Source: Dolichospermum sp. DET69 (GTDB lineage Bacteria; Cyanobacteriota; Cyanobacteriia; Cyanobacteriales; Nostocaceae). From it: a stretch of DNA of 64,000 bases. A model generated the notes under the pieces. It was not told the DNA's origin. It saw nothing but the letters and a program-made list of their open reading frames with translations, and made no database searches. The stretch lies in the NCBI GenBank assembly GCA_017355425.1, contig CP070233.1, positions 4,993,501 to 5,057,500 on the forward strand, given 5' to 3'. The position numbers and the translations under genes are program-made. Shown here in pieces: positions 1 through 64,000 of this stretch. Position 1 is the stretch's first letter; the number at the start of each line of letters is the position of its first letter.

Positions 1-644
1 GACGAGACCAAACCTGACCGGCTGTATCTACGCCACACAATCGGTAGTCAGTGTGTAGTGGTTTGTAAGATTCTTTTTCATCACCAGCGCAAATTTCCTC
101 TACATAGTCCATAAGCCTGTCTACTTCAGCATGGCGGAGAGTAGCTGTTCCACCTATTTCTGGTTCTTGGGCATTGGATTCTAACCAACCATTAATAATT
201 GAACCTTCTAAGTAAATATCTTGAATATTCTGGACTATTCTTTGCAATTCTATTTGCCAACTCGCAACTTTTTCTTGAATTTCTTGGAGCATATTCATGG
301 CCAGGGCTGGGTTAGCACCGTGACGATGATTGCTAAAGGCAGGAGTTTTAAATTTAGGGAGAGTTGGTGTTTTTTCTCCATTCTCTTGGGCTGGAAAAGC
401 TTGGACCCAATCATGGTGAGGAAATAAATTTGCCTCTGGAGTTTCCTGACTAAATGTATCTACTTCTAAGTTATTATCAGTTTCTGCTGTAGTTTGGGAA
501 TTTGCCGGAAATTCTTGGGGACGGATACTAATGCGAAAGGAAAAAGGACGTTTTGTTTCATCACCCATTTCTGTAGTGACATCATGATTGCGATTCCCTA
601 AATCATGTAATGTAGCCTCGATCCGTTTTAACCCTGGTTTCATA
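1..644 (-). CDS. Conserved hypothetical protein, 3' end outside window
   Basis: An open reading frame runs without a stop from an ATG at 644 to the window edge, giving 214 visible residues beginning MKPGLKRIEATLHDLGNRNH. It has no obvious membrane segment or signal peptide. The N-terminal 40 residues are polar. A Pro/Thr/Asn-rich linker follows at about 45-110, then an amphipathic, probably helical stretch rich in Gln, Glu and Ile at about 115-165. I do not recognise the family. The gene is divergent from cobU, and the 137-bp gap must hold both promoters. Codon use is like the neighbouring genes, so I believe it is real, but the function is unknown. Confidence 0.65.
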
Positions 645-781
645 AAAATATTCTAAAATTTATGGTCTTTATCAAGAAAGAATTGGGGAGTACAGAATGA
701 ATTTTTTCTCAGACTGGCAAATGTAGCTAGTTTACTTTATTTAGCTCGTATATTCTTCCTGCTGAAACATTATATGATCAA

Positions 782-1327
782 ATGATGAATAAAGCGATTT
801 TGGTAACAGGTGCAGCCCGATCTGGTAAAAGTGAATGGGCGGAAGATTTGGCGATAAATTCAGGCAAAGCTGTTGTGTATGTTGCTACTGCTACACAAAA
901 TCCAGATGATCCAGAATGGCAACAGCGCATTGAAAAACATCAAAAACGTCGTCCTCAAGATTGGATTACTCTATCTGTCCCTGTGGAACTGACTGCTACT
1001 TTAGCTCAGTCCCAGTCTAATACTTGCTTGTTGGTTGATTCTTTGGGAACTTGGGTGGCTAATTTTCTGGAAGATGATGATTTAGTCTGGGAAAATACTG
1101 TGACGGAGTTGCTGGAAACCTTGCCGTTAGTTGGGGCTGATGTGATATTTGTGGCGGAGGAAACAGGTTGGGGTGTAGTTCCAGCTTATCCTATGGGGCG
1201 CAAATTCCGTGATCGCCTGGGTGCTTTAATGCGACAATTAGGGGGAATTTGTGAACCTGTCTATTTGGTTACAGGTGGCCATGCTCTTAATTTGAGTTTA
1301 CTGGGTGTACCATTACCTAAATCTTAA
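782..1327 (+). CDS. cobU: Adenosylcobinamide kinase / adenosylcobinamide-phosphate guanylyltransferase
   Basis: A bifunctional cytosolic enzyme of the cobalamin nucleotide-loop pathway: it phosphorylates adenosylcobinamide and then transfers GMP from GTP. A P-loop GAARSGKS lies near the N-terminus. Further on come the H-x-x-R-R-P-x-x-W segment around residue 57 (the family's guanylylated His region), the conserved GTWVANFL, and EETGWGVVP followed by FRDRLGALMRQL. At 181 residues it has the normal length. The start is ATGATG at 782/785, and either ATG could be used. It stands alone, divergent from the preceding unknown gene, so no cobalamin operon is visible. No B12 riboswitch is evident upstream. 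Confidence 0.93.
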   Translation: MMNKAILVTGAARSGKSEWAEDLAINSGKAVVYVATATQNPDDPEWQQRIEKHQKRRPQDWITLSVPVELTATLAQSQSNTCLLVDSLGTWVANFLEDDDLVWENTVTELLETLPLVGADVIFVAEETGWGVVPAYPMGRKFRDRLGALMRQLGGICEPVYLVTGGHALNLSLLGVPLPKS

Positions 1328-1464
1328 TGCAACTTACAAATTGAATTAATAAACAATACTGCCATTCATCTCTAAAACTAGGTGCATGACCACCAAAAAT
1401 TCTGACTTAGTTGATCTTTTCGCTAAAAATTAGAGAAAATAGGGTAGAGAAGTAGACAAAATAA

Positions 1465-1686
1465 ATGCCCAGAAAAATTCGGGAGTTAAAAGCTCAAATT
1501 ATCCGTTCAGGGTTTGTATATCTACCTAAACGGGGTAAAGGTAGTCATGAAAGATGGCGACATCCTTTACTAAGGAAAACATTAACTATTCCTGGTAAAG
1601 ATGGTGATGATGTTCCACAATACTTAGAAAAGCAGTTAACAAAGTTATTAGCTGAATTAGAACAGTTAGGGGAGGATGAGGATTAA
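1465..1686 (+). CDS. hicA: HicA-family mRNA interferase toxin
   Basis: A 73-residue protein with the dsRBD-like HicA core. The K-G-S-H motif has the expected catalytic His28, followed by W-R-H-P and a TIPGK strand. HicA toxins cleave mRNA when not bound by HicB. The stop codon overlaps the start of the next gene (TAATG), which implies translational coupling with the HicB-like partner. The acidic C-terminal tail (LEQLGEDED) is longer than in minimal HicA proteins. The family call rests on motif and gene pairing; activity is inferred. Confidence 0.8.
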   Translation: MPRKIRELKAQIIRSGFVYLPKRGKGSHERWRHPLLRKTLTIPGKDGDDVPQYLEKQLTKLLAELEQLGEDED

Positions 1687-1904
1687 TGAGTCAATATAGT
1701 ATGATTGTGCAATGGTCAGAGGAAGATGGGCTTTTCTTAGTCACAATTCCAGAATTTAGCGATCGCGTAATTATGCCATGTACTCACGGTAAAACTCGTG
1801 AAGAAGCCATTCGTCATGGAGAAGAAGTTATTGAAATGTATTTAGAATCTTGGGAAGCAGAAGGTGAATCCATTCCTGAACCGAGGTTACTAAAAATTGC
1901 CTAA
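1686..1904 (+). CDS. hicB: HicB-family antitoxin
   Basis: A 72-residue HicB-like protein. The N-terminal beta-strands (MIVQWSEEDGLFLVTIPEF) and the T-REEAIRHGEEVIEMYLESW helix are the typical partial RNase-H-like fold that caps HicA. No helix-turn-helix or ribbon-helix-helix extension is visible, so autoregulation would need another route or a promoter-bound complex. It overlaps hicA by one base and presumably neutralises it. A GCGATCGC (HIP1) site lies within the gene at about 1762. Confidence 0.82.
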   Translation: MSQYSMIVQWSEEDGLFLVTIPEFSDRVIMPCTHGKTREEAIRHGEEVIEMYLESWEAEGESIPEPRLLKIA

Positions 1905-1934
1905 TGTTTTAATTTTTATATAGGAGAAAATTGG

Positions 1935-2186
1935 ATGTCAAATCATAGCGGTAGCTATATGTTAAATGAATTGATTACAATCTTGATACGTGAGCATTGT
2001 TTTGATCATTTAGCAAAGGAAAAGAAGCAAAATCTCATTGAAGAAATTGTCAAACTAGCTCGTGACGAAGATGATTGTAATTCGGGAGAAATTTTAGAAG
2101 GACATACAGACTATTTTGAGATATGTTATTGCTGTTTGGCAAAAACTAATGATCTTGAATCAGGTCTTTGTGTAAAATGCAGGTAA
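1935..2186 (+). CDS. Small hypothetical protein with Cys-rich C-terminus
   Basis: An 83-residue protein. An AGGAG ribosome binding site at about 1922 sits 8 bases before the ATG at 1935. The N-terminal two-thirds is a charged helical region (LAKEKKQNLIEEIVKLARDE). The C-terminus has C-Y-C-C and C-V-K-C, a possible treble-clef or zinc-ribbon knuckle. It follows the hicAB pair by 30 bases and may be co-transcribed. I do not recognise the family and assign no function. Confidence 0.55.
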   Translation: MSNHSGSYMLNELITILIREHCFDHLAKEKKQNLIEEIVKLARDEDDCNSGEILEGHTDYFEICYCCLAKTNDLESGLCVKCR

Positions 2187-2280
2187 TTACCTTGTTTTTT
2201 CTATCATGATATGTGTTCACCAAAATACCTTATTTCAGGGTGCAAGGAATTATATTGTTACCGATAAATCAACCGTGGGG

Positions 2281-2307
2281 TAGGGGTTTAGCAGTGCTAA
2301 ACCCCTA
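2281..2307. repeat. Perfect 13-bp stem REP-like hairpin
   Basis: Arms TAGGGGTTTAGCA and TGCTAAACCCCTA are separated by one base. It lies between convergent genes and could act as a terminator, but lacks a T-run. The arms resemble the GTAGGGG(C/T)TTA REP unit around 24.1-24.8 kb. Confidence 0.7.
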
Positions 2308-2392
2308 CTACTACGATAAATGTAATTTTTACAGCATATATATTTGATATTTTTTGTCAATGCGTAAGTGCTATGAATATTGATTAATACAT

Positions 2393-2824
2393 CTATTCTG
2401 GCAACCGGGTTTCATCTAAAATTAACTCTAAAGAATAAAGACATTCTTCGGGAAAGATAGAAATATCCATTCCTGCTTGTTTAGCTGCTTGACGACGTGC
2501 TTTTTCATAGCTTTCCTCCAATTGTTCTTGAGGATAGTTTTTAAGACTGGGACTATCTTTAATAGTTAATTCAATTTGAGTCCGAGCATCTGTGATAGAA
2601 TCTAGCCAACTGTCTGAACGTCTTTGAGGTTGATATTGCCATTTAAGTAAGTGTAAAAGTAGACGAATTAATTGACTAGAGATAGCGCGTCTTTCACTTT
2701 TACCCAAGTCGGAAATCTCCTCAATTAAATGTTCTTTATCAATTTCCTGCCAGCGATTTTCTAGTAATAGTTGGGCTGTTTTTTCTATCCACAAATTGAA
2801 GTCTGTTTGATAGGTTACAGTCAT
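2393..2824 (-). CDS. DUF29 domain protein
   Basis: A 143-residue helical protein with the DUF29 pattern common in cyanobacteria: Y-x-T-D-F-x-x-W near the start, L-I-E-E-I-S-D-L-G-K-S-E-R-R in the middle, then H-L-L-K-W-Q-Y-Q-P and a D-S-W-L-D-S-I segment. No catalytic function is established for the family. A second, divergent DUF29 gene is at 41290-41730. DUF29 genes often lie near mobile elements and toxin-antitoxin pairs, as here. Confidence 0.85.
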   Translation of the reverse strand: MTVTYQTDFNLWIEKTAQLLLENRWQEIDKEHLIEEISDLGKSERRAISSQLIRLLLHLLKWQYQPQRRSDSWLDSITDARTQIELTIKDSPSLKNYPQEQLEESYEKARRQAAKQAGMDISIFPEECLYSLELILDETRLPE

Positions 2825-2912
2825 TTTTAGTTTACCTCATTTTTTACATTTCTATCAGCCCCATAGCCTCCTCATTACCCCAATACTGGTAATTTTTTTA
2901 CCTTTTTATTAT

Positions 2913-3050
2913 CTATAAACTAGGATTATTCAATTCAGCGATAGCTACTTTAACACAAGTACGAACACCAAGCCAATCACGTTCTGACAAGTGACCAATT
3001 AAAATCAAATTAGCAGAAAGTGGAAGCGTAACAAAAAGATGTGAGTTCAA
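2913..3050 (-). pseudogene. Possible coding remnant downstream of the antitoxin-like gene
   Basis: On the minus strand, one frame off the end of the next gene, an open stretch reads SANLILIGHLSERDWLGVR followed by TCVKVAIAELNNPSL and a stop at 2913. It has no start of its own and looks like a protein C-terminus, either a frameshifted continuation of the 3010-3234 gene or the remnant of a lost partner gene. Low confidence; the composition simply looks coding. Confidence 0.3.
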
Positions 3051-3234
3051 GTTGGTCTTGTTCTGTCCAAGTATCATTATCATCAATAATAAATAAATTT
3101 CTCTCCACTAAATTAGTTTCTAACGCTTTGAGGATAAGTTGAGCAATTATATCTTGTTCGGTTTCAGGAAGTTGTTTTATTTGTGCGTTAGCGAAGCTTA
3201 CCGGAGGTATCGCTTGTTCAAGTAACTGAGTCAT
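3010..3234 (-). CDS. Small antitoxin-like protein
   Basis: About 74 residues from MTQLLEQAI. I prefer this ATG at 3234 over one at 3267 because AGGAG lies about 10 bases upstream. The start MTQLLEQAI...LPETEQDIIAQLIL resembles the N-terminus of small cyanobacterial antitoxin-like proteins, and DTWTEQDQLELTSF is like their acidic C-terminus. No toxin partner survives downstream, only the out-of-frame remnant. Function is inferred from resemblance only. Confidence 0.5.
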   Translation of the reverse strand: MTQLLEQAIPPVSFANAQIKQLPETEQDIIAQLILKALETNLVERNLFIIDDNDTWTEQDQLELTSFCYASTFC

Positions 3235-3433
3235 AACCGTTAAGCTCCTGTGAATAAGACTTGTCAACTATTGTACTGTTCTACGAGAGAATATCGTCTA
3301 TGTTACCTTTAAACTCATATTTATCTGTAGTGTAATTTCGTAGCAAAACAGTATTTTTACTGTTGCGGGTTTTGACTAGACTATGTTATTTTTGTGTTTA
3401 TTTGAATTTTGAACAGTTAAGGGGAAGATACTT

Positions 3434-3940
3434 ATGGAAGCTGGAAAGATATCTGTAACACAGGCCAGGTTGAAAATGACCCTTTGGAATGCAGACGCAG
3501 AAGCCACTGCGAGTAGTGATTTTTACTTATTGTTGCAAGAGATGGGTTTACCTGAAGAAGTTGTAACGAGATTACACCAACTGATTAGTAATACTATAAA
3601 AGTTGGGGAAAAAGTCGTTTCCATAGGTAAGGTCGTACTGAAAAAAATTTTTGAGTTTGTTAAAGCACACCCTTTTCTAGTCACAAGTGTTGGAATATCT
3701 GCTGTTGTAGCATCTGCTATCTACAGCTTAATAGTTTCGATTCCATTTTTAGGTCAATTTTTAGAACCTGTAGCTAGAGCTTTAGGAATTGGCATTGTAG
3801 TGACTGGAGCAGTTATAGGACATACACTTGATAAAAAATATGCAGATGTAGGACAAAATATTGTTGAAGTTGCAAACGAGTTTTTCAAACTTCTAATTGA
3901 TGTTTTTAGTGCGGTTTCCTATCAAGTAGCTTTTAGCTAA
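3434..3940 (+). CDS. Hypothetical membrane protein, first gene of a hydrophobic pair
   Basis: A 168-residue protein with a soluble N-terminal 75 residues (MEAGKISVTQARLKMTLWNA) and two adjacent hydrophobic helices at about 78-100 and 112-130 (VGISAVVASAIYSLIVSIPF, then ALGIGIVVTGAVIG). A third amphipathic helix closes the C-terminus. A purine-rich AGGGGAAG ribosome binding site precedes the ATG. It is followed 31 bases later by a second hydrophobic gene that ends in a clear terminator, so the two form a compact operon. I do not recognise a family; pore formation or envelope stress would be speculation. Confidence 0.6.
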   Translation: MEAGKISVTQARLKMTLWNADAEATASSDFYLLLQEMGLPEEVVTRLHQLISNTIKVGEKVVSIGKVVLKKIFEFVKAHPFLVTSVGISAVVASAIYSLIVSIPFLGQFLEPVARALGIGIVVTGAVIGHTLDKKYADVGQNIVEVANEFFKLLIDVFSAVSYQVAFS

Positions 3941-3971
3941 ATTTACTCAAACATTTAAACTGGGAGATTTT

Positions 3972-4529
3972 ATGACAAAGAAGAAACCTAATAAAGAAGA
4001 GTTGCTGAAAGCAATTGAGCAGCTAGAAAAGAATCCTCATGATAGAATCAATTTCTTAACAGATATTGGTGTTATTGGTGTTGGTGCTGTAGGAGCAGGT
4101 GCAGCAGCATTTGCATTTGGAGGAACAACAGCTTCTATTTTATTTGGGTTAGTTACTCTACCAGTTGCAGCCCCAGTTGCAGTAGTTGCTGGTGCTGCGG
4201 TATTAGGTGGAGCAGCGCTCTTTGGTGCGAAAAGGTTTCTAGTAGATGGAACATCTCAGCAAGGTAAACGAGAAGAAATGCTGAGACAGTGGAAAGATAA
4301 ACTACGAGAAATAGAAACGGAAGAAAAAAAATCTACTATTAGTCACAAAGACAAAACTGATTTTTATAGTTTCTTAAAAGAGCCGTTAAAGCTTGATCTT
4401 ATTACTGCTGAGGATGCTCAGAATTTAATGAAACTTGTAGAAGCAGGTGAACTTGCAATGAGTGATGCTTATAAACTTGTAATAGATATCTTATCTGAAG
4501 CAAGAGGATTACCACCATCTAAAAGTTAG
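3972..4529 (+). CDS. Hypothetical Gly/Ala-rich membrane protein, second gene of the pair
   Basis: A 185-residue protein. A lysine-rich N-terminus is followed by a long Gly/Ala/Val stretch at about 33-85 (GVIGVGAVGAGAAAFAFGG, then further hydrophobic turns), enough for two glycine-zipper-like membrane helices. A charged coiled-coil segment (REEMLRQWKDKLREIETEEKK) and a soluble C-terminal domain follow. Ribosome binding site GGGAG. It is probably co-transcribed with the preceding gene, and an intrinsic terminator follows. Glycine-zipper helices occur in pore-forming and colicin-like proteins, but nothing here proves that role. Confidence 0.6.
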   Translation: MTKKKPNKEELLKAIEQLEKNPHDRINFLTDIGVIGVGAVGAGAAAFAFGGTTASILFGLVTLPVAAPVAVVAGAAVLGGAALFGAKRFLVDGTSQQGKREEMLRQWKDKLREIETEEKKSTISHKDKTDFYSFLKEPLKLDLITAEDAQNLMKLVEAGELAMSDAYKLVIDILSEARGLPPSKS

Positions 4530-4551
4530 GGATTTAATTTTTATCATTTAC

Positions 4552-4576
4552 AAAGCCTGCTTTTGCAGGCTTTATT
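4552..4576 (+). terminator. Intrinsic terminator
   Basis: AAAGCCTGC, loop TTTT, GCAGGCTTT, then ATTTATT. It closes the two-gene hydrophobic operon. Confidence 0.85.
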
Positions 4577-4589
4577 TATTGTATTTAAC

Positions 4590-4769
4590 TTAGAGGGTGT
4601 TTGAAAAGTCTAATTTGTTACTCCGCCTGGCGACTGTAAGTCGCGGCTACACAGACAAAACCCACCTTCGTGGGTTCAGAAACCTTGATTTTTCATTAGT
4701 CCACGAAGGTGGACTTCGCTTGTGTAGTAGCGAATTATATTCGCCCAAAACTTTTCAAACATCCTCTAA
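4590..4769. mobile_element. 180-bp MITE with 20-bp terminal inverted repeats
   Basis: The left end TTAGAGGGTGTTTGAAAAGT and right end ACTTTTCAAACATCCTCTAA are inverted repeats with one mismatch. Between them is an imperfect hairpin containing CCCACCTTCGTGGG and CCACGAAGGTGG. No transposase is encoded. A related end, TTAGAGGATGTTTGA, occurs at about 63688 after hisS. Confidence 0.8.
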
Positions 4770-4880
4770 GAGAAGTATGAATTGATATGTCAAATAATTG
4801 GATATCCAGAAAATAAATTCTAATATCTGACAATGCAATATACGATAATATAATGCAAGACAAATTACTCCCACAAAACC

Positions 4881-5123
4881 ATGAGTAAAGAAAATATTAC
4901 CTTTCGCATAGACAGCAGCAAAAAAGTCGCAATTGACGCATTAGCACAAGGAATAAACCGCGACAGAAGCTATATTCTTAATGAAGCAGTAAACGCTTAT
5001 TTAGAAATGTACCAATGGCAAATAGAAGAAATCCAAAAAGGTATTGCTGAAGCGGATGCTGGAGATTTTGCTAGTGATGAAGAAGTAAAAGAGACATTTG
5101 CCAGACTTATCCATGCAGATTAA
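4881..5123 (+). CDS. Ribbon-helix-helix antitoxin (ParD/RelB-like)
   Basis: 80 residues. The N-terminal ribbon-helix-helix (NITFRIDSSKKVAIDALAQG, then RDRSYILNEAVNAYL) binds DNA in the CopG/ParD family. The acidic C-terminus (EADAGDFASDEEVKETFARL) is typical of the toxin-binding tail. The last 11 bases overlap the toxin gene. A loosely palindromic TGCAATATA...TATAATGCA at about 4831-4854 upstream could be its operator (inference). Confidence 0.88.
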   Translation: MSKENITFRIDSSKKVAIDALAQGINRDRSYILNEAVNAYLEMYQWQIEEIQKGIAEADAGDFASDEEVKETFARLIHAD

Positions 5124-5391
5124 ATGGCTACGTCAGGCGCTACGTAACTTAGAGCAAGCGCATAAATACATAACTAAAGATAATCCCACCGCAGCACAGG
5201 AACTAATATTAAAGATTCAAAATGCTGCAAATCAATTAGAAAATTATCCCTTGATTGGAAAGTCTGGACGAGTAGAAGGGACAAGAGAACTGATAATTTC
5301 TAATTCACCGTATATTATTATTTATCGAGTCAAGGAAGAATCAATAGAAATTCTCCGAATTCTTCACACCTCAAAACGCTATCCAGATTAA
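5113..5391 (+). CDS. RelE/ParE-family toxin
   Basis: 92 residues from the ATG at 5113 (MQIKWLRQALRNLEQAHKYI), which overlaps the antitoxin stop. The RelE/ParE fold is recognisable: K-W-x-x-x-A-x-x-x-L helix, DNPTAAQELILKIQNAANQL, then P-L-I-G-K-S-G-R-V-E-G-T-R-E-L and the terminal strand I-I-Y-R-V. The ParE subgroup targets gyrase and RelE cleaves mRNA; the sequence alone does not decide which. Confidence 0.88.
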   Translation: MQIKWLRQALRNLEQAHKYITKDNPTAAQELILKIQNAANQLENYPLIGKSGRVEGTRELIISNSPYIIIYRVKEESIEILRILHTSKRYPD

Positions 5392-5607
5392 AGATCCCCG
5401 ACTTCTTTGATAAAGAGAACTACACAAAAAAGATGAACTGCTTGCAGCAGCGCTTCGCTATCCAATATTGTGGGATGGGCATCCTGCCCGTCCTTGTATT
5501 ATTAGGGGACCAGATGCCCGCGCCACAAAAAATTTTGGGACATTTTTTTAATTGGAAGTCTCAAAGATCATTATTTCTCAAATTGAAGTTGTAGAAGTCG
5601 GGGATCT
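5392..5607. repeat. Composite element: 15-bp inverted repeats around a dispersed repeat
   Basis: AGATCCCCGACTTCT at 5392-5406 and its exact inverse at 5593-5607 bracket one copy (5414-5562) of a roughly 150-bp dispersed repeat. Other copies are at 16879-17029, 41816-41964 and, inverted, 61021-61149. Shared landmarks are GATGAACTGCTTGCAGCAGCG, GGGATGGGCATC, GTATTATTAGGGGAC, CCACAAGAAATTTTGG and TTGGAAGTCTC. No coding content. Confidence 0.75.
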
Positions 5608-5620
5608 AAAACCCACGAAA

Positions 5621-6424
5621 TTATGTCCAACTTGATAAACGGGGAACTTGCATCAATTCTTGACTGAGGCTGTTGTGAACATAACCATTAGTAGCCAGAA
5701 TTCTCCCCGAATCAATCTTCATGGGACTACCATCATAAGCGGTGACATTACCTCCCGCTTCCTGAACCAATATTATCCCAGCCACAACATCCCAAGGCGC
5801 AATTCCCCTTTCCCAATAACCATCAACTCGGCCACAGGCTACATAAGCTAAATCCAACGCTGCTGCACCATCACGGCGCACACCTTGGGTAAGATGGGTA
5901 AGATGGCAAAATTCCGCGTAATTATTATCAGCAGTTTCCCGGCGGTCATAAGCAAATCCACTTACTAATAGGCTTTTACTTAATTCCGCTGTTTGAGAAA
6001 CCCGAATAGGACGACGGTTACGAGTTGCACCTAAACCAGCAGCAGCCCGAAATAATTCATCACGGAAAGGATCATAAATTACTCCCACCTTGGGTACACC
6101 GTTAATCAGCAAGCCAATAGAAACGGCAAAACAGGGATATTGATGGGCGTAATTAGTTGTCCCATCGAGAGGGTCAATAGCCCAGAGAAATTCATTATCT
6201 TGATTTCCCAGTTTTCCCGACTCTTCAGCCAGGATAGAATGTTGGGGAAAATGGCGACCCAGTATTTCTAAAATTACCTGTTCAGAAGCTTTATCAGCAA
6301 TGGTAACTAAATCACCAGGACGGCCTTTTTCGGTGATTGCGTCTTCTAATTTACCTAAATAATCTTGTAAAACTACACCTGCGGCTAAAGCGGCTTCTGT
6401 AGCAATATCTAGAAAAATTTGCAT
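5621..6424 (-). CDS. Inositol monophosphatase family protein
   Basis: A 267-residue Mg2+-dependent phosphatase of the IMPase/SuhB family that hydrolyses inositol-1-phosphate or related sugar phosphates. Metal-binding motifs are in order: L-A-E-E-S-G, then WAIDPLDGTTNYAH, and near the C-terminus APWDVVAGIILVQEAGG. Length and motifs are complete. A separate cyanobacterial use as fructose-1,6-bisphosphatase or histidinol phosphatase cannot be excluded. It is the distal gene of a minus-strand series with the nuclease and ferredoxin genes. Confidence 0.92.
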   Translation of the reverse strand: MQIFLDIATEAALAAGVVLQDYLGKLEDAITEKGRPGDLVTIADKASEQVILEILGRHFPQHSILAEESGKLGNQDNEFLWAIDPLDGTTNYAHQYPCFAVSIGLLINGVPKVGVIYDPFRDELFRAAAGLGATRNRRPIRVSQTAELSKSLLVSGFAYDRRETADNNYAEFCHLTHLTQGVRRDGAAALDLAYVACGRVDGYWERGIAPWDVVAGIILVQEAGGNVTAYDGSPMKIDSGRILATNGYVHNSLSQELMQVPRLSSWT

Positions 6425-6489
6425 ATTTGTTAGTTGTCAGTGGTCAGTTGTTAGTTGTTGTTCTTCAACAGATGATATATTATGTACAT

Positions 6490-7035
6490 TTAACGAGAGA
6501 GCCGGCGAAATTCTCCAGGAGTCATCCGCATAGGTTTATCAGCGTTCCAGATGCCTTTTCCCATAATTCTTGCCCATTGTTGGGCGCGTTCTAAACGTTG
6601 GTTGTATTTGTGATTAGGCGATCGCGCTACAAATAAAGCATATCCTTGTTTGACTATTTCTTCATTTAACAACAGTTTATCTTTCCATACATAAGCTAAG
6701 GTGCGGTTAAATTTATCCTTAGCTTCTAAGTCAAATTCCAGATTTACAGCTTGATTTGCACCACCAATTAAAGTTTCTACTAATTGTTTAGCATCCTCAC
6801 CCCAAGGAAGTTGACGGATATCTGGTGCATCTAAACCAATTAACCGCACTTGGGAAATTAAATTTGCTTGTGCTTCCATTCCCAATACTTCCAAACTTTG
6901 TCCACTCACAACCCGTGCTACCTTGACACTAGCGGGAACAATAGCAGAATTGTTTTGGCTTTGACAACTCACCAACAATAACAAACTGCCTAATATAATT
7001 ATTTTTCGCACAAAAATGCGAAGATGAACTACCAT
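6490..7035 (-). CDS. Thermonuclease-like (SNase fold) lipoprotein
   Basis: About 181 residues. I choose the ATG at 7035 because it gives a clean lipoprotein signal (VVHLRIFVRKIIILG, LLLLVSC) with a GAGG about 9 bases upstream; an earlier in-frame ATG at 7095 would overlap the ferredoxin gene. The mature part has the SNase pattern: V-x-D/S-G-x-S-L...V-R-L-I-G-L-D-A-P, then KFNRTLAYVW and N-E-E-I-V-K-Q-G-Y-A. The catalytic Arg pair is represented by VRLIGLDAP and FNRTLAYV. Probably a cell-surface or periplasmic nuclease. Confidence 0.85.
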   Translation of the reverse strand: MVVHLRIFVRKIIILGSLLLLVSCQSQNNSAIVPASVKVARVVSGQSLEVLGMEAQANLISQVRLIGLDAPDIRQLPWGEDAKQLVETLIGGANQAVNLEFDLEAKDKFNRTLAYVWKDKLLLNEEIVKQGYALFVARSPNHKYNQRLERAQQWARIMGKGIWNADKPMRMTPGEFRRLSR

Positions 7036-7084
7036 GGCAGCCATCCTCGCTGTTAAAGTCATGCACCTGAACACAAAAAAAATC

Positions 7085-7453
7085 TTAGTCCTCATCTAAA
7101 GGTAAACCCGCTTTAACTTTGCCCTTACCAAAAAAGCGCCCAAACTGAAGTTCATAAACTTCATCTTCATCTTGTGTTTCTACTTCCAAATCAGAACGAG
7201 CATAACTTACACATAATAAAGCGTAACCTTGACGACGTAAATCTGGAGAAAGTCCAATGGCTTCCGGTTGGTGAATTTCTCCCGATACAACTCTAACAGC
7301 GCAAGTTGTGCAAGCCCCATTGCGGCAAGAAAAGGGCAGTTCTGTGCCATTGTGTTCAGCAGTATGCAGGATATAACGGTCTTCAGGAACTTCGAGAGTA
7401 TGTGATGTACCAGTTTGACGATTGTAAACTTTAATAGTGTGGGTTTGAACCAT
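7085..7453 (-). CDS. [2Fe-2S] plant-type ferredoxin with C-terminal extension
   Basis: 122 residues. Cluster ligands C43, C48, C51 and C81 are in the canonical C-x4-C-x2-C...C spacing (SCRNGACTTC, LLC). It carries about 20 residues more at the C-terminus than photosynthetic PetF, ending in a basic then acidic tail (FGKGKVKAGLPLDED), as in the cyanobacterial C-terminally extended ferredoxins. A single-electron carrier in the cytosol or at the thylakoid surface; partners unknown. It lies directly upstream of the nuclease gene. Confidence 0.92.
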   Translation of the reverse strand: MVQTHTIKVYNRQTGTSHTLEVPEDRYILHTAEHNGTELPFSCRNGACTTCAVRVVSGEIHQPEAIGLSPDLRRQGYALLCVSYARSDLEVETQDEDEVYELQFGRFFGKGKVKAGLPLDED

Positions 7454-7612
7454 CTTAATTTTGAGATTTTCGGATTTGGGGTTTCACACTTTATTATAAG
7501 AATAGTCGTTGAAAACCCCGCACTTTCAGGTCAGGGAGTTGTGAAAAAATATCTTTTCTGGAAAGGTTGCTTTTTTTTGAATTCTATTGTACTATAACAA
7601 AGCGAGACACCT

Positions 7613-7699
7613 GGAGAGATGGCCGAGTGGTTGAAGGCGCAGACCTGGAAAGTCTGTAATGGGGTGACTTATTCGGGGGTTCGAATCCCCCTCTCTCCA
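7613..7699 (+). tRNA. trnS-GGA: tRNA-Ser (GGA)
   Basis: Acceptor GGAGAGA pairs with TCTCTCC. The anticodon stem CAGAC/GTCTG encloses the loop CTGGAAA, giving anticodon GGA. There is a long variable arm (TAATGGGGTGACTTATTC) typical of class II tRNAs, and the T-arm is GGGGGTTCGAATCCCCC. The discriminator base is A and CCA is not encoded. Confidence 0.96.
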
Positions 7700-8354
7700 T
7701 TTTCCCTTGCTGGGTAAGGGTTCTAAACCTTTAGGATTATAAGCAAGTTTTAAAAGTTGGTTTAATGAATTGGTTTAAATAATTTTTTCTGTGATAATTT
7801 ACACTCATTTACTTACTGACTTCAATTTTTGATGACATCTGGTAAGTTTATCTTTTCTATATCTAGTTTAACATATCGCGGAAGTCCCCACATTCAATGT
7901 ATAAGGTGGGGATTGTGATAACTTGTTCTCCATACACCATTTAACGCCTGTTGAGACATTGGCAAACCTTTCTTATTAAGGAATACAAAACTTTTGTTAC
8001 TTGTATTTCTGTCTCGACATATAACTAATAAGTTATGCAGAAATGTATACGAGGGTTTGAATCCCTCTCTCTCCATTACCCAGTAATAATCAAGTTCGAT
8101 TTAACAATCCTGATTTGCCAGTACAACTTAAATCCAATTTCTGGATATAAATAGTGGATTTTGCTCAAGAGTGAGCATTTTGTGTACAGTATATGCAGGT
8201 AAACGGCAAAATATCAGATTCACCTACAAGAAATTGGCTAAAATCTACCTGATAGGTATTAATCCAACTAGTGCAGCATCAGGAAATTAGTTAAAATTTA
8301 GCTATTGTCAATTTACCTACAACAACATCCCCACTTTAATATTTAGAGGTATCA
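7700..8354. other. Intergenic region with tRNA-end duplication, no credible gene
   Basis: About 650 bases between tRNA-Ser and the NYN gene. It contains a short hairpin (CCCCAC...GTGGGG, about 7886-7913) and a second copy of the tRNA-Ser 3' end at 8051-8076. A 60-codon minus-strand frame at 7894-8076 begins inside that tRNA fragment and is not credible. The rest is AT-rich with no recognisable signal. Confidence 0.6.
8051..8076 (+). repeat. Partial copy of tRNA-Ser 3' end (possible att scar)
   Basis: GAGGGTTTGAATCCC followed by TCTCTCTCCAT matches the T-arm and acceptor 3' end of tRNA-Ser (7675-7700) at 23 of 26 positions. Two of the three differences are compensatory within the T-stem, so it looks like the end of another serine tRNA gene rather than decay of this one. 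Confidence 0.7.
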
Positions 8355-9065
8355 ATGCAGTTTGACAATTTTAACAAAAAAACAAACGAATATAAAGAAC
8401 TGAAAGAAAAACCTCATTGGCAAGGTTCAGCAACTAAAGGCAGCCTTAAAGCTAAAGAACCCAATCCAGCTAATCATATCGGCTTGAATGAGGATGACAA
8501 TCGTGGTAGAGTCGCAATTTTTATTGATGGTTTAAATCTATTTCATGCCGCATTACAACTGGGAATTGAAATTGATTATGTTAAATTGCTGTGTCGGTTA
8601 ACGAAAACCTCTCGGTTATTACGTGCTTTCTTTTACACGGGAATTGATAGTGGCAACGAAAAGCAACAGGGATTTCTGTTATGGATGCGTCGTAATGGTT
8701 ATCGTGTAGTTACTAAAGATATGAGTGTAGTTGTCGATAATTACAAAAAACCAAATCTGAATGTAGAAATTGCCGTAGATATGATTACTTTAGCACCCTA
8801 TTATGATACCGCTATTTTGGTCAGTGGAGATGGCGATCTATCCTATGCTATCCATGCAGTTAGTAATTTGGGTGCTAGAGTAGAAGTAATTGGGTTACAA
8901 ACAACAACTAGCGATAGTGAAACCCGATCTAGAAATCATCTAATTGATGTAGCTGATGAATTTATAGATTTTGACAGTATTAAACAATACATTCAAAAAG
9001 ATGCTTCTATTGGCTATAGTGATCGAACTTCTGCAAATTACCATCTGCAAATTCCCAATATATAA
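8355..9065 (+). CDS. NYN-domain protein, LabA/DUF88 family
   Basis: 236 residues. A disordered N-terminus of about 50 residues precedes a PIN-like NYN domain: VAIFIDGLNLFHAAL (first acidic motif), RAFFYTG, then VEIAVDMITLAPYYDTAILVSGDGDLSYAI (second and third acidic motifs) and GARVEVIG. The family contains RNases and the Synechococcus clock-output regulator LabA, to which this is similar in architecture. All expected acidic residues are present. It is monocistronic, preceded by AGAGGT. Role as a LabA orthologue is inferred. Confidence 0.85.
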   Translation: MQFDNFNKKTNEYKELKEKPHWQGSATKGSLKAKEPNPANHIGLNEDDNRGRVAIFIDGLNLFHAALQLGIEIDYVKLLCRLTKTSRLLRAFFYTGIDSGNEKQQGFLLWMRRNGYRVVTKDMSVVVDNYKKPNLNVEIAVDMITLAPYYDTAILVSGDGDLSYAIHAVSNLGARVEVIGLQTTTSDSETRSRNHLIDVADEFIDFDSIKQYIQKDASIGYSDRTSANYHLQIPNI

Positions 9066-9389
9066 ATTTTTCTCGCTTTTTTGCAATTTATAGTAACCAC
9101 AAAAATGGTTATGATACCAATTAATAATGAAAATCCGCTCTGAAAACAGAGTGTCAATCCTGACCTATGACATATTATACCAATCTCAAATTATTTTAAA
9201 TTTGAGGGCTTTTAGTGTTGCATTTTATTTGGCATTTTTCTAATATCTATGCTATACCAGTGTAGAAACAGCTAATCGGCATTAACAAGTATAATTACCA
9301 TCATTTAAAATCAAATTTTAAATCAAGGATGATTGCTGATTAATGTGTTTTTAGCATTTACTTAAAATATATCTTTTTAAGATATATTT
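9066..9389. other. Intergenic region without recognised features
   Basis: AT-rich. It contains only a small hairpin (CTCTGAAAACAGAG, about 9138) and a near-palindromic CTCAAATTATTTTAAATTTGAG at about 9186-9207 that may be a weak terminator. No open frame looks coding. Confidence 0.5.
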
Positions 9390-9746
9390 ATGAGAAACTA
9401 TATTGTTAAGGGAGTAAATGCTGTGAATCAAATCCAGTTAACTTTATTTATTAGCTATGTCCTCATGACTGGCTATTTTTTTACAAATTGGTTAACTTTT
9501 TCCCTTCGTCACCCAACGTCTTCTCCAGAGGATAAATTTTTATCCTTTATTATGTTTATCATTACCACTATTTTGTGGCCTGTAGTTATCATGATCTCTT
9601 GCTTAGAAACTTTAAAGAAAGGCAAGTTAGAATTCACTACCGTAGTTCCTGTACTTTTAGCAATATTTGCTGTTGGTCTTTCCTACTATTTAAGTTCTGT
9701 CCATGAACATTGGCTGTGTTATTACGATCTATTTTGCCATATTTAA
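9390..9746 (+). CDS. Small hypothetical membrane protein
   Basis: 118 residues with three predicted membrane helices at about 15-36 (QLTLFISYVLMTGYFFTNWL), 50-68 (FIMFIITTILWPVVIMIS) and 82-100 (VVPVLLAIFAVGLSYYL). It ends in a Cys/His-containing tail. No ribosome binding site is strong. I do not recognise the family; similar small membrane proteins are common and unnamed in Nostocales. Confidence 0.55.
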   Translation: MRNYIVKGVNAVNQIQLTLFISYVLMTGYFFTNWLTFSLRHPTSSPEDKFLSFIMFIITTILWPVVIMISCLETLKKGKLEFTTVVPVLLAIFAVGLSYYLSSVHEHWLCYYDLFCHI

Positions 9747-10093
9747 ATTCATATCAGCAGCAGGTTTAAATTTTAGATTGGGTTTTTCAAAGTCTACATT
9801 CTGAAACTTGATTCCCTAAATTCAAACCTTAATCATCTTTACCTTCTGCCCGATAATTAGCAGCTTGGGAGATAACAACTTTAAGTTTTACTAATATTTA
9901 ATTTTTGAGATATTACTTTTGGTGGGCATTGCCCACTCTACAATACTTTTTCCTTCTTCCTGTTGACCTTGGTTGTGGGGATATTTTGACTTTTTTGACC
10001 AACTTGGGAAAATTTGGATTTGTTGGTTACGGTTACAGATAATCTATTAGCTTTGACTAAGTTGATGAGAGTTTGATTCAGCAATATACAATA

Positions 10094-10168
10094 GGGCGAA
10101 CGATGGGAATTGAACCCACGAATGGTGGTACCACAAACCACTGCCTTAACCACTTGGCTACGCTCGCC
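10094..10168 (-). tRNA. trnH-GTG: tRNA-His (GTG)
   Basis: On the minus strand the acceptor GGCGAGC pairs with GTTCGCC (one G-T pair). The anticodon stem GTGGT/ACCAC encloses TTGTGGT, so the anticodon is GTG. The T-arm is CGTGGGTTCAATTCCCATCG and the discriminator is C, as in bacterial tRNA-His. The genomic -1 base is T, not G. Confidence 0.95.
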
Positions 10169-10287
10169 ATTCATTTCTATGAGTATAGCACTACCTGAGA
10201 AAAATAATCAAGCTTTTTTTTCCAGAAATTAGATAATTTTCTTGGTAGTCTTTAAAAGAGTAAAAACTAGACCAGATAGAGCTAGAA

Positions 10288-10712
10288 TTGACACTCTCAG
10301 GGAAGACAGCCACTGAGATTCTACTGACAGAATTAAATTAAGAGTTTAGCTCAATCTAATCTCGCTGCGACCGTCAAACGCCGCCTAAACGCTCAAAACA
10401 ACTGCCAATCAAGGTGTCGAAATTGCGCTTACTTTTATGGTTTTCAGTGTTTTTAGAATCCATCACTAAGGCAAGACGCGGTACGCTCCACAACCTGCCA
10501 TTACTCGCTCTTTCTTGTCAATACTGCCGTTAGGACTTAAACCTAACCGTTGTTTCTTATGAGCCGGAATTTCTCCGGACTAGGATGCTTCAACACGTAG
10601 ATGTTTTTTGTTCTTACTCACAATTTAATTCTAACATACCACAGGGATTAAAATCCCTCGTGCCGTTTCCCTCTCAGGTCTAAAGACGCTGAGTTTCCCA
10701 CTTACCGCGAGG
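10288..10712. mobile_element. Non-autonomous hairpin-ended element A (IS200/IS605-like ends)
   Basis: The left end TTGACACTCTCAG and right end CCACTTACC are shared with elements at 21598-21843 and 61506-61880. A subterminal hairpin at 10673-10693 reads CTCAGGTCTAAAGACGCTGAG. The interior of about 380 bases holds no open frame. The right end stops a few bases before the ATG of the DUF4359 gene, and the intervening GAGGT may serve as its ribosome binding site. The gap 10169-10287 shows nothing else. Confidence 0.7.
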
Positions 10713-10716
10713 TCTT

Positions 10717-11097
10717 ATGAAACCTTTAACTTTCATTATATGCGTAGGAGCAGCGGGCGTTACTGTTCTAGGGGCAATTATGGCGAAAACCAACCCCAAT
10801 CAGGATGAATATGAAAAGTATGCAGTCCAAAAGCTGACAACCTACTTGGAAACAGATGTATGTAAAAAGACACCAAGTTTTTTAGAAAAATTAATCAAGG
10901 TTAATTGTCAGCAAATGCTTCAGTCCGCTACACCGCATATCAAGGAACTGATTACTACTACCACTAACCGACAAGACTATATAATCTTTAGTATTTACCG
11001 AACGGAAATCAAACTTGATTCTTGGATACCAGGGTATAAATTTGAAACGGTGGGAGCATTAAATCAATTCTATACTTACAATGCTGAAGAAAAATAA
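10717..11097 (+). CDS. DUF4359 family protein
   Basis: 126 residues. An N-terminal signal-anchor helix (LTFIICVGAAGVTVLGAIMA) precedes a conserved extracytoplasmic domain with TNPNQDEYEKYAVQKL, two Cys (VCKKTP and NCQQML) and IFSIYRTEIKLDSWIPGYKFETVG. This matches the cyanobacterial DUF4359 pattern. The function is unknown, and secretion or membrane attachment is inferred. The start codon lies immediately after the right end of element A, with GCGAGGTC as the apparent ribosome binding site. Confidence 0.82.
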   Translation: MKPLTFIICVGAAGVTVLGAIMAKTNPNQDEYEKYAVQKLTTYLETDVCKKTPSFLEKLIKVNCQQMLQSATPHIKELITTTTNRQDYIIFSIYRTEIKLDSWIPGYKFETVGALNQFYTYNAEEK

Positions 11098-11246
11098 ATT
11101 GGCATCAATGAAGACCTAAGATACAAGTAGTTCCGAAAAATAACTACTACCGCAGGGCGGAATTTAGAATTTAGAATGAATACAGCATCAGCTTTTCACA
11201 GATTGGGAATGCTTCATTAACTTACGCCATACTGTACTACTATTTG

Positions 11247-12599
11247 ATGAGTTTTTGTACTAACTGTTTGTATCCGCAAAATCCTAATAATGCGCTGTTT
11301 TGTCTCAAATGTGGTAAATCAATTTTACTTAAAGATCGTTATCGTCCTCTTTATCCTCTAGGTAAGGGTGGTTTTGGGAGAACATTACTAGGGGTGGATG
11401 AACATATCCCTTCCCAACCTCAATGCGCGATTAAACAATTCTGTTTTCCAGAAGAAGATCCAATCATTTTGATGAAAGCGGTGGACTTATTTCGGCAGGA
11501 GGCAGTGCGTTTAGATGAGTTGCGCCATCCCCAAATACCCCAACTACTGGCATATTTTGAACAAGAAAATAAGTTGTATTTAATACAAGAGTTAATTTCA
11601 GGACAGACTTTAGCGCAAGAACTATTACAACAAGGGGTTTTTAATCAGGAAAAAATCCAGAAACTACTGCAAGATTTATTACCTGTGTTGGAATTTGTTC
11701 ATACTCATCATGTCATTCACAGGGATATTAAGCCGGAAAATATCATGAGGAAATCCCCAGGAGGAGATTTAGTATTGATTGATTTTGGTGTTGCTAAGTT
11801 TATTTCTGCCACTGGGGTGATGAAAACAGGAACAACTATTGGTAGTCCTGAATATATGGCTCCTGAACAAATGCGGGGTAAGGTTTTACCAGCTAGTGAT
11901 CTTTATAGTTTGGGTGTCAGTTGTATTCAGTTATTAACGGGGATTTCTCCTTTTGATTTATATGATGACACAAGCGTTCGCTGGGTGTGGCGAGATTATT
12001 TACCTCCGGGAAATCAGGTTACACCGCATCTAAGTGAAATTCTGGATAAATTAATTCATAATGCTCTTGCCCAACGCTACAAATCTGCTCAGGAAGTCTT
12101 AGCAGCAATCGAAATTAAAACCCAAGCAGGGAAAAAACAGCCAATTACCACTCTTCGTTCTACTATTGGTTTAGATTACACAGATTTAAGTAATTTACTG
12201 ACATGGAAACAGTGGCAAAAGGCAGATGAAAAAACTTGGGCGTTAATGTGTCAAGCTTTATCTAAACGGGTAGGTAGTTATTTATCTAATGATGATTTGG
12301 AAAGTTTACCTTGTCAGGATTTTCAAATAATTGACCAATTGTGGACAAAATCTAGTCAAGGACATTTTGGTTTTAGCATCCAAACTCAAATTTATAATAA
12401 CTGTGATACGGACTATGCACAATTTTGCAGTACAGTAGGTTGGTATTTACCTAATGCTACTTCTGTCCGGCAACAATTATCTTTTAAGTTATCTGCACCA
12501 ACAGGCCATTTACCTTCTCACTTTTGGGTTAGTGGTAATCAGTTTGGAAGACACATGAAAGCTTTAGCGGCAAAGGTAGCAAGCTGTTACAATAATTGA
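11247..12599 (+). CDS. Serine/threonine protein kinase with zinc ribbon and GUN4 domain
   Basis: 450 residues from the ATG at 11247 (a TTG lies one codon earlier). Domains in order: zinc ribbon with C4-x2-C7 and C19-x2-C22; Hanks-type kinase at about 33-290 with glycine loop GKGGFG, AIK lysine, catalytic HRDIKPENIM, DFG (DFGVAKF) and SPEYMAPEQ activation segment; then a GUN4 domain at about 305-445 (YTDLSNLLTWKQWQKADEKT, FGFSIQTQIY). GUN4 binds Mg-chelatase substrate or product porphyrins, so the enzyme may couple tetrapyrrole status to phosphorylation (inference). No transmembrane helix. Confidence 0.9.
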   Translation: MSFCTNCLYPQNPNNALFCLKCGKSILLKDRYRPLYPLGKGGFGRTLLGVDEHIPSQPQCAIKQFCFPEEDPIILMKAVDLFRQEAVRLDELRHPQIPQLLAYFEQENKLYLIQELISGQTLAQELLQQGVFNQEKIQKLLQDLLPVLEFVHTHHVIHRDIKPENIMRKSPGGDLVLIDFGVAKFISATGVMKTGTTIGSPEYMAPEQMRGKVLPASDLYSLGVSCIQLLTGISPFDLYDDTSVRWVWRDYLPPGNQVTPHLSEILDKLIHNALAQRYKSAQEVLAAIEIKTQAGKKQPITTLRSTIGLDYTDLSNLLTWKQWQKADEKTWALMCQALSKRVGSYLSNDDLESLPCQDFQIIDQLWTKSSQGHFGFSIQTQIYNNCDTDYAQFCSTVGWYLPNATSVRQQLSFKLSAPTGHLPSHFWVSGNQFGRHMKALAAKVASCYNN

Positions 12600-12657
12600 A
12601 TTCGTTCTGATACTTTGTATGGGCATGACTTCTCGAAAGTGCTGCTTTTAATTGTAT

Positions 12658-12712
12658 CCGAGGCTCTGCCTCTATGATAGCATTCCCAGTCAGAGACTGG
12701 GAACGAGATATT
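12658..12712. repeat. Pair of small REP hairpins
   Basis: GAGGCTCTGCCTC and TCCCAGTCAGAGACTGGGA lie in tandem between the kinase gene and rsmA. Such dual hairpins recur in cyanobacterial intergenic regions. There is no T-run, so terminator function is uncertain. Confidence 0.55.
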
Positions 12713-12744
12713 TTGGAAAAGGTCTAATTTTTAATTTTAATAAG

Positions 12745-13563
12745 ATGATTCAACCCCGTAAACAGTTTGCTCAACATTGGTTAAAAAGTGATAAAGCTCT
12801 CAATGCAATTGTCCAAGCGGCTAATTGTCAAGAAACTGATCAAGTTCTAGAAATTGGCCCAGGTACGGGAATTTTGACTCGTCGATTATTACCATTAGTG
12901 AAATCTTTATTAGCGGTGGAAATTGATAGAGATTTATGTAAGTTACTGGTTGAGAGAATGAGAGAAAAAGAAAATTTCTTGTTGCTGCAAGGAGATTTTC
13001 TGACTCTTGATTTACCATCCCAACTAACAGGATTTACTAATTTCCAAAAGCAAAATAAAGTGGTTGCTAATATTCCTTATAATATTACTGGTCCAATTAT
13101 TGAAAAGTTATTGGGGACGATTTCTCATCCCAACCCAGAACCTTTTGATTCTATTGTTTTGTTGGTACAGAAGGAAGTAGCAGAAAGATTATATGCTAAA
13201 CCCGGTTCAAGAACTTTTGGGGCGTTGTCTGTGCGGGTGCAATATTTGGCAGATTGTGAGTTAATTTGTCCAGTTCCGGCTGCGGCATTTGTGCCACCAC
13301 CCAAGGTAGATTCGGCTGTGGTGCGGTTGAGTCCCAAAAATATAAAAGTTCCGGCTAATGACCCTAAAAGGCTAGAAAATCTGGTGAAATTGGGTTTTGC
13401 GTCAAAGCGAAAAATGTTAAGAAATAATTTACAATCGGTAGTTGAACGCGATAGCTTGACTCAATTACTGGAACAATTAGAAATAAATCCCCAAGTTCGC
13501 GCTGAAGACCTCGGTGTGGCAGAATGGGTATCACTGGTAAATATGATCGGCATTAAAATTTAG
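12745..13563 (+). CDS. rsmA: 16S rRNA (adenine(1518)-N6/adenine(1519)-N6)-dimethyltransferase
   Basis: 272 residues from MIQPRKQFAQHWL. I reject an upstream in-frame ATG at 12652 because it runs through the REP hairpins. KsgA/RsmA motifs: VLEIGPGTGILTRRLL (SAM motif I), LLAVEIDRDL (acidic motif II), VVANIPYNITGPII (N-I-P-Y catalytic loop) and FVPPPKVDSAVVRL. It dimethylates two adjacent adenines in helix 45 during 30S assembly. It is the first gene of an rsmA-ispE-DUF3082 series. Confidence 0.95.
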   Translation: MIQPRKQFAQHWLKSDKALNAIVQAANCQETDQVLEIGPGTGILTRRLLPLVKSLLAVEIDRDLCKLLVERMREKENFLLLQGDFLTLDLPSQLTGFTNFQKQNKVVANIPYNITGPIIEKLLGTISHPNPEPFDSIVLLVQKEVAERLYAKPGSRTFGALSVRVQYLADCELICPVPAAAFVPPPKVDSAVVRLSPKNIKVPANDPKRLENLVKLGFASKRKMLRNNLQSVVERDSLTQLLEQLEINPQVRAEDLGVAEWVSLVNMIGIKI

Positions 13564-13612
13564 CTTTTCTTTGTCATAATTGTATTTCTTGATTTTGAAT
13601 TTTTAATTGCTT

Positions 13613-14557
13613 ATGCGTTTTTATCGTTTAATTGCACCTGCAAAAATCAATTTGTATTTAGAAATTATCGGTAGTCGTATTGACGGGTATCATGAATTAG
13701 CAATGATCCTCCAAAGTATAGATTTGTCTGATGAAATTGATATCCATGCTGCCAGCACGGAGAATATCCGCGTTTATTGTGATCATCCTCAAGTACCCAC
13801 AGATCAAACTAATTTAGTTTACAAAGCAGCGGCATTAATGGCTCAGGAATTTCCTAAAGCTTATAGTAATTTTGGTGGTGTTGATATTACTATCAAAAAG
13901 CATATTCCTGTTGCTGCTGGTTTAGCCGGAGGTTCTACCAATGCCGCAGCGGTGTTAGTGGGAATAGATTTACTTTGGAACTTAGGATTAACTCAATCAG
14001 AATTAGAAGAGTTTGGCGCAAGTCTCGGTTCTGATGTACCATTTTGTATTGCTGGAGGAACGGCAATTGCTACTGGTAGAGGTGAAGAACTTTCTCCTTT
14101 ACAAAGTTTGGATAATTTACATCTAGTCTTAGGTAAATATCGTAGTTTAGAAGTTTCCACACCTTGGGCTTATAAAACCTATCGGCAACAATTTGGGATT
14201 AATTATATTCAAGATTCAGAAGGTTTAGCAGCTCGTACCAGTGCTTTTCATTCAGAAGGGATGGTAAAAGCTATCTTAAATCAGAATACCGGAAAAATTG
14301 TCCAAGAATTACATAATGATTTAGAGAAAGTTGTCTTACCAGCTTATCCCCAAGTATTGCAACTGCGGGAATTATTTGCTAGTCAGGCAGGAGTTTTAGG
14401 GACAATGATGTCAGGTTCTGGACCTTCAGTATTTGCCATTGTTGAATCTCAAACTCAAGCAGAAATAGTCAAGCAGCAAATACGTGAGGCCATTCCTAAC
14501 GATGATTTAGAATTGTTTGTCACGCACACGATTAAACATGGAATTAAAATCGCCTAA
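13613..14557 (+). CDS. ispE: 4-diphosphocytidyl-2-C-methyl-D-erythritol kinase
   Basis: 314 residues from MRFYRLIAPAKINLYLEIIG. A GHMP kinase of the MEP isoprenoid pathway that phosphorylates CDP-methylerythritol, feeding carotenoid, phytol and quinone synthesis. Motifs: PAKINLYL; the ATP-binding PVAAGLAGGSTNAAA loop; LGSDVPFCIAGG with the catalytic Asp; GTMMSGSGPSVFAI near the C-terminus. Length and motifs are complete. It is 49 bases downstream of rsmA. Confidence 0.95.
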   Translation: MRFYRLIAPAKINLYLEIIGSRIDGYHELAMILQSIDLSDEIDIHAASTENIRVYCDHPQVPTDQTNLVYKAAALMAQEFPKAYSNFGGVDITIKKHIPVAAGLAGGSTNAAAVLVGIDLLWNLGLTQSELEEFGASLGSDVPFCIAGGTAIATGRGEELSPLQSLDNLHLVLGKYRSLEVSTPWAYKTYRQQFGINYIQDSEGLAARTSAFHSEGMVKAILNQNTGKIVQELHNDLEKVVLPAYPQVLQLRELFASQAGVLGTMMSGSGPSVFAIVESQTQAEIVKQQIREAIPNDDLELFVTHTIKHGIKIA

Positions 14558-14763
14558 TTTATGTAATAATTTGTCAGAATCAGGATGTCCACCGATTTAA
14601 TGATTAACAGGACTAAAACTGGAATTTTATGACCATTCTACTTAATTAACATGAAATTCAAATTGTCTAATTCATGTGATAATTTGTCAGAATCAGGATG
14701 TCCACCGATTTAAAGATTAACAGGATTAAAATGGGGATTTTATGACCATTCTACTTAATTAAT
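14554..14763. repeat. Imperfect tandem duplication, period 113 bp
   Basis: The segment ATGTAATAATTTGTCAGAAT...CATTCTACTTAATTAA occurs twice, the TTGTCAGAATCAGGATG landmark being at 14571 and 14684. Copies differ at a few positions only. The duplication overlaps the ispE stop region and fills the gap before the next gene. Confidence 0.8.
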
Positions 14764-14769
14764 ATTGTG

Positions 14770-15093
14770 ATGAATCAACCAAAAGAACCGCCATTAGCAG
14801 ATAGTTCTACTACAGTAAAAGCAACTCCTTTACGTTGTATAATTGGCTCAACAATTTCGGGAGGATTTGCATTTGCTACCTATTCTCTAATGATAGCGAT
14901 CGCCACCACTTTTGCCAATAAAACTACCCATTCTGATAACCAAACTGTAATCAACATCGCTGCCGCTGTCCGGACTTTAGTGGTAGGTATAGTAGCCTTG
15001 GGAGCAGGAATATTTGGGTTAGTTGCATTAGGTTTATTCGCTTTATCAATACAACTTCTTATCCAGCAATTCAGCAATCCTAAAAGTAGTTAA
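14770..15093 (+). CDS. DUF3082-like small membrane protein
   Basis: 107 residues from MNQPKEPPLADSS (an in-frame GTG lies one codon earlier). Two membrane helices: about 27-50 (IGSTISGGFAFATYSLMIAI) and 68-98 (VRTLVVGIVALGAGIFGLVA, LGLFALSIQLLI). The layout and the position just after ispE fit the cyanobacterial DUF3082 family as I remember it. No function is assigned to that family. Confidence 0.7.
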   Translation: MNQPKEPPLADSSTTVKATPLRCIIGSTISGGFAFATYSLMIAIATTFANKTTHSDNQTVINIAAAVRTLVVGIVALGAGIFGLVALGLFALSIQLLIQQFSNPKSS

Positions 15094-15096
15094 TTA

Positions 15097-15243
15097 GTCA
15101 TTGGTCATTGGTCATTGGTCATTGGTCATTGGTCATTGGTCATTGGTCATTGGTCATTGGTCATTGGTCATTGGTCATTGGTCATTGGTCATTGGTCATT
15201 AGTTATTAGTCATTGGTCATTGGTCATTAGTCATTGGTCATTG
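15097..15243. repeat. 7-bp short tandem repeat array (TTGGTCA)n
   Basis: Around twenty copies of the heptamer TCATTGG, with a few TTAGTCA/TTAGTTA variants near the right end. It is a typical short tandemly repeated repetitive sequence of heterocystous cyanobacteria and lies between convergent genes. Confidence 0.95.
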
Positions 15244-15274
15244 GGGAGAGGCAGAAGTTTTTTTTAATTTTTAA

Positions 15275-16165
15275 TTAATTTGTACTCCCTACAGGTATAG
15301 GTTTGACTAATTGTGAGCGATTTTTGATAAATTGCAATTTAGTATTTGTTGAGCCTGAATTTAACTGATGTTTTTTTCGCCAATTTGCCGGAGATAAACC
15401 ATGATGTTGGCGAAACTGTCGGGAGAAATAACAAGTGTGTTGATAACCAATATTAGTAGCAATTTCCTCAATTGTTTGGGTAGTATTTTTTAGTAAAGTC
15501 AGGGCTGCTACCATTCTTCGTTTCACAATCCAAACATTTATTGGCTCTCCTGTTTGTTTAGCAACTTGGTTAGTTAAATAAGCAGAAGAATAACCCACAG
15601 CTTCCGCAACATCAGATGCAGTGATTCCTTCTTGATAATTCTCTTCAATATAATCAAAAATCTTTTTTAAATGGGGAATAGTCGGAAAAATTGATTGAGA
15701 ATTTACTTCTGTATTCGGTAATTCTGGTTTTGCTAATTGATGGGTATTTGTCGTATACCAATATCTAAAAAGAGCTTGTTTTTGTAGTCTAATAGTAATA
15801 GCTCGCAATAACTCATCCGTTGTTGCCGGTTTAGTTAAATAATCATCTGCTCCCAATTCCATTGCTTTTCGTAAAGATTCTTTTGTATTAATAGCGGTCA
15901 GAAAAATAAAAGGAATAATTGCTGTTAATGAATATTCCCGCAGATTACTTAATACAGTATAACCATCCATGTCTGGCATTACCAGATCACAAATTACCAA
16001 ATCAGGTAAATATTTTTTGATTAATTGCAGTCCAATAATACCATTTTCTGCACCTATAGCATGATAGCCCTCGGACTCAAGATAATCTATAACAAAATTG
16101 CGGTTCACAACGTCATTATCAATGACGATAATTTGTTTTGTTTCGTACATAATTATGCCAATCAT
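15275..16165 (-). CDS. Response regulator with AraC-type DNA-binding domain
   Basis: 296 residues. Receiver domain at about 10-128: acidic pair D16/D18, phospho-acceptor D60 in VICDLVMPDMDG, conserved T in FLTAI and K in YLTKP. A linker is followed by an AraC/XylS HTH pair at about 175-275: ITASDVAEAVGYSSAYLTNQ and the second helix set IEEIATNIGYQHTCYFSRQF, then HHGLSPANWRK. A cytosolic transcription factor activated by an unidentified histidine kinase, with no kinase adjacent. MYETKQ, five codons in, is an alternative start. Confidence 0.92.
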   Translation of the reverse strand: MIGIIMYETKQIIVIDNDVVNRNFVIDYLESEGYHAIGAENGIIGLQLIKKYLPDLVICDLVMPDMDGYTVLSNLREYSLTAIIPFIFLTAINTKESLRKAMELGADDYLTKPATTDELLRAITIRLQKQALFRYWYTTNTHQLAKPELPNTEVNSQSIFPTIPHLKKIFDYIEENYQEGITASDVAEAVGYSSAYLTNQVAKQTGEPINVWIVKRRMVAALTLLKNTTQTIEEIATNIGYQHTCYFSRQFRQHHGLSPANWRKKHQLNSGSTNTKLQFIKNRSQLVKPIPVGSTN

Positions 16166-16525
16166 TAAATTTTGGTATTTTTAGCCACTACTAAGTTCTG
16201 TACCGATTTACGGACAAATCTAGATATAAACAAAAGCAATAGGAAACACAGAATTCGAGTAAAGAGTTAATAAAATCTTGATAATTGCTATTATCTGAAT
16301 TAGTAATTCATCTTTCACCGATTTATATTTAAGCTTGAATAAATCTAATTTTATCAATAAAAAGTAAATACTTTCAACTTAGTTGCATGAAAAAAATAAT
16401 GGTTGTTTTTATTACTTTTGACTTGAGTCACCCTGAAAATTGAACTTAAAAACATAAGATTGCAATATTGTCAATTAATATTTGTTTGAATCTGGGGATT
16501 GTCAGATTTGATAAATAGGTAAATT
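16166..16525. other. Intergenic region without recognised features
   Basis: 360 AT-rich bases upstream of the response-regulator gene. They presumably include its promoter, but I see no convincing operator palindrome, RNA or coding frame. Confidence 0.5.
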
Positions 16526-16867
16526 GTGAGTTATTTACCTGATTTCACTAAATTTAGTGCTTTTTTCATTCAACTACGAAAGAATATACAAAGTCATCCG
16601 TCTCCGGGAATATCTTTTTGCCTCAAATTGGCGATTAATAATTTAGCATCCTCCCTAGGGAGGATAAAAGACTGGTTAAAGTTATATATAACTGTCATCA
16701 AAGAATCCTTTAACAACAAAATTAGGAAATCTGGAATAAGTAGGTTGGCGTTAAAAATTGTCGTTGGGGCAAGGGAACAGGGAACAGGGAACAGGGAACA
16801 GGAAGAGAGTCTTGGGCGATTTTACTTTTCTTCACATACATTTAAATTTTTCGGTTCACCTACTTAG
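16526..16867 (+). CDS. Doubtful hypothetical ORF
   Basis: 113 codons with a GTG start. The first 70 residues are hydrophobic-basic without a recognisable fold. Residues about 80-95 (REQGTGNREQEE) are simply the translation of a (GGGAACA)n short tandem repeat at 16769-16802, which argues against a conserved gene. Possibly a real short gene extended into a repeat. Confidence 0.25.
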   Translation: MSYLPDFTKFSAFFIQLRKNIQSHPSPGISFCLKLAINNLASSLGRIKDWLKLYITVIKESFNNKIRKSGISRLALKIVVGAREQGTGNREQEESLGRFYFSSHTFKFFGSPT

Positions 16868-16878
16868 ATAAAAGTTAA

Positions 16879-17029
16879 GAGCTTGCAGCGGGCACTAGTT
16901 CCCTCCGGGACGCTCTCGCGTTCGCTATTCAATCTTGGGATGGGCATCCTCCCCGTCCTGATATTATTAGCAGGGCCAGATACCTGCACCACAAGAAATT
17001 TTGGGATATTCTTTTTATTTGGAAGTCTC
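16879..17029. repeat. Dispersed repeat, copy 2
   Basis: Same family as 5414-5562, 41816-41964 and 61021-61149. It has GAGCTTGCAGCGGGC, GGGATGGGCATCC, ATATTATTAGCAGGG, ACCACAAGAAATTTTGGGAT and TTGGAAGTCTC in order. The 5' part is more diverged. The remaining bases up to 17326 are the upstream region of the HetP-like gene and hold no other gene. Confidence 0.75.
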
Positions 17030-17326
17030 CAATTAGTAAATTAAGCTAAATAACTCGTAACTTGATGATACAAAAAAATTAACCTAAAAAGAGATAAAAA
17101 TACTATATAATTGCTGCTACTAAATTTATGCTTGAAAATCCAATATTCTGACAGTTAATTAAATGTAAAAAAATAAGAGCGAAAAAATCATCAAGTTAAT
17201 CAAAAAATAATTCATGCCTTGAAAGGGTAACTTTGGGTAGTCTTAAAAAAGGGTCTTTGGCTGATGAATATCAGGAAAATTCTCAAACCCATTAGATGAT
17301 TCTTATTCTAAAGAGGAGTGCATATT

Positions 17327-17548
17327 ATGAGTCAAAATTTTAGCGGTTATCATTCATCTGTTAACAAAAAAATTAAGACTGAACAAATAGAACAAATAAT
17401 CAAAGCAATTATGGCAGGAAAATATTCTTGGGCTTGTGTTCTAGTTTTACAATTTGCTGGTTATAATCCTATGGACTATATACCCTATCGTACTTATATC
17501 AGATTACTTAAAACTAACTGCTTACTTGGTAATTCTCAGCAAAATTAA
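17327..17548 (+). CDS. HetP-family protein (heterocyst commitment family)
   Basis: 73 residues from MSQNFSGYHSSVNKK. The ATG at 17327 has an AGAGGAG ribosome binding site; a GTG at 17318 lies inside that site and is rejected. The core IEQIIKAIMAGKYSWACVLV then LQFAGYNPMDYIPYRTYIRL is the HetP-family signature. In Anabaena, HetP and its paralogues control commitment to heterocyst differentiation downstream of HetR. Several paralogues are usual per genome, and I cannot say which this is. Its presence supports a heterocystous host. Confidence 0.8.
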   Translation: MSQNFSGYHSSVNKKIKTEQIEQIIKAIMAGKYSWACVLVLQFAGYNPMDYIPYRTYIRLLKTNCLLGNSQQN

Positions 17549-17699
17549 CCACCTATCAGAAAAGTGGACAGATTTGATTGAAAATCACAGTAGTTGGGGT
17601 TTTAAACCTGGATTTGTGAGAATTTTTTCTAAAAAATAAAGAAAAATAAAAAGGAAGGTGAAGATACATCAAAAAATTGATTACTAATATGCAGATTTT

Positions 17700-18575
17700 A
17701 TGAGCTACCCAACCACAATTTATAATCATCAAATGCAAGCAATTATTAAAGAAATTGTGTGGCATAAAAAACTAGAAGTTGCCCAAATGCAACAAGATAT
17801 GTCTTGGGCTTCCTTGCAACGTCAGTTAACTGCTGCTCCTACTGTCCGGGACTTTTTGACGGCTTTGCAGTTGAGTATTTATAAACCTAGTTTAATTGCA
17901 GAAGTGAAAAAAGCATCACTTTATCATAGTGTAATTAGACCAGATTTTGACCCAGTTACTATTGCTCAAGCCTATAAACGAGGCGGAGCATCTTGTGTAG
18001 CTGTTGTCACTGATCAAAAGTTTTTTCATGGTGGTTTCGATCATCTCCGGGCTATTAGATGTCGGGTAGGAATACCTCTACTTTGCAAAGATTTTATCAT
18101 TGATCCTTGCCAAATTTATTTAGCCCGTTCGGCTGGTGCAGATGCGATATCATTAATTGCTGCTATTCTTACAGACAGGCAATTACAAAACTTTTTACGA
18201 GTGATTCATTACTTAGGCATGAATGCTGTAATCGAAGTTCATAACTTAAATGATTTGGACAGAGTTCTCGCATTAGCAGATGTCAGGATAGTTTCCATTA
18301 ATAACCAAAATTTAGGTGATTTTAGCATCAATATTCACACAACTGAGGAATTATTGGCAACCAGGCGATCGCAACTGCAAAAATTAGGAATTTTAGTGAT
18401 CAGTGAATCGGGAATAGAAACTGCTGATGATTTATCTCTAATGGCTGAAGCTGGTGTTCAAACAGTGATCATCGGAGAATCTTTACTCAAAGAACATGAT
18501 TTAGAACTAGCTGTAAAAAATTTACTCCAATCCAAATTTCCCATTCATTACTCAGAGAAATTAGAGATTGGGTAG
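17700..18575 (+). CDS. trpC: Indole-3-glycerol phosphate synthase paralogue, divergent loop
   Basis: 291 residues with a TIM-barrel IGPS fold, which converts CdRP to indole-3-glycerol phosphate in tryptophan synthesis. Catalytic residues of the family are recognisable: E and K in IAEVKKAS, K in LLCKDFIIDP, E in AVIEVHN, N in SINNQNL, S in ISESGI, and phosphate-binding GES. The usual K-A-S-P-S-K-G loop is instead KASLYHS. There is no other trp gene nearby. It is likely a second trpC copy, perhaps specialised or of reduced activity. The next gene is convergent. Confidence 0.82.
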   Translation: MSYPTTIYNHQMQAIIKEIVWHKKLEVAQMQQDMSWASLQRQLTAAPTVRDFLTALQLSIYKPSLIAEVKKASLYHSVIRPDFDPVTIAQAYKRGGASCVAVVTDQKFFHGGFDHLRAIRCRVGIPLLCKDFIIDPCQIYLARSAGADAISLIAAILTDRQLQNFLRVIHYLGMNAVIEVHNLNDLDRVLALADVRIVSINNQNLGDFSINIHTTEELLATRRSQLQKLGILVISESGIETADDLSLMAEAGVQTVIIGESLLKEHDLELAVKNLLQSKFPIHYSEKLEIG

Positions 18576-18596
18576 TAATTTATAATTACGAATTCC

Positions 18597-19619
18597 TTAT
18601 AGCAAAGGTTTCCACCAATCAGGATGACTGAGATACCATTCTACAGTTAAACGTAAACCTTCAGTAATTGTCACCGATGGAGTCCAACCAAATTCTGTTT
18701 TTAGCTTATTGGCATTAATTGCATATCTTCGATCATGTCCAGGTCTATCCTGAACAAAAGTAATTAATTTTTCCGCTGGATATACTGGTAAATTTGGTGC
18801 TAACTCATTCATAATTTCACATAAATTTTGTACCAGGCTGATATTTTCAACTTCGTTATTACCACCAATGTTATAATTTTCTCCTGGTTTTCCTTGATGG
18901 ATTACCACATCTAAAGCCCGACAGTGATCAACTACATATAACCAATCTCGAACATTTTTACCATCACCATAAATAGGTAATTCTTTACCTGTCAAAATAT
19001 GAATACACATTAGAGGAATGAGCTTTTCTGGAAATTGAAAAGCGCCATAATTGTTAGAGCAATTTGTGATAATTGTCGGTAATTTATAAGTATGATAATA
19101 AGCCCGAACTAAATGATCACTCCCAGCTTTTGAGGCTGAATAAGGACTATTGGGACTATAGGCTGTAGTTTCTGAAAATGCTGGTTCATCTGAAGTGAGA
19201 CTACCATAAACTTCATCTGTAGAAACATGAAGAAATAGGTAATTACTAGGTTGTGTATTTGCTTGCCAATGTTGACGAAAAGCTTCTAAAAGGGTAAAAG
19301 TTCCCACCACATTAGTTTGAACAAATGCAGCAGGTCCAGTAATTGAACGATCAACGTGAGACTCGGCAGCAAAATGGGCTATAGTATCTATATTTTCTTC
19401 TAACAGTAGTTTATCAACTAAAGAGCGATCGCTTATGTCTCCTTGCACAAATCGGAAATTCTCTTTTTCGGCAACCGAGGCTAAATTATGGAGATTTCCA
19501 GCGTAGGTAAGAGCATCCAACACGACTAGTCTATCATTTGGATAAGATTGACACCAATGATGGACAAAATTTGCACCAATAAACCCAGCACCCCCTGTAA
19601 CCAATAATCGTCTATTCAT
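18597..19619 (-). CDS. rfbB: dTDP-glucose 4,6-dehydratase
   Basis: 340 residues from MNRRLLVTGGAGFIG. A short-chain dehydrogenase of the extended type. NAD-binding is by TGGAGFIGANF, with HFAAESHVDRSI, a catalytic Thr-Asp-Glu in HVSTDEVYGSL and YSASKAGSDHLV (Tyr-x3-Lys). The terminal RPGHDRRYAI is characteristic of RmlB. It makes dTDP-4-keto-6-deoxyglucose for rhamnose and other deoxysugars. It is 8 bases downstream of a glycosyltransferase gene, implying a shared transcript for surface polysaccharide. Confidence 0.92.
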   Translation of the reverse strand: MNRRLLVTGGAGFIGANFVHHWCQSYPNDRLVVLDALTYAGNLHNLASVAEKENFRFVQGDISDRSLVDKLLLEENIDTIAHFAAESHVDRSITGPAAFVQTNVVGTFTLLEAFRQHWQANTQPSNYLFLHVSTDEVYGSLTSDEPAFSETTAYSPNSPYSASKAGSDHLVRAYYHTYKLPTIITNCSNNYGAFQFPEKLIPLMCIHILTGKELPIYGDGKNVRDWLYVVDHCRALDVVIHQGKPGENYNIGGNNEVENISLVQNLCEIMNELAPNLPVYPAEKLITFVQDRPGHDRRYAINANKLKTEFGWTPSVTITEGLRLTVEWYLSHPDWWKPLL

Positions 19620-19627
19620 CAAATTTC

Positions 19628-20629
19628 CTAATGACCTTGTAAATATTTCTTCTTGATTTTAGCAAATATTCTCTGTGTCAATAACTTTGCTAACCGGATT
19701 TTTGTAAAATCGGGGATTTTAGCTGAGTAATTATTTTTATAGTCAAAGAAATCATTAATTTCCGTCAAAATTACCCGCAAGCGGTGGACAATATTCTCAG
19801 TTCTATATTCTGATAACACAGTCTCTGATAAAGTCAATGATGCTGAAGATTCTAAAACTTTCAAAATCTTAGCTACATCATATTCTAAGGCATGACCAGC
19901 AATTTTATGACAATTAAATCCTGGGTCTAAATAATCAGATAATCCACCATTAACACTAGAAAAAACTTGACAACCACAGGCTAATGCTTCCATTGGTTGT
20001 AAACCAAATCCTTCGCTGACTCCTTGTAATTTCCAGTATTCCGCTGAATCATAGAGATAGACTTTAGCGCGGTTAAATAAAGCTGGTAAATTGTCTACAT
20101 AACTATCAATAACTAAGACTTGACATTTTTTTTCTAAAGCCGGAATTAAGGATTTAATTAAATATTCCGAAGATTTCCGTGTTTGGACTAAAACATCAAT
20201 ATCTCGACTTTGATGTAAATTAATAAATTCTGCACTAATTTGATTTGGTAAATAATAAAGTAGAGAATTTGGGGCTTGTTGTCCCCAATAGCCTAAAGTA
20301 TTTCTGCTAACAGTAATTATAGGAATACTAGATGGTAAATTAATTTGATAACCTGAACTGTGAGCATGATAAATTACATGATATTTTTGTAATTTAGCCG
20401 CCAACTTACCAACATCAAATCCCCAACTAATCACAAAAATTACATCATCTAAATTTTTCTCTTTTAATAAATCATCTAAAAATAATTTACCTGATTCCCG
20501 CTGACGATAAGTTACCACTTCAGCATCACAAATCTGTTGAGCTAAAGCAACTGTTTTCAACTCCGCCCAAAGACCACCACAAGCAAACTTACCATCTGTT
20601 CCCGGAACTAAAAAATAAAGTTTTCTCAT
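19628..20629 (-). CDS. Glycosyltransferase, GT-B fold (GT4-like)
   Basis: 333 residues. The C-terminal nucleotide-sugar domain has GVSEGFGLQPMEALACGCQV, i.e. the E-x7-E motif of GT4-type retaining transferases, followed by SSVNGGLSDYL. The N-terminal domain is short, with VIYHAHSSGYQI and a modified glycine-rich start (FLVPGTDGKFACGG). Donor and acceptor are not predictable. Coupling with rfbB suggests a deoxysugar-containing surface glycan (inference). The basic C-terminus (KIRLAKLLTQRIFAKIKKK) may bind membrane. Confidence 0.85.
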   Translation of the reverse strand: MRKLYFLVPGTDGKFACGGLWAELKTVALAQQICDAEVVTYRQRESGKLFLDDLLKEKNLDDVIFVISWGFDVGKLAAKLQKYHVIYHAHSSGYQINLPSSIPIITVSRNTLGYWGQQAPNSLLYYLPNQISAEFINLHQSRDIDVLVQTRKSSEYLIKSLIPALEKKCQVLVIDSYVDNLPALFNRAKVYLYDSAEYWKLQGVSEGFGLQPMEALACGCQVFSSVNGGLSDYLDPGFNCHKIAGHALEYDVAKILKVLESSASLTLSETVLSEYRTENIVHRLRVILTEINDFFDYKNNYSAKIPDFTKIRLAKLLTQRIFAKIKKKYLQGH

Positions 20630-20685
20630 AATATTAAATATCTAAAAAATTAATTGTGAACCCTTAACCCATCATAGAACTTGAA

Positions 20686-20951
20686 AAAAACCTTCTTCCT
20701 TCTTCCTTCTTCCTTCGTGTCCTTCGTTCCTTCGTGGTTCATTAACTCCTGATTGGGCGCAGACCCTGCGCCCCTACAAAGTTAATTGTAAACCTTTAGC
20801 CCATCCTCAAACTTGAAAAAAACCTACTTCCTACTTCCTTCTTCCTACTTCCTTCTTCCTTCTTCCTTCTTCCTTCTTCCTTCTTACTTCGTGTCCTTCG
20901 TTCCTTCGTGGTTCATTAACTCCTGATTGGGCGCAGACCCTGCGCCCCTAC
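20686..20951. repeat. CTTCCTT short tandem repeats with a duplicated hairpin segment
   Basis: (CTTCCTT)n arrays at 20686-20715 and 20825-20886 are each followed by the same roughly 65-bp segment (CGTGTCCTTCGTTCC...GCGCCCCTAC) ending in the hairpin GGGCGCAGACCCTGCGCCC. The whole unit is a tandem duplication with a period of about 171 bp. There is no coding content in the 324-bp gap. Confidence 0.85.
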
Positions 20952-20953
20952 GT

Positions 20954-21592
20954 TTAATCTTCCCAACATACTTTGACAAAATGACTTTCCTTACCCCAAA
21001 AATCGCGGGCAATAATAATATTTTCAACAGCTAAATTAAAAGGAATAGAAGTTGTAAGATAACGCTGAGTGAGCATTCCTAAATCCGGTGCAATTTCTGC
21101 TGCTGCTGTTGCTGCTAAACCGAAACCAATAAGTTGTTCAACTGGTCGAAATGGGAGGATAAAAGACAAAGTTGCTGCTAGTCCTGCTGTTAATAGCACA
21201 GACACAGATACATTTGTGCCACAGCGGGGATGTACAGCTAAATCCCATTCTCCACTGATAAGACGATGTTTAGCTAATGTTACTGCTCGTCGCAAATCAC
21301 TAATATTCACATCACCATAGAGAAAAAATCCCTGTTCGGTAGACAAACCACCTAATAATTCATCATCTAACGGCATCTTAGTGGTTGTTTCTGGTGGTGA
21401 ATAGGATTTTTTATTTTCTCCTAGCACCCAAACGGTAGCGTGTTCTAGAGCATGAACTTGACGTAACAGGAGGAACTCTTTCAATCCAGGGATAAAAGAT
21501 AGCTGTTGGAGTAAATCAGCATCTTGACTGGGTTGAGGTGGGATAAACTCAAAGTTAAAAGGAGACGAGTCACGATAATCAGAAGTATTCAT
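20954..21592 (-). CDS. Conserved cyanobacterial membrane protein, DUF6391-like
   Basis: 212 residues. A soluble N-terminal half contains LLRQVHALEHATVWVLGE (possible His-based metal site H-A-L-E-H) and GGLSTEQGFFLYGDV. CGTNVSVSVLLTAGLAATLS and VEQLIGFGLAATAAAEIAP follow as two membrane helices at about 128-150 and 155-172. I recall this as the DUF6391 type; function unknown. The ATG lies directly beside element B, whose terminal GCGAGGTTTT supplies the apparent ribosome binding site. Confidence 0.7.
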   Translation of the reverse strand: MNTSDYRDSSPFNFEFIPPQPSQDADLLQQLSFIPGLKEFLLLRQVHALEHATVWVLGENKKSYSPPETTTKMPLDDELLGGLSTEQGFFLYGDVNISDLRRAVTLAKHRLISGEWDLAVHPRCGTNVSVSVLLTAGLAATLSFILPFRPVEQLIGFGLAATAAAEIAPDLGMLTQRYLTTSIPFNLAVENIIIARDFWGKESHFVKVCWED

Positions 21593-21597
21593 AAAAC

Positions 21598-21843
21598 CTC
21601 GCGGTAAGTGGGAAACTCAGTTACGAAGCGTGTTGAGAGGGAAAATATACGAACAAGATTCTGAAGAGTGCGGTTTTGATCGCCTAAAAGTATTTGGCAA
21701 AAACATAATAGTTTCGCTATAATTTTAAACAAAGTAAGCACAATGCAATGCTTTAAGCGGAGTGTCTAGTGGTTGTTTGGCTCAACCTTTACGAGTGAAA
21801 ATCTCTTAAGAATCTCAATTTCTAAAGACGGTGAGAGTGTCAA
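21598..21843. mobile_element. Non-autonomous hairpin-ended element B
   Basis: GCGGTAAGTGGGAAACTCAG at the left end and TAAAGACGGTGAGAGTGTCAA at the right are inverted relative to element A. The subterminal hairpin (21616-21637) is decayed. About 246 bp with no open frame. It abuts the start codon of the DUF6391-like gene. Confidence 0.7.
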
Positions 21844-21906
21844 ATCACACTCAATTGATGAAGTGCTGTATATTTTTTAACTAGAATCATGGCAGGCTAG
21901 AAGCCC

Positions 21907-21966
21907 ACCCCACAATAAATATATAATTTTTATATAGCTTTTGTGGGGTGGGCATCCTGCTTGCCC
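21907..21966. repeat. 13-bp stem inverted repeat
   Basis: GCCCACCCCACAA and TTGTGGGGTGGGC flank an AT-rich loop of about 25 bases. It is a common cyanobacterial interspersed hairpin and lies downstream of the FKBP gene, where it could help termination. Confidence 0.7.
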
Positions 21967-21985
21967 ATTTTATATTTAGCTATCG

Positions 21986-22507
21986 CTATTTAACGCCTAA
22001 CAATTCTACGTCAAAAATTAAAGTAGCGTTGGCAGGAATAACACCACCAGCACCACGCGCACCATAACCTAAGTCTGGAGGGATAGTTAATATCCGACGG
22101 CCACCTACTTTCATTGTGCTTAGTCCTTCGTCCCAACCTTTAATTACTTGTCCTTTGCCGATTGTAAAGCTAAAGGGCTGACCGCGATCGCGTGAACTAT
22201 CAAATTTAGTGCCATTTTCTAAAGTGCCAATGTAGTGAACATTAACGGTTTGTCCAGTTTTGGGAGTTTCGCCTGTTCCCTCTACTAGTTCTACATATTT
22301 CAATCCAGAGGGGGTAGTAACAGTTTTGGCTTCAGACATAGTATTGCTCGGTATTAGAGTATTGTTTTCTTGAGTAACAGTGGTGGTTGGTTGTGTTGGG
22401 GATGATTGAGTACCTATAACAGTATCTTTGTTACCGCTAATTTGCGTAAATACTAAAACGCCAACACACACTAGCATCAACACCACGCTGAGGAAAATTC
22501 CTTTCAA
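21986..22507 (-). CDS. FKBP-type peptidyl-prolyl cis-trans isomerase
   Basis: 173 residues. An N-terminal membrane anchor or signal (IFLSVVLMLVCVGVLVFT) and a Thr/Ser-rich linker to about residue 60 precede a single FKBP domain: GLKYVELVEGTGETPKTGQT, NVHYIGTLENGTKFDSS, RGQPFSFTIGKGQVIKGWDE, and GYGARGAGGVIPANATLIFD. Key FKBP residues (Y, F, D, the VIKGW Trp, YG and F) are present. It probably acts in periplasm or thylakoid lumen as a folding catalyst. Hydrolysis-coupled or chaperone roles are not indicated. Confidence 0.93.
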   Translation of the reverse strand: MKGIFLSVVLMLVCVGVLVFTQISGNKDTVIGTQSSPTQPTTTVTQENNTLIPSNTMSEAKTVTTPSGLKYVELVEGTGETPKTGQTVNVHYIGTLENGTKFDSSRDRGQPFSFTIGKGQVIKGWDEGLSTMKVGGRRILTIPPDLGYGARGAGGVIPANATLIFDVELLGVK

Positions 22508-22586
22508 AATCAGCCCTCTTGAGTTTTAATTACTGATGATCAGATTACTGACAGAATACAAATTAGTTTAAATCAGAAATGATCTT

Positions 22587-22910
22587 TTAGCGCCACAGCT
22601 TATTTTCCAAATCCCGAACTTGACGCTCTAAACGGTCAATTCTCCCCCGTAATTCGTCTACTTCTGACTGACGGGCCACTCCCAAGTCCTGCATCATATT
22701 CCGCATTTGTCGTTGCATTTGCTCATCCCAATTGCCTTGTTCAGACTGTAACTGATGGACAAGATCATCCATTACTGCCTTAGCTTGCTCAGGATTGAGT
22801 TTACCGTCTTTTACCAGTTCATCACTAACCTCTTTCAGTTTGTCAGCAACTAAGGAAGTTGTCCCAATACCCAACATCATTAGCTGTTGCAACCAATTGT
22901 TACTATCCAT
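22587..22910 (-). CDS. Phasin-like / granule-associated helical protein
   Basis: 107 residues, almost entirely helical. It has a hydrophobic N-terminal segment (WLQQLMMLGIGTTSLVADKL), then AKAVMDDLVHQLQSEQG and a C-terminal coiled coil (EVDELRGRIDRLERQVRDLE). This pattern is that of the small phasin-like proteins annotated in cyanobacteria, which in other bacteria coat polyhydroxyalkanoate granules. No PHA genes are in the window, so the granule role is not supported here. Confidence 0.7.
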   Translation of the reverse strand: MDSNNWLQQLMMLGIGTTSLVADKLKEVSDELVKDGKLNPEQAKAVMDDLVHQLQSEQGNWDEQMQRQMRNMMQDLGVARQSEVDELRGRIDRLERQVRDLENKLWR

Positions 22911-23027
22911 ACTCCCTTCCTCTCACTTGTTGCTAAATGAACTAACCGGACTGATTCAGACTATGCTAAAAGCTTAGTAATTCTAACCTACACATTTATT
23001 TTGGCAAATTTAGTCCGTGACTCCTGG

Positions 23028-23588
23028 TTAATTCCCAATCTCTATCCATCCGTGCATTGGTGCTATGGCTTTAGTGACTGACTCAATGATGTTTGGGGGT
23101 GCTTCCGAAAGCATAACACTAGGATAAACAGCAGTTCCCCATTGGGGATGCACAAGGACATGGCATTTATTTTCAATGGCGGGATATTTAAGTAAGGCTT
23201 GTGCTACTGCTGTATCATCATGGGGTACTAACCCGGAATGAGATAGTAATGGATAACCTGTACGGGGATCTATCAGGTCTGTTAAGTATCCGCGATCGCG
23301 CAAATTAAATGCCAGATCGCAACCAAAACGCATAAATTTTTCCCGCAGCTTTTCTTTTTCTTGCTCAGTTTCTGTGGTCATTTCTTCAAGAGAATATTGT
23401 GATTGCTGTAAGACAACCATTACCCACAAAACCTGTTGCTGTTTCCAATCTGGTAATATCTGTTCGCAGTTGGCACAGATATATGGACTAGGAGTATGAA
23501 TAGAAATCTCTACTGCTTGTCCGGTTTTGCCAACTAAATAAATAGGACAGCTAGGCTCGGAAATACAAACTTTGGGATAATACACCAC
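23028..23588 (-). CDS. MMADHC (methylmalonic aciduria/homocystinuria type D)-like protein
   Basis: 186 residues. It matches the cyanobacterial proteins annotated as homologues of human MMADHC, a nitroreductase-fold partner in cobalamin trafficking. Visible landmarks: VEISIHTPSPYICANCEQIL, VLWVMVVLQQSQYSLEEM, FMRFGCDLAFNLRDRGYLTD, LIDPRTGYPLLSHSG, and HVLVHPQWGTAVYPSVMLS. Cysteines in the first half could be functional. The bacterial role is not established. cobU is also in this window but 22 kb away. Confidence 0.75.
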   Translation of the reverse strand: MVYYPKVCISEPSCPIYLVGKTGQAVEISIHTPSPYICANCEQILPDWKQQQVLWVMVVLQQSQYSLEEMTTETEQEKEKLREKFMRFGCDLAFNLRDRGYLTDLIDPRTGYPLLSHSGLVPHDDTAVAQALLKYPAIENKCHVLVHPQWGTAVYPSVMLSEAPPNIIESVTKAIAPMHGWIEIGN

Positions 23589-23807
23589 ATTTAATCGGTT
23601 TATAAAGGTTTTTAAATTTATCTTTGTTAAAAATAATAACCCTTAAATCTACAAATAAATCATCAAATTTTGGCAATATGTAGATTGGTACAATTATTTA
23701 TAGTATAACTAGAGTGATAGCTCAATCCATCAATTTTCGGTTAAAAAAGACCACTTCGTAGCTTAAGAGCCATTTTATGAAGTAAGCAAAGCCAACAATA
23801 TATTTTA

Positions 23808-24557
23808 TTAAAATGGGACATCAATCAGCATTGTTTGCCATTCACAATTATTGTGGGGATTTTCTGCGTCATGTTCCCAGTTTTGAGGATTATCATAGAT
23901 ATATTGTCTAATATTACTTAAATGTTGTTCATCCCTAATCACCGATTCATAATAATTACGTTGCCAAAAAGGAATATCAGAATTATTACGAATCCGATTA
24001 ATACATCGAGTTACAGAACATTTAAACCCATTAATAAATGAACCAAGAGAACGAGACTTCAGACATATTTTTTCAATCCGTAGGGGCTTACGGTGTAAGC
24101 CCCCTGAATGTAAGCCCCCTGAATGTAAGCCCCCTGAATGTAAGCCCCCTGAATGTAAGCCCTCTGAATGTAAGCCCCCTGAATGTAAGCCCTCTGAATG
24201 TAAGCCCCCTGAATGTAAGCCCTCTGAATGTAAGCCCCCTGAATGTAAGCCCTCTGAATGTAAGCCCTTTTTTTGATCCTCAGCCTGATTTTTAATCCAG
24301 ACAATTCCATGTAAATGATTAGGCATTAAAACCCATTCATCCAATTCAATTTCTTGACGAATTTCTGAAGATTTCAACCATTCTTGCATAACTATTTGAC
24401 CAATTTGATTTATTTGCATTTTGCCCTGCTTAATATCACCAAACCAACATTGTTTCTGATGAGTACATATCGTTACAAAATAAGCTCCAGATTGAGCATA
24501 ATTATAATCAGGAAGCCGAATTGATCGCCGGTGATGTTTTTCAGGGTCGAATTTCAT
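23808..24557 (-). CDS. REP-associated tyrosine transposase (RAYT)
   Basis: About 249 residues from the ATG at 24557. A Y1-HUH enzyme: GAYFVTICTHQKQCWFGDI, the HUH motif in LMPNHLHGIVWI, GSFINGFKCSVTRCIN, and the catalytic Tyr region RNYYESVIRDEQHLSNIRQY followed by DNP. Between HUH and Tyr modules is a 12-unit low-complexity insert GLHS(E/G), encoded by 15-bp repeats that continue from a REP hairpin inside the gene. The insert keeps the frame. RAYTs move REP hairpins, so the insert looks like a REP that landed in its own transposase gene. Activity uncertain. Confidence 0.88.
   Translation of the reverse strand: MKFDPEKHHRRSIRLPDYNYAQSGAYFVTICTHQKQCWFGDIKQGKMQINQIGQIVMQEWLKSSEIRQEIELDEWVLMPNHLHGIVWIKNQAEDQKKGLHSEGLHSGGLHSEGLHSGGLHSEGLHSGGLHSEGLHSGGLHSGGLHSGGLHSGGLHRKPLRIEKICLKSRSLGSFINGFKCSVTRCINRIRNNSDIPFWQRNYYESVIRDEQHLSNIRQYIYDNPQNWEHDAENPHNNCEWQTMLIDVPF
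24081..24270. repeat. REP hairpin plus eleven 15-bp tandem repeats inside the RAYT gene
   Basis: TAGGGGCTTACGGTGTAAGC plus CCCCT (24081-24105) is a complete REP hairpin. It is followed by eleven units of GAATGTAAGCCCCCT (variant CCTCT), each repeating the right arm of the hairpin. Long frames on the other strand and in other phases here are artefacts of the repeat. Confidence 0.9.
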
Positions 24558-24582
24558 AACCAAATCAAGAATTGTTAATGTT

Positions 24583-24782
24583 GTAGGGGCTTACGGTGTA
24601 AGCCAAATAACGCTGTAACGCAAACAATGTAAGCCCAATAACGCTGCAAACGCAAACGATGCAATCTCAATAACGCTGCAATGCAAACGATGCAAGCCCA
24701 ATAACGCTGCAAACGCAAACAGTATAAGCCCAATAACGTTTTATTATTATAGTGGGCTGGGGTTTACACCGTAAACCCCTAC
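24583..24782. repeat. REP-bounded array of 31-32-bp tandem repeats
   Basis: GTAGGGGCTTACGGTGTAAGC starts at 24583 and its near-exact inverse GGTTTACACCGTAAACCCC ends at 24782. Between them are about four and a half imperfect units of AAGCCCAATAACGCTGCAAA plus CGCAAACGATGC. There are no unique spacers, so it is not a CRISPR array. It lies just upstream of the RAYT gene. Confidence 0.85.
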
Positions 24783-24818
24783 AATAACCGGATTTGATTT
24801 CAGGGCGATAATAATCCT

Positions 24819-26180
24819 TTAATCGCTGGTTAGTTGTTTGATATGAGCCGGAAATTTGGCGGTTTGTAGTGCTTGTACTGCTGTTCCCGAATCTTGTACC
24901 CAGAACTGTCTGCCAAAACGGACAATTTCCCGGTGATTTCCGGCTTGAATAATGCCAATTACAGGTATTCTTGATTTATCTTTATCCCCTGCTTGGGCTT
25001 TGAGAATTGTATTCAGACGATGTTGTTCTTCAATTGTCCCTGCTTGTTGTGGACTAAGTTCCACTAAAATCATTTTTACTGTTTCTACAGTTTCGGCATC
25101 TTCGAGAATAAATTGAGTTTGATCATCACGGCGATCTACTTTACCCCAAATAATCAATCTCGCATCAATTTCTAGTATAGAACTAATGCGTTCATAGGTT
25201 TTAGGAAAAACGACAACTTCCGAGGCAGCAGATAAATCTTCAACTTGCAAAATTGCCATAGAGTCACCTTTTTTTGTAACTACCTTTTTGACATTGTTCA
25301 ACATTACCACTGCACAAAGAATGGAATCTTCTTTTTGTTCTCCTAATTGTGCAAGGTTAATGGGTGCAAGGACTGAGGATGATTGTCTGATAGATTTAAG
25401 AGGATGATCTGAGAGATAAAATCCTAATAATTCTTTTTCCATTCGTAATTTTTCTTGAGGTGGTAAATCATTGACAGGTGGAGCTTTAGGTGCAGATTCA
25501 AAACCATTCTTTTGGGGTTGATTATTATTTCCTGCAAATCCACCTCCTAATAAATCAAAGATGTTTCCCTGTCCACTAGCTTTGTCTCTAGCGCGGGATT
25601 GCGCCCATTCATAAACTAATTCTGAATCATGAATTAATTGATTGCGATTAGGTTGAATTTTATCAAAAGCACCGCAGTTAATTAATGATTCTAAAGTTCG
25701 GCGGTTCATAGCTCGTAAATCAACGCGATCGCAAAAATCAGCCAAAGACTTAAATGGGATTAATTCTCCTGATTCTTCTCTGGCTTCTAAAATTGAGGCG
25801 ATCGCATTTTGTCCCACATTCCGCACCGCCGAAAATCCAAATAAAATCTTCCCATCTATGGGAGTAAAATCTAAACCAGAGCGGTTAACATCTGGTGCAT
25901 CAATCACAATACCCATATTAGAACAGTTATCAAGATATTTCCGCACTTTGTCTGTATCTCCACTGTTAGCGGTTAACAGTGCCGCCATATACTCTAATGG
26001 GTAATTTGCTTTTAAGTATGATGTTTGATAAGTTACGTAAGCGTAAGCTGTCGAGTGGGATTTATTAAAACAATTAGAAGCGACAAAACCATTTTTAATC
26101 ACAAAATTATGGTCATTTTCCACACCAATATCATAAACATTGGCTTGACCTACATAAGTACGAGAAATTATTTTAACCAT
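24819..26180 (-). CDS. dnaE: DNA polymerase III alpha subunit, C-terminal half, with split-intein C fragment
   Basis: 453 residues. Residues 1-36 are the C-intein (VGQANVYDIGVENDHNFVIK then NGFVASN), and the C-extein begins Cys37-Phe-Asn. This is the naturally split cyanobacterial DnaE intein; the N-half is encoded elsewhere and both are joined by protein trans-splicing. The C-extein carries the end of the polymerase domain (NKSHSTAYAYVTYQTSYLKA), the helix-hairpin-helix region, a GGG/NN-rich linker and an OB-fold (AILQVEDLSAASEVVVFP). The terminal splice residues His-Asn are replaced by Ser-Asn here (VASN), as in other split DnaE inteins. Confidence 0.96.
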   Translation of the reverse strand: MVKIISRTYVGQANVYDIGVENDHNFVIKNGFVASNCFNKSHSTAYAYVTYQTSYLKANYPLEYMAALLTANSGDTDKVRKYLDNCSNMGIVIDAPDVNRSGLDFTPIDGKILFGFSAVRNVGQNAIASILEAREESGELIPFKSLADFCDRVDLRAMNRRTLESLINCGAFDKIQPNRNQLIHDSELVYEWAQSRARDKASGQGNIFDLLGGGFAGNNNQPQKNGFESAPKAPPVNDLPPQEKLRMEKELLGFYLSDHPLKSIRQSSSVLAPINLAQLGEQKEDSILCAVVMLNNVKKVVTKKGDSMAILQVEDLSAASEVVVFPKTYERISSILEIDARLIIWGKVDRRDDQTQFILEDAETVETVKMILVELSPQQAGTIEEQHRLNTILKAQAGDKDKSRIPVIGIIQAGNHREIVRFGRQFWVQDSGTAVQALQTAKFPAHIKQLTSD

Positions 26181-26216
26181 GTTATTTAGCCTTGATATAA
26201 TTTATTGATTTACACT

Positions 26217-26378
26217 TTAATAGTCATTATCAGCCACACAAATACCTTTACATTTAATACCGTTGGTGGCAGTGCGTTGACAATGAGGACATAAAACTTC
26301 TTCTTCTGTTTTTTGATTTCTCTCTATATTAGTGCTGTTTTGTGGCTTGTTTTTTTCAGTTTGGCGTTTTTCATTCAT
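26217..26378 (-). CDS. Small zinc-ribbon-like protein
   Basis: 53 residues from the ATG at 26378. A charged N-terminus (MNEKRQTEKNKPQNST) is followed by C-P-H-C and C-K-G-I-C, a four-Cys metal knuckle. It ends 37 bases before dnaE-C and shares its orientation, so the two may be co-transcribed. There is no purine-rich ribosome binding site; the bases before the ATG are pyrimidine-rich. Family unknown, but the cysteine pattern favours a real gene. Confidence 0.5.
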   Translation of the reverse strand: MNEKRQTEKNKPQNSTNIERNQKTEEEVLCPHCQRTATNGIKCKGICVADNDY

Positions 26379-26409
26379 AGGAAGGGAGGAATTTTTTTGC
26401 TATAATTTG

Positions 26410-26623
26410 TTATACTTCTTCAAAGTCAGACCACTCAATTCCTAGTTGTTTTATGGCTGCGCGTAACGTTCCTAATTTTAAATCCCGGCCACTCCAATCA
26501 GGAATTACAGTTGCTTTTGTGAGTAATTGGATTAAACCACTTTCTATGTGAACCTCCACCACGTCTGGGGATTTCTTCACATCCAAGCCTAGATAATTTC
26601 TTAGCAACTTCTCTATAGTTCAT
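26410..26623 (-). pseudogene. hicA: HicA toxin gene with a frameshift
   Basis: From the ATG at 26623 the reading is MNYREVAKKLSRLGCEEIPR then RGGGSHRKWFNPITHK, a good HicA N-terminus with G-S-H. It then runs into a stop. In the next frame it continues ATVIPDWSGRDLKLGTLRAA, then IKQLGIEWSDFEEV, a typical HicA end. The two join at a run of four A (CACAAAAGC); one A fewer restores a single frame. Its ATG overlaps the hicB stop (ATGA). Inactivating mutation, slippage site or sequencing error are all possible. Confidence 0.8.
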
Positions 26624-26865
26624 CTGATGGAGATAATTGTTTCTATTAAAGCTGGTGAGTTTTGGTCTACAGATTGTAGGTTAAGCGGAAGCTCTTTACC
26701 TAAATCTTGATATGTTTCCAGAACCGCTTCAAAAGCATCTCTAACATTGACTAAAACTTCATCCATAGAATCTCCCTCGGTTATTAATTCTGGCAATAGT
26801 GGAGAAGTTACGGTGAACCCTCCTTCTGGTTGAGGTGTAAGCAGTAATGGAATTTTGTAGAACAT
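26620..26865 (-). CDS. hicB: HicB-family antitoxin
   Basis: 81 residues. IPLLLTPQPEGGFTVTSPLL then PELITEGDSMDEVLVNVRDAF and EAVLETYQDL match HicB. No DNA-binding extension is evident. Gene order is hicB-hicA, opposite to the pair at 1465-1904. It overlaps the frameshifted hicA by four bases. Confidence 0.82.
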   Translation of the reverse strand: MFYKIPLLLTPQPEGGFTVTSPLLPELITEGDSMDEVLVNVRDAFEAVLETYQDLGKELPLNLQSVDQNSPALIETIISIR

Positions 26866-26914
26866 AAAAATTTGTTTCTTTGCTTATTTTAGGTTAACAA
26901 TTTAGGTAGCGAAC

Positions 26915-27226
26915 TTACTCAGCCTCCTCTGCATACTCATCTAAAACACTATCTGATAGATGTGATAAATGCTTTTGCAGTGCCAATTCTTGAACACTTT
27001 CATAGGAAAGATATGTACATCTTTCTGACAAAGGTGCTACATCAAGTAATGAGAATACAGGCCGTCGAATCTCTTGAAAAACTTTGTCTCGTCGCTCAGG
27101 AGGTGCAACTATATGCAACTTTATATTCATGTTTGGTTGCAGTGCAAGCAAATCTGCCATTCTGAGAATACCTGAATAAATTGAAGTAGTAGTTTCTGGG
27201 GAGAAAATATTTAAGTAGTATGCCAA
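26915..27226 (-). CDS. Hypothetical protein, possibly a fused gene remnant
   Basis: 103 residues. The first dozen (MAYYLNIFSPETT) look like the start of small cyanobacterial EVE-like proteins (AYYLNLFSPETY...). The rest (SIYSGILRMADLLALQPNMN, LHIVAPPERRDKVFQEIRRP, YLSYESVQELALQKHLSHLS) resembles the C-terminal part of a larger restriction-endonuclease-like protein. It may therefore be a chimeric remnant left by deletion; the assignment is from memory and weak. SD AGGAG precedes the ATG. Confidence 0.45.
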   Translation of the reverse strand: MAYYLNIFSPETTTSIYSGILRMADLLALQPNMNIKLHIVAPPERRDKVFQEIRRPVFSLLDVAPLSERCTYLSYESVQELALQKHLSHLSDSVLDEYAEEAE

Positions 27227-27338
27227 TTTTTAATACTCCTTTTAGTCTGATGCTCTTAACTAATTGTATGGAACGAAATAGAACCAGTCATATTACAGAT
27301 AACTCAATCTACTTATACTATTGGTAATGAGTTATACC

Positions 27339-27674
27339 TCAAATCACAGCATAGCCTGTATGTTGCCTAACATTTTGCGGGTGAAAACCTAAAACAATTT
27401 TATCTTTAGGAATTCCCGCTGCTTCTAATTCATAAGTAACACCATCTTCTGTATCATCTCTTTGTACCCAGACTTTACTATCAATAATGTCAAGATGAAC
27501 TAAGCAACCGTGAATTCTTTTCGCCCCTTCCCAACCAAGAGTTATTAGTAAATAGCTATCATTTTCATCATCAAAAACTGTTTTACATTCAATCACTCCA
27601 TAGGAATAAGGAATTTGTGTATAAGGTATTAACACTTCTTTAATAATCAGGCGATAGTTATCTAAGGTATCCAT
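27339..27674 (-). CDS. xisI: XisI-family fdxN element excision controlling factor
   Basis: 111 residues. MDTLDNYRLIIKEVLIPYTQ, then TVFDDENDSYLLITLGWEG, KRIHGCLVHLDIIDSKVWVQ and the terminal IVLGFHPQNVRQHTGYAV are all XisI hallmarks. In Anabaena, XisH and XisI are needed with recombinase XisF for excision of the fdxN element, but xisHI pairs are widespread without it. It overlaps xisH by 13 bases. Confidence 0.93.
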   Translation of the reverse strand: MDTLDNYRLIIKEVLIPYTQIPYSYGVIECKTVFDDENDSYLLITLGWEGAKRIHGCLVHLDIIDSKVWVQRDDTEDGVTYELEAAGIPKDKIVLGFHPQNVRQHTGYAVI

Positions 27675-28078
27675 TGGGTAATCCTCTCAGTATCAGAATT
27701 AAAAACAAGTAAATTTAGATTTTCGCTTTCTCTTAAAAGTTTACCAATTGGTTCTTCAAATAAATCTGTGAATACAGTGTCACGCACTCCTAAATATAAT
27801 ATTCTATCAGGTTCTAGACGATTCATAACAGCACGATACAAAACAAATCCACCAATAGCATCTTTAAGATCAGCCATTTCCGAAGGACTGACAAAACTCT
27901 TAATTTCTACGGCAATTTTTCTAGTTCCTTGTTCTGCCGCTAAAAGTTGTTTTGCTCCTAAATCTACATACATATCTTTTTGACCCCATTTTAAATGTAG
28001 AGGGTCATTTGTAATTATCCAGCCTTCTTGAATTAAGGCATTTTTAACAGCATTGTGATAGATGTCCTTTGCCGGCAT
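27662..28078 (-). CDS. xisH: XisH-family fdxN element excision controlling factor
   Basis: 138 residues from MPAKDIYHNAVKNALIQEGW, the standard XisH start; an ATG seven codons earlier is less likely. The core has KWGQKDMYVDLGAKQLLAAE, RKIAVEIKSF and DRILYLGVRDTVFTDLF. The D-x(n)-E-I-K arrangement (VDLGAKQL...AVEIKSF) is PD-(D/E)xK nuclease-like, consistent with the family. It is translationally coupled to xisI. Whether it controls a DNA rearrangement here is unknown. Confidence 0.93.
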   Translation of the reverse strand: MPAKDIYHNAVKNALIQEGWIITNDPLHLKWGQKDMYVDLGAKQLLAAEQGTRKIAVEIKSFVSPSEMADLKDAIGGFVLYRAVMNRLEPDRILYLGVRDTVFTDLFEEPIGKLLRESENLNLLVFNSDTERITQWIP

Positions 28079-28275
28079 ATTAAAATTGGCTTTTCCCAAT
28101 GAACTATAAACTGATTATCCAACCATAACTAATATTTTTATTATAACTAAACTCTCTCCGTGCCTCTGTGCCTCTGCGTGAGAAAAAAATTCGCTGTAAC
28201 TTCAAACGAAAATTCCCCAATCCCCACACCTGTAAATGCTAAAATCAATGACTTGATTCATTAAAAAGAGCAATT

Positions 28276-29736
28276 ATGGCATCCATCCGCGAGTTACATG
28301 AACAGCTAATTAAAAAAGAACGTTCTGCCGTTGAAATTACTCAAGAAGCATTAAATCGGATTCAAGAGTTAGAACCGAAATTACGCAGTTTTCTCACTGT
28401 GACGACGGAACAAGCCTTAAAACAAGCTCAGGCTGTGGATGCAAAAATCGCAGCGGGAGAAGAGATAGGCATCTTGGCGGGCATTCCCATCGGGATTAAG
28501 GACAATTTGTGTACCAAGGGGATTGTCACAACTTGCGCTTCCCGAATTTTAGAAAATTTTATCCCACCTTACGAATCAACCGTCACCCAAAAACTAGCTG
28601 ACGCTGGGGGTGTAATGGTCGGTAAAACCAACTTAGATGAGTTTGCAATGGGGAGTTCGACAGAAAACTCCGCTTACCAAGTTACCGCTAATCCTTGGGA
28701 TTTATCCCGTGTTCCTGGTGGTTCTTCCGGTGGTTCAGCAGCAGCCGTAGCCGCAGATGAATGTGTGGTTTCTCTGGGTTCTGATACCGGGGGTTCAATT
28801 CGTCAACCGGCTTCCTTCTGCGGTGTGGTAGGGATGAAACCGACTTATGGATTAGTTTCCCGCTATGGTTTAGTAGCTTATGCTTCGTCTCTCGATCAAA
28901 TTGGACCCTTTGGACGCAGTGTGGAAGATGCGGCTATATTGTTAAGTGCGATCGCAGGTTATGATCCTCAAGACTCCACCAGTCTCAAAGTTGCAATTCC
29001 TAACTATGCAGCTAATTTAAAACCCGATCTTAAAGTTAGGAAAAAATTGAGAATTGGTGTAATTACAGAAACCTTTGGTCAAGGTTTAGATCCAGAAGTA
29101 GAAGCTGCTGTCACCAAAGCCATAGATCAATTACAAGAATTAGGTGCAGAAATTCATCCTATTTCCTGTCCCAGTTTCCGCTATGGTTTACCAACTTACT
29201 ACATTATCGCCCCCTCGGAAGCATCAGCTAACTTAGCGCGTTATGATGGCGTTAAATATGGTTTGCGTTCTCCTGATGCGGATAATCTTCTATCAATGTA
29301 TACCCGGACTCGTTCTCAAGGTTTTGGGGCGGAAGTTAAACGCCGGATTATGATTGGTACTTATGCCCTTTCTGCTGGTTATTATGATGCCTATTATTTG
29401 CAAGCGCAAAAAGTCCGCACTCTCATTAAACAAGACTTTGAAAAAGCTTTTACAACAGTAGATGTTTTAATTTCTCCCACTGCACCAACTACCGCATTTC
29501 AAGCCGGAGAAAAAACCAAAGATCCTTTGAGTATGTATTTAAATGATTTAATGACTATTCCGGCTAATTTAGCTGGTTTACCAGGAATTAGTTTACCTTG
29601 TGGTTTTGATAGTAAAGGTTTACCAATTGGACTACAAATAGTGGGAAAAGTGCTAGGAGAAGAACAAATTTTCCAAGTAGCGTATGCCTATGAACAATCA
29701 ACTAATTGGCATTTACAAAAACCAAAAATTGCTTAG
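28276..29736 (+). CDS. gatA: Aspartyl/glutamyl-tRNA amidotransferase subunit A
   Basis: 486 residues. An amidase-signature enzyme of the GatCAB complex that hydrolyses glutamine and passes ammonia to Glu-tRNA(Gln) or Asp-tRNA(Asn). Catalytic triad: Lys in [12 protein letters not shown], cis-Ser and nucleophile Ser in [13 protein letters not shown] and [16 protein letters not shown]. Full length. gatC is in the same window at 37917 but not adjacent, as is usual in cyanobacteria. Confidence 0.96.
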
Positions 29737-30346
29737 TTTGTCAGTTGTTTTGATTAGACATCTGGTGAAAATTAAATATGCGTCTTTCCGAACCCTTGTA
29801 GAGCCGTTCCAGGTCACGTCTCTACATTCTTTTCCGGAGATGTTTATTAACCGGAAATAATGGGATACAAGCTAGGATGTTGATTTTGTGCCTTTTGAGT
29901 AGGTAAAAATTCATGCAAAATTTTTGGGATCTATTTTGGGCCATTGGTGTCAACTTAACGTGAAATCCTTGTAATGACGTTATATCAAACTTTATCATTT
30001 ACCAATCAATCCCGAAGAACCCCACCCCCGTTTTTGCTAACGCAAAACCTCCCCTCCCCTCTTGAGGGGAGGGGATTGAGGGGTGGGGTAGAACGGTTGT
30101 GGGACAATGATTTGAGCCTAAGTTGACACCTATGATTTTGGGTAAACGCATACGTTACATGGACTTTGCGTTCATATAAATACAAAATTTGTATGAACTT
30201 ACACTGGGGAAATTTCATCAAAATCAACAACCTAGTACAGTGCGGCGTAAGTAAATGAACCATTTTCAATCGCCAAAAAGCTTACTCCATGTTACTTTTG
30301 ACTTTTGACTTTTGACTTTTGACTTCCGCCCTGCGGTACTAGCCTC
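29737..30346. other. Intergenic region with interspersed repeats
   Basis: It holds a repeat at 29750-29832 that recurs inverted at 37735-37817 (landmarks TAGACATCTGG, AAATTAAATATGCGT, CTTGTAGAGC, CGTCTCTACATT). A strong nested hairpin lies at 30019-30090 (CCCCACCCC...CCTCCCCTCCCCTCTTGAGG...GGGGTGGGG). A (TTTTGAC)n short tandem repeat lies at 30291-30325. I see no gene. Confidence 0.7.
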
Positions 30347-30436
30347 ATGCTTCCTGCTGTTGTGCGGGTGCGTGAGGTAGAGCTGATTATTGCCAAAGTC
30401 ACCAAAGATGAATTATATCTTTCCAAAGCAGGTTAA
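30347..30436 (+). pseudogene. Short coding-like remnant upstream of comEC
   Basis: 29 codons: MLPAVVRVREVELIIAKVTK then DELYLSKAG. The composition looks like the C-terminus of a protein whose 5' part is gone, cut by the adjacent tandem repeat. Too short to name. Confidence 0.25.
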
Positions 30437-30484
30437 ATATTGATGCTATATTTTCTGTTTTGGGCGCTTTAGCAATAAATTTTT

Positions 30485-32839
30485 ATGATGCAGACGAGTG
30501 GAGTAATTATCTGTCTTAGTTATATTTTGGGTTTGCTGTTTACCGCAATTCCCTGGGGTGGTATATGGATTTTGCTATTGGGTATAGTGGGAGCGGTTTT
30601 GTTTCGCCGAATATATGCTAATTTGCGGAAATTTGCTCTCAGAAAAGAAAATGCCGTTACGAAACAGAAGGCAGTAGTTAATAACTGGGCAGGTGTTCCC
30701 CATCCTAGAATATGGTTAATAGCTGGTGTTGTGGGTTTATTGGCAACTGTTTATTTTCAATTTCGAGTCCCTCAACCGGGAATCAAGGATATTAGTCAAT
30801 TTGCGGCTGGGGATAATAGTAATCTTGAACAATTGGTGATTGTCCGGGGGTTGGTGGATAGTAATCCCCGCGTAACTCGTAGTCAACGAGGACAATTTTG
30901 GTTAGCAGCGACTCAGTTAGATGAGGTGAAAAATGATCAGGGCCCTGCGGGAATCCCTAAGGGGGTGACGGGTAGGTTATATGTAACTGTGCCGATTCTG
31001 CAATCTACTGGTTTATATCCTGGTCAACAAATTGCGGTGACTGGATTTTTGTATAAACCCACAGCAGCTTCAAATCCTGGTGCTTTTGATTTTCAGAAAT
31101 ATCTGCGGGGGGAGGGGACTTTTGCAGGTTTAATTGGTAGACAGATTAATATTTTAGATGATGAACGTCCTTGGGGATGGTGGCAAGTTCGTGAGAAAAT
31201 TGGGCGATCGCAAGCTAGTGTTTTAGGTATTCCTGAAGGTCCCCTTGTCAGTGCTATGGTTTTAGGTGGTAAGGCTGTTGATTTACCTTATGATATCCGC
31301 GATTTATTTGTGAAGGCGGGTTTAGCTCACGCTTTAGCTGCGTCTGGGTTTCAAACTTCTTTAATTTTAGGTGTGATTTTACAGCTCACAAAACGGGCAA
31401 ATAAAGCGACGCAGATTACTCTTGGTAGTTTGGGTTTAATTACTTTTTTGTTTTTATCAGGTTTTCAACCTCCGGTATTAAGAGCCGTAATTATGGGTTT
31501 TGCGGCTTTGCTAGGTTTGGCTTTGGAAAGAAATGTTAAGCAATTGGGGTCTTTATTAATAGCAGCAACGTTATTATTGTTGTTTAATCCTCTGTGGATT
31601 TGGGATTTAGGTTTTCAACTGAGTTTTTTAGCGACGTTGGGGTTAATTGTCACGGCATCATCAATCACACAACGTTTAGATTGGCTACCACCTGCGATCG
31701 CTTCTTTAATTTCCATCCCTTTAGCAGCAACGATTTGGACTTTACCGCGATTGCTGGAGTTTTCTAGTGTGATTCCCATTTATAGTGTGCCGTTAAATAT
31801 TCTGACGACACCATTTATTTCTATCATTAGTATCGGGGGAATGATTAGCGGGTTAGCAAGTTTAATCTCACCAAATTTAGGGGGAACTTTAGCTGGTTTT
31901 TTATATTATCCCACCCATTGGTTAATTCAAATGGTGGAATTTTTTGCTAATTTGCCAGGAAGTTTAATAGCAGTTGGGAGTATATCAATTTGGCAAATGT
32001 TGATTATCTATATTTTAATTATTTTAGCTTGGTTAGTTCGGTGGTGGCAACAGCGTTGGTGGTTTGCGGGTTTAATGGCTTTTGGGTTGGTAGTTATTCC
32101 CGTTTGGCATTCTGCTAATAATTTGGTGAGCATTACTTTGTTAGAAACTAGAACAGAACCTGTTTTAGTGATTCAAGATAAAGGAAATATTTCCATAATT
32201 AATAGTGGGAATGAAGGGACGGGTAGATTCACGATTTTACCATTTTTAAGACAGCAAGGGATAAATCAAATTAATTGGGCGATCGCTAGTAAGTTTCCCG
32301 GTTATACCCATGATGCTTGGTTGGAAATTCTGCAAAATTTACCAATTAAAAATTTGTATGAATATACCTCTAATGTAGAAAACAATATTGAAACTCAGGT
32401 ACTGCAACAGGAATTGCAAAAACAGCAAGGAATCTATCAAAATTTGGCACTTAGACAACCAATAAATACTCCAACAATGATGGCACAATTAATTAATGAT
32501 CAAGTACCGATTTTAAAATTGCAAGTTTTGAATCAAAATTGGTTATTAGTCGGTAATATTAAGTCTCAACAAATTCAAGAATTGATTAAAAGTGGGGATT
32601 TGTCTTCTCCCCAGGTGTTGTGGTGTCCATCAGAATCTTTACAAGATTTAGTTTTAGCACTCAAACCACAAATAGCAATTTCTTCTGCAAATAATTTAGA
32701 TAATAAAACCTTATCTTCGTTGAGTAAAGGAGGAACAAAACTTTTCTTTACTGGGAAAGATGGTGCAATTCAATGGACACCTAATGGGGATTTTCAAACT
32801 TTCATTCAGACAACAGAAAATAAATCTTCTGCGTTATAA
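30485..32839 (+). CDS. comEC: ComEC/Rec2-family DNA uptake channel protein
   Basis: 784 residues, an inner-membrane protein that moves single-stranded DNA into the cytoplasm during natural transformation. N-terminal helices (residues 5-30, 75-95) flank an OB-fold region (VRGLVDSNPRVTRSQRGQ). The Competence domain at about 245-540 has AGLAHALAASGFQTSLILGV and GFQLSFLATLGLI. A reduced metallo-beta-lactamase-like C-terminus (560-784) lacks a clear H-x-H-x-D-H motif, so nuclease activity is doubtful. The start is ATGATG at 30485/30488. Confidence 0.92.
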   Translation: MMQTSGVIICLSYILGLLFTAIPWGGIWILLLGIVGAVLFRRIYANLRKFALRKENAVTKQKAVVNNWAGVPHPRIWLIAGVVGLLATVYFQFRVPQPGIKDISQFAAGDNSNLEQLVIVRGLVDSNPRVTRSQRGQFWLAATQLDEVKNDQGPAGIPKGVTGRLYVTVPILQSTGLYPGQQIAVTGFLYKPTAASNPGAFDFQKYLRGEGTFAGLIGRQINILDDERPWGWWQVREKIGRSQASVLGIPEGPLVSAMVLGGKAVDLPYDIRDLFVKAGLAHALAASGFQTSLILGVILQLTKRANKATQITLGSLGLITFLFLSGFQPPVLRAVIMGFAALLGLALERNVKQLGSLLIAATLLLLFNPLWIWDLGFQLSFLATLGLIVTASSITQRLDWLPPAIASLISIPLAATIWTLPRLLEFSSVIPIYSVPLNILTTPFISIISIGGMISGLASLISPNLGGTLAGFLYYPTHWLIQMVEFFANLPGSLIAVGSISIWQMLIIYILIILAWLVRWWQQRWWFAGLMAFGLVVIPVWHSANNLVSITLLETRTEPVLVIQDKGNISIINSGNEGTGRFTILPFLRQQGINQINWAIASKFPGYTHDAWLEILQNLPIKNLYEYTSNVENNIETQVLQQELQKQQGIYQNLALRQPINTPTMMAQLINDQVPILKLQVLNQNWLLVGNIKSQQIQELIKSGDLSSPQVLWCPSESLQDLVLALKPQIAISSANNLDNKTLSSLSKGGTKLFFTGKDGAIQWTPNGDFQTFIQTTENKSSAL

Positions 32840-32957
32840 TTCATCTGTAGTTACTCAACTCTAGTTTTGATAATTCAACATTGAATATTAACAAATTAAA
32901 CATCATCATCTAATGGATAAAATGTTAAAATTTAACTGATAATTTAGGATAAAAACA

Positions 32958-33347
32958 GTGAAAAAAACGGATATTATCAAAATACTCATTCCATCACTCA
33001 GTTGTTTAAGTATATTCGTCTCCAACCAAGCTGAGGCTCAAATTTTACCGCAACCCTGGGTATCAGTTGGGGGAAAGAATGACGAAGTTACTTATGGTGT
33101 GGGTGCTAGAGTTTTGAATTTTGGCGTTGAAGTAGGAAAAAGCACTGAAGGTGCTATAGGAGCGGATGTTTTAAAATTTATCAGTTTACCCGTTATTTCA
33201 CCTTATGTCGGACTGGGTTGGTATTCAGAAAATAAGGGTGTTGCCGTTTCTGGTGGTGTCCAGATAGGCGCTACCGATCATGTTTTTGTCGGTGCTGGTT
33301 ACAATTCCGTGCGAGGATTTAACGGTCAAATTGGAGTCAAATTTTAA
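32958..33347 (+). CDS. Small secreted beta-rich protein, possible outer-membrane barrel
   Basis: 129 residues with a GTG start. A signal peptide (IIKILIPSLSCLSIFVSNQA, cleavage near EAQ) is followed by alternating beta strands rich in Gly and aromatic residues (VTYGVGARVLNFGVEVGKST, PYVGLGWYSENKGVAVSGGV, HVFVGAGYNSVRGFNGQIGV), ending in Phe as outer-membrane barrels do. Too short for an autonomous 8-strand barrel unless strands are short. Family not recognised. Confidence 0.65.
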   Translation: MKKTDIIKILIPSLSCLSIFVSNQAEAQILPQPWVSVGGKNDEVTYGVGARVLNFGVEVGKSTEGAIGADVLKFISLPVISPYVGLGWYSENKGVAVSGGVQIGATDHVFVGAGYNSVRGFNGQIGVKF

Positions 33348-33459
33348 GTTTTTTATATCTAGCCTCACAATAAGCCTATATTACGCACTTCATTTTGTAG
33401 CATATACACTTACATTAAGCCTTGTCATGTCTTTATCTATGATTCATCTTGATGAGTAT

Positions 33460-33933
33460 TTAAGCATCCTGAGGATTAAGACGGCTCATTTGCCATGTGG
33501 TGTATGTACCTATGGGACTCCAAATTAAATAGGGCAATAATAGTAATGCTGCCCAGAAAGATACTGGTAAGACTGCCAGGGTGATTAACATACAAATAAG
33601 TAGTCCTGTACCACCGAGGATTGTACCAACGATGAGACTACGAAAACGTAACATGACAGGGCTGTAAGCTATAGTAAATATCTCTAAGAGTAGGTACAAA
33701 CCCATCATTAAGCGAGTTATTTCAGTATTTGGATTGTGTTCCCAAATGATGTAAGCTGACCAAGCACCACAGATAAATATTATTGTCCAAATCAGGGGAA
33801 TTACTGATTCAAAAGTTAACCATTTAGGTCTTTGTAATTGTCTAAACCATTGACTCTGATTTGGTGTAATCCAGTTACCAGCAAAGCCTACAAAGAATGC
33901 TATACTACCAATTATCATCCAAGATTTAATCAT
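33460..33933 (-). CDS. tspO: TspO/MBR family protein
   Basis: 157 residues from MIKSWMIIGSIAFFVGFAGN; an upstream ATG at 33957 is also possible. Five membrane helices with the family's loop P-x-x-x-x-W-F-R-Q-L-Q-R-P-K-W-L, IPLIWTIIFICGAWSAYIIW, and a C-terminal LLLPYLIWSPIGTYTTWQM. TspO proteins bind tetrapyrroles and sterol-like ligands in the membrane and influence stress-linked tetrapyrrole turnover. The gene order gives no further hint. Confidence 0.88.
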   Translation of the reverse strand: MIKSWMIIGSIAFFVGFAGNWITPNQSQWFRQLQRPKWLTFESVIPLIWTIIFICGAWSAYIIWEHNPNTEITRLMMGLYLLLEIFTIAYSPVMLRFRSLIVGTILGGTGLLICMLITLAVLPVSFWAALLLLPYLIWSPIGTYTTWQMSRLNPQDA

Positions 33934-34022
33934 CGTTGCCTTGGTACTGACTTGCAAAAAGTCTGACGCATCAATACTACTATAAAATAGTTCCTAGAAG
34001 TCAATACCTTCGCCATTTTTTT

Positions 34023-34117
34023 TGTAGGTTGGTTTGAGCAAAGGGAAACCCAACATATTTGTTGGGTAACATCCTTATTGAGAATGTTGGGTTAAGAGTC
34101 GCTCAACCCAACCTACA
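34023..34117. repeat. Inverted repeat, REP-like
   Basis: The outer arms TGTAGGTTGGTTTGAGC and GCTCAACCCAACCTACA pair with one mismatch. An inner pair AACCCAACAT/ATGTTGGGTT nests inside. It lies between tspO and the ABC permease gene. Confidence 0.8.
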
Positions 34118-34146
34118 TTACAGTATTGCAATAATTTGGCTAACTA

Positions 34147-35961
34147 TTATCTTGCTGTTAATAATGCTTTAGTTGCGGATTCTCCCAAAACTTTGACTTG
34201 ACGATTTAATTGGAAGTTTAACAAGGCTACAACAGTCAACTCGGCTAAAAGTGCCATAAAAATTGTTGTCGTCTGAGTGTACTCTATAGCTGCCCAAGGA
34301 CAGGTAGAGAATAACCACAAAATGGGATGTTGTGAGGGACTAACACCCAAGACTGAGAGAATAATTGATGGTAAAAACATAGCTACACCAATAATTCCCA
34401 CTGTCCACACATAACGCTTGGGGTTTTTCATGAGTAGCATCAGTTGGGCAATTGTAGCATACATCAGCATCAAACTCAAAGCTAAAACCATCGCTAATAT
34501 GACTTTATGCTTATCAACACTACCATTATAAAAATTAGTAGGTGAGAACAAAATCCAGATTATTATCGGGGTAGTAGCAATTAATAGATTAATGACGATA
34601 GCAATAATTGCTGGGCTTTTTTCACCAAATACTAAATCTTGGAATACAGATTTATCTCGATGATTTTGGTGTCTATATCTTGCCCAATCTTGGATAATTT
34701 GACGATGAGGTGAAAGGACAATTGTTAAGGTCAAAACTAAGGCAAAATTAAGTAAAGCGATCAGGAATATTATCCCTAAATCACTTTTTTCATTAACTGC
34801 ACCTACAGTTAATCCCCAAAACATCACCTGACTAAAAGCTAGAAATAAATAACTTTGTCCTTTACTCAATATTGTACTATCTGCATTCCGAAAGCAGCGT
34901 TTCATTGCTTGCCAAATGCCGTAGGAACAAATGCCGTAATTAAATAAATGAAAGCTAACTAAGGTAATGAAATTTTCACCTATTGGTAAATAGAAGAATT
35001 GTAGTTGCTGTATTGATGAATCTCTATATGAACGGAACAGATTAGGGAATAGATAATTGGTAATATCCCAAGGGCTGAAGAATCTTATCCAAGTTAGAGG
35101 ATTATTGAAGTGTCCATAAGACGATACCATCGTCATTGTCATAAACAAAAATATGAGTACAGCACCACTTCCCAACCAAGGTTGAAAGTTGCTAAACCAA
35201 CGACTAACTAAACCAAAGATTAGGGCTGCACTGTAGAAGAAAACACAACTAGCTGCAATCACAGCATAATAACTAAAAATGTAACTTAAAGCGATTTTAG
35301 CAGAATGTCCAGCCCATAAATGTAAAGGAATTGCTGTGAGAACAAAGAGATAAATTAGACTGGGGACTCCAAGAATTTTTCCAGTTAAGATGCTTGTTTC
35401 CGACTGAGGACTAAGCCGAATAAAGTTCAATGTTCCTCGTTGTTCTTCTTTGGCTAAATCACTGATTAATAAATAAGTTCCCCCAACTAAAAGTGTAAAA
35501 ATGAAAATTACACTTAATGTTAAAAATGTATATTCCCAATGATCTCTCCACCATAATTGCCAGTCTATTTTATCTAAAGGACAAATATTTTTAGATAAAT
35601 AATTTTGTAAGTTAGATAAATCTGTTTTAACTTGCTGAAGTTGGGCTTCCAAATTAGGGATTATGGTACTATCTGATAGTTGAATTTGTTGATAATTAGT
35701 TATTTTCTGGCTAAGTAAGCTTTGTTGTTTATAGAGTTCTTGTTCTTGGTTTGCGTATACTTTTCCTAAAGTACAGTAAGTTGCTCTGAGATAGTAGTTT
35801 TCATCGGGAAATTCTTTTAATTGAAACAGAAAAACTATGAGTTGTAATAGTAAAGAAGAACCCATAGCTATAATGATATTAAAAGGCTTGAATCTGCCTT
35901 TTAACTCTCGAAATAGTTGGGGATTTAATTCTCCCACTCTATCTATAAAATTCATGAGCAT
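34147..35961 (-). CDS. ABC transporter permease protein
   Basis: 604 residues. One helix near 30-50 is followed by a periplasmic loop with a coiled coil (about 60-150, YANQEQELYKQQSLLSQKIT), then membrane helices at about 165-190, 215-240, 250-290 and several to the C-terminus: an ABC-2-like export permease. KEEQRGTLNFIRLSPQSETS is the typical cytoplasmic coupling segment that contacts the ATPase. It is encoded 43 bases downstream of its ATPase. Substrate unknown. Confidence 0.85.
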   Translation of the reverse strand: MLMNFIDRVGELNPQLFRELKGRFKPFNIIIAMGSSLLLQLIVFLFQLKEFPDENYYLRATYCTLGKVYANQEQELYKQQSLLSQKITNYQQIQLSDSTIIPNLEAQLQQVKTDLSNLQNYLSKNICPLDKIDWQLWWRDHWEYTFLTLSVIFIFTLLVGGTYLLISDLAKEEQRGTLNFIRLSPQSETSILTGKILGVPSLIYLFVLTAIPLHLWAGHSAKIALSYIFSYYAVIAASCVFFYSAALIFGLVSRWFSNFQPWLGSGAVLIFLFMTMTMVSSYGHFNNPLTWIRFFSPWDITNYLFPNLFRSYRDSSIQQLQFFYLPIGENFITLVSFHLFNYGICSYGIWQAMKRCFRNADSTILSKGQSYLFLAFSQVMFWGLTVGAVNEKSDLGIIFLIALLNFALVLTLTIVLSPHRQIIQDWARYRHQNHRDKSVFQDLVFGEKSPAIIAIVINLLIATTPIIIWILFSPTNFYNGSVDKHKVILAMVLALSLMLMYATIAQLMLLMKNPKRYVWTVGIIGVAMFLPSIILSVLGVSPSQHPILWLFSTCPWAAIEYTQTTTIFMALLAELTVVALLNFQLNRQVKVLGESATKALLTAR

Positions 35962-36003
35962 GATTAATCACTCCAAAATTTTTAATTCTTAATTTTTAGC
36001 TGT

Positions 36004-36954
36004 TTACGATGCTTGTTTATGACCTAATTTGAGGAAAATAGTTTCTAAGTCTTCTTGGGTACAATGAAACTCTGTTAAAGGAATTCCTGCACTCACAAGC
36101 GATCGCAATAAATCAGCAGAATCTTCTGGTTTACCGGAAAAATTCACTCGCACATTATTTGTACTCGGTATTACCTCCCATTCTTCCACTAAAGGATTAT
36201 TTTTGAGTTCACCCACTAATATATCTATATTGCCCAAAGTCGAGATTAAAATCTGCTGTCGGGAAAGACGTTGATAAAGATGTTTGAGTGAAGAACTTTC
36301 TACTAAAAAACCTAGTTCCATAATTCCCACGGAGGTACACAACTCCGCTAAATCGCTGAGAACATGAGAAGAAATTAAAATTGTCATTCCCGCTTCTTGC
36401 AAAGCTTTAATAATTTCCCGAAACTGCATCCGCGCAATGGGATCAAGTCCAGAAACAGGTTCATCTAAAAGTAGTAAAATTGGTTCATGAATAATGGTGC
36501 GGGCTAAACTTAAACGCTGTTTCATCCCCCGTGAGAGGGTAGAAATCATGCTATGGCGTTTATTACCCAGTTGAATGAGTTCTAAAACTTCGTGTAAGCG
36601 TTGAGTCCGGTGCTTTCCTTGCAAGCGATACAACCGCGCAAAATAATCGAGATAATCCCAAACTGTCAAATCTTCATATAGTGGGTAGTCATCGGGTAAA
36701 TAACCAAGACGACGTTTAAGTTTGAGGTTGCTTTGATCTCGCTGGAGGCGATCTCCGTTAATATAAATCTCACCTGTAGTCGGTTCTTCCGCAGTTGCTA
36801 ACATCCGAATTAGGGTGGTTTTACCTGCACCATTCGGACCAATTAATCCGTAAACTTCACCGGTTTGGATTTCTAAGTCAACATCATTAACAGCAACGTG
36901 TCTTTCAAATTGCTTAGTTAGTCCAGTGGTGCGAATCGCTATTTCTTTTACCAT
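36004..36954 (-). CDS. ABC transporter ATP-binding protein
   Basis: 316 residues from MVKEIAIRTTGLTKQFERHV; an ATG nine codons earlier (36981) is less likely. Walker A GPNGAGKTTLI, Q-loop LGYLPDDYPLYEDL, signature LSRGMKQRLSLAR, Walker B LLLLDEPVSGLDP and H-loop ISSHVLSDL are all intact. The CcmA/NatA-like C-terminal domain is for gating or dimerisation. It pairs with the downstream permease as an exporter. Confidence 0.94.
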   Translation of the reverse strand: MVKEIAIRTTGLTKQFERHVAVNDVDLEIQTGEVYGLIGPNGAGKTTLIRMLATAEEPTTGEIYINGDRLQRDQSNLKLKRRLGYLPDDYPLYEDLTVWDYLDYFARLYRLQGKHRTQRLHEVLELIQLGNKRHSMISTLSRGMKQRLSLARTIIHEPILLLLDEPVSGLDPIARMQFREIIKALQEAGMTILISSHVLSDLAELCTSVGIMELGFLVESSSLKHLYQRLSRQQILISTLGNIDILVGELKNNPLVEEWEVIPSTNNVRVNFSGKPEDSADLLRSLVSAGIPLTEFHCTQEDLETIFLKLGHKQAS

Positions 36955-37164
36955 CGCGGCTGGGGTGCGGCTTGTGTGCAATAGTTAACTTAACTCGGTT
37001 ATACAGTAGAATTTACCTTTGTTTCGGAAATGGAAACAAAAGAATTAAAAATTAAGAATTAAAAATTAAAAAAAATATTTGTCCCTTACCTGTGGCTTAA
37101 CTCAAACCTCCACAAATCAGTTAAATTAGGAGTATGCTTCAATTAAGCAACCATAGAGACGAAT

Positions 37165-37686
37165 ATGCCAAGAACACAGAAAAACGATAACTTTGTTGAC
37201 AAATCTTTTACCGTGATGGCAGATATCATCCTCAAGATATTGCCAACTAACAAAAAAGCTAAGGAAGCATTTGTTTATTACCGAGATGGGATGTCCGCAC
37301 AGGCAGAAGGTGAATATGCTGAAGCACTAGACTACTATGCAGAAGCCTTAGAAATGGAAGAAGACTCCAATGATCGGAGTTATATTCTCTATAATATGGG
37401 CTTAATTTATGCCAGTAACGGCGATCATAATAAGGCTTTAGAGTATTATCATCAGTCTATTGAGTTAAATCCACAATTACCCCAGGCATTGAATAACATT
37501 GCCGTGATTTATCATTTTCAAGGTGAAAGGGCTAAGGAAGCCGGAGATAATGACGGTGGTGAAGCATTGCTTGATCAAGCTTCGGATTATTGGATTAGAG
37601 CAATTCGCATGGCTCCCAATAATTATATTGAAGCTCAAAACTGGATAAAAACCACTGGGCGATCGCAAGTTGACATATTCTTTTAA
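37165..37686 (+). CDS. ycf3: Photosystem I assembly protein Ycf3
   Basis: 173 residues with three tetratricopeptide repeats: [40 protein letters not shown], and [20 protein letters not shown]. The N-terminus [20 protein letters not shown] and C-terminus [20 protein letters not shown] are the conserved Ycf3 ends. It is a thylakoid-associated scaffold that recruits PSI subunits. Single gene, with a HIP1 site near its end. Confidence 0.96.
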
Positions 37687-37912
37687 ATTAGTCATTAGTT
37701 ATTAGTCATTAGTTATTAGTCATTTGGTAGGAATAAATGTAGAGACGTTCCATGGGTAGGGATTCTCTGCTCTACAAAGGTTTCAAATCACGCATATTTA
37801 ATTTCTGCCAGATGTCTATTAGTAAAGGAAAACCAACTGACAACTGACAACTGACAACTGACAACTGACAACTGACAACTGACAACTAACAACTGACAAC
37901 TGACAACTGACA
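37687..37912. repeat. Short tandem repeats and inverted dispersed repeat before gatC
   Basis: (TTAGTCATTAGTTA)n lies at 37687-37722. The dispersed repeat shared with 29750-29832 lies inverted at 37735-37817. (CAACTGA)n, about eleven copies, lies at 37832-37912 and stops four bases before the gatC ATG. Confidence 0.9.
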
Positions 37913-37916
37913 AATT

Positions 37917-38207
37917 ATGATTGATAGTGAACAAGTTCGTAAAGTTGCTAATCTTGCTCGTTTAGAATTGACAGCAGATGAAGAAGCACAATTTACTACT
38001 CAACTGGGTAGTATTCTGGATTATATAGAACAACTAAATCAACTGGATGTCACCAATGTAGCACCGACAACCAGAGCTATTGATGTTAGTAATGTCACCA
38101 GAGAAGATATTCTTCAACCATATCCTGACAGAGAAGCGATTCTCAACAGTGCGCCTCAGCAGGAAGGTGATTTTTTCCGAGTTCCCAAAATTCTTAATGC
38201 TGATTAG
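37917..38207 (+). CDS. gatC: Aspartyl/glutamyl-tRNA amidotransferase subunit C
   Basis: 96 residues: QVRKVANLARLELTADEEAQ, QLGSILDYIEQLNQLDV, VAPTTRAIDVSNVTREDILQ and a C-terminal GDFFRVPKIL. It is the small subunit that wraps around GatA/GatB and stabilises the complex. The upstream region is a heptamer array, so promoter and ribosome binding site are repeat-derived or lie beyond 37690. Confidence 0.95.
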   Translation: MIDSEQVRKVANLARLELTADEEAQFTTQLGSILDYIEQLNQLDVTNVAPTTRAIDVSNVTREDILQPYPDREAILNSAPQQEGDFFRVPKILNAD

Positions 38208-38515
38208 GTAGAAACTGACTGAATATATAGGGAGATAGAGAAAAATTTTTTCTTTCTCCTCAACTTCGACTGCAATATGAATACAAAAGAGTAGAGACGC
38301 TCCGAGGAACGTCTCTACATCCCCGTAGGGACAGGGGATTAGGGGATTAGGTTTTTGGGTATGAGTTTAATATAGCAGATGATTTTTTATTTGCCAAGTA
38401 GTTGAGAATTATTTGCCGTATATTAGTGTCAAAAATAAGCAGTATTTTTGGAAGCCGATGACAATAATAACTTAATGATCTAGGACTTACGCAACAAATA
38501 TTTCAGTTACATAAA
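38208..38515. other. Intergenic region with hairpin
   Basis: A hairpin GTAGAGACG-ctccgaggaa-CGTCTCTAC lies at 38292-38319, related to the CGTCTCTAC part of the 29750/37735 repeat, followed by GGGATTAGGGGATTAGG. Nothing else is recognisable. Confidence 0.55.
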
Positions 38516-39007
38516 ATGAAAAAGTCAAATATTACAGTTAGAAAAGCCACCATAAATGATCATCAAGGCGTGATTAAATACGCGCTCAAACTTGTTCATC
38601 AACACCATAATTTTAATCCTTTAAGGTTTGTTGAATTTGAAAATCATGAAAAACAAATTTTTGATTTTTTTGCCGAAGAGATTGTCAATCCCAAAGCAGT
38701 TATCTTAGTTGTAGAAGTAGAAAATGAAATTGTTGGTTACTCATTTACACGATTAGAAGAAAGCAGTTTAGTTGATATGGCACCAGCTTCAGTATGGCTT
38801 CATGACATTTATATTGATGAATCGGTGCGGGGATTGGGAGCAGGAAAATTGCTATTAAATGCTTCAATATATGCGGCAAAACAGTTAGGTTCACAAATAT
38901 TGATCCTTGAAGTTGCAGCTCAAAACGAATTTGCTAAAAAGCTATTTGAAGCCAATGGATTTAAGGTTGCAAGTTACAAGATGATCATGAACTTAAATGA
39001 AGGCTGA
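38516..39007 (+). CDS. GNAT-family N-acetyltransferase
   Basis: 163 residues. ITVRKATINDHQGVIKYALK is the first strand and helix; WLHDIYIDESVRGLGAGKLL contains the acetyl-CoA pyrophosphate loop (R-G-L-G-A-G), and QILILEVAAQNEFAKKLFEA then NGFKVASYKM the C-terminal strands. Substrate unknown; small molecules, aminoglycosides or protein N-termini are possible. It lies 110 bases upstream of the DGQHR-like gene in the same orientation. Confidence 0.88.
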   Translation: MKKSNITVRKATINDHQGVIKYALKLVHQHHNFNPLRFVEFENHEKQIFDFFAEEIVNPKAVILVVEVENEIVGYSFTRLEESSLVDMAPASVWLHDIYIDESVRGLGAGKLLLNASIYAAKQLGSQILILEVAAQNEFAKKLFEANGFKVASYKMIMNLNEG

Positions 39008-39116
39008 AAAAATGGTAAATATTTTATGAGAGCATTAGGAATAAACGTCACCATAACAAGTGATGATAAGTTGTTAGTCAATAAACTGGTAAGATATAAT
39101 TTGAGTACCACAAAAT

Positions 39117-40220
39117 ATGGATTTATCTATGAAATTCAAAATAATTGATATTCAAGAAGATACAAATCTTAATTGCTACTCTGTTCTTACAGTAGTTAGC
39201 ATTCCTGATTTTATAGAATTTGTTAAACCTATTCATGAAGAAAAAGGCAATCTTGATGAGCAGAGAGAAGTTTTGCAAAGCAGGTCTGCTAAAATTATTC
39301 GTAATCAAATGGTCGAAGATTTGCGAAAAGGGGGAATACTACCTCCTATTGTATTAGGAATTATTTGTGACACCGAAATAATAAATGAAGATAATTTTTT
39401 TAGGTTGATTCAAAATCAAGAAAAGATTAGCATTTTAGATGGTATGCAAAGAATACAAGCCTTAGAAGATACTATGTATCTTTATCATAATATTCGTGTT
39501 GAATTTTGGTTTACTCAAGATGAATCAGCTTTATTATATAGAATGCTAATACTTAATTCTGGTCAAATTCCTTGGGGACTTGATAAACAATTAGAGGTAG
39601 TTTTTAAACCAATTCTCAAAAAATGGAGATATAATATTCCTCATTTAGATTATTTGATTGACAGAAATTTATATAAACAGTCTGAAATTGTGGAACTATT
39701 TTTAGCATTTACTTCGAGAAAACTTAGAATTGATAAAAAGCAACAATTAGCAGAATATCATGCTGCTTTAGACATCATGAGTTTAATTAGAGAAAAATCA
39801 GGACGCACAATTTATAAATTTGAAGAAGTTTTTACAATCATGATTGAAATTGATCAGCTACTTTCAGGAATTGAAAATCGCTATGTTTTCACTAATAAAA
39901 AGGTAAATGTAAGAGTTAGTTTTATGGTAGCTTGTGCAGAAAAAATATTTGGTTTATTAGGAAGTAATATGGAAAAAGAACATGAAAAAGTAGAACATAA
40001 TTTTCAAGATTTAATTATTAAATTAAATCAATTACGAAATAAGATTAAATCTCAAAATCGTCAGGAAAATCTTAACTTTTTAGCCTTGGATATTTTGATA
40101 GAGAAAATACGTTTCTTACCTAAAGATAAATACGGACAAGCTTTTTTGGATGGATTTAAAGTGATTTTTTCTGAACCTGAAATCAACTCTTTTGCTGTTT
40201 GCTGGAATAAAATGTACTAA
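39117..40220 (+). CDS. DGQHR-like (DndB/ParB-fold-like) protein
   Basis: 367 residues. The region RSAKIIRNQMVEDLRKGGIL then PPIVLGI and KISILDGMQRIQALE (residues 56-117) has the layout of DGQHR-domain proteins, with DGMQR replacing D-G-Q-H-R at 108-112. The C-terminal half is helical and AT-rich, without a match. DGQHR/DndB proteins regulate or accompany DNA-modification defence systems. The next gene begins 4 bases after the stop, so the two are co-translated. The domain call is by motif only. Confidence 0.6.
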   Translation: MDLSMKFKIIDIQEDTNLNCYSVLTVVSIPDFIEFVKPIHEEKGNLDEQREVLQSRSAKIIRNQMVEDLRKGGILPPIVLGIICDTEIINEDNFFRLIQNQEKISILDGMQRIQALEDTMYLYHNIRVEFWFTQDESALLYRMLILNSGQIPWGLDKQLEVVFKPILKKWRYNIPHLDYLIDRNLYKQSEIVELFLAFTSRKLRIDKKQQLAEYHAALDIMSLIREKSGRTIYKFEEVFTIMIEIDQLLSGIENRYVFTNKKVNVRVSFMVACAEKIFGLLGSNMEKEHEKVEHNFQDLIIKLNQLRNKIKSQNRQENLNFLALDILIEKIRFLPKDKYGQAFLDGFKVIFSEPEINSFAVCWNKMY

Positions 40221-40224
40221 AACT

Positions 40225-41268
40225 ATGAACAGAAATATTATAAAATCAATCAAAAGAGTCGTAGAAAAAATTAAAGCTGTCATTAATACAGAAGAAAATT
40301 ACAGCATTTATGGTGATGATACTTCTGAAGATTGGTTAACACATCTAAAAATTGACAATAAAATACGTTTATTTCCTGATTTTTATAGCACTTGGTTGAC
40401 TTATGAAAAATCTCATTATTTGGTATTAGTCAATCGTGGATTTTCATCTCAATTTCCCAGTTTTTTGCAAGAAGAAACTCTTAATTCAGGCACTTGGGTA
40501 GTCATTATTGATGAATTAGACTTATTTATTAAAAAAGATGCAGATATATCAATATTAGAAGAAATTTTAGACAACGAATGGAAAACTGAGAAAACTAAAA
40601 ATGGAGAAGAATTTAAATCAGTCAAGATTGACGAAGAAATTAATGGATATACGCTAAAAGATTTCTTCCCAAATATTTATTTGTATAAAATAATTGACAG
40701 ATTTACTCAAAAAGAAGAACTAAATCAAATTACAGGTATTGCGTTAACCGAAAGCAATAGTTATTGTTTGCTACCATATAGTGCAGAGGTGTTGCAAGAG
40801 TTTAAAAATACCTTTGAAAATGGGAATAAATATATTCCTTTTGAAAATATTTTAGCGAGTTATGTAGCTTCTGATTTTAAATTCGCTTATTTAGATTTGT
40901 ACAGGTGCATAGAAGGATTACAGCCACTTTATTTTTTAAAAGCTTTTTATGATAAATTGGAATTGAAAGACAAATCTGTCCAAGATTTCTATAGTAATTT
41001 TTATGAAACTACAAGATTAGAACCTAAATTAGAGGATTCCTTAAATAAACTACTCGGGTCAATAAGTATAAATTATCAATATGCCGATAAGCAAAATTAT
41101 AGTGCTAGTTATTATTTGTATAAGCTAAGAAATGAAATTGTTCATTTGCGTCCAAAGCAAATCAATGATTTAATACCCAAATCTATTAATGACTGGAATT
41201 TTTTGATATTAGATATGCTAACAATAGTTCAAGAACTTTATAAAAGTAATCAAGACTTATTAACTTGA
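40225..41268 (+). CDS. Unknown protein with C-terminal HEPN-like RNxxxH motif
   Basis: 347 residues from the ATG at 40225; an earlier in-frame TTG would overlap the upstream gene. The N-terminal two-thirds is mixed alpha/beta (HYLVLVNRGFSSQFPSFLQE, TWVVIIDELDLFIKKDADIS). The C-terminal helices include SYYLYKLRNEIVHLRPKQ, where R302-N-x3-H307 fits the catalytic Rx4-6H motif of HEPN RNases or Apea-like HEPN proteins. It is paired tightly with the DGQHR-like gene. Toxin or effector role is inference. Confidence 0.6.
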   Translation: MNRNIIKSIKRVVEKIKAVINTEENYSIYGDDTSEDWLTHLKIDNKIRLFPDFYSTWLTYEKSHYLVLVNRGFSSQFPSFLQEETLNSGTWVVIIDELDLFIKKDADISILEEILDNEWKTEKTKNGEEFKSVKIDEEINGYTLKDFFPNIYLYKIIDRFTQKEELNQITGIALTESNSYCLLPYSAEVLQEFKNTFENGNKYIPFENILASYVASDFKFAYLDLYRCIEGLQPLYFLKAFYDKLELKDKSVQDFYSNFYETTRLEPKLEDSLNKLLGSISINYQYADKQNYSASYYLYKLRNEIVHLRPKQINDLIPKSINDWNFLILDMLTIVQELYKSNQDLLT

Positions 41269-41289
41269 TTAGGAAATCGGTATTTTACT

Positions 41290-41730
41290 TTATTCTTGCT
41301 CCCCTAAATAATCAGGATCAAGAATTTGAGAAATATTATAGGGATTTTCAGCAAGAAAAGTTGTATCAGGTAAATTAGTTTCCTGAACTGCTAAATCTAC
41401 ACCATCTTGGTAAGCAGAAATCATTGCTTCCGATAGATAGGACTTTAGACTAGGGTTTTCTTCTAGAAGTTCTTTAATGCGACGACGTTGTTCTCTAATT
41501 GTAGCTTTCCAACTATTACTACGTTTATCGCTTTGATATTCCCACTTTAGTAAATGTCCAATTAAAATCCCTAATCGGTTTCTTAATTCTTGCTTTTCTC
41601 GTTTACCCAAAGATTCAATTTCCTCTATTAAATTTAAAATATCAAGTTGATTTAGTTGTCCTTGCTTTAATAGTTTTGCTTGTTCCAATGTCCAAGCATA
41701 AAAATCAGTTTCATACAGTTGTGATGTCAT
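41290..41730 (-). CDS. DUF29 domain protein
   Basis: 146 residues from MTSQLYETDFYAWTLEQAKL; the ATG at 41730 has GGAG about 8 bases upstream. DUF29 landmarks: DILNLIEEIESLGKREKQEL, HLLKWEYQSDKRSNSWKATI, EENPSLKSYLSEAM, and a C-terminal ENPYNISQILDPDYLGE. It is convergent with the HEPN-like gene, 21 bases apart. Paralogue of 2393-2824; function unknown. Confidence 0.87.
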   Translation of the reverse strand: MTSQLYETDFYAWTLEQAKLLKQGQLNQLDILNLIEEIESLGKREKQELRNRLGILIGHLLKWEYQSDKRSNSWKATIREQRRRIKELLEENPSLKSYLSEAMISAYQDGVDLAVQETNLPDTTFLAENPYNISQILDPDYLGEQE

Positions 41731-41815
41731 ATTTTCTATCTCCAATTGTACAAATGATTAATTTCACAATTATTTTATCCTGATTCACATATTTTTACTA
41801 TCAAAATCAGGATTT

Positions 41816-41964
41816 AGAGAACTCCACAAAAAAGATGAACTGCTTGCAGCAGCGCCTCGCTATCCAATTTTGTGGGATGGGCATCTGGTCCCTCCCTGTA
41901 TTATTAGGGGACTTTTCGGCCCGCACCACAAGAAATTTTGGATATTTCTTTAATTGGAAGTCTC
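41816..41964. repeat. Dispersed repeat, copy 3
   Basis: AGAGAACTCCACAAAAAAGA, GAACTGCTTGCAGCAGCGC, GGGATGGGCATCTG, TATTATTAGGGGAC, CCACAAGAAATTTTGG and TTGGAAGTCTC occur in the same order as the copy at 5414-5562. It lies between DUF29 and hpnH; no gene occurs between 41765 and 42052. Confidence 0.8.
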
Positions 41965-42052
41965 TTACTAGATTTGAGGATTAACAACATTGAGTATAAA
42001 TAATTCCTTAATCCTGTACATCCTTAAATCCTGGATATCCTGATTCAGACAA

Positions 42053-43069
42053 TTACCTACCAAACACAGTAGTTAGAGAACGAGCAATATTTTTCGGTTG
42101 CATTGCATCCATTGCTGCTGTCGGTTCATAACCACAATGCACCATACAATCAGCACATTTAGGATTACCACTAGCGCCGCCATATTTACTCCAATCAGTC
42201 TTATCCAACAACTCCTGAAAGGTTGTATAGTAACCCTCATTCAACAGATAACAAGGTTTTTGCCAACCGAGAACACTGTAACTAGGACTACCCCAAGGAG
42301 TACATTCATAGTCTTTCTCACCAATGAGAAAATCTAAGAACAAAGGGTTGTGATTAAAGTTCCAGTTTTTCTTTCCAGAGGTGTAAGGTGAGAGAATTTC
42401 CCGGAATAAAGCGCGGGTTTGTTCTTTTTGCAGGAAATGATCTTGATCTGGGGCCCATTCATAACTGTAACCAGGAGAAATCATCATCCCGTCAGTACCC
42501 AATGTTTCCAGAAAGTCGAAAAACCCCTGCATTTCTTGGATATCACAACCTTCAAAAATAGTCGTGTTAGTAGCAACACGAAAACCCTTGGCTTTAGCAG
42601 CACGAATAGCTTGGATAGCAGTATCAAATACGCCTTTTCTGTCTACACATTTATCATGCCATTCCCGCATTCCATCCAAATGAACGCTAAAAGTTAGATA
42701 GGGAGAAGGTTTAAACTTATCGAGACTTTTTTCTAGTAATAAACCATTAGTACACAAGTAAATATATTTCTTGCGTTTAATTAAACCTTCAACAATTTCA
42801 CCTATCTGTGGATGTAATAGGGGTTCTCCACCGGGAATAGACACAACTGGTGCGCCACATTCTTCTACCGCCGCAAAACACTGTTCTGGCGTGAGATTTT
42901 GCTTGAGGATCTCTACGGGATGCTGGATTTTTCCACAACCTGTACAAGCTAAGTTGCATCGGAATAGGGGTTCTAACATTAAGACGAGGGGAAAGCGTTT
43001 CCGTCCTAATAGACGTTGTGTAACTAAATACTTGCCGATATCTATTGCTTGTTGTAAATTAATTGCCAT
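42053..43069 (-). CDS. hpnH: Adenosyl-hopene transferase (radical SAM)
   Basis: 338 residues. The radical SAM cluster C-x3-C-x2-C is in [12 protein letters not shown], followed by [14 protein letters not shown]. HpnH landmarks: [40 protein letters not shown], a C-terminal Cys set ([20 protein letters not shown]). It joins a 5'-deoxyadenosyl group to diploptene, the first step of the bacteriohopanetetrol side chain. hpnA lies just upstream on the same strand. Confidence 0.95.
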
Positions 43070-43104
43070 TTAACTAAAAACTCCTCTGTTAATAACACCA
43101 CATT

Positions 43105-43138
43105 GTTAGTAGTAAGCACTTAAGTGCTTACTACTAAC
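43105..43138. repeat. 34-bp perfect palindrome between hpnH and hpnA
   Basis: GTTAGTAGTAAGCACTT is followed directly by its exact inverse. It abuts the hpnA stop codon and sits 35 bases before hpnH. It could attenuate read-through or act as an RNA-processing hairpin. Confidence 0.9.
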
Positions 43139-44122
43139 TTATTTGACATAACCATTCGACATAAACCAATCTACAGCATCCTTGAGGGCTATATTCAGAG
43201 GGGACTGAGGTAAACCTAATTCGCGGATAGCCTTAGAAGCATCATAATACATTGGTTGCTGTGCCATGCGAACACCATCTATGGGAACTGTGGGGGTTTT
43301 CCCTAAAGGTGAGAGGATTTTTTCATCTATCCAGGCTACAGTTAGGGGTATCCACGAGGGTACAGATATTTGCGGTGCTGGTAAATTTGTGATTTGGGAC
43401 AGTTGCTCTAGGAGTTGTTTGAGGCTAAGATTTTGATTACCGAGAATATAGCGATCGCCTGATTTGCCTTTTTCTAAAGCTAATAAATGTCCCCAGGCCA
43501 CATCTCGCACATCAATAAAATTTAACCCCGTATCCACATAAGCTGGCATTTGTCGCCGTAAAAACCGCAGAATAATATCCCCTGTGGGTGTAGGTTTAAT
43601 ATCCAAAGCACCAATGGGACTACTAGGATTAACTATCACAATATCCTGACCTTTTTTTGCAGCCGACCTTGCGACTTGTTCAGCCAAAAATTTAGATTTT
43701 TTGTAGTCTCCTACTAATTTTTCTACCGGACTTTGATAGGTTTCATCGACGATTTCGCCAGATTTTCCCACACCAATCGCAGCAACGGAACTTGTATAAA
43801 CTGTGCGTTTAATTCCTGCTTTTTGGGCTGCGGCTAAAATATTGCGTGTCCCTTCTACATTATCAAAATAAAGCAATTCTCGGTCTTTTTGCCACAAAGA
43901 ATAATGAGCAGCGACATGAAAAAGATCATCACAACCCCGCATCTGTTCCCAGATATTTGGGTTATTTAAATCACCTTTAACAATATCCACAGCCAAACCC
44001 TGTAAATTACCCAGATTACTACTAGGACGTACCAAAGCTGTAACTTGGTATCCTTGTTGTAAAAGTAATCGCACTACATGAGAACCAATAAACCCCGTAC
44101 CACCAGTCACAAAAGCCCGCAT
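43139..44122 (-). CDS. hpnA: Hopanoid-associated sugar epimerase
   Basis: 327 residues, an extended SDR: TGGTGFIGSHVVRLLL, GCDDLFHVAAHYSLW, YTSSVAAIGVGKSG, catalytic Y-x3-K in DYKKSKFLAEQ, NPSSPIGALDIKPTPTG. This matches HpnA, found with hopanoid biosynthesis genes. It probably acts on an activated sugar or nucleoside intermediate of the hopanoid side chain; the exact reaction is unproven. It is followed by the 34-bp palindrome and hpnH. Confidence 0.88.
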   Translation of the reverse strand: MRAFVTGGTGFIGSHVVRLLLQQGYQVTALVRPSSNLGNLQGLAVDIVKGDLNNPNIWEQMRGCDDLFHVAAHYSLWQKDRELLYFDNVEGTRNILAAAQKAGIKRTVYTSSVAAIGVGKSGEIVDETYQSPVEKLVGDYKKSKFLAEQVARSAAKKGQDIVIVNPSSPIGALDIKPTPTGDIILRFLRRQMPAYVDTGLNFIDVRDVAWGHLLALEKGKSGDRYILGNQNLSLKQLLEQLSQITNLPAPQISVPSWIPLTVAWIDEKILSPLGKTPTVPIDGVRMAQQPMYYDASKAIRELGLPQSPLNIALKDAVDWFMSNGYVK

Positions 44123-44235
44123 TTAATCACCTCACACTTATTAAGATTTTATTATCAGGCAATTTTTAAGCGATTGCTCCCAAATGGCTATTTTTTTGTG
44201 AAAATAAATAGGAAATAACAGATAAATATAACATT

Positions 44236-45513
44236 ATGCTTCAACAATTACCCAATTGTATTCCCGCTCCCCCCTGGTTGCAACTTATCAACTGGATTGG
44301 AGATCCCATTGGATTCCAAGAAAAATATCGTCAACAATATGGGGACATTTTCACCATGCGGCTAAGTGGTGTTGGTACTGCTGTAATTATTGGTAATCCC
44401 CAAACTATACAGGAGATTCTTACCCAAGATTCTAAATTTGATATTGGCCGGGCTAACAAACTAGCAGAACCGCTCATCGGCAAAAATTCTATCATGTTAA
44501 TGGATGGCGATCGCCATCGGCGAGAACGAAAATTATTAATGCCACCTTTTCATGGAGAACGGTTACAAACTTACGCTCAACAAATCTGCTCAATTACCCA
44601 AGAGATCGCTAGTCAATTACCAATTAATCAGCCTTTTGTAGCTCGATCTATCATGCAAAAAATTAGTCTAGAAGTTATTTTACAAATTGTCTTTGGATTA
44701 AGTGAAGGAGAACGTTATCAACAACTAAAACCCCTGCTTACTTCTTGGATAGATATGATTGATTCTCCTTTACGGTCTAGTATGTTATTTTTGAAATTCT
44801 TACAAAAAGATTGGGGAGAATGGACACCTTGGGGGCAGATGAAAAGCAAACAAAAAAAGGTTCATGAATTACTTCAAGCAGAAATAGAAGAAAGAAGAAA
44901 TAATCACAATCATCAACAAAGTGATATTCTCAGCTTAATGATGGCTGCAAAAGATGAAAATGGCCAAGCAATGACTGACGAAGAATTAAGAGATGAATTG
45001 CTATCACTTTTATTTGCTGGACATGAAACCACTGCCACAATCCTAGCCTGGGCTTTTTATCAAATTTATCAAAATACAGATATCCTGGCAAAATTGCTGC
45101 AAGAAATCAACAGTTTAGGAGAAAATCCTCAACCAATGGAAATTGCCCAACTTCCTTATTTAACCGCAGTTTGTAACGAAACTCTGCGGATGTATCCAGT
45201 CTTACCAATTATCTTCCCCCGCATTACTAAATCATCTATAAATATTGCCGGATACGAGTTTGAACCAGAAATAAAGTTAATGCCAAGTATCTACCTTTTA
45301 CATTATCACGAAGACATATATCCTCAACCCCACCAATTTAAGCCTGAACGCTTTCTAGAAAGACAATATTCCCCTTCAGAATATATGCCCTTTGGTGGTG
45401 GTAGTCGGCGCTGTTTGGGTTATACTCTAGCTTTGTTAGAAATAAAATTAGTTTTGGCAACAGTTTTATACGAACAGCCGGTAAGCGTAAAACTCAGCGG
45501 CTTGGTTCCCTGA
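44236..45513 (+). CDS. Cytochrome P450 (CYP110-like), C-terminus truncated
   Basis: 425 codons. N-terminal P-rich [21 protein letters not shown]-helix [12 protein letters not shown]-helix ETLRMYP, heme-binding [10 protein letters not shown] with Cys ligand. It matches the cyanobacterial CYP110 type. Normal family members run about 30 residues further; here the last residues ([13 protein letters not shown]) are encoded by the left end of a TnpB-type element and the stop lies in its hairpin. The final beta-hairpin is therefore lost, and the protein is probably unstable or altered. Confidence 0.88.
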
Positions 45514-45546
45514 GATATAAGCGGCTCGTGTGACTTTAGTCACAGT
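45483..45546. mobile_element. Left end of TnpB-type element with subterminal hairpin
   Basis: GGTAAGCGTAAAACTCAG and CTGAGATATAAGCG enclose a hairpin at 45493-45514, closely matching the inverted end at 61825-61880. GTGACTTTAGTCAC follows. It interrupts the P450 gene. The element continues rightward through the small minus-strand gene and tnpB. Confidence 0.75.
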
Positions 45547-45745
45547 CATCTTTCTTGATATTGCCATACATATTTCTACCTACTCTTTCAATTAACTCAC
45601 TGACGCTGATCTCCAGTGAATTAGAAGCCTTGATTAAATTTTCCCAAGCAGTATTAGTCACCATTATATTTCGGTGCTTCTTCAGTTCTTCATAAAAGAC
45701 TGGCTGATTTTTTGTTCTTTTAATTCCTTTACCTGTTGACTTCAT
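45536..45745 (-). CDS. Small RHH-like protein carried by the TnpB-type element
   Basis: 69 residues. A basic N-terminus (MKSTGKGIKRTKNQPVFYEE) is followed by RNIMVTNTAWENLIKASNSL and EISVSELIERVGRNMYG, which resembles ribbon-helix-helix-type DNA-binding proteins with ISVSELIERIGR endings often found in cyanobacterial mobile elements. Divergent from the tnpB start at 45801, with only 55 bases between, so it could regulate the element. It is unaffected by the insertions in tnpB. Confidence 0.65.
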   Translation of the reverse strand: MKSTGKGIKRTKNQPVFYEELKKHRNIMVTNTAWENLIKASNSLEISVSELIERVGRNMYGNIKKDDCD

Positions 45746-45800
45746 TAGAATATATGTATATACTAAGTTAAGTCTAGCATATCAAGGTGGTGATTGTAAA

Positions 45801-45944
45801 TTGCTAACAAATTATGTATATAAAATCCGCCCCAATATTAGCCAGTCCAATAAAATGGATAACTGGCTAGATATGCTCCGGTCTACTTACAATTGGAGTT
45901 TGGCTGACAGAATAGCTCAATACAACCAGCAGTTTATTCAAGGG
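45801..45944 (+). pseudogene. tnpB: tnpB 5' fragment
   Basis: 48 codons from a TTG at 45801 with AGGTGGTG upstream: MLTNYVYKIRPNISQSNKMD then NWLDMLRSTYNWSLADRIAQ and YNQQFIQG. This is the N-terminus of a cyanobacterial TnpB nuclease. Similarity stops after FIQG, about 35 bases before the omega-RNA of the IscB locus, and the 3' part of a tnpB resumes in the same orientation at 49083. About 150 codons of the middle, including the first RuvC aspartate, are missing. Confidence 0.75.
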
Positions 45945-45977
45945 ATCATTCTAAAACGTAGTAATACGGATTAGATG

Positions 45978-46110
45978 TGAACCAGACCACCCTGAGCGTA
46001 ATCAAAGGGTAACTGTTATTTAAGTCAAGACACCTTGGGATTCGCTAGTTCCATGCTCTGTCGGTACTGATTAAACATTCCGAAAGGAAAGTGTCTTTAC
46101 CTTAACAAGC
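45978..46110 (+). ncRNA. omega-RNA of the IscB locus
   Basis: Lies directly 5' of iscB, as IscB omega-RNAs do. It is strongly similar to the minus-strand sequence at 49860-49984: shared blocks in order are CCAGACCACCCT, AAGGGTA, GTTATTT, GACACC, AGTTCC, TGCTCTGTC and ATTAAACA. Similarity begins at TGAACCAGACC and stops upstream of it, as expected where a flank-derived guide joins the scaffold. Exact ends are not determinable from sequence. The guide would come from the bases just before 45978. Confidence 0.8.
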
Positions 46111-46177
46111 TTAGATAACCAGGTTGAAGCAAACTTTACTTAGAAATAAGGATTGGTCAAACAGACCAAATTTAACA

Positions 46178-47425
46178 ATGTCAAATTTCGTTTTTCTAAT
46201 TGATGCTAACAAAACGCCGATGAATCCTATTCATCCAGCACAAGCTAAAAAGCTTTTGAATAGCGGTAAAGCAGCAGTATTTCGCCGCTTCCCGTTTGTC
46301 TTAATCATGAATCGTGTAGTCGAAAATATCGTTACTTGTCCCATTGATTTAAAGATAGATCCCGGCTCTAAATTTACAGGTATTTCCTTGGTAAATAACC
46401 GAGATGAGGTTATTTGGGGAATGGAATTACAGCATCGTGGTGATGTAATCAAAGGTGAGTTGGAAACACGCAGAGGAATTAGGCGTAGTAGAAGAAACCG
46501 CCATACTCGCTATAGAAAGCCACGGTTTTTGAATAGAACCCGCACAAGAAGTTGGTTAGCTCCAAGTTTAAAACATCGGGTATTGACTACTAACACTTGG
46601 GTCAAAAGATTAATAAAATATGCCCCAATTGCAGCTATTACTCAAGAGTTAGTTAGATTTGATTTACAACAATTAGAGAACCCTGAGATATCGGGAATAG
46701 AGTATCAGCAAGGGGAGTTACAAGGTTACGAAGTTAGAGAGTATTTACTAGAGAAATGGGAGAGAAAATGTAGCTACTGTGATGCAAAAGATATCCCGCT
46801 TCAAATAGAACATATTCAACCTAAAGCGAAAGAAGGAAGTAACAGAATAAGTAATTTATGCTTATCCTGTGAAAAATGCAATCAAAAAAAAGGAACACAG
46901 GACATTGAAAAGTTTTTGGCTAAAAAACCAGAACTCTTAACAAAAATTAAGTTTCAGTCAAAAAGACCTTTAAAGGATGCGGCTGCTGTTAACTCTACAA
47001 GATGGGATTTATTCCACACTTTAAAAGAAACTGGATTACCAATTACGACAGCTTCTGGTGGAAGGACAAAATTTAATAGGAGAAAATTAAATCTCCCCAA
47101 GGAACACTGGATAGATGCGGCTTGTGTTGGAGTAGTAGAAAACTTAAATATATTAACAACAAATATATTAAAAGTGAAATCTACTGGACAGGGAACAAGA
47201 AGATTGTGCCGTATAAACAAGTTCGGTTTCCCTTGCTCTAACCCCCGACAAAAGTATGAACACAAATGGAACACAGGTGATATCGCCTGTTGTCAAGGTG
47301 TCTCAGGTCGAGTTGTAGTGCAATCTGCGACTAGGCTAGAGATAAGGGTAGACGGGAAAAGAATTGGCGGTAAACTTACTGATTTCAAAAAACTCCACAG
47401 CAAAGATGCTTATTCCTACTTTTGA
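46178..47425 (+). CDS. iscB: IscB RNA-guided nuclease (HNH/RuvC)
   Basis: 415 residues from the ATG at 46178; a TTG at 46124 is in frame but would lie in the RNA. PLMP domain (FLIDANKTPMNPIHPAQAKK), RuvC-I D61 (LKIDPGSKFTGIS), Arg-rich bridge helix (RRGIRRSRRNRHTRYRKPRF), RuvC-II E157 (ITQELVRFD), HNH with C198/C201, H212 (IEHIQPKAKEG) and C231/C234, RuvC-III D313 (EHWIDAACVG). A C-terminal target-interaction region ends HSKDAYSYF. All catalytic residues are present, so it looks intact. IscB is the ancestor-like relative of Cas9 and cuts DNA using omega-RNA. Confidence 0.95.
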   Translation: MSNFVFLIDANKTPMNPIHPAQAKKLLNSGKAAVFRRFPFVLIMNRVVENIVTCPIDLKIDPGSKFTGISLVNNRDEVIWGMELQHRGDVIKGELETRRGIRRSRRNRHTRYRKPRFLNRTRTRSWLAPSLKHRVLTTNTWVKRLIKYAPIAAITQELVRFDLQQLENPEISGIEYQQGELQGYEVREYLLEKWERKCSYCDAKDIPLQIEHIQPKAKEGSNRISNLCLSCEKCNQKKGTQDIEKFLAKKPELLTKIKFQSKRPLKDAAAVNSTRWDLFHTLKETGLPITTASGGRTKFNRRKLNLPKEHWIDAACVGVVENLNILTTNILKVKSTGQGTRRLCRINKFGFPCSNPRQKYEHKWNTGDIACCQGVSGRVVVQSATRLEIRVDGKRIGGKLTDFKKLHSKDAYSYF

Positions 47426-47453
47426 CTACGAAACACTACATTATTCTGGGATT

Positions 47454-48988
47454 AGGACGTAAGGCTAGAACTCACTGGTAACTTAAACCTCGGTACAAAG
47501 GTCAGTTCAACTAGGCGAGTATGGATTCCCAAGCCTGGAACGGAAGAGAAACGACCTTTGGGCATACCTACAATGAAAGACCGAGCCTTGCAAGCACTTG
47601 TCAAACTGGCATTAGAGCCAGAATGGGAAGCGCGATTTGAACCTAACTCATACGGGTTCAGAGCCGGACGCTCAGGCCATGATGCGGTAGAAGCAATATT
47701 TAACGCTATCAACGGGAAACCAAAATATGTTCTCGATGCCGATATTGCCAAATGTTTTGACCGCATCAACCAGGAAAAACTGCTAATAAAATTGAATACA
47801 TCCCCCACCATCCGCCGACAAATTCGCGCATGGTTAAAAGCGGGAGTGATGGACAGTAAGCAGTTGTTTCCAACATCTGAGGGTACGCCACAGGGCGGGG
47901 TAATTTCCCCATTACTGGCAAACATTGCCCTTCACGGGATGGAAGAACGGATTAAACAATACGCCGATACCTTCCCTCGCAAAAGTGGTCTGGGTAAACG
48001 GGATAACCGTAGAAGCCTAAGTTTAATTCGTTATGCCGATGATTTCGTGATTCTCCATGAAAACTTAACCGTTGTCCAAAGATGTAAAGAGATTATCTCT
48101 GAATGGTTACAAGGCATGGGTTTGGAATTAAAGCCTAGTAAAACGAGACTCGCTCACACCCTCATACAGTATGAGCAAGAAAAACCAGGGTTCGACTTCC
48201 TTGGTTTTACGATACAACAATTTCCAGTAGGAAAGTATCACTCGAAGCAGGGATTTAAGACAATCATCACCCCAAGCAAGCAGAAGCAAAAGGTACATTA
48301 CGAACAAATCGCCAGGGTTATCGAGGCTCACAAGGCAGCACCACAAGCGGCACTAATTAGCCGTTTAAACCCAATCATTAGGGGATGGGCTAACTACTAC
48401 GAGACCGTGGTAAGTAAGGAGGTTTTCTCAGATATAGATGACCTCACGTACCAAAAGTTAAGCTCTTGGGCAAAACGCCGCCACCCCAAAAAGAACGGGG
48501 AATGGGTGTCAAAAAGGTATTGGCAATCCATAGACGGTGATAACTGGGTATTCGCAACCAGGAAGGAAGGTTTGACCCCACTTCGGTTAATAAACCATGC
48601 CGACACGCCAATAGTGCGTCATGTGAAAGTCAAAGGCGAATCGTCACCATACGACGGAAATCTGGTTTACTGGAGTACAAGAATGGGTAATAACCCAGAA
48701 ATGCCAACCAGAGTATCAAAACTCCTGAAAAAGCAAAAGGGGAAATGTACCCACTGTGAAATGTTTTTCCGTGAAGACGATGTGATGGAAGTTGACCATA
48801 TCATCCCAAAATCGAAAGGTGGAAAGGACGAGTATAAGAATCTTCAACTTTTACACAGACATTGCCACGATACAAAGACAGCCAATAATGGCAGTCCTGG
48901 CACAAAATCCGGCTGCAATAGTGCCGAGCCTAAGCCCACCAGAAAAATTGAAAAAGTCGAAGGAAAATGGGTAATGAGGTGTGCATGA
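47454..48988 (+). pseudogene. Group II intron reverse transcriptase/maturase, 5'-truncated
   Basis: An open frame from just after a stop at 47451 carries TRRVWIPKPGTEEKRPLGIP, then TMKDRALQALVKLALEPEWE; the first in-frame ATG is 47558. RT motifs are present from the second half of RT1 onward (FEPNSYGFRAGRSGHDAVEA, TPQGGVISPLLANI, RYADDFVIL), then a maturase domain (PIIRGWANYYETVVSKEVFS) and a C-terminal HNH (CTHC, VDHIIPKSKGGKDEYKNLQL, CHDTK). About 80 N-terminal residues and the intron 5' half are missing, 28 bases after the iscB stop. Retrohoming is not expected without the 5' domains. Confidence 0.9.
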
Positions 48989-49007
48989 CAAGCACTAAAT
49001 CATTGAG

Positions 49008-49082
49008 GAGCCGTGTGAGGTGAAAGTCTCAAGCACGGTTTTGAAGACCAACGGGGTTGGTGACAACCTCGTTGAGTTTACT
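49008..49082 (+). ncRNA. Group II intron domains V and VI
   Basis: GAGCCGTGTGAGGTGAAAGT then CTCAAGCACGGTTT (49008-49041) is a canonical domain V hairpin with a GAAA tetraloop. Domain VI follows with CAACGGGGTTG...CAACCTCGTTG. The intron 3' end is near GTTGAGTTTAC, after which tnpB coding resumes in frame (TKLVHLSDRYQIDNPKF). Confidence 0.88.
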
Positions 49083-49634
49083 AAACTTGTCCATCTCTCC
49101 GACAGATATCAAATTGATAATCCTAAATTCTCAACTAATAAAAAAGTTAGACGCACCTTGAAAATTAGGCAGCGACGGGTTAATCGTAAAGTCAAAGGCA
49201 GCAAGAATCGTAAAAAAGCAGCTAATAATGTAGGACGTTTTCACAAAAAGATTACAGATAAACGAACAGCTTATCAATGGAATGTTGCTAATACAATAGT
49301 TTCTAGAAAGGTTGATGCTATTGCCTTAGAAGATTTAAACATCTCTGGAATGTTAACACGTTGCCAGGTGAAAACTGATGAAAAAACTGGGAGATTTTTA
49401 AAGAATGGGCAATCAAGAAAGAAGGGGTTAAACCGTTCTATCTCTGACGCAAGTTGGAGTGATTTGATTTTAAAAATTGAGTATCTCGCTGTAAAGCAAG
49501 GAAAAGTTGTCATTAAAATCAATCCTAAATACTCCAGTCAAGAATGCAGAAATTGTGGGCATACTGATAAGTCAAACCGTGATGGTGAGAAATTCATAGG
49601 AATACCCGGTAAGTGGGAAACTCAGCGGCTTTAG
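49083..49634 (+). pseudogene. tnpB: tnpB 3' fragment, C-terminus truncated
   Basis: About 183 codons: KLVHLSDRYQIDNPKF, RQRRVNRKVKGSKNRKKAAN, VDAIALEDLNISGML (RuvC-II Glu) and INPKYSSQECRNCGHTDKSN. The frame then enters another element end at 49605 and reads GIPGKWETQRL to a stop. It lacks the RuvC-I aspartate, the second CxxC of the zinc knuckle and the RuvC-III aspartate. Together with 45801-45944 it is what remains of one tnpB into which the IscB locus and a group II intron were placed. Confidence 0.85.
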
Positions 49635-49660
49635 CCCTGAGAGGGAAACGGCACGGGCGG
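49605..49660. mobile_element. Element end C with covarying hairpin
   Basis: CCCGGTAAGTGGGAAA is followed by the hairpin CTCAGCGGCTTTAGCCCTGA G (49621-49641) and GAGGGAAACGGCACG. It matches the inverted end of element A. It cuts off the tnpB 3' end. A second hairpin GGCGGTAAT...ATTACCGCC follows at 49658-49697. Confidence 0.75.
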
Positions 49661-49859
49661 TAATAAAGGCTTTGAATCTTTTTTCATTACCGCCTTGGAG
49701 TTAAGAAATTTGGGGTACTTTTGTGATGTACTTTCAACGGGACAATTACCGATTCAAATTTCTCGACTCTGTACGCATAATGTGTTGCACGCGATGTGCC
49801 TCCCTTTCGGGGTGATGTTAGCAACGACTGCGTTATAAGAGCTTTTTATACTTGCAACA
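49661..49859. other. Spacer inside the omega-RNA-bearing remnant
   Basis: About 200 bases between element end C and the minus-strand omega-RNA. A minus-strand frame at about 49690-49835 reads TSPRKGGTSRATHYAYRVEK then FESVIVPLKVHHKSTPNFL. It looks protein-like but has no good start, and it is probably a remnant of the lost element interior. Confidence 0.4.
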
Positions 49860-49984
49860 CTGTTTCAGTGACCTTAAAACTGTTTAATTGCAAATGACAG
49901 AGCAGGGAACTAGCTTCGCATTCGGTGGGTGTCGTGACTCAAATAACGGCTACCCTTCGACTTACGTTTAGGGTGGTCTGGTCA
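49860..49984 (-). ncRNA. Second omega-RNA-like sequence without adjacent iscB
   Basis: Reading the minus strand from 49984: CCAGACCACCCT (49981-49970), AAGGGTAGCC, GTTATTT (49947-49941), GACACC (49933-49928), AGTTCC (49911-49906), TGCTCTGTC (49904-49896) and ATTAAACA (49888-49881), with the order and spacing of the omega-RNA before iscB. Similarity again begins just at the CCAGACC boundary. On the minus side downstream there is no iscB, only about 200 bases and element end C. It may be an orphan, trans-acting omega-RNA or a deletion relic. Confidence 0.75.
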
Positions 49985-50033
49985 GTACAGCTTGTTTGAT
50001 TACTCTTGCAAGCTCAGTCCCTTTAGGGCTGGG

Positions 50034-50370
50034 TTACTGACCTATAAATGATTCACGTTCATCTTCAGACATAGTATCCCAACTTAGGGACTTCCAAATA
50101 AAAAAATGTCCCAAAACTGACGCAAAAATTCTCTCTCTGTGTTCTCTGTGCCTCTGTGGTTCGTTTATTGGGATAATTTATTTCTTGGAAGTCCCTTAAA
50201 CCACGTCCAGTACATAAGTTATGTAGTTGAGTTTCAGCATACTCCATGCGAGACTCACGCCCATTTTCGCTTTCCTTAGCTAGTGCTAATAAGACTACCC
50301 GTTTACTTTCTGGGGGTAGTTGCTTGACTAATTCAATAATTTGCGATTCGCTCAATGTTAATATTGGCAT
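50034..50370 (-). pseudogene. Small antitoxin-like gene split by a MITE
   Basis: From the ATG at 50370 (GGAGGT ribosome binding site): MPILTLSESQIIELVKQLPP, ESKRVVLLALAKESENGRES and ...LHNLCTGRGL, then the 109-bp element at 50087-50195. Removing the element and one copy of the TTA duplication restores the frame exactly as GRGLSWDTMSEDERESFI. The end (GQ, stop) is already in foreign sequence, so the original C-terminus is also lost. The family is the small cyanobacterial antitoxin type ending in WDxMSEDERxxFIDDL. Confidence 0.82.
50087..50195. mobile_element. 109-bp MITE with TTA target duplication
   Basis: Ends GGGACTTCCAAATAAA and TTTATTTCTTGGAAGTCCC are inverted repeats. TTA flanks both sides (50084-50086 and 50196-50198). 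The interior has TCTCTGTGTTCTCTGTGCCT. The TTGGAAGTC end is shared with the dispersed repeat family at 5414-5562. Confidence 0.88.
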
Positions 50371-50454
50371 GATAATTACCTCCATTTCTATTTTACATAA
50401 CTTAGCAGAGTACAATCATGTGATTACTTATTAACATCTATATTAATGTCAGAA

Positions 50455-50667
50455 TCAGGATTTAAAAAGAGGTAAATCAAAATCATCAGTCATTGTTACT
50501 TGTCCCTTAGCACTACCAAATTTAGGACGAATTTTAACTGGTAATACAGGAATTAACTTCACCACAGGTTGATTATCCTTCATGATGATAATTTCATCAC
50601 CACTAATTGCTGCTTCAATTAAATCAGACAAGTGTTGAGATGCTTCATTCACAGTAATTTGTTGCAT
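50455..50667 (-). CDS. Phd/YefM-family antitoxin
   Basis: 70 residues: MQQITVNEASQHLSDLIEAA, SGDEIIIMKDNQPVVKLIPV, then GSAKGQVTMTDDFDLPLFKS. A Phd/YefM N-terminal DNA-binding fold with the toxin-binding tail typical of VapB-like cyanobacterial members. No toxin gene follows directly on the minus strand. A frameshifted second copy is at 51279-51492. Confidence 0.88.
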   Translation of the reverse strand: MQQITVNEASQHLSDLIEAAISGDEIIIMKDNQPVVKLIPVLPVKIRPKFGSAKGQVTMTDDFDLPLFKS

Positions 50668-50799
50668 AATTACTACCTTATTATAAAAAATAACCTCGTA
50701 TCGCTATCATAACTTTGAATTGTAGATTAAGTTAGAGAAAACCAATTTAACCAAGCTTCCCAATTTTCCACAATTTGAGCAAATTCTGCATAATTGTTA

Positions 50800-50997
50800 T
50801 TATTTACTAACAGAATACTCAACTGAGCAAGGATTGTCTATACGTTTAGAAGCATCTATGATTTCAATTCCTATAATATTTCCAGCTTCGTCATAATCTA
50901 AAATCATTCCTGGTTTTTCTTCATCACTTTCTTCAATTTGTACATCAGTGAAGATAATTCTTAAAACGTCAACTTCTGGGTCGTAGGTAATTTTCAT
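50800..50997 (-). CDS. DUF2283 family protein (probable antitoxin)
   Basis: 65 residues: MKITYDPEVDVLRIIFTDVQ, EESDEEKPGMILDYDEAGNI, and IGIEIIDASKRIDNP. This is the compact DUF2283 beta domain. It overlaps the upstream DUF4258 gene by four bases (ATGA). DUF4258-DUF2283 pairs occur repeatedly in cyanobacteria and are treated as putative toxin-antitoxin modules; the function is inferred. Confidence 0.88.
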   Translation of the reverse strand: MKITYDPEVDVLRIIFTDVQIEESDEEKPGMILDYDEAGNIIGIEIIDASKRIDNPCSVEYSVSK

Positions 50998-51254
50998 GAT
51001 TCGCTCCAGTATTTCTCAATTTTGCTAGTTCTGTAAACAGTGATTACAACTTTGGGGTCAACATCATCTACGATAATAATACGTAGTAAAAATATTTTAC
51101 TATTACTAAATTCAACTTTGGATTGATATACTTTTAGTCCTTCTCTTTCGAGTAAAATTTGTTGGGGATTGTCTAAAACAGATTCAACTTGAGAAAGAGT
51201 AATATTTCGTCTTTGCATTTCTGTTTGTGCGTGACGAGAAATTGTATATTCCAT
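50994..51254 (-). CDS. DUF4258 family protein (probable toxin)
   Basis: 86 residues: MEYTISRHAQTEMQRRNITL, SQVESVLDNPQQILLEREGL, KVYQSKVEF, IDDV..VVITVYRTSKIEKYW. The S-R-H-A start, R-R-N-I and final V-Y-R-T-S strand are the DUF4258/BrnT-like RNase fold. Upstream partner of the DUF2283 gene, with overlapping stop and start. Confidence 0.86.
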   Translation of the reverse strand: MEYTISRHAQTEMQRRNITLSQVESVLDNPQQILLEREGLKVYQSKVEFSNSKIFLLRIIIVDDVDPKVVITVYRTSKIEKYWSES

Positions 51255-51278
51255 TTCAAATCTATATTAATGTGAAAA

Positions 51279-51492
51279 TCAGGATTTAAAAAGAGGTGCA
51301 TCAAAATCATCAGTCATTGTGACTTGTCCCTTAGCACTACCAGGTTGACGACGGTGTTTAACTGGTAATACAGGAATTAACTTCACCACAGGCCTGATTA
51401 TCTTTCATGATGATAATTTCATCACCACCAAGTGCTGCTTCAATGAAATCAGATAAATGTTGAGATGCTTCATTCACAGTAATTTGTTGCAT
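51279..51492 (-). pseudogene. Frameshifted second copy of the Phd/YefM antitoxin
   Basis: From the ATG at 51492 it reads MQQITVNEASQHLSDFIEAA LGGDEIIIMKDNQ and then shifts: CAGGCCTGTGG has one base more than the CAACCTGTGG of the intact copy. The next frame continues PVVKLIPVLPVKHRR, then GSAKGQVTMTDDFDAPLFKS. Flanking bases (CTATATTAATGT before the stop) match too, so a block of about 240 bp was duplicated around the DUF4258-DUF2283 pair. Confidence 0.88.
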
Positions 51493-51554
51493 AATTACCA
51501 CCTTTAGTTTTATATGTGCTACTCAACCAACAATTCTATTCTCCATTAAAAACA

Positions 51555-51589
51555 AAAAAAGAGAGATAGAAAACTCTACCCCTCTTTTT
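51555..51589 (-). terminator. Intrinsic terminator of the rbcLXS operon
   Basis: On the minus strand AAAAAGAG...CTCTTTTTTT forms a stem with an inner AGAGTTTTCT turn, ending in a T-run, 33 bases after the rbcS stop. Confidence 0.75.
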
Positions 51590-51621
51590 AATTTATCAAA
51601 CTACTATTAGCTAATCAGCTT

Positions 51622-51951
51622 TTAGTATCTGCTGGGTTTGTGAACAAGGAAGCTCATAACTTGACACTGCTTGATGTTGTCAAAACCAACAACACGGATA
51701 TAGCAGTTGCTATACTGAGAACGGCAACCTTGAACTTCGCTTAATACTTCTTGAGTAGTTTTAGCGCCGAACAAAGGCAATTTCCACATTGTCCAATAAA
51801 GTTCTGTAGGTTCAGAAGTTTCGTTGAATTCAATTGCAGGAATGAAACCTTGTGTGATAATGTACTGAACTTGCTTGGCAATTTGCGCGTCAGATAAAGG
51901 GGGAAGATAAGAAAGGGTTTCGTAACGACGCTCTTTAGGTAAAGTTTGCAT
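51622..51951 (-). CDS. rbcS: Ribulose-1,5-bisphosphate carboxylase small subunit
   Basis: 109 residues: [58 protein letters not shown], and the C-terminal [11 protein letters not shown]. Form IB small subunit that caps the L8 core in carboxysomes. It is the last gene of rbcL-rbcX-rbcS. Confidence 0.97.
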
Positions 51952-52024
51952 AGTTTTTGGTAAGTGGGGGAGATTTTTTATTATTTGGTTGACAGACTAA
52001 TTGGATAAATTATCCAAATTAGAA

Positions 52025-52405
52025 TTAGATATTATCTGTCTTTGGTGTTTCTGGGCTAGGACTTGATAAGTCTAGTTGCGTAATGCGTTCGAGGTGCTGG
52101 CGACGTTGTTCCATATTGGCTTGCTGAATGCCACTACAAACCATTTCTGGTAAGAATTCTGCCACTTCTGCCGCTATATGTTCCCTAACAGTCATAATCC
52201 GCAAAGCTAAATCTGACTTTTCCAGAAACAGTTCCTCTATATATGCTTCTCCGTCTTGGATTTTTCCAGCGGAGAAGTTTTGCAACCAATGTGCTAGAGG
52301 AGGATTTGTTTCGCCTAACTGTGCCAATACAGTCCTTAACGCCTGATAAGTCAGGTAGCTTTGGAGAGTGTTGGCTGTGTCTTTCGCAATTTGCTTAAAA
52401 TCCAT
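52025..52405 (-). CDS. rbcX: Rubisco assembly chaperone RbcX
   Basis: 126 residues from MDFKQIAKDTANTLQSYLTY at the ATG 52405; an upstream in-frame start at 52438 is unlikely. Helical dimer chaperone with YLTYQALRTVLAQLGETNPP, WLQNFSAGKIQDGEAYIEEL and REHIAAEVAEFLPEMV. It binds the RbcL C-terminal peptide and helps form the RbcL8 core. It lies between rbcL and rbcS, as in other Nostocales. Confidence 0.96.
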   Translation of the reverse strand: MDFKQIAKDTANTLQSYLTYQALRTVLAQLGETNPPLAHWLQNFSAGKIQDGEAYIEELFLEKSDLALRIMTVREHIAAEVAEFLPEMVCSGIQQANMEQRRQHLERITQLDLSSPSPETPKTDNI

Positions 52406-52499
52406 ACTTGACCCAGCCCATAAACAGTAAAAAGTCAAAAGTCAAAAGAAAGAATAATTATTTTTCTTACCTTTTAACTTTTTACTTGTTACTTGAAGA

Positions 52500-53930
52500 T
52501 CAGACGGTATCCATAGCTTCAAACTCGAACTTGATTTCTTTCCACAGTTCGCAAGCAACAGCCAACTCAGGAGACCACTTAGCAGCTTCGCGGATAATAT
52601 CATTACCTTCACGAGCCAAGTTACGACCTTCGTTACGAGCTTGAACAACTGCTTCCAAAGCTACGCGGTTAGCAGTAGCACCAGGAGCGTTACCCCAAGG
52701 ATGTCCGAGAGTACCACCACCGAATTGTAGTACGGAGTCGTCGCCGAAGATTTCTACCAACGCGGGCATATGCCATACGTGGATACCACCGGAAGCAACT
52801 GCCATTACACCAGGTAGAGAAGCCCAGTCTTGGGTAAAGTAAATACCGCGAGACTTGTCTTGCTCAATGTAGTTTTCACGCAATAGGTCAACGAAGCCCA
52901 TTGTGATTCCGCGTTCACCTTCTAACTTACCAACTACTGTACCGGTGTGAATGTGATCACCACCAGACAAGCGGAGAGCTTTAGCCAATACGCGGAAGTG
53001 AATACCGTGGTTCTTCTGACGGTCAATTACAGCGTGCATAGCACGGTGAATGTGCAACAGAATACCGTTATCACGACACCAGCGAGATAATGTGGTGTTA
53101 GCAGTGAAACCTGCGGTCAGGTAATCGTGCATGATGATGGGCTGTTTGAGTTCTTTAGCGTACTCAGCCCGTTGGATCATTTGTTCGCAGGTAGGAGCGG
53201 TAACGTTCAGGTAGTGACCCTTGATTTCGCCGGTTTCTGCTTGTGCCTTGTTGATAGCTTCAGATACAAACAAGAAGCGATCGCGCCATCTTTGGAAAGG
53301 AGCGGAGTTGATGTTTTCGTCGTCTTTGGTGAAGTCCAAACCACCACGTAAACATTCGTAAACTGCGCGTCCGTAGTTTTTAGCGGAAAGACCTAATTTG
53401 GGCTTAATTGTACAACCCAACAGAGGACGACCATACTTATTCAATTTGTCGCGTTCAACTTGAATACCGTGAGGAGGTCCTTGGAAAGTCTTGATGTAAG
53501 CTACAGGGAAACGAATGTCTTCCAAACGTAACGCCCGCAAAGCTTTAAAACCAAATACGTTACCTACGATGGAGGTTAGTACGTTGGTGATAGAACCTTC
53601 TTCAAACAAGTCCAAAGGATAAGCAACATAACAAATATATTGGTTATCTTCACCAGGAACTGGTTCGATATCATAACAACGACCTTTGTAGCGATCTAGG
53701 TCGGTCAACAAGTCTGTCCATACTGTTGTCCAAGTACCAGTAGAAGACTCAGCAGCTACAGCCGCACCAGCTTCTTCTGGGGGAACTCCGGGTTGGGGAG
53801 TCATCCGGAAAGCTGCTAAAAGATCTGTATCTTTAGGTGTGTAGTCAGGTGTGTAATAAGTTAATCTGTAATCTTTAACCCCAGCTTGATACCCAGACTT
53901 AGCCTGAGTCTTAGTTTGCGCGTAAGACAT
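52500..53930 (-). CDS. rbcL: Ribulose-1,5-bisphosphate carboxylase large subunit
   Basis: 476 residues from [20 protein letters not shown] at the ATG 53930. Active-site motifs are intact: [14 protein letters not shown] with the carbamylated Lys and metal-binding Asp-Glu, [58 protein letters not shown]. The C-terminal FEFEAMDTV matches the RbcX-binding type. It catalyses CO2 fixation on RuBP in carboxysomes. Confidence 0.98.
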
Positions 53931-54788
53931 ATTTTTCTTCCAAGAAGTCTTTCTTTTTACTATCAAATCACGTTATGTGCCACTTCTTCCCATTCTTACT
54001 CTTAATTCATTCTTAATGAAGTCATAAGTTTTGCTTATAGTTTGGGGCGATAGGACTCTATGGTGGCAGTATGACTCCTGCACAAACTAAGTTGCGGTAA
54101 CTGCTACTGCAACAAGTTATTTACCATATTTTCAGACGTACTATTTGACGCTGTTATTTGTCGTCCCAGGAATACAAAATCTTTTCATCTTGAGTTTGCA
54201 TACCCTACTAAATCTACTAAGACGGGTTTAGTTAGGGGATGAGCAAGAAAAGAAGAAACTGCACATCACGGAATTTGTAGCTTACCCCACACTATATCAA
54301 TAATTCAATAAGTTATTTGACGAATTTTTTTCAGTGATCTATTTAAATTTGTTATTACAGAAAAATTTAACATTTTGTTAAGATTGCTTTACAAATTTGT
54401 ATATCTCAAGTAAATTTTCATTCATAAATTCGGCAATACCTGTAAATGTATTATCTATTACTTAAAAGGCTTTGTATTATAAATCTGGTAAGCCCAAATG
54501 CAATTATTTCGCTTCAACAAACCACATAGACACAGAGAAAGATAGAAAAGATATCTCTACATCTTATCGAGGATTTATTCATATTTTAACAGGGCGTAAG
54601 TATATATTCTGTGCTATTTCTAGTCTCAAGTAAATTATTCATTTTTACATCAGATGTTGATGACTAAAAAATTTTTGAGGCGTTTGTGGAATAGATCATT
54701 TGCGTGTAGTAGTTAAATTGGGAGATTACACGAGCTTATCTCCACTTGAGGGTAAATTTTGAGTTTTGTATCATAAGAGAGTCAAGAA
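53931..54788. promoter_or_regulatory. Long rbcL upstream region
   Basis: 858 AT-rich bases between divergent rbcL and the GHKL ATPase gene. The rbc operon of heterocystous species has a long leader, so this should include the rbc promoter and regulator sites. I could not pick out a convincing NtcA or LysR-type motif by eye, and there is no coding frame or RNA gene. Confidence 0.4.
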
Positions 54789-57700
54789 ATGATTACACCC
54801 AAACAAATTATTGAAGATATCCGTAAAAACACTTATGGAATTGGCTTACAGACTGACCAAGCTGCTCAAGCAGTTATTGACAGCATCAGAAAAAGTCTGA
54901 ACAGCGCACTCGAACGACTTTCAATAGACCTTTATTCTAAAGAAACTCATTTTGTATTAGAACTTATTCAAAATGCAGACGATAACCAATATCAAAATGA
55001 AGTTATTCCTACATTAAGTTTAACGATAGAAGCAGAAAAAATTATTGTTCAAAACAATGAAATTGGATTTAGTGAGGATAATGTCAGAGCTATTTGTAAT
55101 GTAGGACGTAGTACAAAAACTAAGGTAGAAGGATACATTGGTGAAAAAGGAATAGGATTTAAATCAGTATTTCGTATTAGTGATGAACCTCAAATCTTTT
55201 CCAATGAATTTCAGTTCCATTTTCAGACCCAAGATGATGAAAATAAATTAGGGTTTGTGACTCCTTATTGGATTGAAACAGTTCCTGACTATGTTGATTC
55301 TAATTTAACTAATATTATTTTACCACTTCGAGAATCAGCTAAAGATGATTTAGGAAAATTAGGTGAAATTGAACATACATTGATTCTCTTTTTGCGCCAA
55401 CTTAAAACCGTTAAAATAGATAATATAGTTGACGATAAATTTCACCAAATTACACGTTTAGATAAGGATGAAAAGATAGAAATACAAGAAACAACAGAAT
55501 CGGGATTAAAAACACATTGCTATAAATTAGTTAAAAAAGGTTTAATTGTACCCGAATCTATTCAAGAATCAAAAAGAGAAAATATCAAATCTACTGAGCT
55601 AATTCTTGGCTTTAGCTTGCAAGAAGATGGTTCAGCAGATACCAGATTAGAACAAAAAGTTTTTGCTTTTCTTCCTACCCGCAGTTATGGATTTAAGTTT
55701 TTGATTCAAGCTGATTTTCTAGTTCCAGCTAACCGGGAAGATATTCACAAAGATACACAATGGAATAAATGGATTAGAGATAATATTGCAAGTACATTTT
55801 TGTTCGCTATAGAGAAATTTAAACAAGATAGTAATTTGCAAAAAACCTATTATGATTATATCCCACTTCATAGCGAAGTTAAAGATGAGTTTTTTGCTTC
55901 TGTAGTTAGCGAAATTCATAATCAACTAAAAGTCAGTAAATGTATTTTAAGTGAATCAGGAAAATGGCAAATTCCCGCTCATGTTGTGCAGGTAGATGAG
56001 CAGGTTAGGAAATTAATTTCTAATACTGATTTACAAGAATTACTCAACAAAGAGTATATCCATCCTCAAGTTAAAGCTAAATTCGATCTTCTTGAATCTC
56101 TTGGGGTTAAAGAATTTAGCTTTGATGATTTATTGCAGTTTTTACAGAATAATGAATGGTTACAGAAACAAAGCGATAATTGGTTTATAAAGCTCTATAC
56201 TTACCTAAACAATCGTAACTCAACTGATTACTCAGAGTTACCCAGAATTAAGAAATTAAAGATTATTCCCTTAGAAAATAACGAATTAGCTTCAACTGCT
56301 GAGACATCAATATTTTTTCCATTTAATAATGCTGGAGAATATAGTTTTGAACTGCAATTTATTAAGAGAACGCTTTTAGAGCCAATTCCTAAGTCTGCTG
56401 TAACAGAATTTCTCAAAAAATTGGGTGTTCAGAATGCTTCGTGTTATGAAATTATCGAAAATCATATCTTACCCCTTTATAAAGGAGATAGTTGGAAAAG
56501 TAAAGCTAATCAGCTTTTAGGATATATTTGTTATATAAAAGACAACTTATTGGAATATGAAAAAGAGTTTAACAGAAGAAAAAATCCTTATCCTTACTCA
56601 TATCTCAAAGAAGAGCCTCTAAAAACTTTGAAAGAATTGCTATTGATAAAAACCGATAAAAATAGCTATTCTCGTCCAGCAAATGTTTATCTTTCTGCTA
56701 GTTATGGGAATCCAAACGAATTGGAAACATTATTCTTAGGAATACAAGATGTCTGGTTTGTATCACCAGAGTATATTCAATATTTAATGCAAATTGAAAA
56801 TCCTAGCGAAAAAGCAGAAAAAACTAGAGAGTGGAGAGAGTTTTTTATTAAGTTAGGAGTACATACTGTACCAAAAATAGATGTCAAAATACAAACTGCA
56901 CGTGGACGGTCTAATCAAAAAATAGATTATTCCCGAGAATACCCTATTTATAGTTCACCTCACATAATAAGAATTTTAGAAACCAAAAATGTAGATAAAA
57001 ATCAGAAATTGGCTAAACTTTTAGATAGTAATTGGGACTATTACAAGCAGTATAAATCTTGGCGAAATTATGCTTATGCTAATGGTGGTTTTTCTCCCTA
57101 CAGTTCTAATGATGCAGATTGGTTTACCAAAATTAAAACAGCAGTTTGGCTTCCTACGACAAAAGGCAAGTTAGCTAATCCTTCTGAAATTTTTCTGGAT
57201 AAAACAGAAACAGGTGCAATACTAGGAGATAGTGTTTCATACTTAGCTATTACTTTCAATAATCCAGATTTTATTAAAGACTTGGGAATAAAAGATAAAA
57301 TAACTGATCCCAAAGATTATGCTGATTGGTTGCTGGTATTATCCCGTAAAAAAGAACTTGATGAAAAAGATGAGGAATTAGTTCTCAAAATTTATCAGGA
57401 ATTAAATAAACCGGATATTACATCAAAAAAATGGTGGAAAAGCTTTATCGGTGAAAAAATATTTTGGACAAATAAAAAAATATTCTACACAGCTAGTAAA
57501 GTTTTGATAAATGATCATGATGAGGTTTATGAATTGTTTAAAGATAATCCTCAGATAGCTTTTCTCAAACTCCCCTCAAATTATTATCCTAAACTTCAAC
57601 ACTTTATCAAAGCGACTGGTATTCGCTATCTTTCACAGATTATTAAGACTGAATTAGCAATTGGAGAAGTACCAAAAGTTGAGGAAGAAAACCTGACTAA

Positions 57701-58877
57701 GCAAATTAAAGCTTTGACACCTTACATTTTACGTTATCTTTACCAAGAAGAACAGGAAATTTACCAACAGCTTAAAACCAATCACACCCTAATACAACTC
57801 AAAGATTTAGTGTGTTATCGGTTGGAAAAGCTGCAAATTAAATATCTTCTTGATCAGCAATCAGCATATACTCAAAGAAGTGCTTTTTTGGATAATGGAA
57901 ATCTCTACATCCAATCAGATAGTTTATCAAATACAGATGATTTAGCTTTAGAAATTTCTCAATTATTTGGTAATCCCAAGGGATTAGATAATTTCTTGAG
58001 TTTGCTATTTGAGAAAGGAACACCAGAAAAAATTGATAGCTTCATGAAAGCAAAAAAGATCCAATTACTACCTAATGAAGAAAAGGATTGGTTTGAGAAC
58101 TCAAATATTTATCTAGGAGAAACTAACTTTATAGAAATAACAGCAGAAAATAATCAAAGCATTGAGTTTACAGCGAACAAACATCAAAAAATAGAGCAAG
58201 ATAACTGTTTAGCTCAATCAGAATTAACAACTATATCTCTCAAAGATGAAGTATTTGATGATGCTCAATGGCAACCTGAGTGTGAACCTAGAGAAATTCT
58301 AGACATTGAGGTTGTTCAATGGACAAATGTACCTAATTCAGATACTATTTCTTTGAGTAGTAGCCAATCTGAATTACCGTCAAGTCCACCAATGATTCAA
58401 TTAATCAGAGAACTACGAACAATAGATAGAGATGAGCCGATTGAAAAGCCTAAACTAAGTGGTATTTGGGGTGAGAAATTTGCTGTTGAATATTTAAAGC
58501 GCAAGTTTATTGGTAAGTATTTCCAAGGAAATTTTGAAGAAAATAAAGACGGATTTTTTATCAAAATCAATAGTCAAATAGTAGTTGAAGTTCAGTGGTT
58601 AAACAAAACTCAAGAAACAACAGGATACGATATTAAATTAATTGAAAATGGTCGAGAAGATTACATAGAGGTTAAGTCTAGTCAACCTGGAGCAAAAAAA
58701 TTGATCAAGCTATCAGGTACTCAATGGAAATTAGCTGATGATTTGGGAGAAAACTTTCATATATATCGAGTTTATGATGCTGGAACTCAACAAGCTACAC
58801 TTATTGATATTTGTAATCCCACACAACTTTTTTCTGAAGGTAGTCTCCGTATAGATTCTATTTGTTTGCGGATTTAG
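54789..58877 (+). CDS. Large sacsin-like GHKL ATPase with C-terminal DUF3883/NOV domain
   Basis: 1362 residues. The N-terminal HSP90/histidine-kinase-like ATPase (about 1-250) has N-box E58-L-I-Q-N-A-D-D-N, NNEIGFSEDNVRAICNVGRS and GEKGIGFKSVF. A long helical middle (about 300-1150) has no recognised domain. The C-terminus (about 1220-1350, GIWGEKFAVEYLKRKFIGKY...GYDIKL...DYIEVKSS) is a DUF3883 domain with a D...E-x-K nuclease-like motif at about 1294-1296. Such proteins occur in defence islands. No helicase or methylase partner is adjacent; a purine-rich AAGAGAGTCAAGAA precedes the ATG. Confidence 0.85.
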   Translation: MITPKQIIEDIRKNTYGIGLQTDQAAQAVIDSIRKSLNSALERLSIDLYSKETHFVLELIQNADDNQYQNEVIPTLSLTIEAEKIIVQNNEIGFSEDNVRAICNVGRSTKTKVEGYIGEKGIGFKSVFRISDEPQIFSNEFQFHFQTQDDENKLGFVTPYWIETVPDYVDSNLTNIILPLRESAKDDLGKLGEIEHTLILFLRQLKTVKIDNIVDDKFHQITRLDKDEKIEIQETTESGLKTHCYKLVKKGLIVPESIQESKRENIKSTELILGFSLQEDGSADTRLEQKVFAFLPTRSYGFKFLIQADFLVPANREDIHKDTQWNKWIRDNIASTFLFAIEKFKQDSNLQKTYYDYIPLHSEVKDEFFASVVSEIHNQLKVSKCILSESGKWQIPAHVVQVDEQVRKLISNTDLQELLNKEYIHPQVKAKFDLLESLGVKEFSFDDLLQFLQNNEWLQKQSDNWFIKLYTYLNNRNSTDYSELPRIKKLKIIPLENNELASTAETSIFFPFNNAGEYSFELQFIKRTLLEPIPKSAVTEFLKKLGVQNASCYEIIENHILPLYKGDSWKSKANQLLGYICYIKDNLLEYEKEFNRRKNPYPYSYLKEEPLKTLKELLLIKTDKNSYSRPANVYLSASYGNPNELETLFLGIQDVWFVSPEYIQYLMQIENPSEKAEKTREWREFFIKLGVHTVPKIDVKIQTARGRSNQKIDYSREYPIYSSPHIIRILETKNVDKNQKLAKLLDSNWDYYKQYKSWRNYAYANGGFSPYSSNDADWFTKIKTAVWLPTTKGKLANPSEIFLDKTETGAILGDSVSYLAITFNNPDFIKDLGIKDKITDPKDYADWLLVLSRKKELDEKDEELVLKIYQELNKPDITSKKWWKSFIGEKIFWTNKKIFYTASKVLINDHDEVYELFKDNPQIAFLKLPSNYYPKLQHFIKATGIRYLSQIIKTELAIGEVPKVEEENLTKQIKALTPYILRYLYQEEQEIYQQLKTNHTLIQLKDLVCYRLEKLQIKYLLDQQSAYTQRSAFLDNGNLYIQSDSLSNTDDLALEISQLFGNPKGLDNFLSLLFEKGTPEKIDSFMKAKKIQLLPNEEKDWFENSNIYLGETNFIEITAENNQSIEFTANKHQKIEQDNCLAQSELTTISLKDEVFDDAQWQPECEPREILDIEVVQWTNVPNSDTISLSSSQSELPSSPPMIQLIRELRTIDRDEPIEKPKLSGIWGEKFAVEYLKRKFIGKYFQGNFEENKDGFFIKINSQIVVEVQWLNKTQETTGYDIKLIENGREDYIEVKSSQPGAKKLIKLSGTQWKLADDLGENFHIYRVYDAGTQQATLIDICNPTQLFSEGSLRIDSICLRI

Positions 58878-58954
58878 AGATTAAAATAGCCCTAACAACA
58901 GATGATAGATTACTCAAAAAAGCTATTGAAAGTTTGTTTTTAATCAGCAATTAA
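58868..58954 (+). pseudogene. PIN-domain (VapC-like) C-terminal fragment
   Basis: In a frame other than that of the preceding gene, ADLEIKIALTTDDRLLKKAI then ESLFLISN reads like the end of a PIN-domain toxin (the TTDDRLLK acidic motif). It has no start, and its last 15 bases overlap the truncated gene on the other strand. Confidence 0.5.
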
Positions 58955-59188
58955 AGGTATATTAATTGCCTGCGCTATTCTGCCCACACTGTAAAACATT
59001 TCCGTAGCAGTGAGAAAACCATAGTCAGGTAAACCCAAAGTAGAAGCAGCAATCCCAAAACCACTGGTAGCAGCCACATCAAAACCCGTCTTTTCCACCA
59101 TTTTTGCACTCAAGCAGTCATAAACACCAGGAATAACGATAATTTCAGGACGTGCCAATAATTCGCGCAGTTTTTGAGCAGCAGACAT
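58940..59188 (-). pseudogene. Isocitrate lyase/PEP mutase family, N-terminal fragment
   Basis: About 82 codons from MSAAQKLRELLARPEIIVIP, then GVYDCLSAKMVEKTGFDVAA, TSGFGIAASTLGLPDYGFLT and INIPLIAD, after which a stop follows directly. Family members are about 280-290 residues, with the Mg-binding D-x-D-x-G-Y starting exactly where this one ends. Three-quarters of the gene is gone, replaced by the junction with the PIN fragment. Another ATG at 59224 is in frame. Confidence 0.8.
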
Positions 59189-59340
59189 ACAACTAACTAT
59201 AAATGGACTATTTTGAGAATACAATAAATATTGTCAAAACGTTTTAGGAAACTCACATAAATTTTTCTGTATTTCCTCCTTGATATCTTGGCGCGAAATA
59301 AAATTAAATCTTTTTCATTTCATATTTAAATTAATCACAA

Positions 59341-60762
59341 ATGAGTAAACCAATAGAAGTCCGCAACCCTCGCACAGGTAAATTTGATTATGTCATCGTT
59401 CCTCCACCACCAAAATTACTTTCCCAACAATGTCACAGGCTGCGGAGAGGACAAGTTATCTGGCAAAAATTAGGAGTTGAAGGCAGAATTGCCGCGTTAA
59501 AAGCCTGGAAACAAGCTATATTAGCAGAACGAACTTTATTAACCGAAGCTTTAGTTAGTGATACAGGGAGATTATCAACATCAATTTTAGAAGTAGATTC
59601 ATTTATTTCTAGTATTGATAAATGGTGTAATTTAGCTCCACAATTACTGCAAGGGACAGCTAAAAATACATCTATTCCTTTTATCGCTTTACAACAAACT
59701 GCTGTTCCTTATGCTCTTGTCGGAGTAATTAGTCCTTGGAATTTCCCCCTATTGTTATCTACAATTGATACAATTCCGGCTTTACTAGCGGGTTGTGCAG
59801 TAATAGTTAAACCCAGTGAAATTACCCCCCGTTTTGTTGCTCCTTTGATGACCATATTAAATACTATTCCGCAATTACGTGATGTCTTAAACTTTGTCGA
59901 AGGAGCAGGACAAACAGGAGCAGATTTAATAGAAGATGTAGATTTAATTTGTTTTACAGGTAGTATAGAAACTGGGCATTTAGTTGCAGAAGCAGCAGCG
60001 CAAAAATTTATTCCTGCCTTTTTAGAATTAGGTGGAAAAGACCCAGCGATTGTTTTAGAGTCAGCAGATTTAGATTTAGCAACTTCAGCAATTTTGTGGG
60101 CTTCTGTAGCTAATACGGGACAATCATGTTCAGCGATTGAAAGAATATATGTTGCTGAATCTATATTTGAAGAATTTTATCATCAATTAGTTACTAAAGC
60201 TCATCAATTAAAACTGGCATACCCGACTATGGAAAGTGGAGAACTTGGTCCGATTATTTCCGAGAAACAAGCAGCTATTATTAATGATCATCTACAAGAT
60301 GCCATTTCTAAAGGGGCAGTAATTCACTGTGGTGGTAAAGTAGAAGAATTAGGTGGTGGTTGGTGGTGTCGTCCCACAGTTATGACTGAAGTGAATCATT
60401 CTATGAAAATTATGACTGAAGAAACATTTGGGCCAATCATGCCAGTTATGCCTTTTTCTACCATTGAAGAAGCGATAAATTTAGCTAATGATTGCATCTA
60501 TGGACTTAGTGCTGCTGTATTTACAGAATCTGAAGAACTAGCTATAGAAGTTGCTGATAAAATAGAAGCGGGTGTTATTAGTATTAATGATGCCGGATTA
60601 ACTTCATTAATTAACGAAGGAGAAAGAAATGCATATAAATTTTCTGGACTGGGAGGTTCACGGATCGGTACAATAGGATTAAAACGCTTTTTGCGAAAAA
60701 AAGCATTGTTAATTAAAACTAACTCTAATAAAGACCCTTGGTGGTTTAATGATGAGGTTTAG
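59341..60762 (+). CDS. Aldehyde dehydrogenase family protein
   Basis: 473 residues. NAD(P)-dependent oxidation of an aldehyde: VISPWNFPLLLSTIDTIPAL, the Rossmann CFTGSIETGHLVAEAA, catalytic Glu in FLELGGKDPAIVLE, catalytic Cys in NTGQSCSAIERIY, MTEETFGPIMPV. Substrate not predictable; the neighbouring PEP-mutase-like fragment suggests a former small catabolic cluster. The 3' end overlaps the next small gene by 14 bases. Confidence 0.93.
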   Translation: MSKPIEVRNPRTGKFDYVIVPPPPKLLSQQCHRLRRGQVIWQKLGVEGRIAALKAWKQAILAERTLLTEALVSDTGRLSTSILEVDSFISSIDKWCNLAPQLLQGTAKNTSIPFIALQQTAVPYALVGVISPWNFPLLLSTIDTIPALLAGCAVIVKPSEITPRFVAPLMTILNTIPQLRDVLNFVEGAGQTGADLIEDVDLICFTGSIETGHLVAEAAAQKFIPAFLELGGKDPAIVLESADLDLATSAILWASVANTGQSCSAIERIYVAESIFEEFYHQLVTKAHQLKLAYPTMESGELGPIISEKQAAIINDHLQDAISKGAVIHCGGKVEELGGGWWCRPTVMTEVNHSMKIMTEETFGPIMPVMPFSTIEEAINLANDCIYGLSAAVFTESEELAIEVADKIEAGVISINDAGLTSLINEGERNAYKFSGLGGSRIGTIGLKRFLRKKALLIKTNSNKDPWWFNDEV

Positions 60763-61012
60763 TAAGCATTTTCCAGCCTTATACAAAGATCAGAAAATTT
60801 GGTTTGATACTGAACGGATTGCAGGTAAAGCTTGGGAAGTTGATGATTCTACAGTAATGTTGTATTTTAGTTATAAATCATTTCCAGGGATGTATTTATA
60901 TGAAATTATCCATATTAGTGCAGATAATAACTATCGCGCTCGGACTTGGCATTGGTTTAAAGATCATCAAATTTACCAACGCACTTTAGTGCAAGAAGAA
61001 AGGGTAAAATAG
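60749..61012 (+). CDS. Small hypothetical protein overlapping the aldehyde dehydrogenase gene
   Basis: 87 residues starting ATGATG (MMRFSKHFPALYKDQKIWFD), with TERIAGKAWEVDDSTVMLYF and YLYEIIHISADNNYRARTWH. Mixed alpha/beta, no signal or membrane segment. The start lies inside the ALDH 3' end, implying translational coupling. Family not recognised; followed directly by an interspersed repeat. Confidence 0.6.
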   Translation: MMRFSKHFPALYKDQKIWFDTERIAGKAWEVDDSTVMLYFSYKSFPGMYLYEIIHISADNNYRARTWHWFKDHQIYQRTLVQEERVK

Positions 61013-61020
61013 GAATTCTA

Positions 61021-61149
61021 TTATCCCAAAATTTCTTGTGGTGCGGGCCGAAAAGTTCCCTAATAATACAAGGACGGGCAAGATGCCCATCCCACAGGAT
61101 TGGATAGCGACGCGCTGCTGCCCGCAGTTCATTTCTTTTGTGTAGTTCT
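61021..61149. repeat. Dispersed repeat, copy 4 (inverted)
   Basis: Reverse complement of the family at 5414, 16879 and 41816: CCCAAAATTTCTTGTGGTGC, GTCCCTAATAATAC-type block, GATGCCCATCCCA, GCTGCTGCCCGCAGTTCAT and TTTTGTGTAGTTCT. Confidence 0.78.
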
Positions 61150-61178
61150 TTTGTTCATGATGACGAAAGGTTGCAAAT

Positions 61179-61937
61179 TTAGTATACTAGGTTGCCACTA
61201 CCACGTAATTGTCGCAAAGAATTGATACAAAATGGACAGTCGCACTTAAATATCCTAATTGCAGCCTCGCTTTCTTCATCAGTAAAATTCAGTTCTTTAA
61301 CTTTACTATCAGATGGTTGCGCTGAGAGTACCATAGATTTGGGTGCAGGAGCAGCTTTTGGATCTCTCTCAGAATCTCGAATACACACAAAATTTTTAAG
61401 CCCGTGGGGATTAGTGATACAAGTACGACCGTCATCAGTGTGCATTAATTGCTGAGTTAGATTAACACTAGCATGGGCAGGGTTAATTATTCCCAGTGTA
61501 GAAATTAACGATTTGACACTCTCACTGTCTTTAGACGCGCTCGATTCTTTAATCAATGAGCCAACTTACAATTGCTGGATTACTCCAACAAAAACAGAGG
61601 TCGATTCTCCTAAAGCGTTAATGACCGTATCCCTACCGGACTCGTTTTTTGCATTTCATTTTTCACCAAATTTAGCTTTCCTAAACAGCAATACCGTTAG
61701 GTATGACTACGCACTCAACCAAATAAGTTAAGTTTTTACGTCGTTTAGTTATACTTAAATTCTAGAATTGTTTACATTGTATCACATCTACTGTTATCAA
61801 GTCAATGAGTTAGGCTAAATATTTTCGCCCGTGTCGCTTATATCTCAGCACTAAAGTGACTGAGCTTTACGCTTACCGGGTAATACTGTAAAAATAGAAG
61901 AACTAGCAAACAAATTAAGTATGAGTTTTTTGTTCAT
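61179..61937 (-). pseudogene. Secreted hypothetical protein gene split by element E
   Basis: The N-terminal part starts at the ATG 61937: MNKKLILNLFASSSIFTVL. It meets element E at 61880 and resumes at 61508 as ISTLGIINPAHASVNLTQQL. Removing exactly 375 bases between two TTA copies restores one frame and gives a complete signal peptide ending PAHA. The mature part has DDGRTCITNPHGLKNFVCIR and a C-terminal C-x-C-P-F-C. Family not recognised. The downstream part has no proper start of its own now. Confidence 0.8.
61506..61880. mobile_element. Non-autonomous hairpin-ended element E, 375 bp
   Basis: It shares TTGACACTCTCA...GTCTTTAGAC at its left with elements A and B, and GCTTACCGGG at its right with the P450-side end. 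The subterminal hairpin is CTCAGCACTAAAGTGACTGA G (61844-61864). It inserted into a TTA in the signal-peptide region of the split gene. No open frame. Confidence 0.82.
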
Positions 61938-62278
61938 AAACTTTCTCAAAGAAGATAACTACTTGTCTAGGCTATGCTATTTACTATCAAAGATCAAGTG
62001 AATTTTGGCATAACTATTAATAATGCCTGTGCAAAGCAAGTTAACATTCACTCAGTTAAATTAAATTCCAGAGCTTTGCTTGTCTATGCTGAAAATAAGC
62101 TGATTAGAAATAATTTTCACCTAATTTCTAGCCTGAATATGATTCACTGCTGAATTAGCTCAAAAAGAGCTTGTGTTTGCTAACAACTTGAGGTATTTTC
62201 TTATTGACCTGTTATGTGCTGTAAATAAAAGATAAGATAATAGTCTGTAGTTAATTTCCCATTTAGTAAGGTAAAAAC
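61938..62278. other. Intergenic region upstream of hisS
   Basis: About 340 AT-rich bases. A small hairpin AGCTCAAAAAGAGCT lies at about 62158-62172. The hisS promoter is presumably here, but I see no clear regulatory motif or T-box-like structure. Confidence 0.45.
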
Positions 62279-63667
62279 ATGACTAAAAGTGACAAAATCA
62301 ACTTTTCAACTCCTAGCGGATTTCCAGAATTTTTGCCTAGCGAAAAGCGTCTAGAAGTATATTTAATGGATATTATTCGTCAAGTTTTTGAAAGTTATGG
62401 TTTTACACCCATTGAAACCCCAGCAGTAGAAAGGTTAGAAGTCCTGCAAGCCAAAGGTAATCAAGGTGATAATATTATCTATGGTATCGAACCAATTTTA
62501 CCGCCAAATCGCCAAGCAGAAAAGGATAAATCTGGAGAAACTGGTTCAGAATCCAGGGCTTTAAAATTTGATCAAACTGTGCCTTTGGCTGCTTATATTG
62601 CTCGTCATTTAAATGAATTAACTTTTCCTTTTGCTCGTTATCAAATGGATATGGTATTTCGGGGTGAACGGGCAAAAGATGGAAGATTTCGGCAATTTCG
62701 CCAATGTGATATAGATGTGGTTGCTCGTGGTAAACTCAGTTTACTTTATGATGCCCAAATGCCAGCAATTATCACAGAAATATTTGAAAAGATTAATATT
62801 GGTGATTTTGTTATTCGCATTAATAACCGAAAAATTCTTACAGGTTTTTTCCAGTCAGTGGGAGTTGCCCAACAGCAAATTAAAACCTGCATTAGTATTA
62901 TTGATAACCTAGAAAAAATTGGCGAAACTAAAGTTAAACAAGAGTTAGAAAAAGAAGGAATTTCCTCAGAACAAACAGACAAAATTATTGAGTTTGTTAA
63001 AATTGATGGCAGCATTGATGATGTTTTAGATAAACTAAAACACCTAGCCGCAAATCTTCCTGAAGCTGAACAATTTAATTTAGGAGTAACTGAATTAGAA
63101 ACAGTAATTAATGGAGTGAGAAATTTAGGAGTTGCTGATAAACGTTTCTGTATAGATTTGTCTATTGCTCGCGGTTTAAATTACTATACAGGCACCGTTT
63201 ATGAAACTACATTATTAGGACACGAAGCTTTAGGTAGTATTTGTTCTGGTGGTAGATATGAAGAATTAGTGGGAATGTTTATCGGTGAAACAATGCCTGG
63301 TGTGGGTATTTCTATTGGTTTAACTCGGTTAATTAGTCGGTTGTTAAAAGCCGGGATTTTAAATACTTTATCTGCTACACCAACTCAGGTGATAGTAGTG
63401 AATATGCAAGAGGATTTAATGCCTATTTATTTACAAGTATCACAACAGTTACGTCAAGCCGGAATTAATGTTGTGACTAACTTTGAAAAACGTTCTCTAG
63501 GTAAACAATTTCAAGCCGCTGATAAACAAGGAATCAGATTTTGTGTAATTATTGGTGCAGAAGAAGCAGCAGCACAAAAATCATCATTGAAAGATTTAAA
63601 ATCAGGTGAACAAATAGAAGTGGCTGTGGTAGATTTAGCTGAGGAAATTAAACGGAGACTGGCGTAA
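62279..63667 (+). CDS. hisS: Histidyl-tRNA synthetase
   Basis: 462 residues, class II synthetase. Motif 1 region YLMDIIRQVFESYGFTPIET, motif 2 FARYQMDMVFRGERAKDGRF-RQFRQCDID, HisA motif LSIARGLNYYTGTVYETTLL, motif 3 PGVGISIGLTRLI, and an anticodon-binding C-terminal domain (EDLMPIYLQVSQQLRQAGIN). It charges tRNA-His; trnH is at 10094 in this window. GGTAAAA precedes the ATG. Confidence 0.97.
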   Translation: MTKSDKINFSTPSGFPEFLPSEKRLEVYLMDIIRQVFESYGFTPIETPAVERLEVLQAKGNQGDNIIYGIEPILPPNRQAEKDKSGETGSESRALKFDQTVPLAAYIARHLNELTFPFARYQMDMVFRGERAKDGRFRQFRQCDIDVVARGKLSLLYDAQMPAIITEIFEKINIGDFVIRINNRKILTGFFQSVGVAQQQIKTCISIIDNLEKIGETKVKQELEKEGISSEQTDKIIEFVKIDGSIDDVLDKLKHLAANLPEAEQFNLGVTELETVINGVRNLGVADKRFCIDLSIARGLNYYTGTVYETTLLGHEALGSICSGGRYEELVGMFIGETMPGVGISIGLTRLISRLLKAGILNTLSATPTQVIVVNMQEDLMPIYLQVSQQLRQAGINVVTNFEKRSLGKQFQAADKQGIRFCVIIGAEEAAAQKSSLKDLKSGEQIEVAVVDLAEEIKRRLA

Positions 63668-63687
63668 TTTTTATTACCACGCTGTTA

Positions 63688-63833
63688 GAGGATGTTTGAT
63701 AGTTTGCGTGGCGTTAGCCATAAAGTCCTCTTGTCGGTATCAAAAATTTTAGATCCCTCTAAATCTCCCTTAAAAAGGGAGACTTTGATTCCGCTTCCCC
63801 CTTTTTTAAGGGGGGTTAAGGGGGATCTAAAAG
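63688..63833. repeat. MITE-like end and inverted repeat after hisS
   Basis: TTAGAGGATGTTTGA at about 63687 resembles the terminal repeat of the 180-bp MITE at 4590. TTTAGATCCCTCTAAATCTC...GTTAAGGGGGATCTAAA (63749-63830) is an inverted repeat of a type widespread in Nostocales (arms with CCCTTAAAAAGGGA and CCCCTTTTTTAAGGGG). Confidence 0.75.
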
Positions 63834-63835
63834 TT

Positions 63836-64000
63836 TCAGAAATCAGCAGTTTTCAATAATTCATCTACTGCCATACAAGCTTTTTGCCAGCGTTGTTCCC
63901 AGTCGCCGTTAATGATAATATAGGGTCTATGACGTGATTCTAAGGCTTGAATACAGTGATCGCGGAATTCTTCTCGATAGTTAGGCAAACAACGCTGTGT
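63836..64000 (-). CDS. C-terminal part of a probable NadR-like AAA ATPase
   Basis: 54 residues before the stop at 63836; the rest lies outside the window. QRCLPNYREEFRDHCIQALE, SRHRPYIIINGDWEQRWQKA and CMAVDELLKTADF resemble the C-terminus of cyanobacterial NadR/Ttd14-type nucleoside kinase-like ATPases. The family call is from memory and weak because no catalytic motif is inside the window. Confidence 0.5.
   Translation of the reverse strand, partial: TQRCLPNYREEFRDHCIQALESRHRPYIIINGDWEQRWQKACMAVDELLKTADF

Follow-up and report, generated by a model that had tools for sequence, protein, structure and literature searches.

A nuclease-less IscB-family element with a complete omegaRNA gene in Dolichospermum, and its possible use as a guide in trans

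Introduction

The nucleases associated with HEARO RNAs are IscB proteins, and their 5′ untranslated region is the guide RNA, as set out in sections of PMC9755519. Where an RNA of this kind stands without a nuclease gene, the question arises which protein it serves, if any. The question is posed by the window analysed here, a stretch of 64,000 nucleotides from Dolichospermum sp. DET69 (CP070233.1, positions 4,993,501 to 5,057,500), in which one such RNA precedes an iscB gene on the plus strand and a similar RNA lies by itself on the minus strand. The initial annotation regarded the latter as an orphan omegaRNA that may supply the neighbouring IscB with a second guide, the two forming a minimal two-target system.

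An orphan omegaRNA within a short element

The orphan omegaRNA is real. The Rfam HEARO model (RF02033, the IscB omegaRNA) matches positions 49812–50041 of the minus strand with 119.7 bits (E 3.7e-24; gathering score 83), and the RNA occupies one side of an element between whose ends, 49598 and 50041, a nuclease gene is absent. The copies of the same kind elsewhere in the genome are called type A below, and the neighbouring iscB element belongs to type B. The features are as follows.

49598–50041, minus strand: the complete non-autonomous element (444 bp), its ends defined against 46 other type A copies
50041, minus strand: left end of the element, GTCAGTAAC, the start of the scaffold
49598, minus strand: right end of the element, ..CCGGGTATTCCT, from aligned type A copies
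49812–50041, minus strand: omegaRNA (HEARO, RF02033), 230 nt; covariance-model match and covarying fold of type A RNAs
49981–50041, minus strand: 5′ scaffold hairpin with three helices, helices 1–3 of the consensus fold
49598–49811, minus strand: element tail with right-end hairpin CTCAGGGCTAAAGCCGCTGAG, from aligned copies; the type A IscB element has a like end
50042–50063, minus strand: left flank with the presumed guide (last 16–22 nt before the scaffold); the same 22 nt with ATGA occur in congeners G012 and G004
49594–49597, minus strand: ATGA, the target motif, directly after the right end
50042–50415, minus strand: 3′-truncated host gene holding the left end of the element; uninterrupted in congeners
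49080–49597, plus strand: C-terminal part of tnpB (OrfB_IS605 40.1 bits, Cas12f1-like_TNB 41.9 bits), holding the right end of the element in antisense
45942–47459, plus strand: type B IscB element, 1518 bp, omegaRNA and iscB; boundaries from three copies with identical IscB
46178–47425, plus strand: iscB, 415 aa from this ATG (RRXRR 224 bits, HNH 41.7 bits)

The unit first proposed, 49860–49984, was thus too short. BLAST matches on plasmids of Dolichospermum and Trichormus start exactly at 50041 (query base 180), and the hairpin 50041–49981 is common to all 35 type A copies aligned, with L053 lacking the last two stem pairs; its stretch 49985–50041, which stops 4 nt before the 3′ foot of the stem, has a folding z of −1.81. 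The bases just 5′ of 49984, earlier taken for the guide, are part of this scaffold hairpin, and the presumed guide lies 5′ of 50041. The omegaRNA has no iscB directly on its 3′ side, as a complete IscB OMEGA locus does, and a scan of the window locus for promoters and terminators gave nothing exceeding shuffles. The element reads as a probable non-autonomous (MITE-like) member of the IscB family that has kept both ends and a complete omegaRNA gene, the nuclease gene having been deleted.

The surroundings hold other features. The host gene is interrupted by a small repeat at 50086–50196 with terminal GGGACTTCCAA/TTGGAAGTCCC-like ends, of which at least 10 further near-identical copies occur in the same genome among the best of 214 candidates. 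Two near-duplicate antitoxin-like genes lie at 50455–50667 (a Phd_YefM match) and 51280–51500 (recognised by eye), and a 1362-aa protein with Sacsin-type and NO VEIN C-terminal domains is encoded at 54789–58877, upstream of rbcL.

The neighbouring iscB element

The neighbour's protein matches the IscB chains of the PDB (E 2.7e-42 for TbaIscB and 1.2e-24 for OgeuIscB), and its RNA (45932–46139, plus strand) scores 85.8 bits against HEARO, just over the gathering score of 83 and lower than the orphan. The view that both sequences are omegaRNAs is upheld by the covariance model, and the sequence blocks described as common to them are found in their pairwise alignment. As was also described, the orphan has no adjoining iscB, the nearest of the seven in the genome being 2393 bp away on the opposite strand. 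Similarity between the two RNAs had been thought to break off at the boundary of guide and scaffold; the actual break lies within the scaffold, on the 3′ side of the first hairpin. Since the neighbour's RNA has its own, different 5′ hairpin (45944–45985, z −3.36) and both hairpins belong to the scaffolds, the guides would lie 5′ of 50041 on the minus strand and of 45942 on the plus strand. They do differ, as had been proposed.

Identity between the two RNAs is 61.4% overall and 66.7% in the core from ACCA on, and by their sequences they are to be placed in different omegaRNA subfamilies. A second guide for the type B IscB would be in keeping with the distance of 2393 bp and with the exact blocks that the two cores have in common, and since the cores are similar the neighbour may indeed use the orphan RNA. 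However, the scaffold subfamily, the 5′ hairpin and the right end all differ from those of the neighbour's element, and a least distance between any orphan and an iscB gene this small or smaller arises in 34% of 20,000 random placements (P 0.34).

The iscB element has a history of its own. Its protein is encoded by three copies that are 100% identical (288344, 2884182 and 5039678 on C1), which suggests recent movement. Its flanks stem from different genes, as do those of the orphan: in the region 45780–49600 the upstream flank reads by eye as the N-terminus of tnpB, and downstream follow a 5′-truncated group II intron protein (47558–48988), intron domain matches (49005–49081) and then the C-terminal part of tnpB.

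Census of HEARO RNAs and IscB genes

The genome (6.04 Mb, 2 contigs) contains 70 HEARO matches at E ≤ 0.001, 53 of them above the gathering score. For 14 of the 70 RNAs an RRXRR (IscB/IsrB) gene follows on the same strand within the next 5 kb; the other 56 are orphans. Type A, with the 5′ end GTCAGTAAC, accounts for 45 of them, and type B, with the 5′ end GGGATCATTC, for 11. The type A family as a whole numbers 47 copies with different flanks. Seven iscB genes, one of which contains stops, span at least residues 4–394 of the 415-aa query, and further RRXRR genes are of the IsrB kind, judged by length and a weak match. The closest named relatives of the IscB proteins are Dolichospermum and Anabaena records. 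There are 16 Y1_Tnp matches, none of them linked here to the type A family.

Across 16 congeneric genomes, HEARO and IscB counts rise together (rho 0.71, p 0.002), a rough correlation because the HEARO counts of the congeners are lower bounds: at most 32 candidates were scored per genome, and the genome under study gave 32 in that way versus 70 in the full count. Eight of 15 congeners carry relatives of the type A IscB (≥80% identity over a minimum of 390 of its 428 residues). In G012, with at least 16 HEARO matches, the IscB found is only 56% identical and no type A IscB is among the matches, so that orphans can apparently outlast the nuclease, unless the draft assembly hides it.

At five of six IsrB-type loci (L078, L080–L083), a 2–4 kb insert either lies between omegaRNA and isrB frame or interrupts the frame itself; the gaps measure 2214, 2208, 2214 and 4397 nt, and the frame of L078 is in two pieces. 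The inserts begin with GTGCGATTCG, which resembles the start of a group II intron.

Parentage of the type A family

An intact IscB element of type A at C1:396132 opens with the left end and RNA seen in the orphans, continues with iscB and closes with the orphans' right end. Since the orphans have both ends and the RNA in common with this nuclease-bearing element, they are best understood as internal-deletion derivatives of it, and the window orphan has both of these ends. Its RNA is 80.0% identical to that of the element at C1:396132 (74.3% in the core from ACCA on) and 77.7% identical to the RNA of a broken type A iscB. The nearest sibling, L020, is 98.2% identical across 444 bp and has other flanks. 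The type A IscB itself is 64% identical to the IscB of Dictyobacter aurantiacus, presumably a member of the Ktedonobacterales.

The two families also differ beyond their right ends. Since the pattern used below for start codons demands ATGA or ATAA, the frequency of ATGA was taken from a pattern that does not require it: ATGA stands exactly 15 nt past the right-end motif in 39 of 40 type A copies versus 1.6% at random places. Among type B copies the right end is followed by ATGGC or TAAGGC in 13 of 14, a count from a pattern that itself requires these letters, and L071 gave none.

The orphan thus appears, by descent, to come from the type A IscB element and is no obvious partner for the type B IscB next to it. 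The neighbour had been put forward as the natural partner, whereas the orphan's identity to the type A RNA (80.0% vs 61.4%) and its right end point elsewhere; nor does a minimal two-target arrangement fit a genome with 56 orphans, 11 of which belong to the type B family itself. Given type A parentage, these RNA identities and the chance proximity, a second guide for the neighbour alone was set aside as the main reading and is improbable, and both the partner and the guide first proposed for the orphan are probably wrong.

RNA fold and constraint

Of the 47 type A RNAs, 35 served to derive the fold; 33 of these are orphans and two are iscB-linked. In this alignment 99.2% of cells are paired, and 12 of 54 pairs have changed on both sides, as compared with 4.5 in shuffles and 0–3 in slid controls. 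Covariation supports the RNA fold. Absence of conserved structure and decay of stems relative to the iscB-linked copy had been named as grounds for doubting the orphan; a covarying fold was found. A decayed relic is not supported, as the orphan outscores the iscB-linked copy and every helix has siblings with intact pairing.

The RNA part also changes somewhat more slowly than the tail among orphans (119 of 3129 vs 169 of 3009 sites, p 0.0009), a modest difference from 14 nearest-neighbour pairs among 29 long-tail orphans in which sites are not independent. The pair formed by the window copy and L020 goes the opposite way, with five changes in the RNA and one in the tail.

These data bear on a sober alternative, a passive MITE for which only the DNA ends matter in transposition, the fold being inherited from IscB-bearing parents and put to no use in trans. 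Nuclease-less copies do outnumber iscB genes (56 vs 7), congeners in which no full-length IscB was detected carry HEARO matches as well (at least four in G008 and at least six in G009), and the structured left end may be a transposase substrate. Further, the authors of PMC8400943 treated HEARO RNAs in Limnospira indica as remnants of mobility and left them aside. Against it speak the pairing of 99.2% in 35 copies, 33 of which lack iscB, and the modestly slower change of the RNA part. A passive MITE is considered possible and clearly the less probable account. Conserved fold and different guide together make use in trans plausible.

Guide, insertion sites and history

On its left, the window copy is flanked by a stretch of a small gene that runs on uninserted in the congeners G012 and G004 (..GATGAACGTGAATCATTTATAG|ATGATTTAGTG..). 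The uninserted allele breaks at 50042/50041 in both, so the left break is exact. A search of 60 genomes with the last 16 nt plus ATGA, allowing two mismatches, found matches in five: perfect ones in G012 and G004, one with a single mismatch in G021, one with two in G059, and in the element's own genome only at its own edge, with two mismatches and reading guide plus GTCA. The left flank is the presumed guide; read on into ATGA, it is identical to the uninserted allele in sister species.

The right flank is of another origin, namely antisense tnpB, unlike the continuation of the left-flank gene. Because the two flanks come from different genes, the window locus must have been rearranged; recombination of a type A copy in the host gene with another in tnpB would explain this. 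A search of the same genome for the missing right flank yielded only a 35-nt piece, at a locus without a HEARO match.

Two further sites were compared one by one. A sibling of the window copy at hemA is inserted precisely on both sides; in 14 of 15 congeners the site lacks the element and matches exactly, and the match in the fifteenth begins at the junction. A type B site at a gene reading as rpsN is uninserted in 15 of 15 congeners, and since an extra AT (2 nt) stands at its left junction relative to the congeners' alleles, the precision of type B is less clear than that of type A. Judging from the flanks, each orphan carries a different putative guide, taken from its landing place.

Insertion before start codons

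The right end was located for 42 of the 47 type A copies; five without a recognised right end (L022, L028, L059, L070 and L077) were dropped. With a start-like ATG defined by at least 60 open codons downstream and an in-frame stop no more than 30 codons upstream, 20 of the 42 copies lie directly before one, six lie inside a long frame (including the window copy) and 16 are intergenic. The control, 20 stretches of 20 kb in which HEARO copies were left, gave 5.8% start-like among 3269 ATGA sites in 400 kb, or 150 of 1043 (14.4%) outside gene interiors (odds ratio 5.4, Fisher p 6e-7). The congeners G005 and G010 agree, with 8 of 16 usable copies start-like (p 0.0009, against the control from the window's own genome); there, 20 of the 21 HEARO places listed were fetched, and two with another 5′ end and two without a right end were dropped.

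Pfam matches were obtained for 13 of the 20 start-like frames, including glutamyl-tRNA reductase and P-II, although translation of the P-II frame probably begins 17 codons downstream. GAGG precedes the ATG in 16 of the 42 right ends. TATAAT-like hexamers are denser 20–80 nt upstream of the start-like set than further out, a comparison made without a formal test and suggestive of a promoter-like signal.

From these counts it seems an even bet that type A IscB elements dock before start codons (ATGA being ATG-A), placing guide and omegaRNA in 5′ leaders, so that one or two nucleases would serve dozens of leader guides in trans. An outside promoter is needed because the guide lies outside the element, and in sense-direction leader insertions the promoter of the host gene would transcribe guide and omegaRNA together. 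Docking, if true, would thereby explain how an omegaRNA is transcribed whose guide is not its own. The GAGG that part of the right ends place before the ATG could let the host gene still be translated.

Outside the genus the picture is thinner. The right-end pattern tuned to type A was found in 7 of 46 IscB loci (L172–L217, of 62 fetched) and had no match in 20 HEARO loci of other genera; with a looser pattern, ATGA or GTGA opened at least 90 codons in 5 of the same 20. In two Spirochaetales loci (L213:2500–4284 and L215:2500–4286), GGAGG stands before ATGA, with frames of 463 and 274 codons. In Calothrix (L180), a candidate right end has GGAGG just before ATGA, with a frame of 147 codons. Left ends were not identified in these three candidates, which look as though the start-codon pattern might extend beyond the genus.

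That 20 of 42 type A copies sit directly before start-like ATGs could also mean that the element serves the genes it precedes, as a leader regulator. The hemA and rpsN sites, however, are uninserted in nearly all congeners and give no sign of retention, and the window copy is neither at a start codon nor in a leader. Host regulation is accordingly regarded as highly improbable.

Proposed mechanism

The reading preferred here is that the orphan is a non-autonomous derivative whose RNA guides the type A IscB in trans, to which, taken jointly with its place in the IscB family, we assign a probability of roughly 0.6. A transposase acting in trans, of the IS200/IS605 type, would move the element, and read-in transcription from the flank would yield guide plus scaffold. 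The type A IscB, most likely the one at C1:396132, would use the orphan RNA to cut the uninserted site (guide plus ATGA), and repair from the occupied copy would restore the element at the cut. The occupied site would be spared, since GTCAG comes after the guide there. In this picture very few nucleases would serve 45 guides, one for each type A orphan.

Comparison with known systems

With the IscB-omegaRNA (OMEGA) system, RF02033, the window copy shares the covariance model, RRXRR and HNH IscB homologues in the genome, a guide 5′ of the scaffold and a target motif of the ATGA type; it differs in having no nuclease gene. A HEARO RNA of Limnospira maxima functions with IsrB, as reported in part of PMC12286853. 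According to PMC11870625, transposition of IS200/IS605 elements follows a 'peel and paste' route, and TnpB is a transposon-retention device that uses the flank as guide.

A single stray RNA becomes a testable genome-wide case, with 45 natural guides, one scaffold type, known insertion places and few nucleases. At each of the sites compared, namely the one in the window, hemA and, for type B, rpsN, sister genomes hold uninserted alleles, and guiding in trans and transposon retention by IscB thereby become measurable.

Relatives of such an arrangement are known. PATEs and IS200/IS605 MITEs that carry omegaRNA alone were reportedly described by Meers et al. in 2023 for TnpB-type families; they resemble the present elements in having ends and omegaRNA with the nuclease elsewhere, whereas here the type is IscB and two orphan subfamilies (45 and 11 copies) occur in one genome. 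Altae-Tran et al. are said to have reported trans-encoded omegaRNAs for the IscB of Ktedonobacter racemifer in 2021. There, too, orphan omegaRNAs occur beside few IscB genes, in a different lineage.

A literature search that did not cover start codons found no publications on ORF-less IscB elements, and start codons do not come up in PMC9755519, where that term was looked up. Many ORF-less HEARO copies, inserted beside ATGA or GTGA, are nevertheless said to have been noted in Arthrospira/Limnospira maxima by Weinberg et al. in 2009, likewise in a single cyanobacterial genome. The orphan itself is of a known kind, and docking before start codons is the part that may be new. Compared with the copies of that genome, the parent element, both ends, the presumed guide and the uninserted alleles have here been traced, and the adjacency to start codons has been counted.
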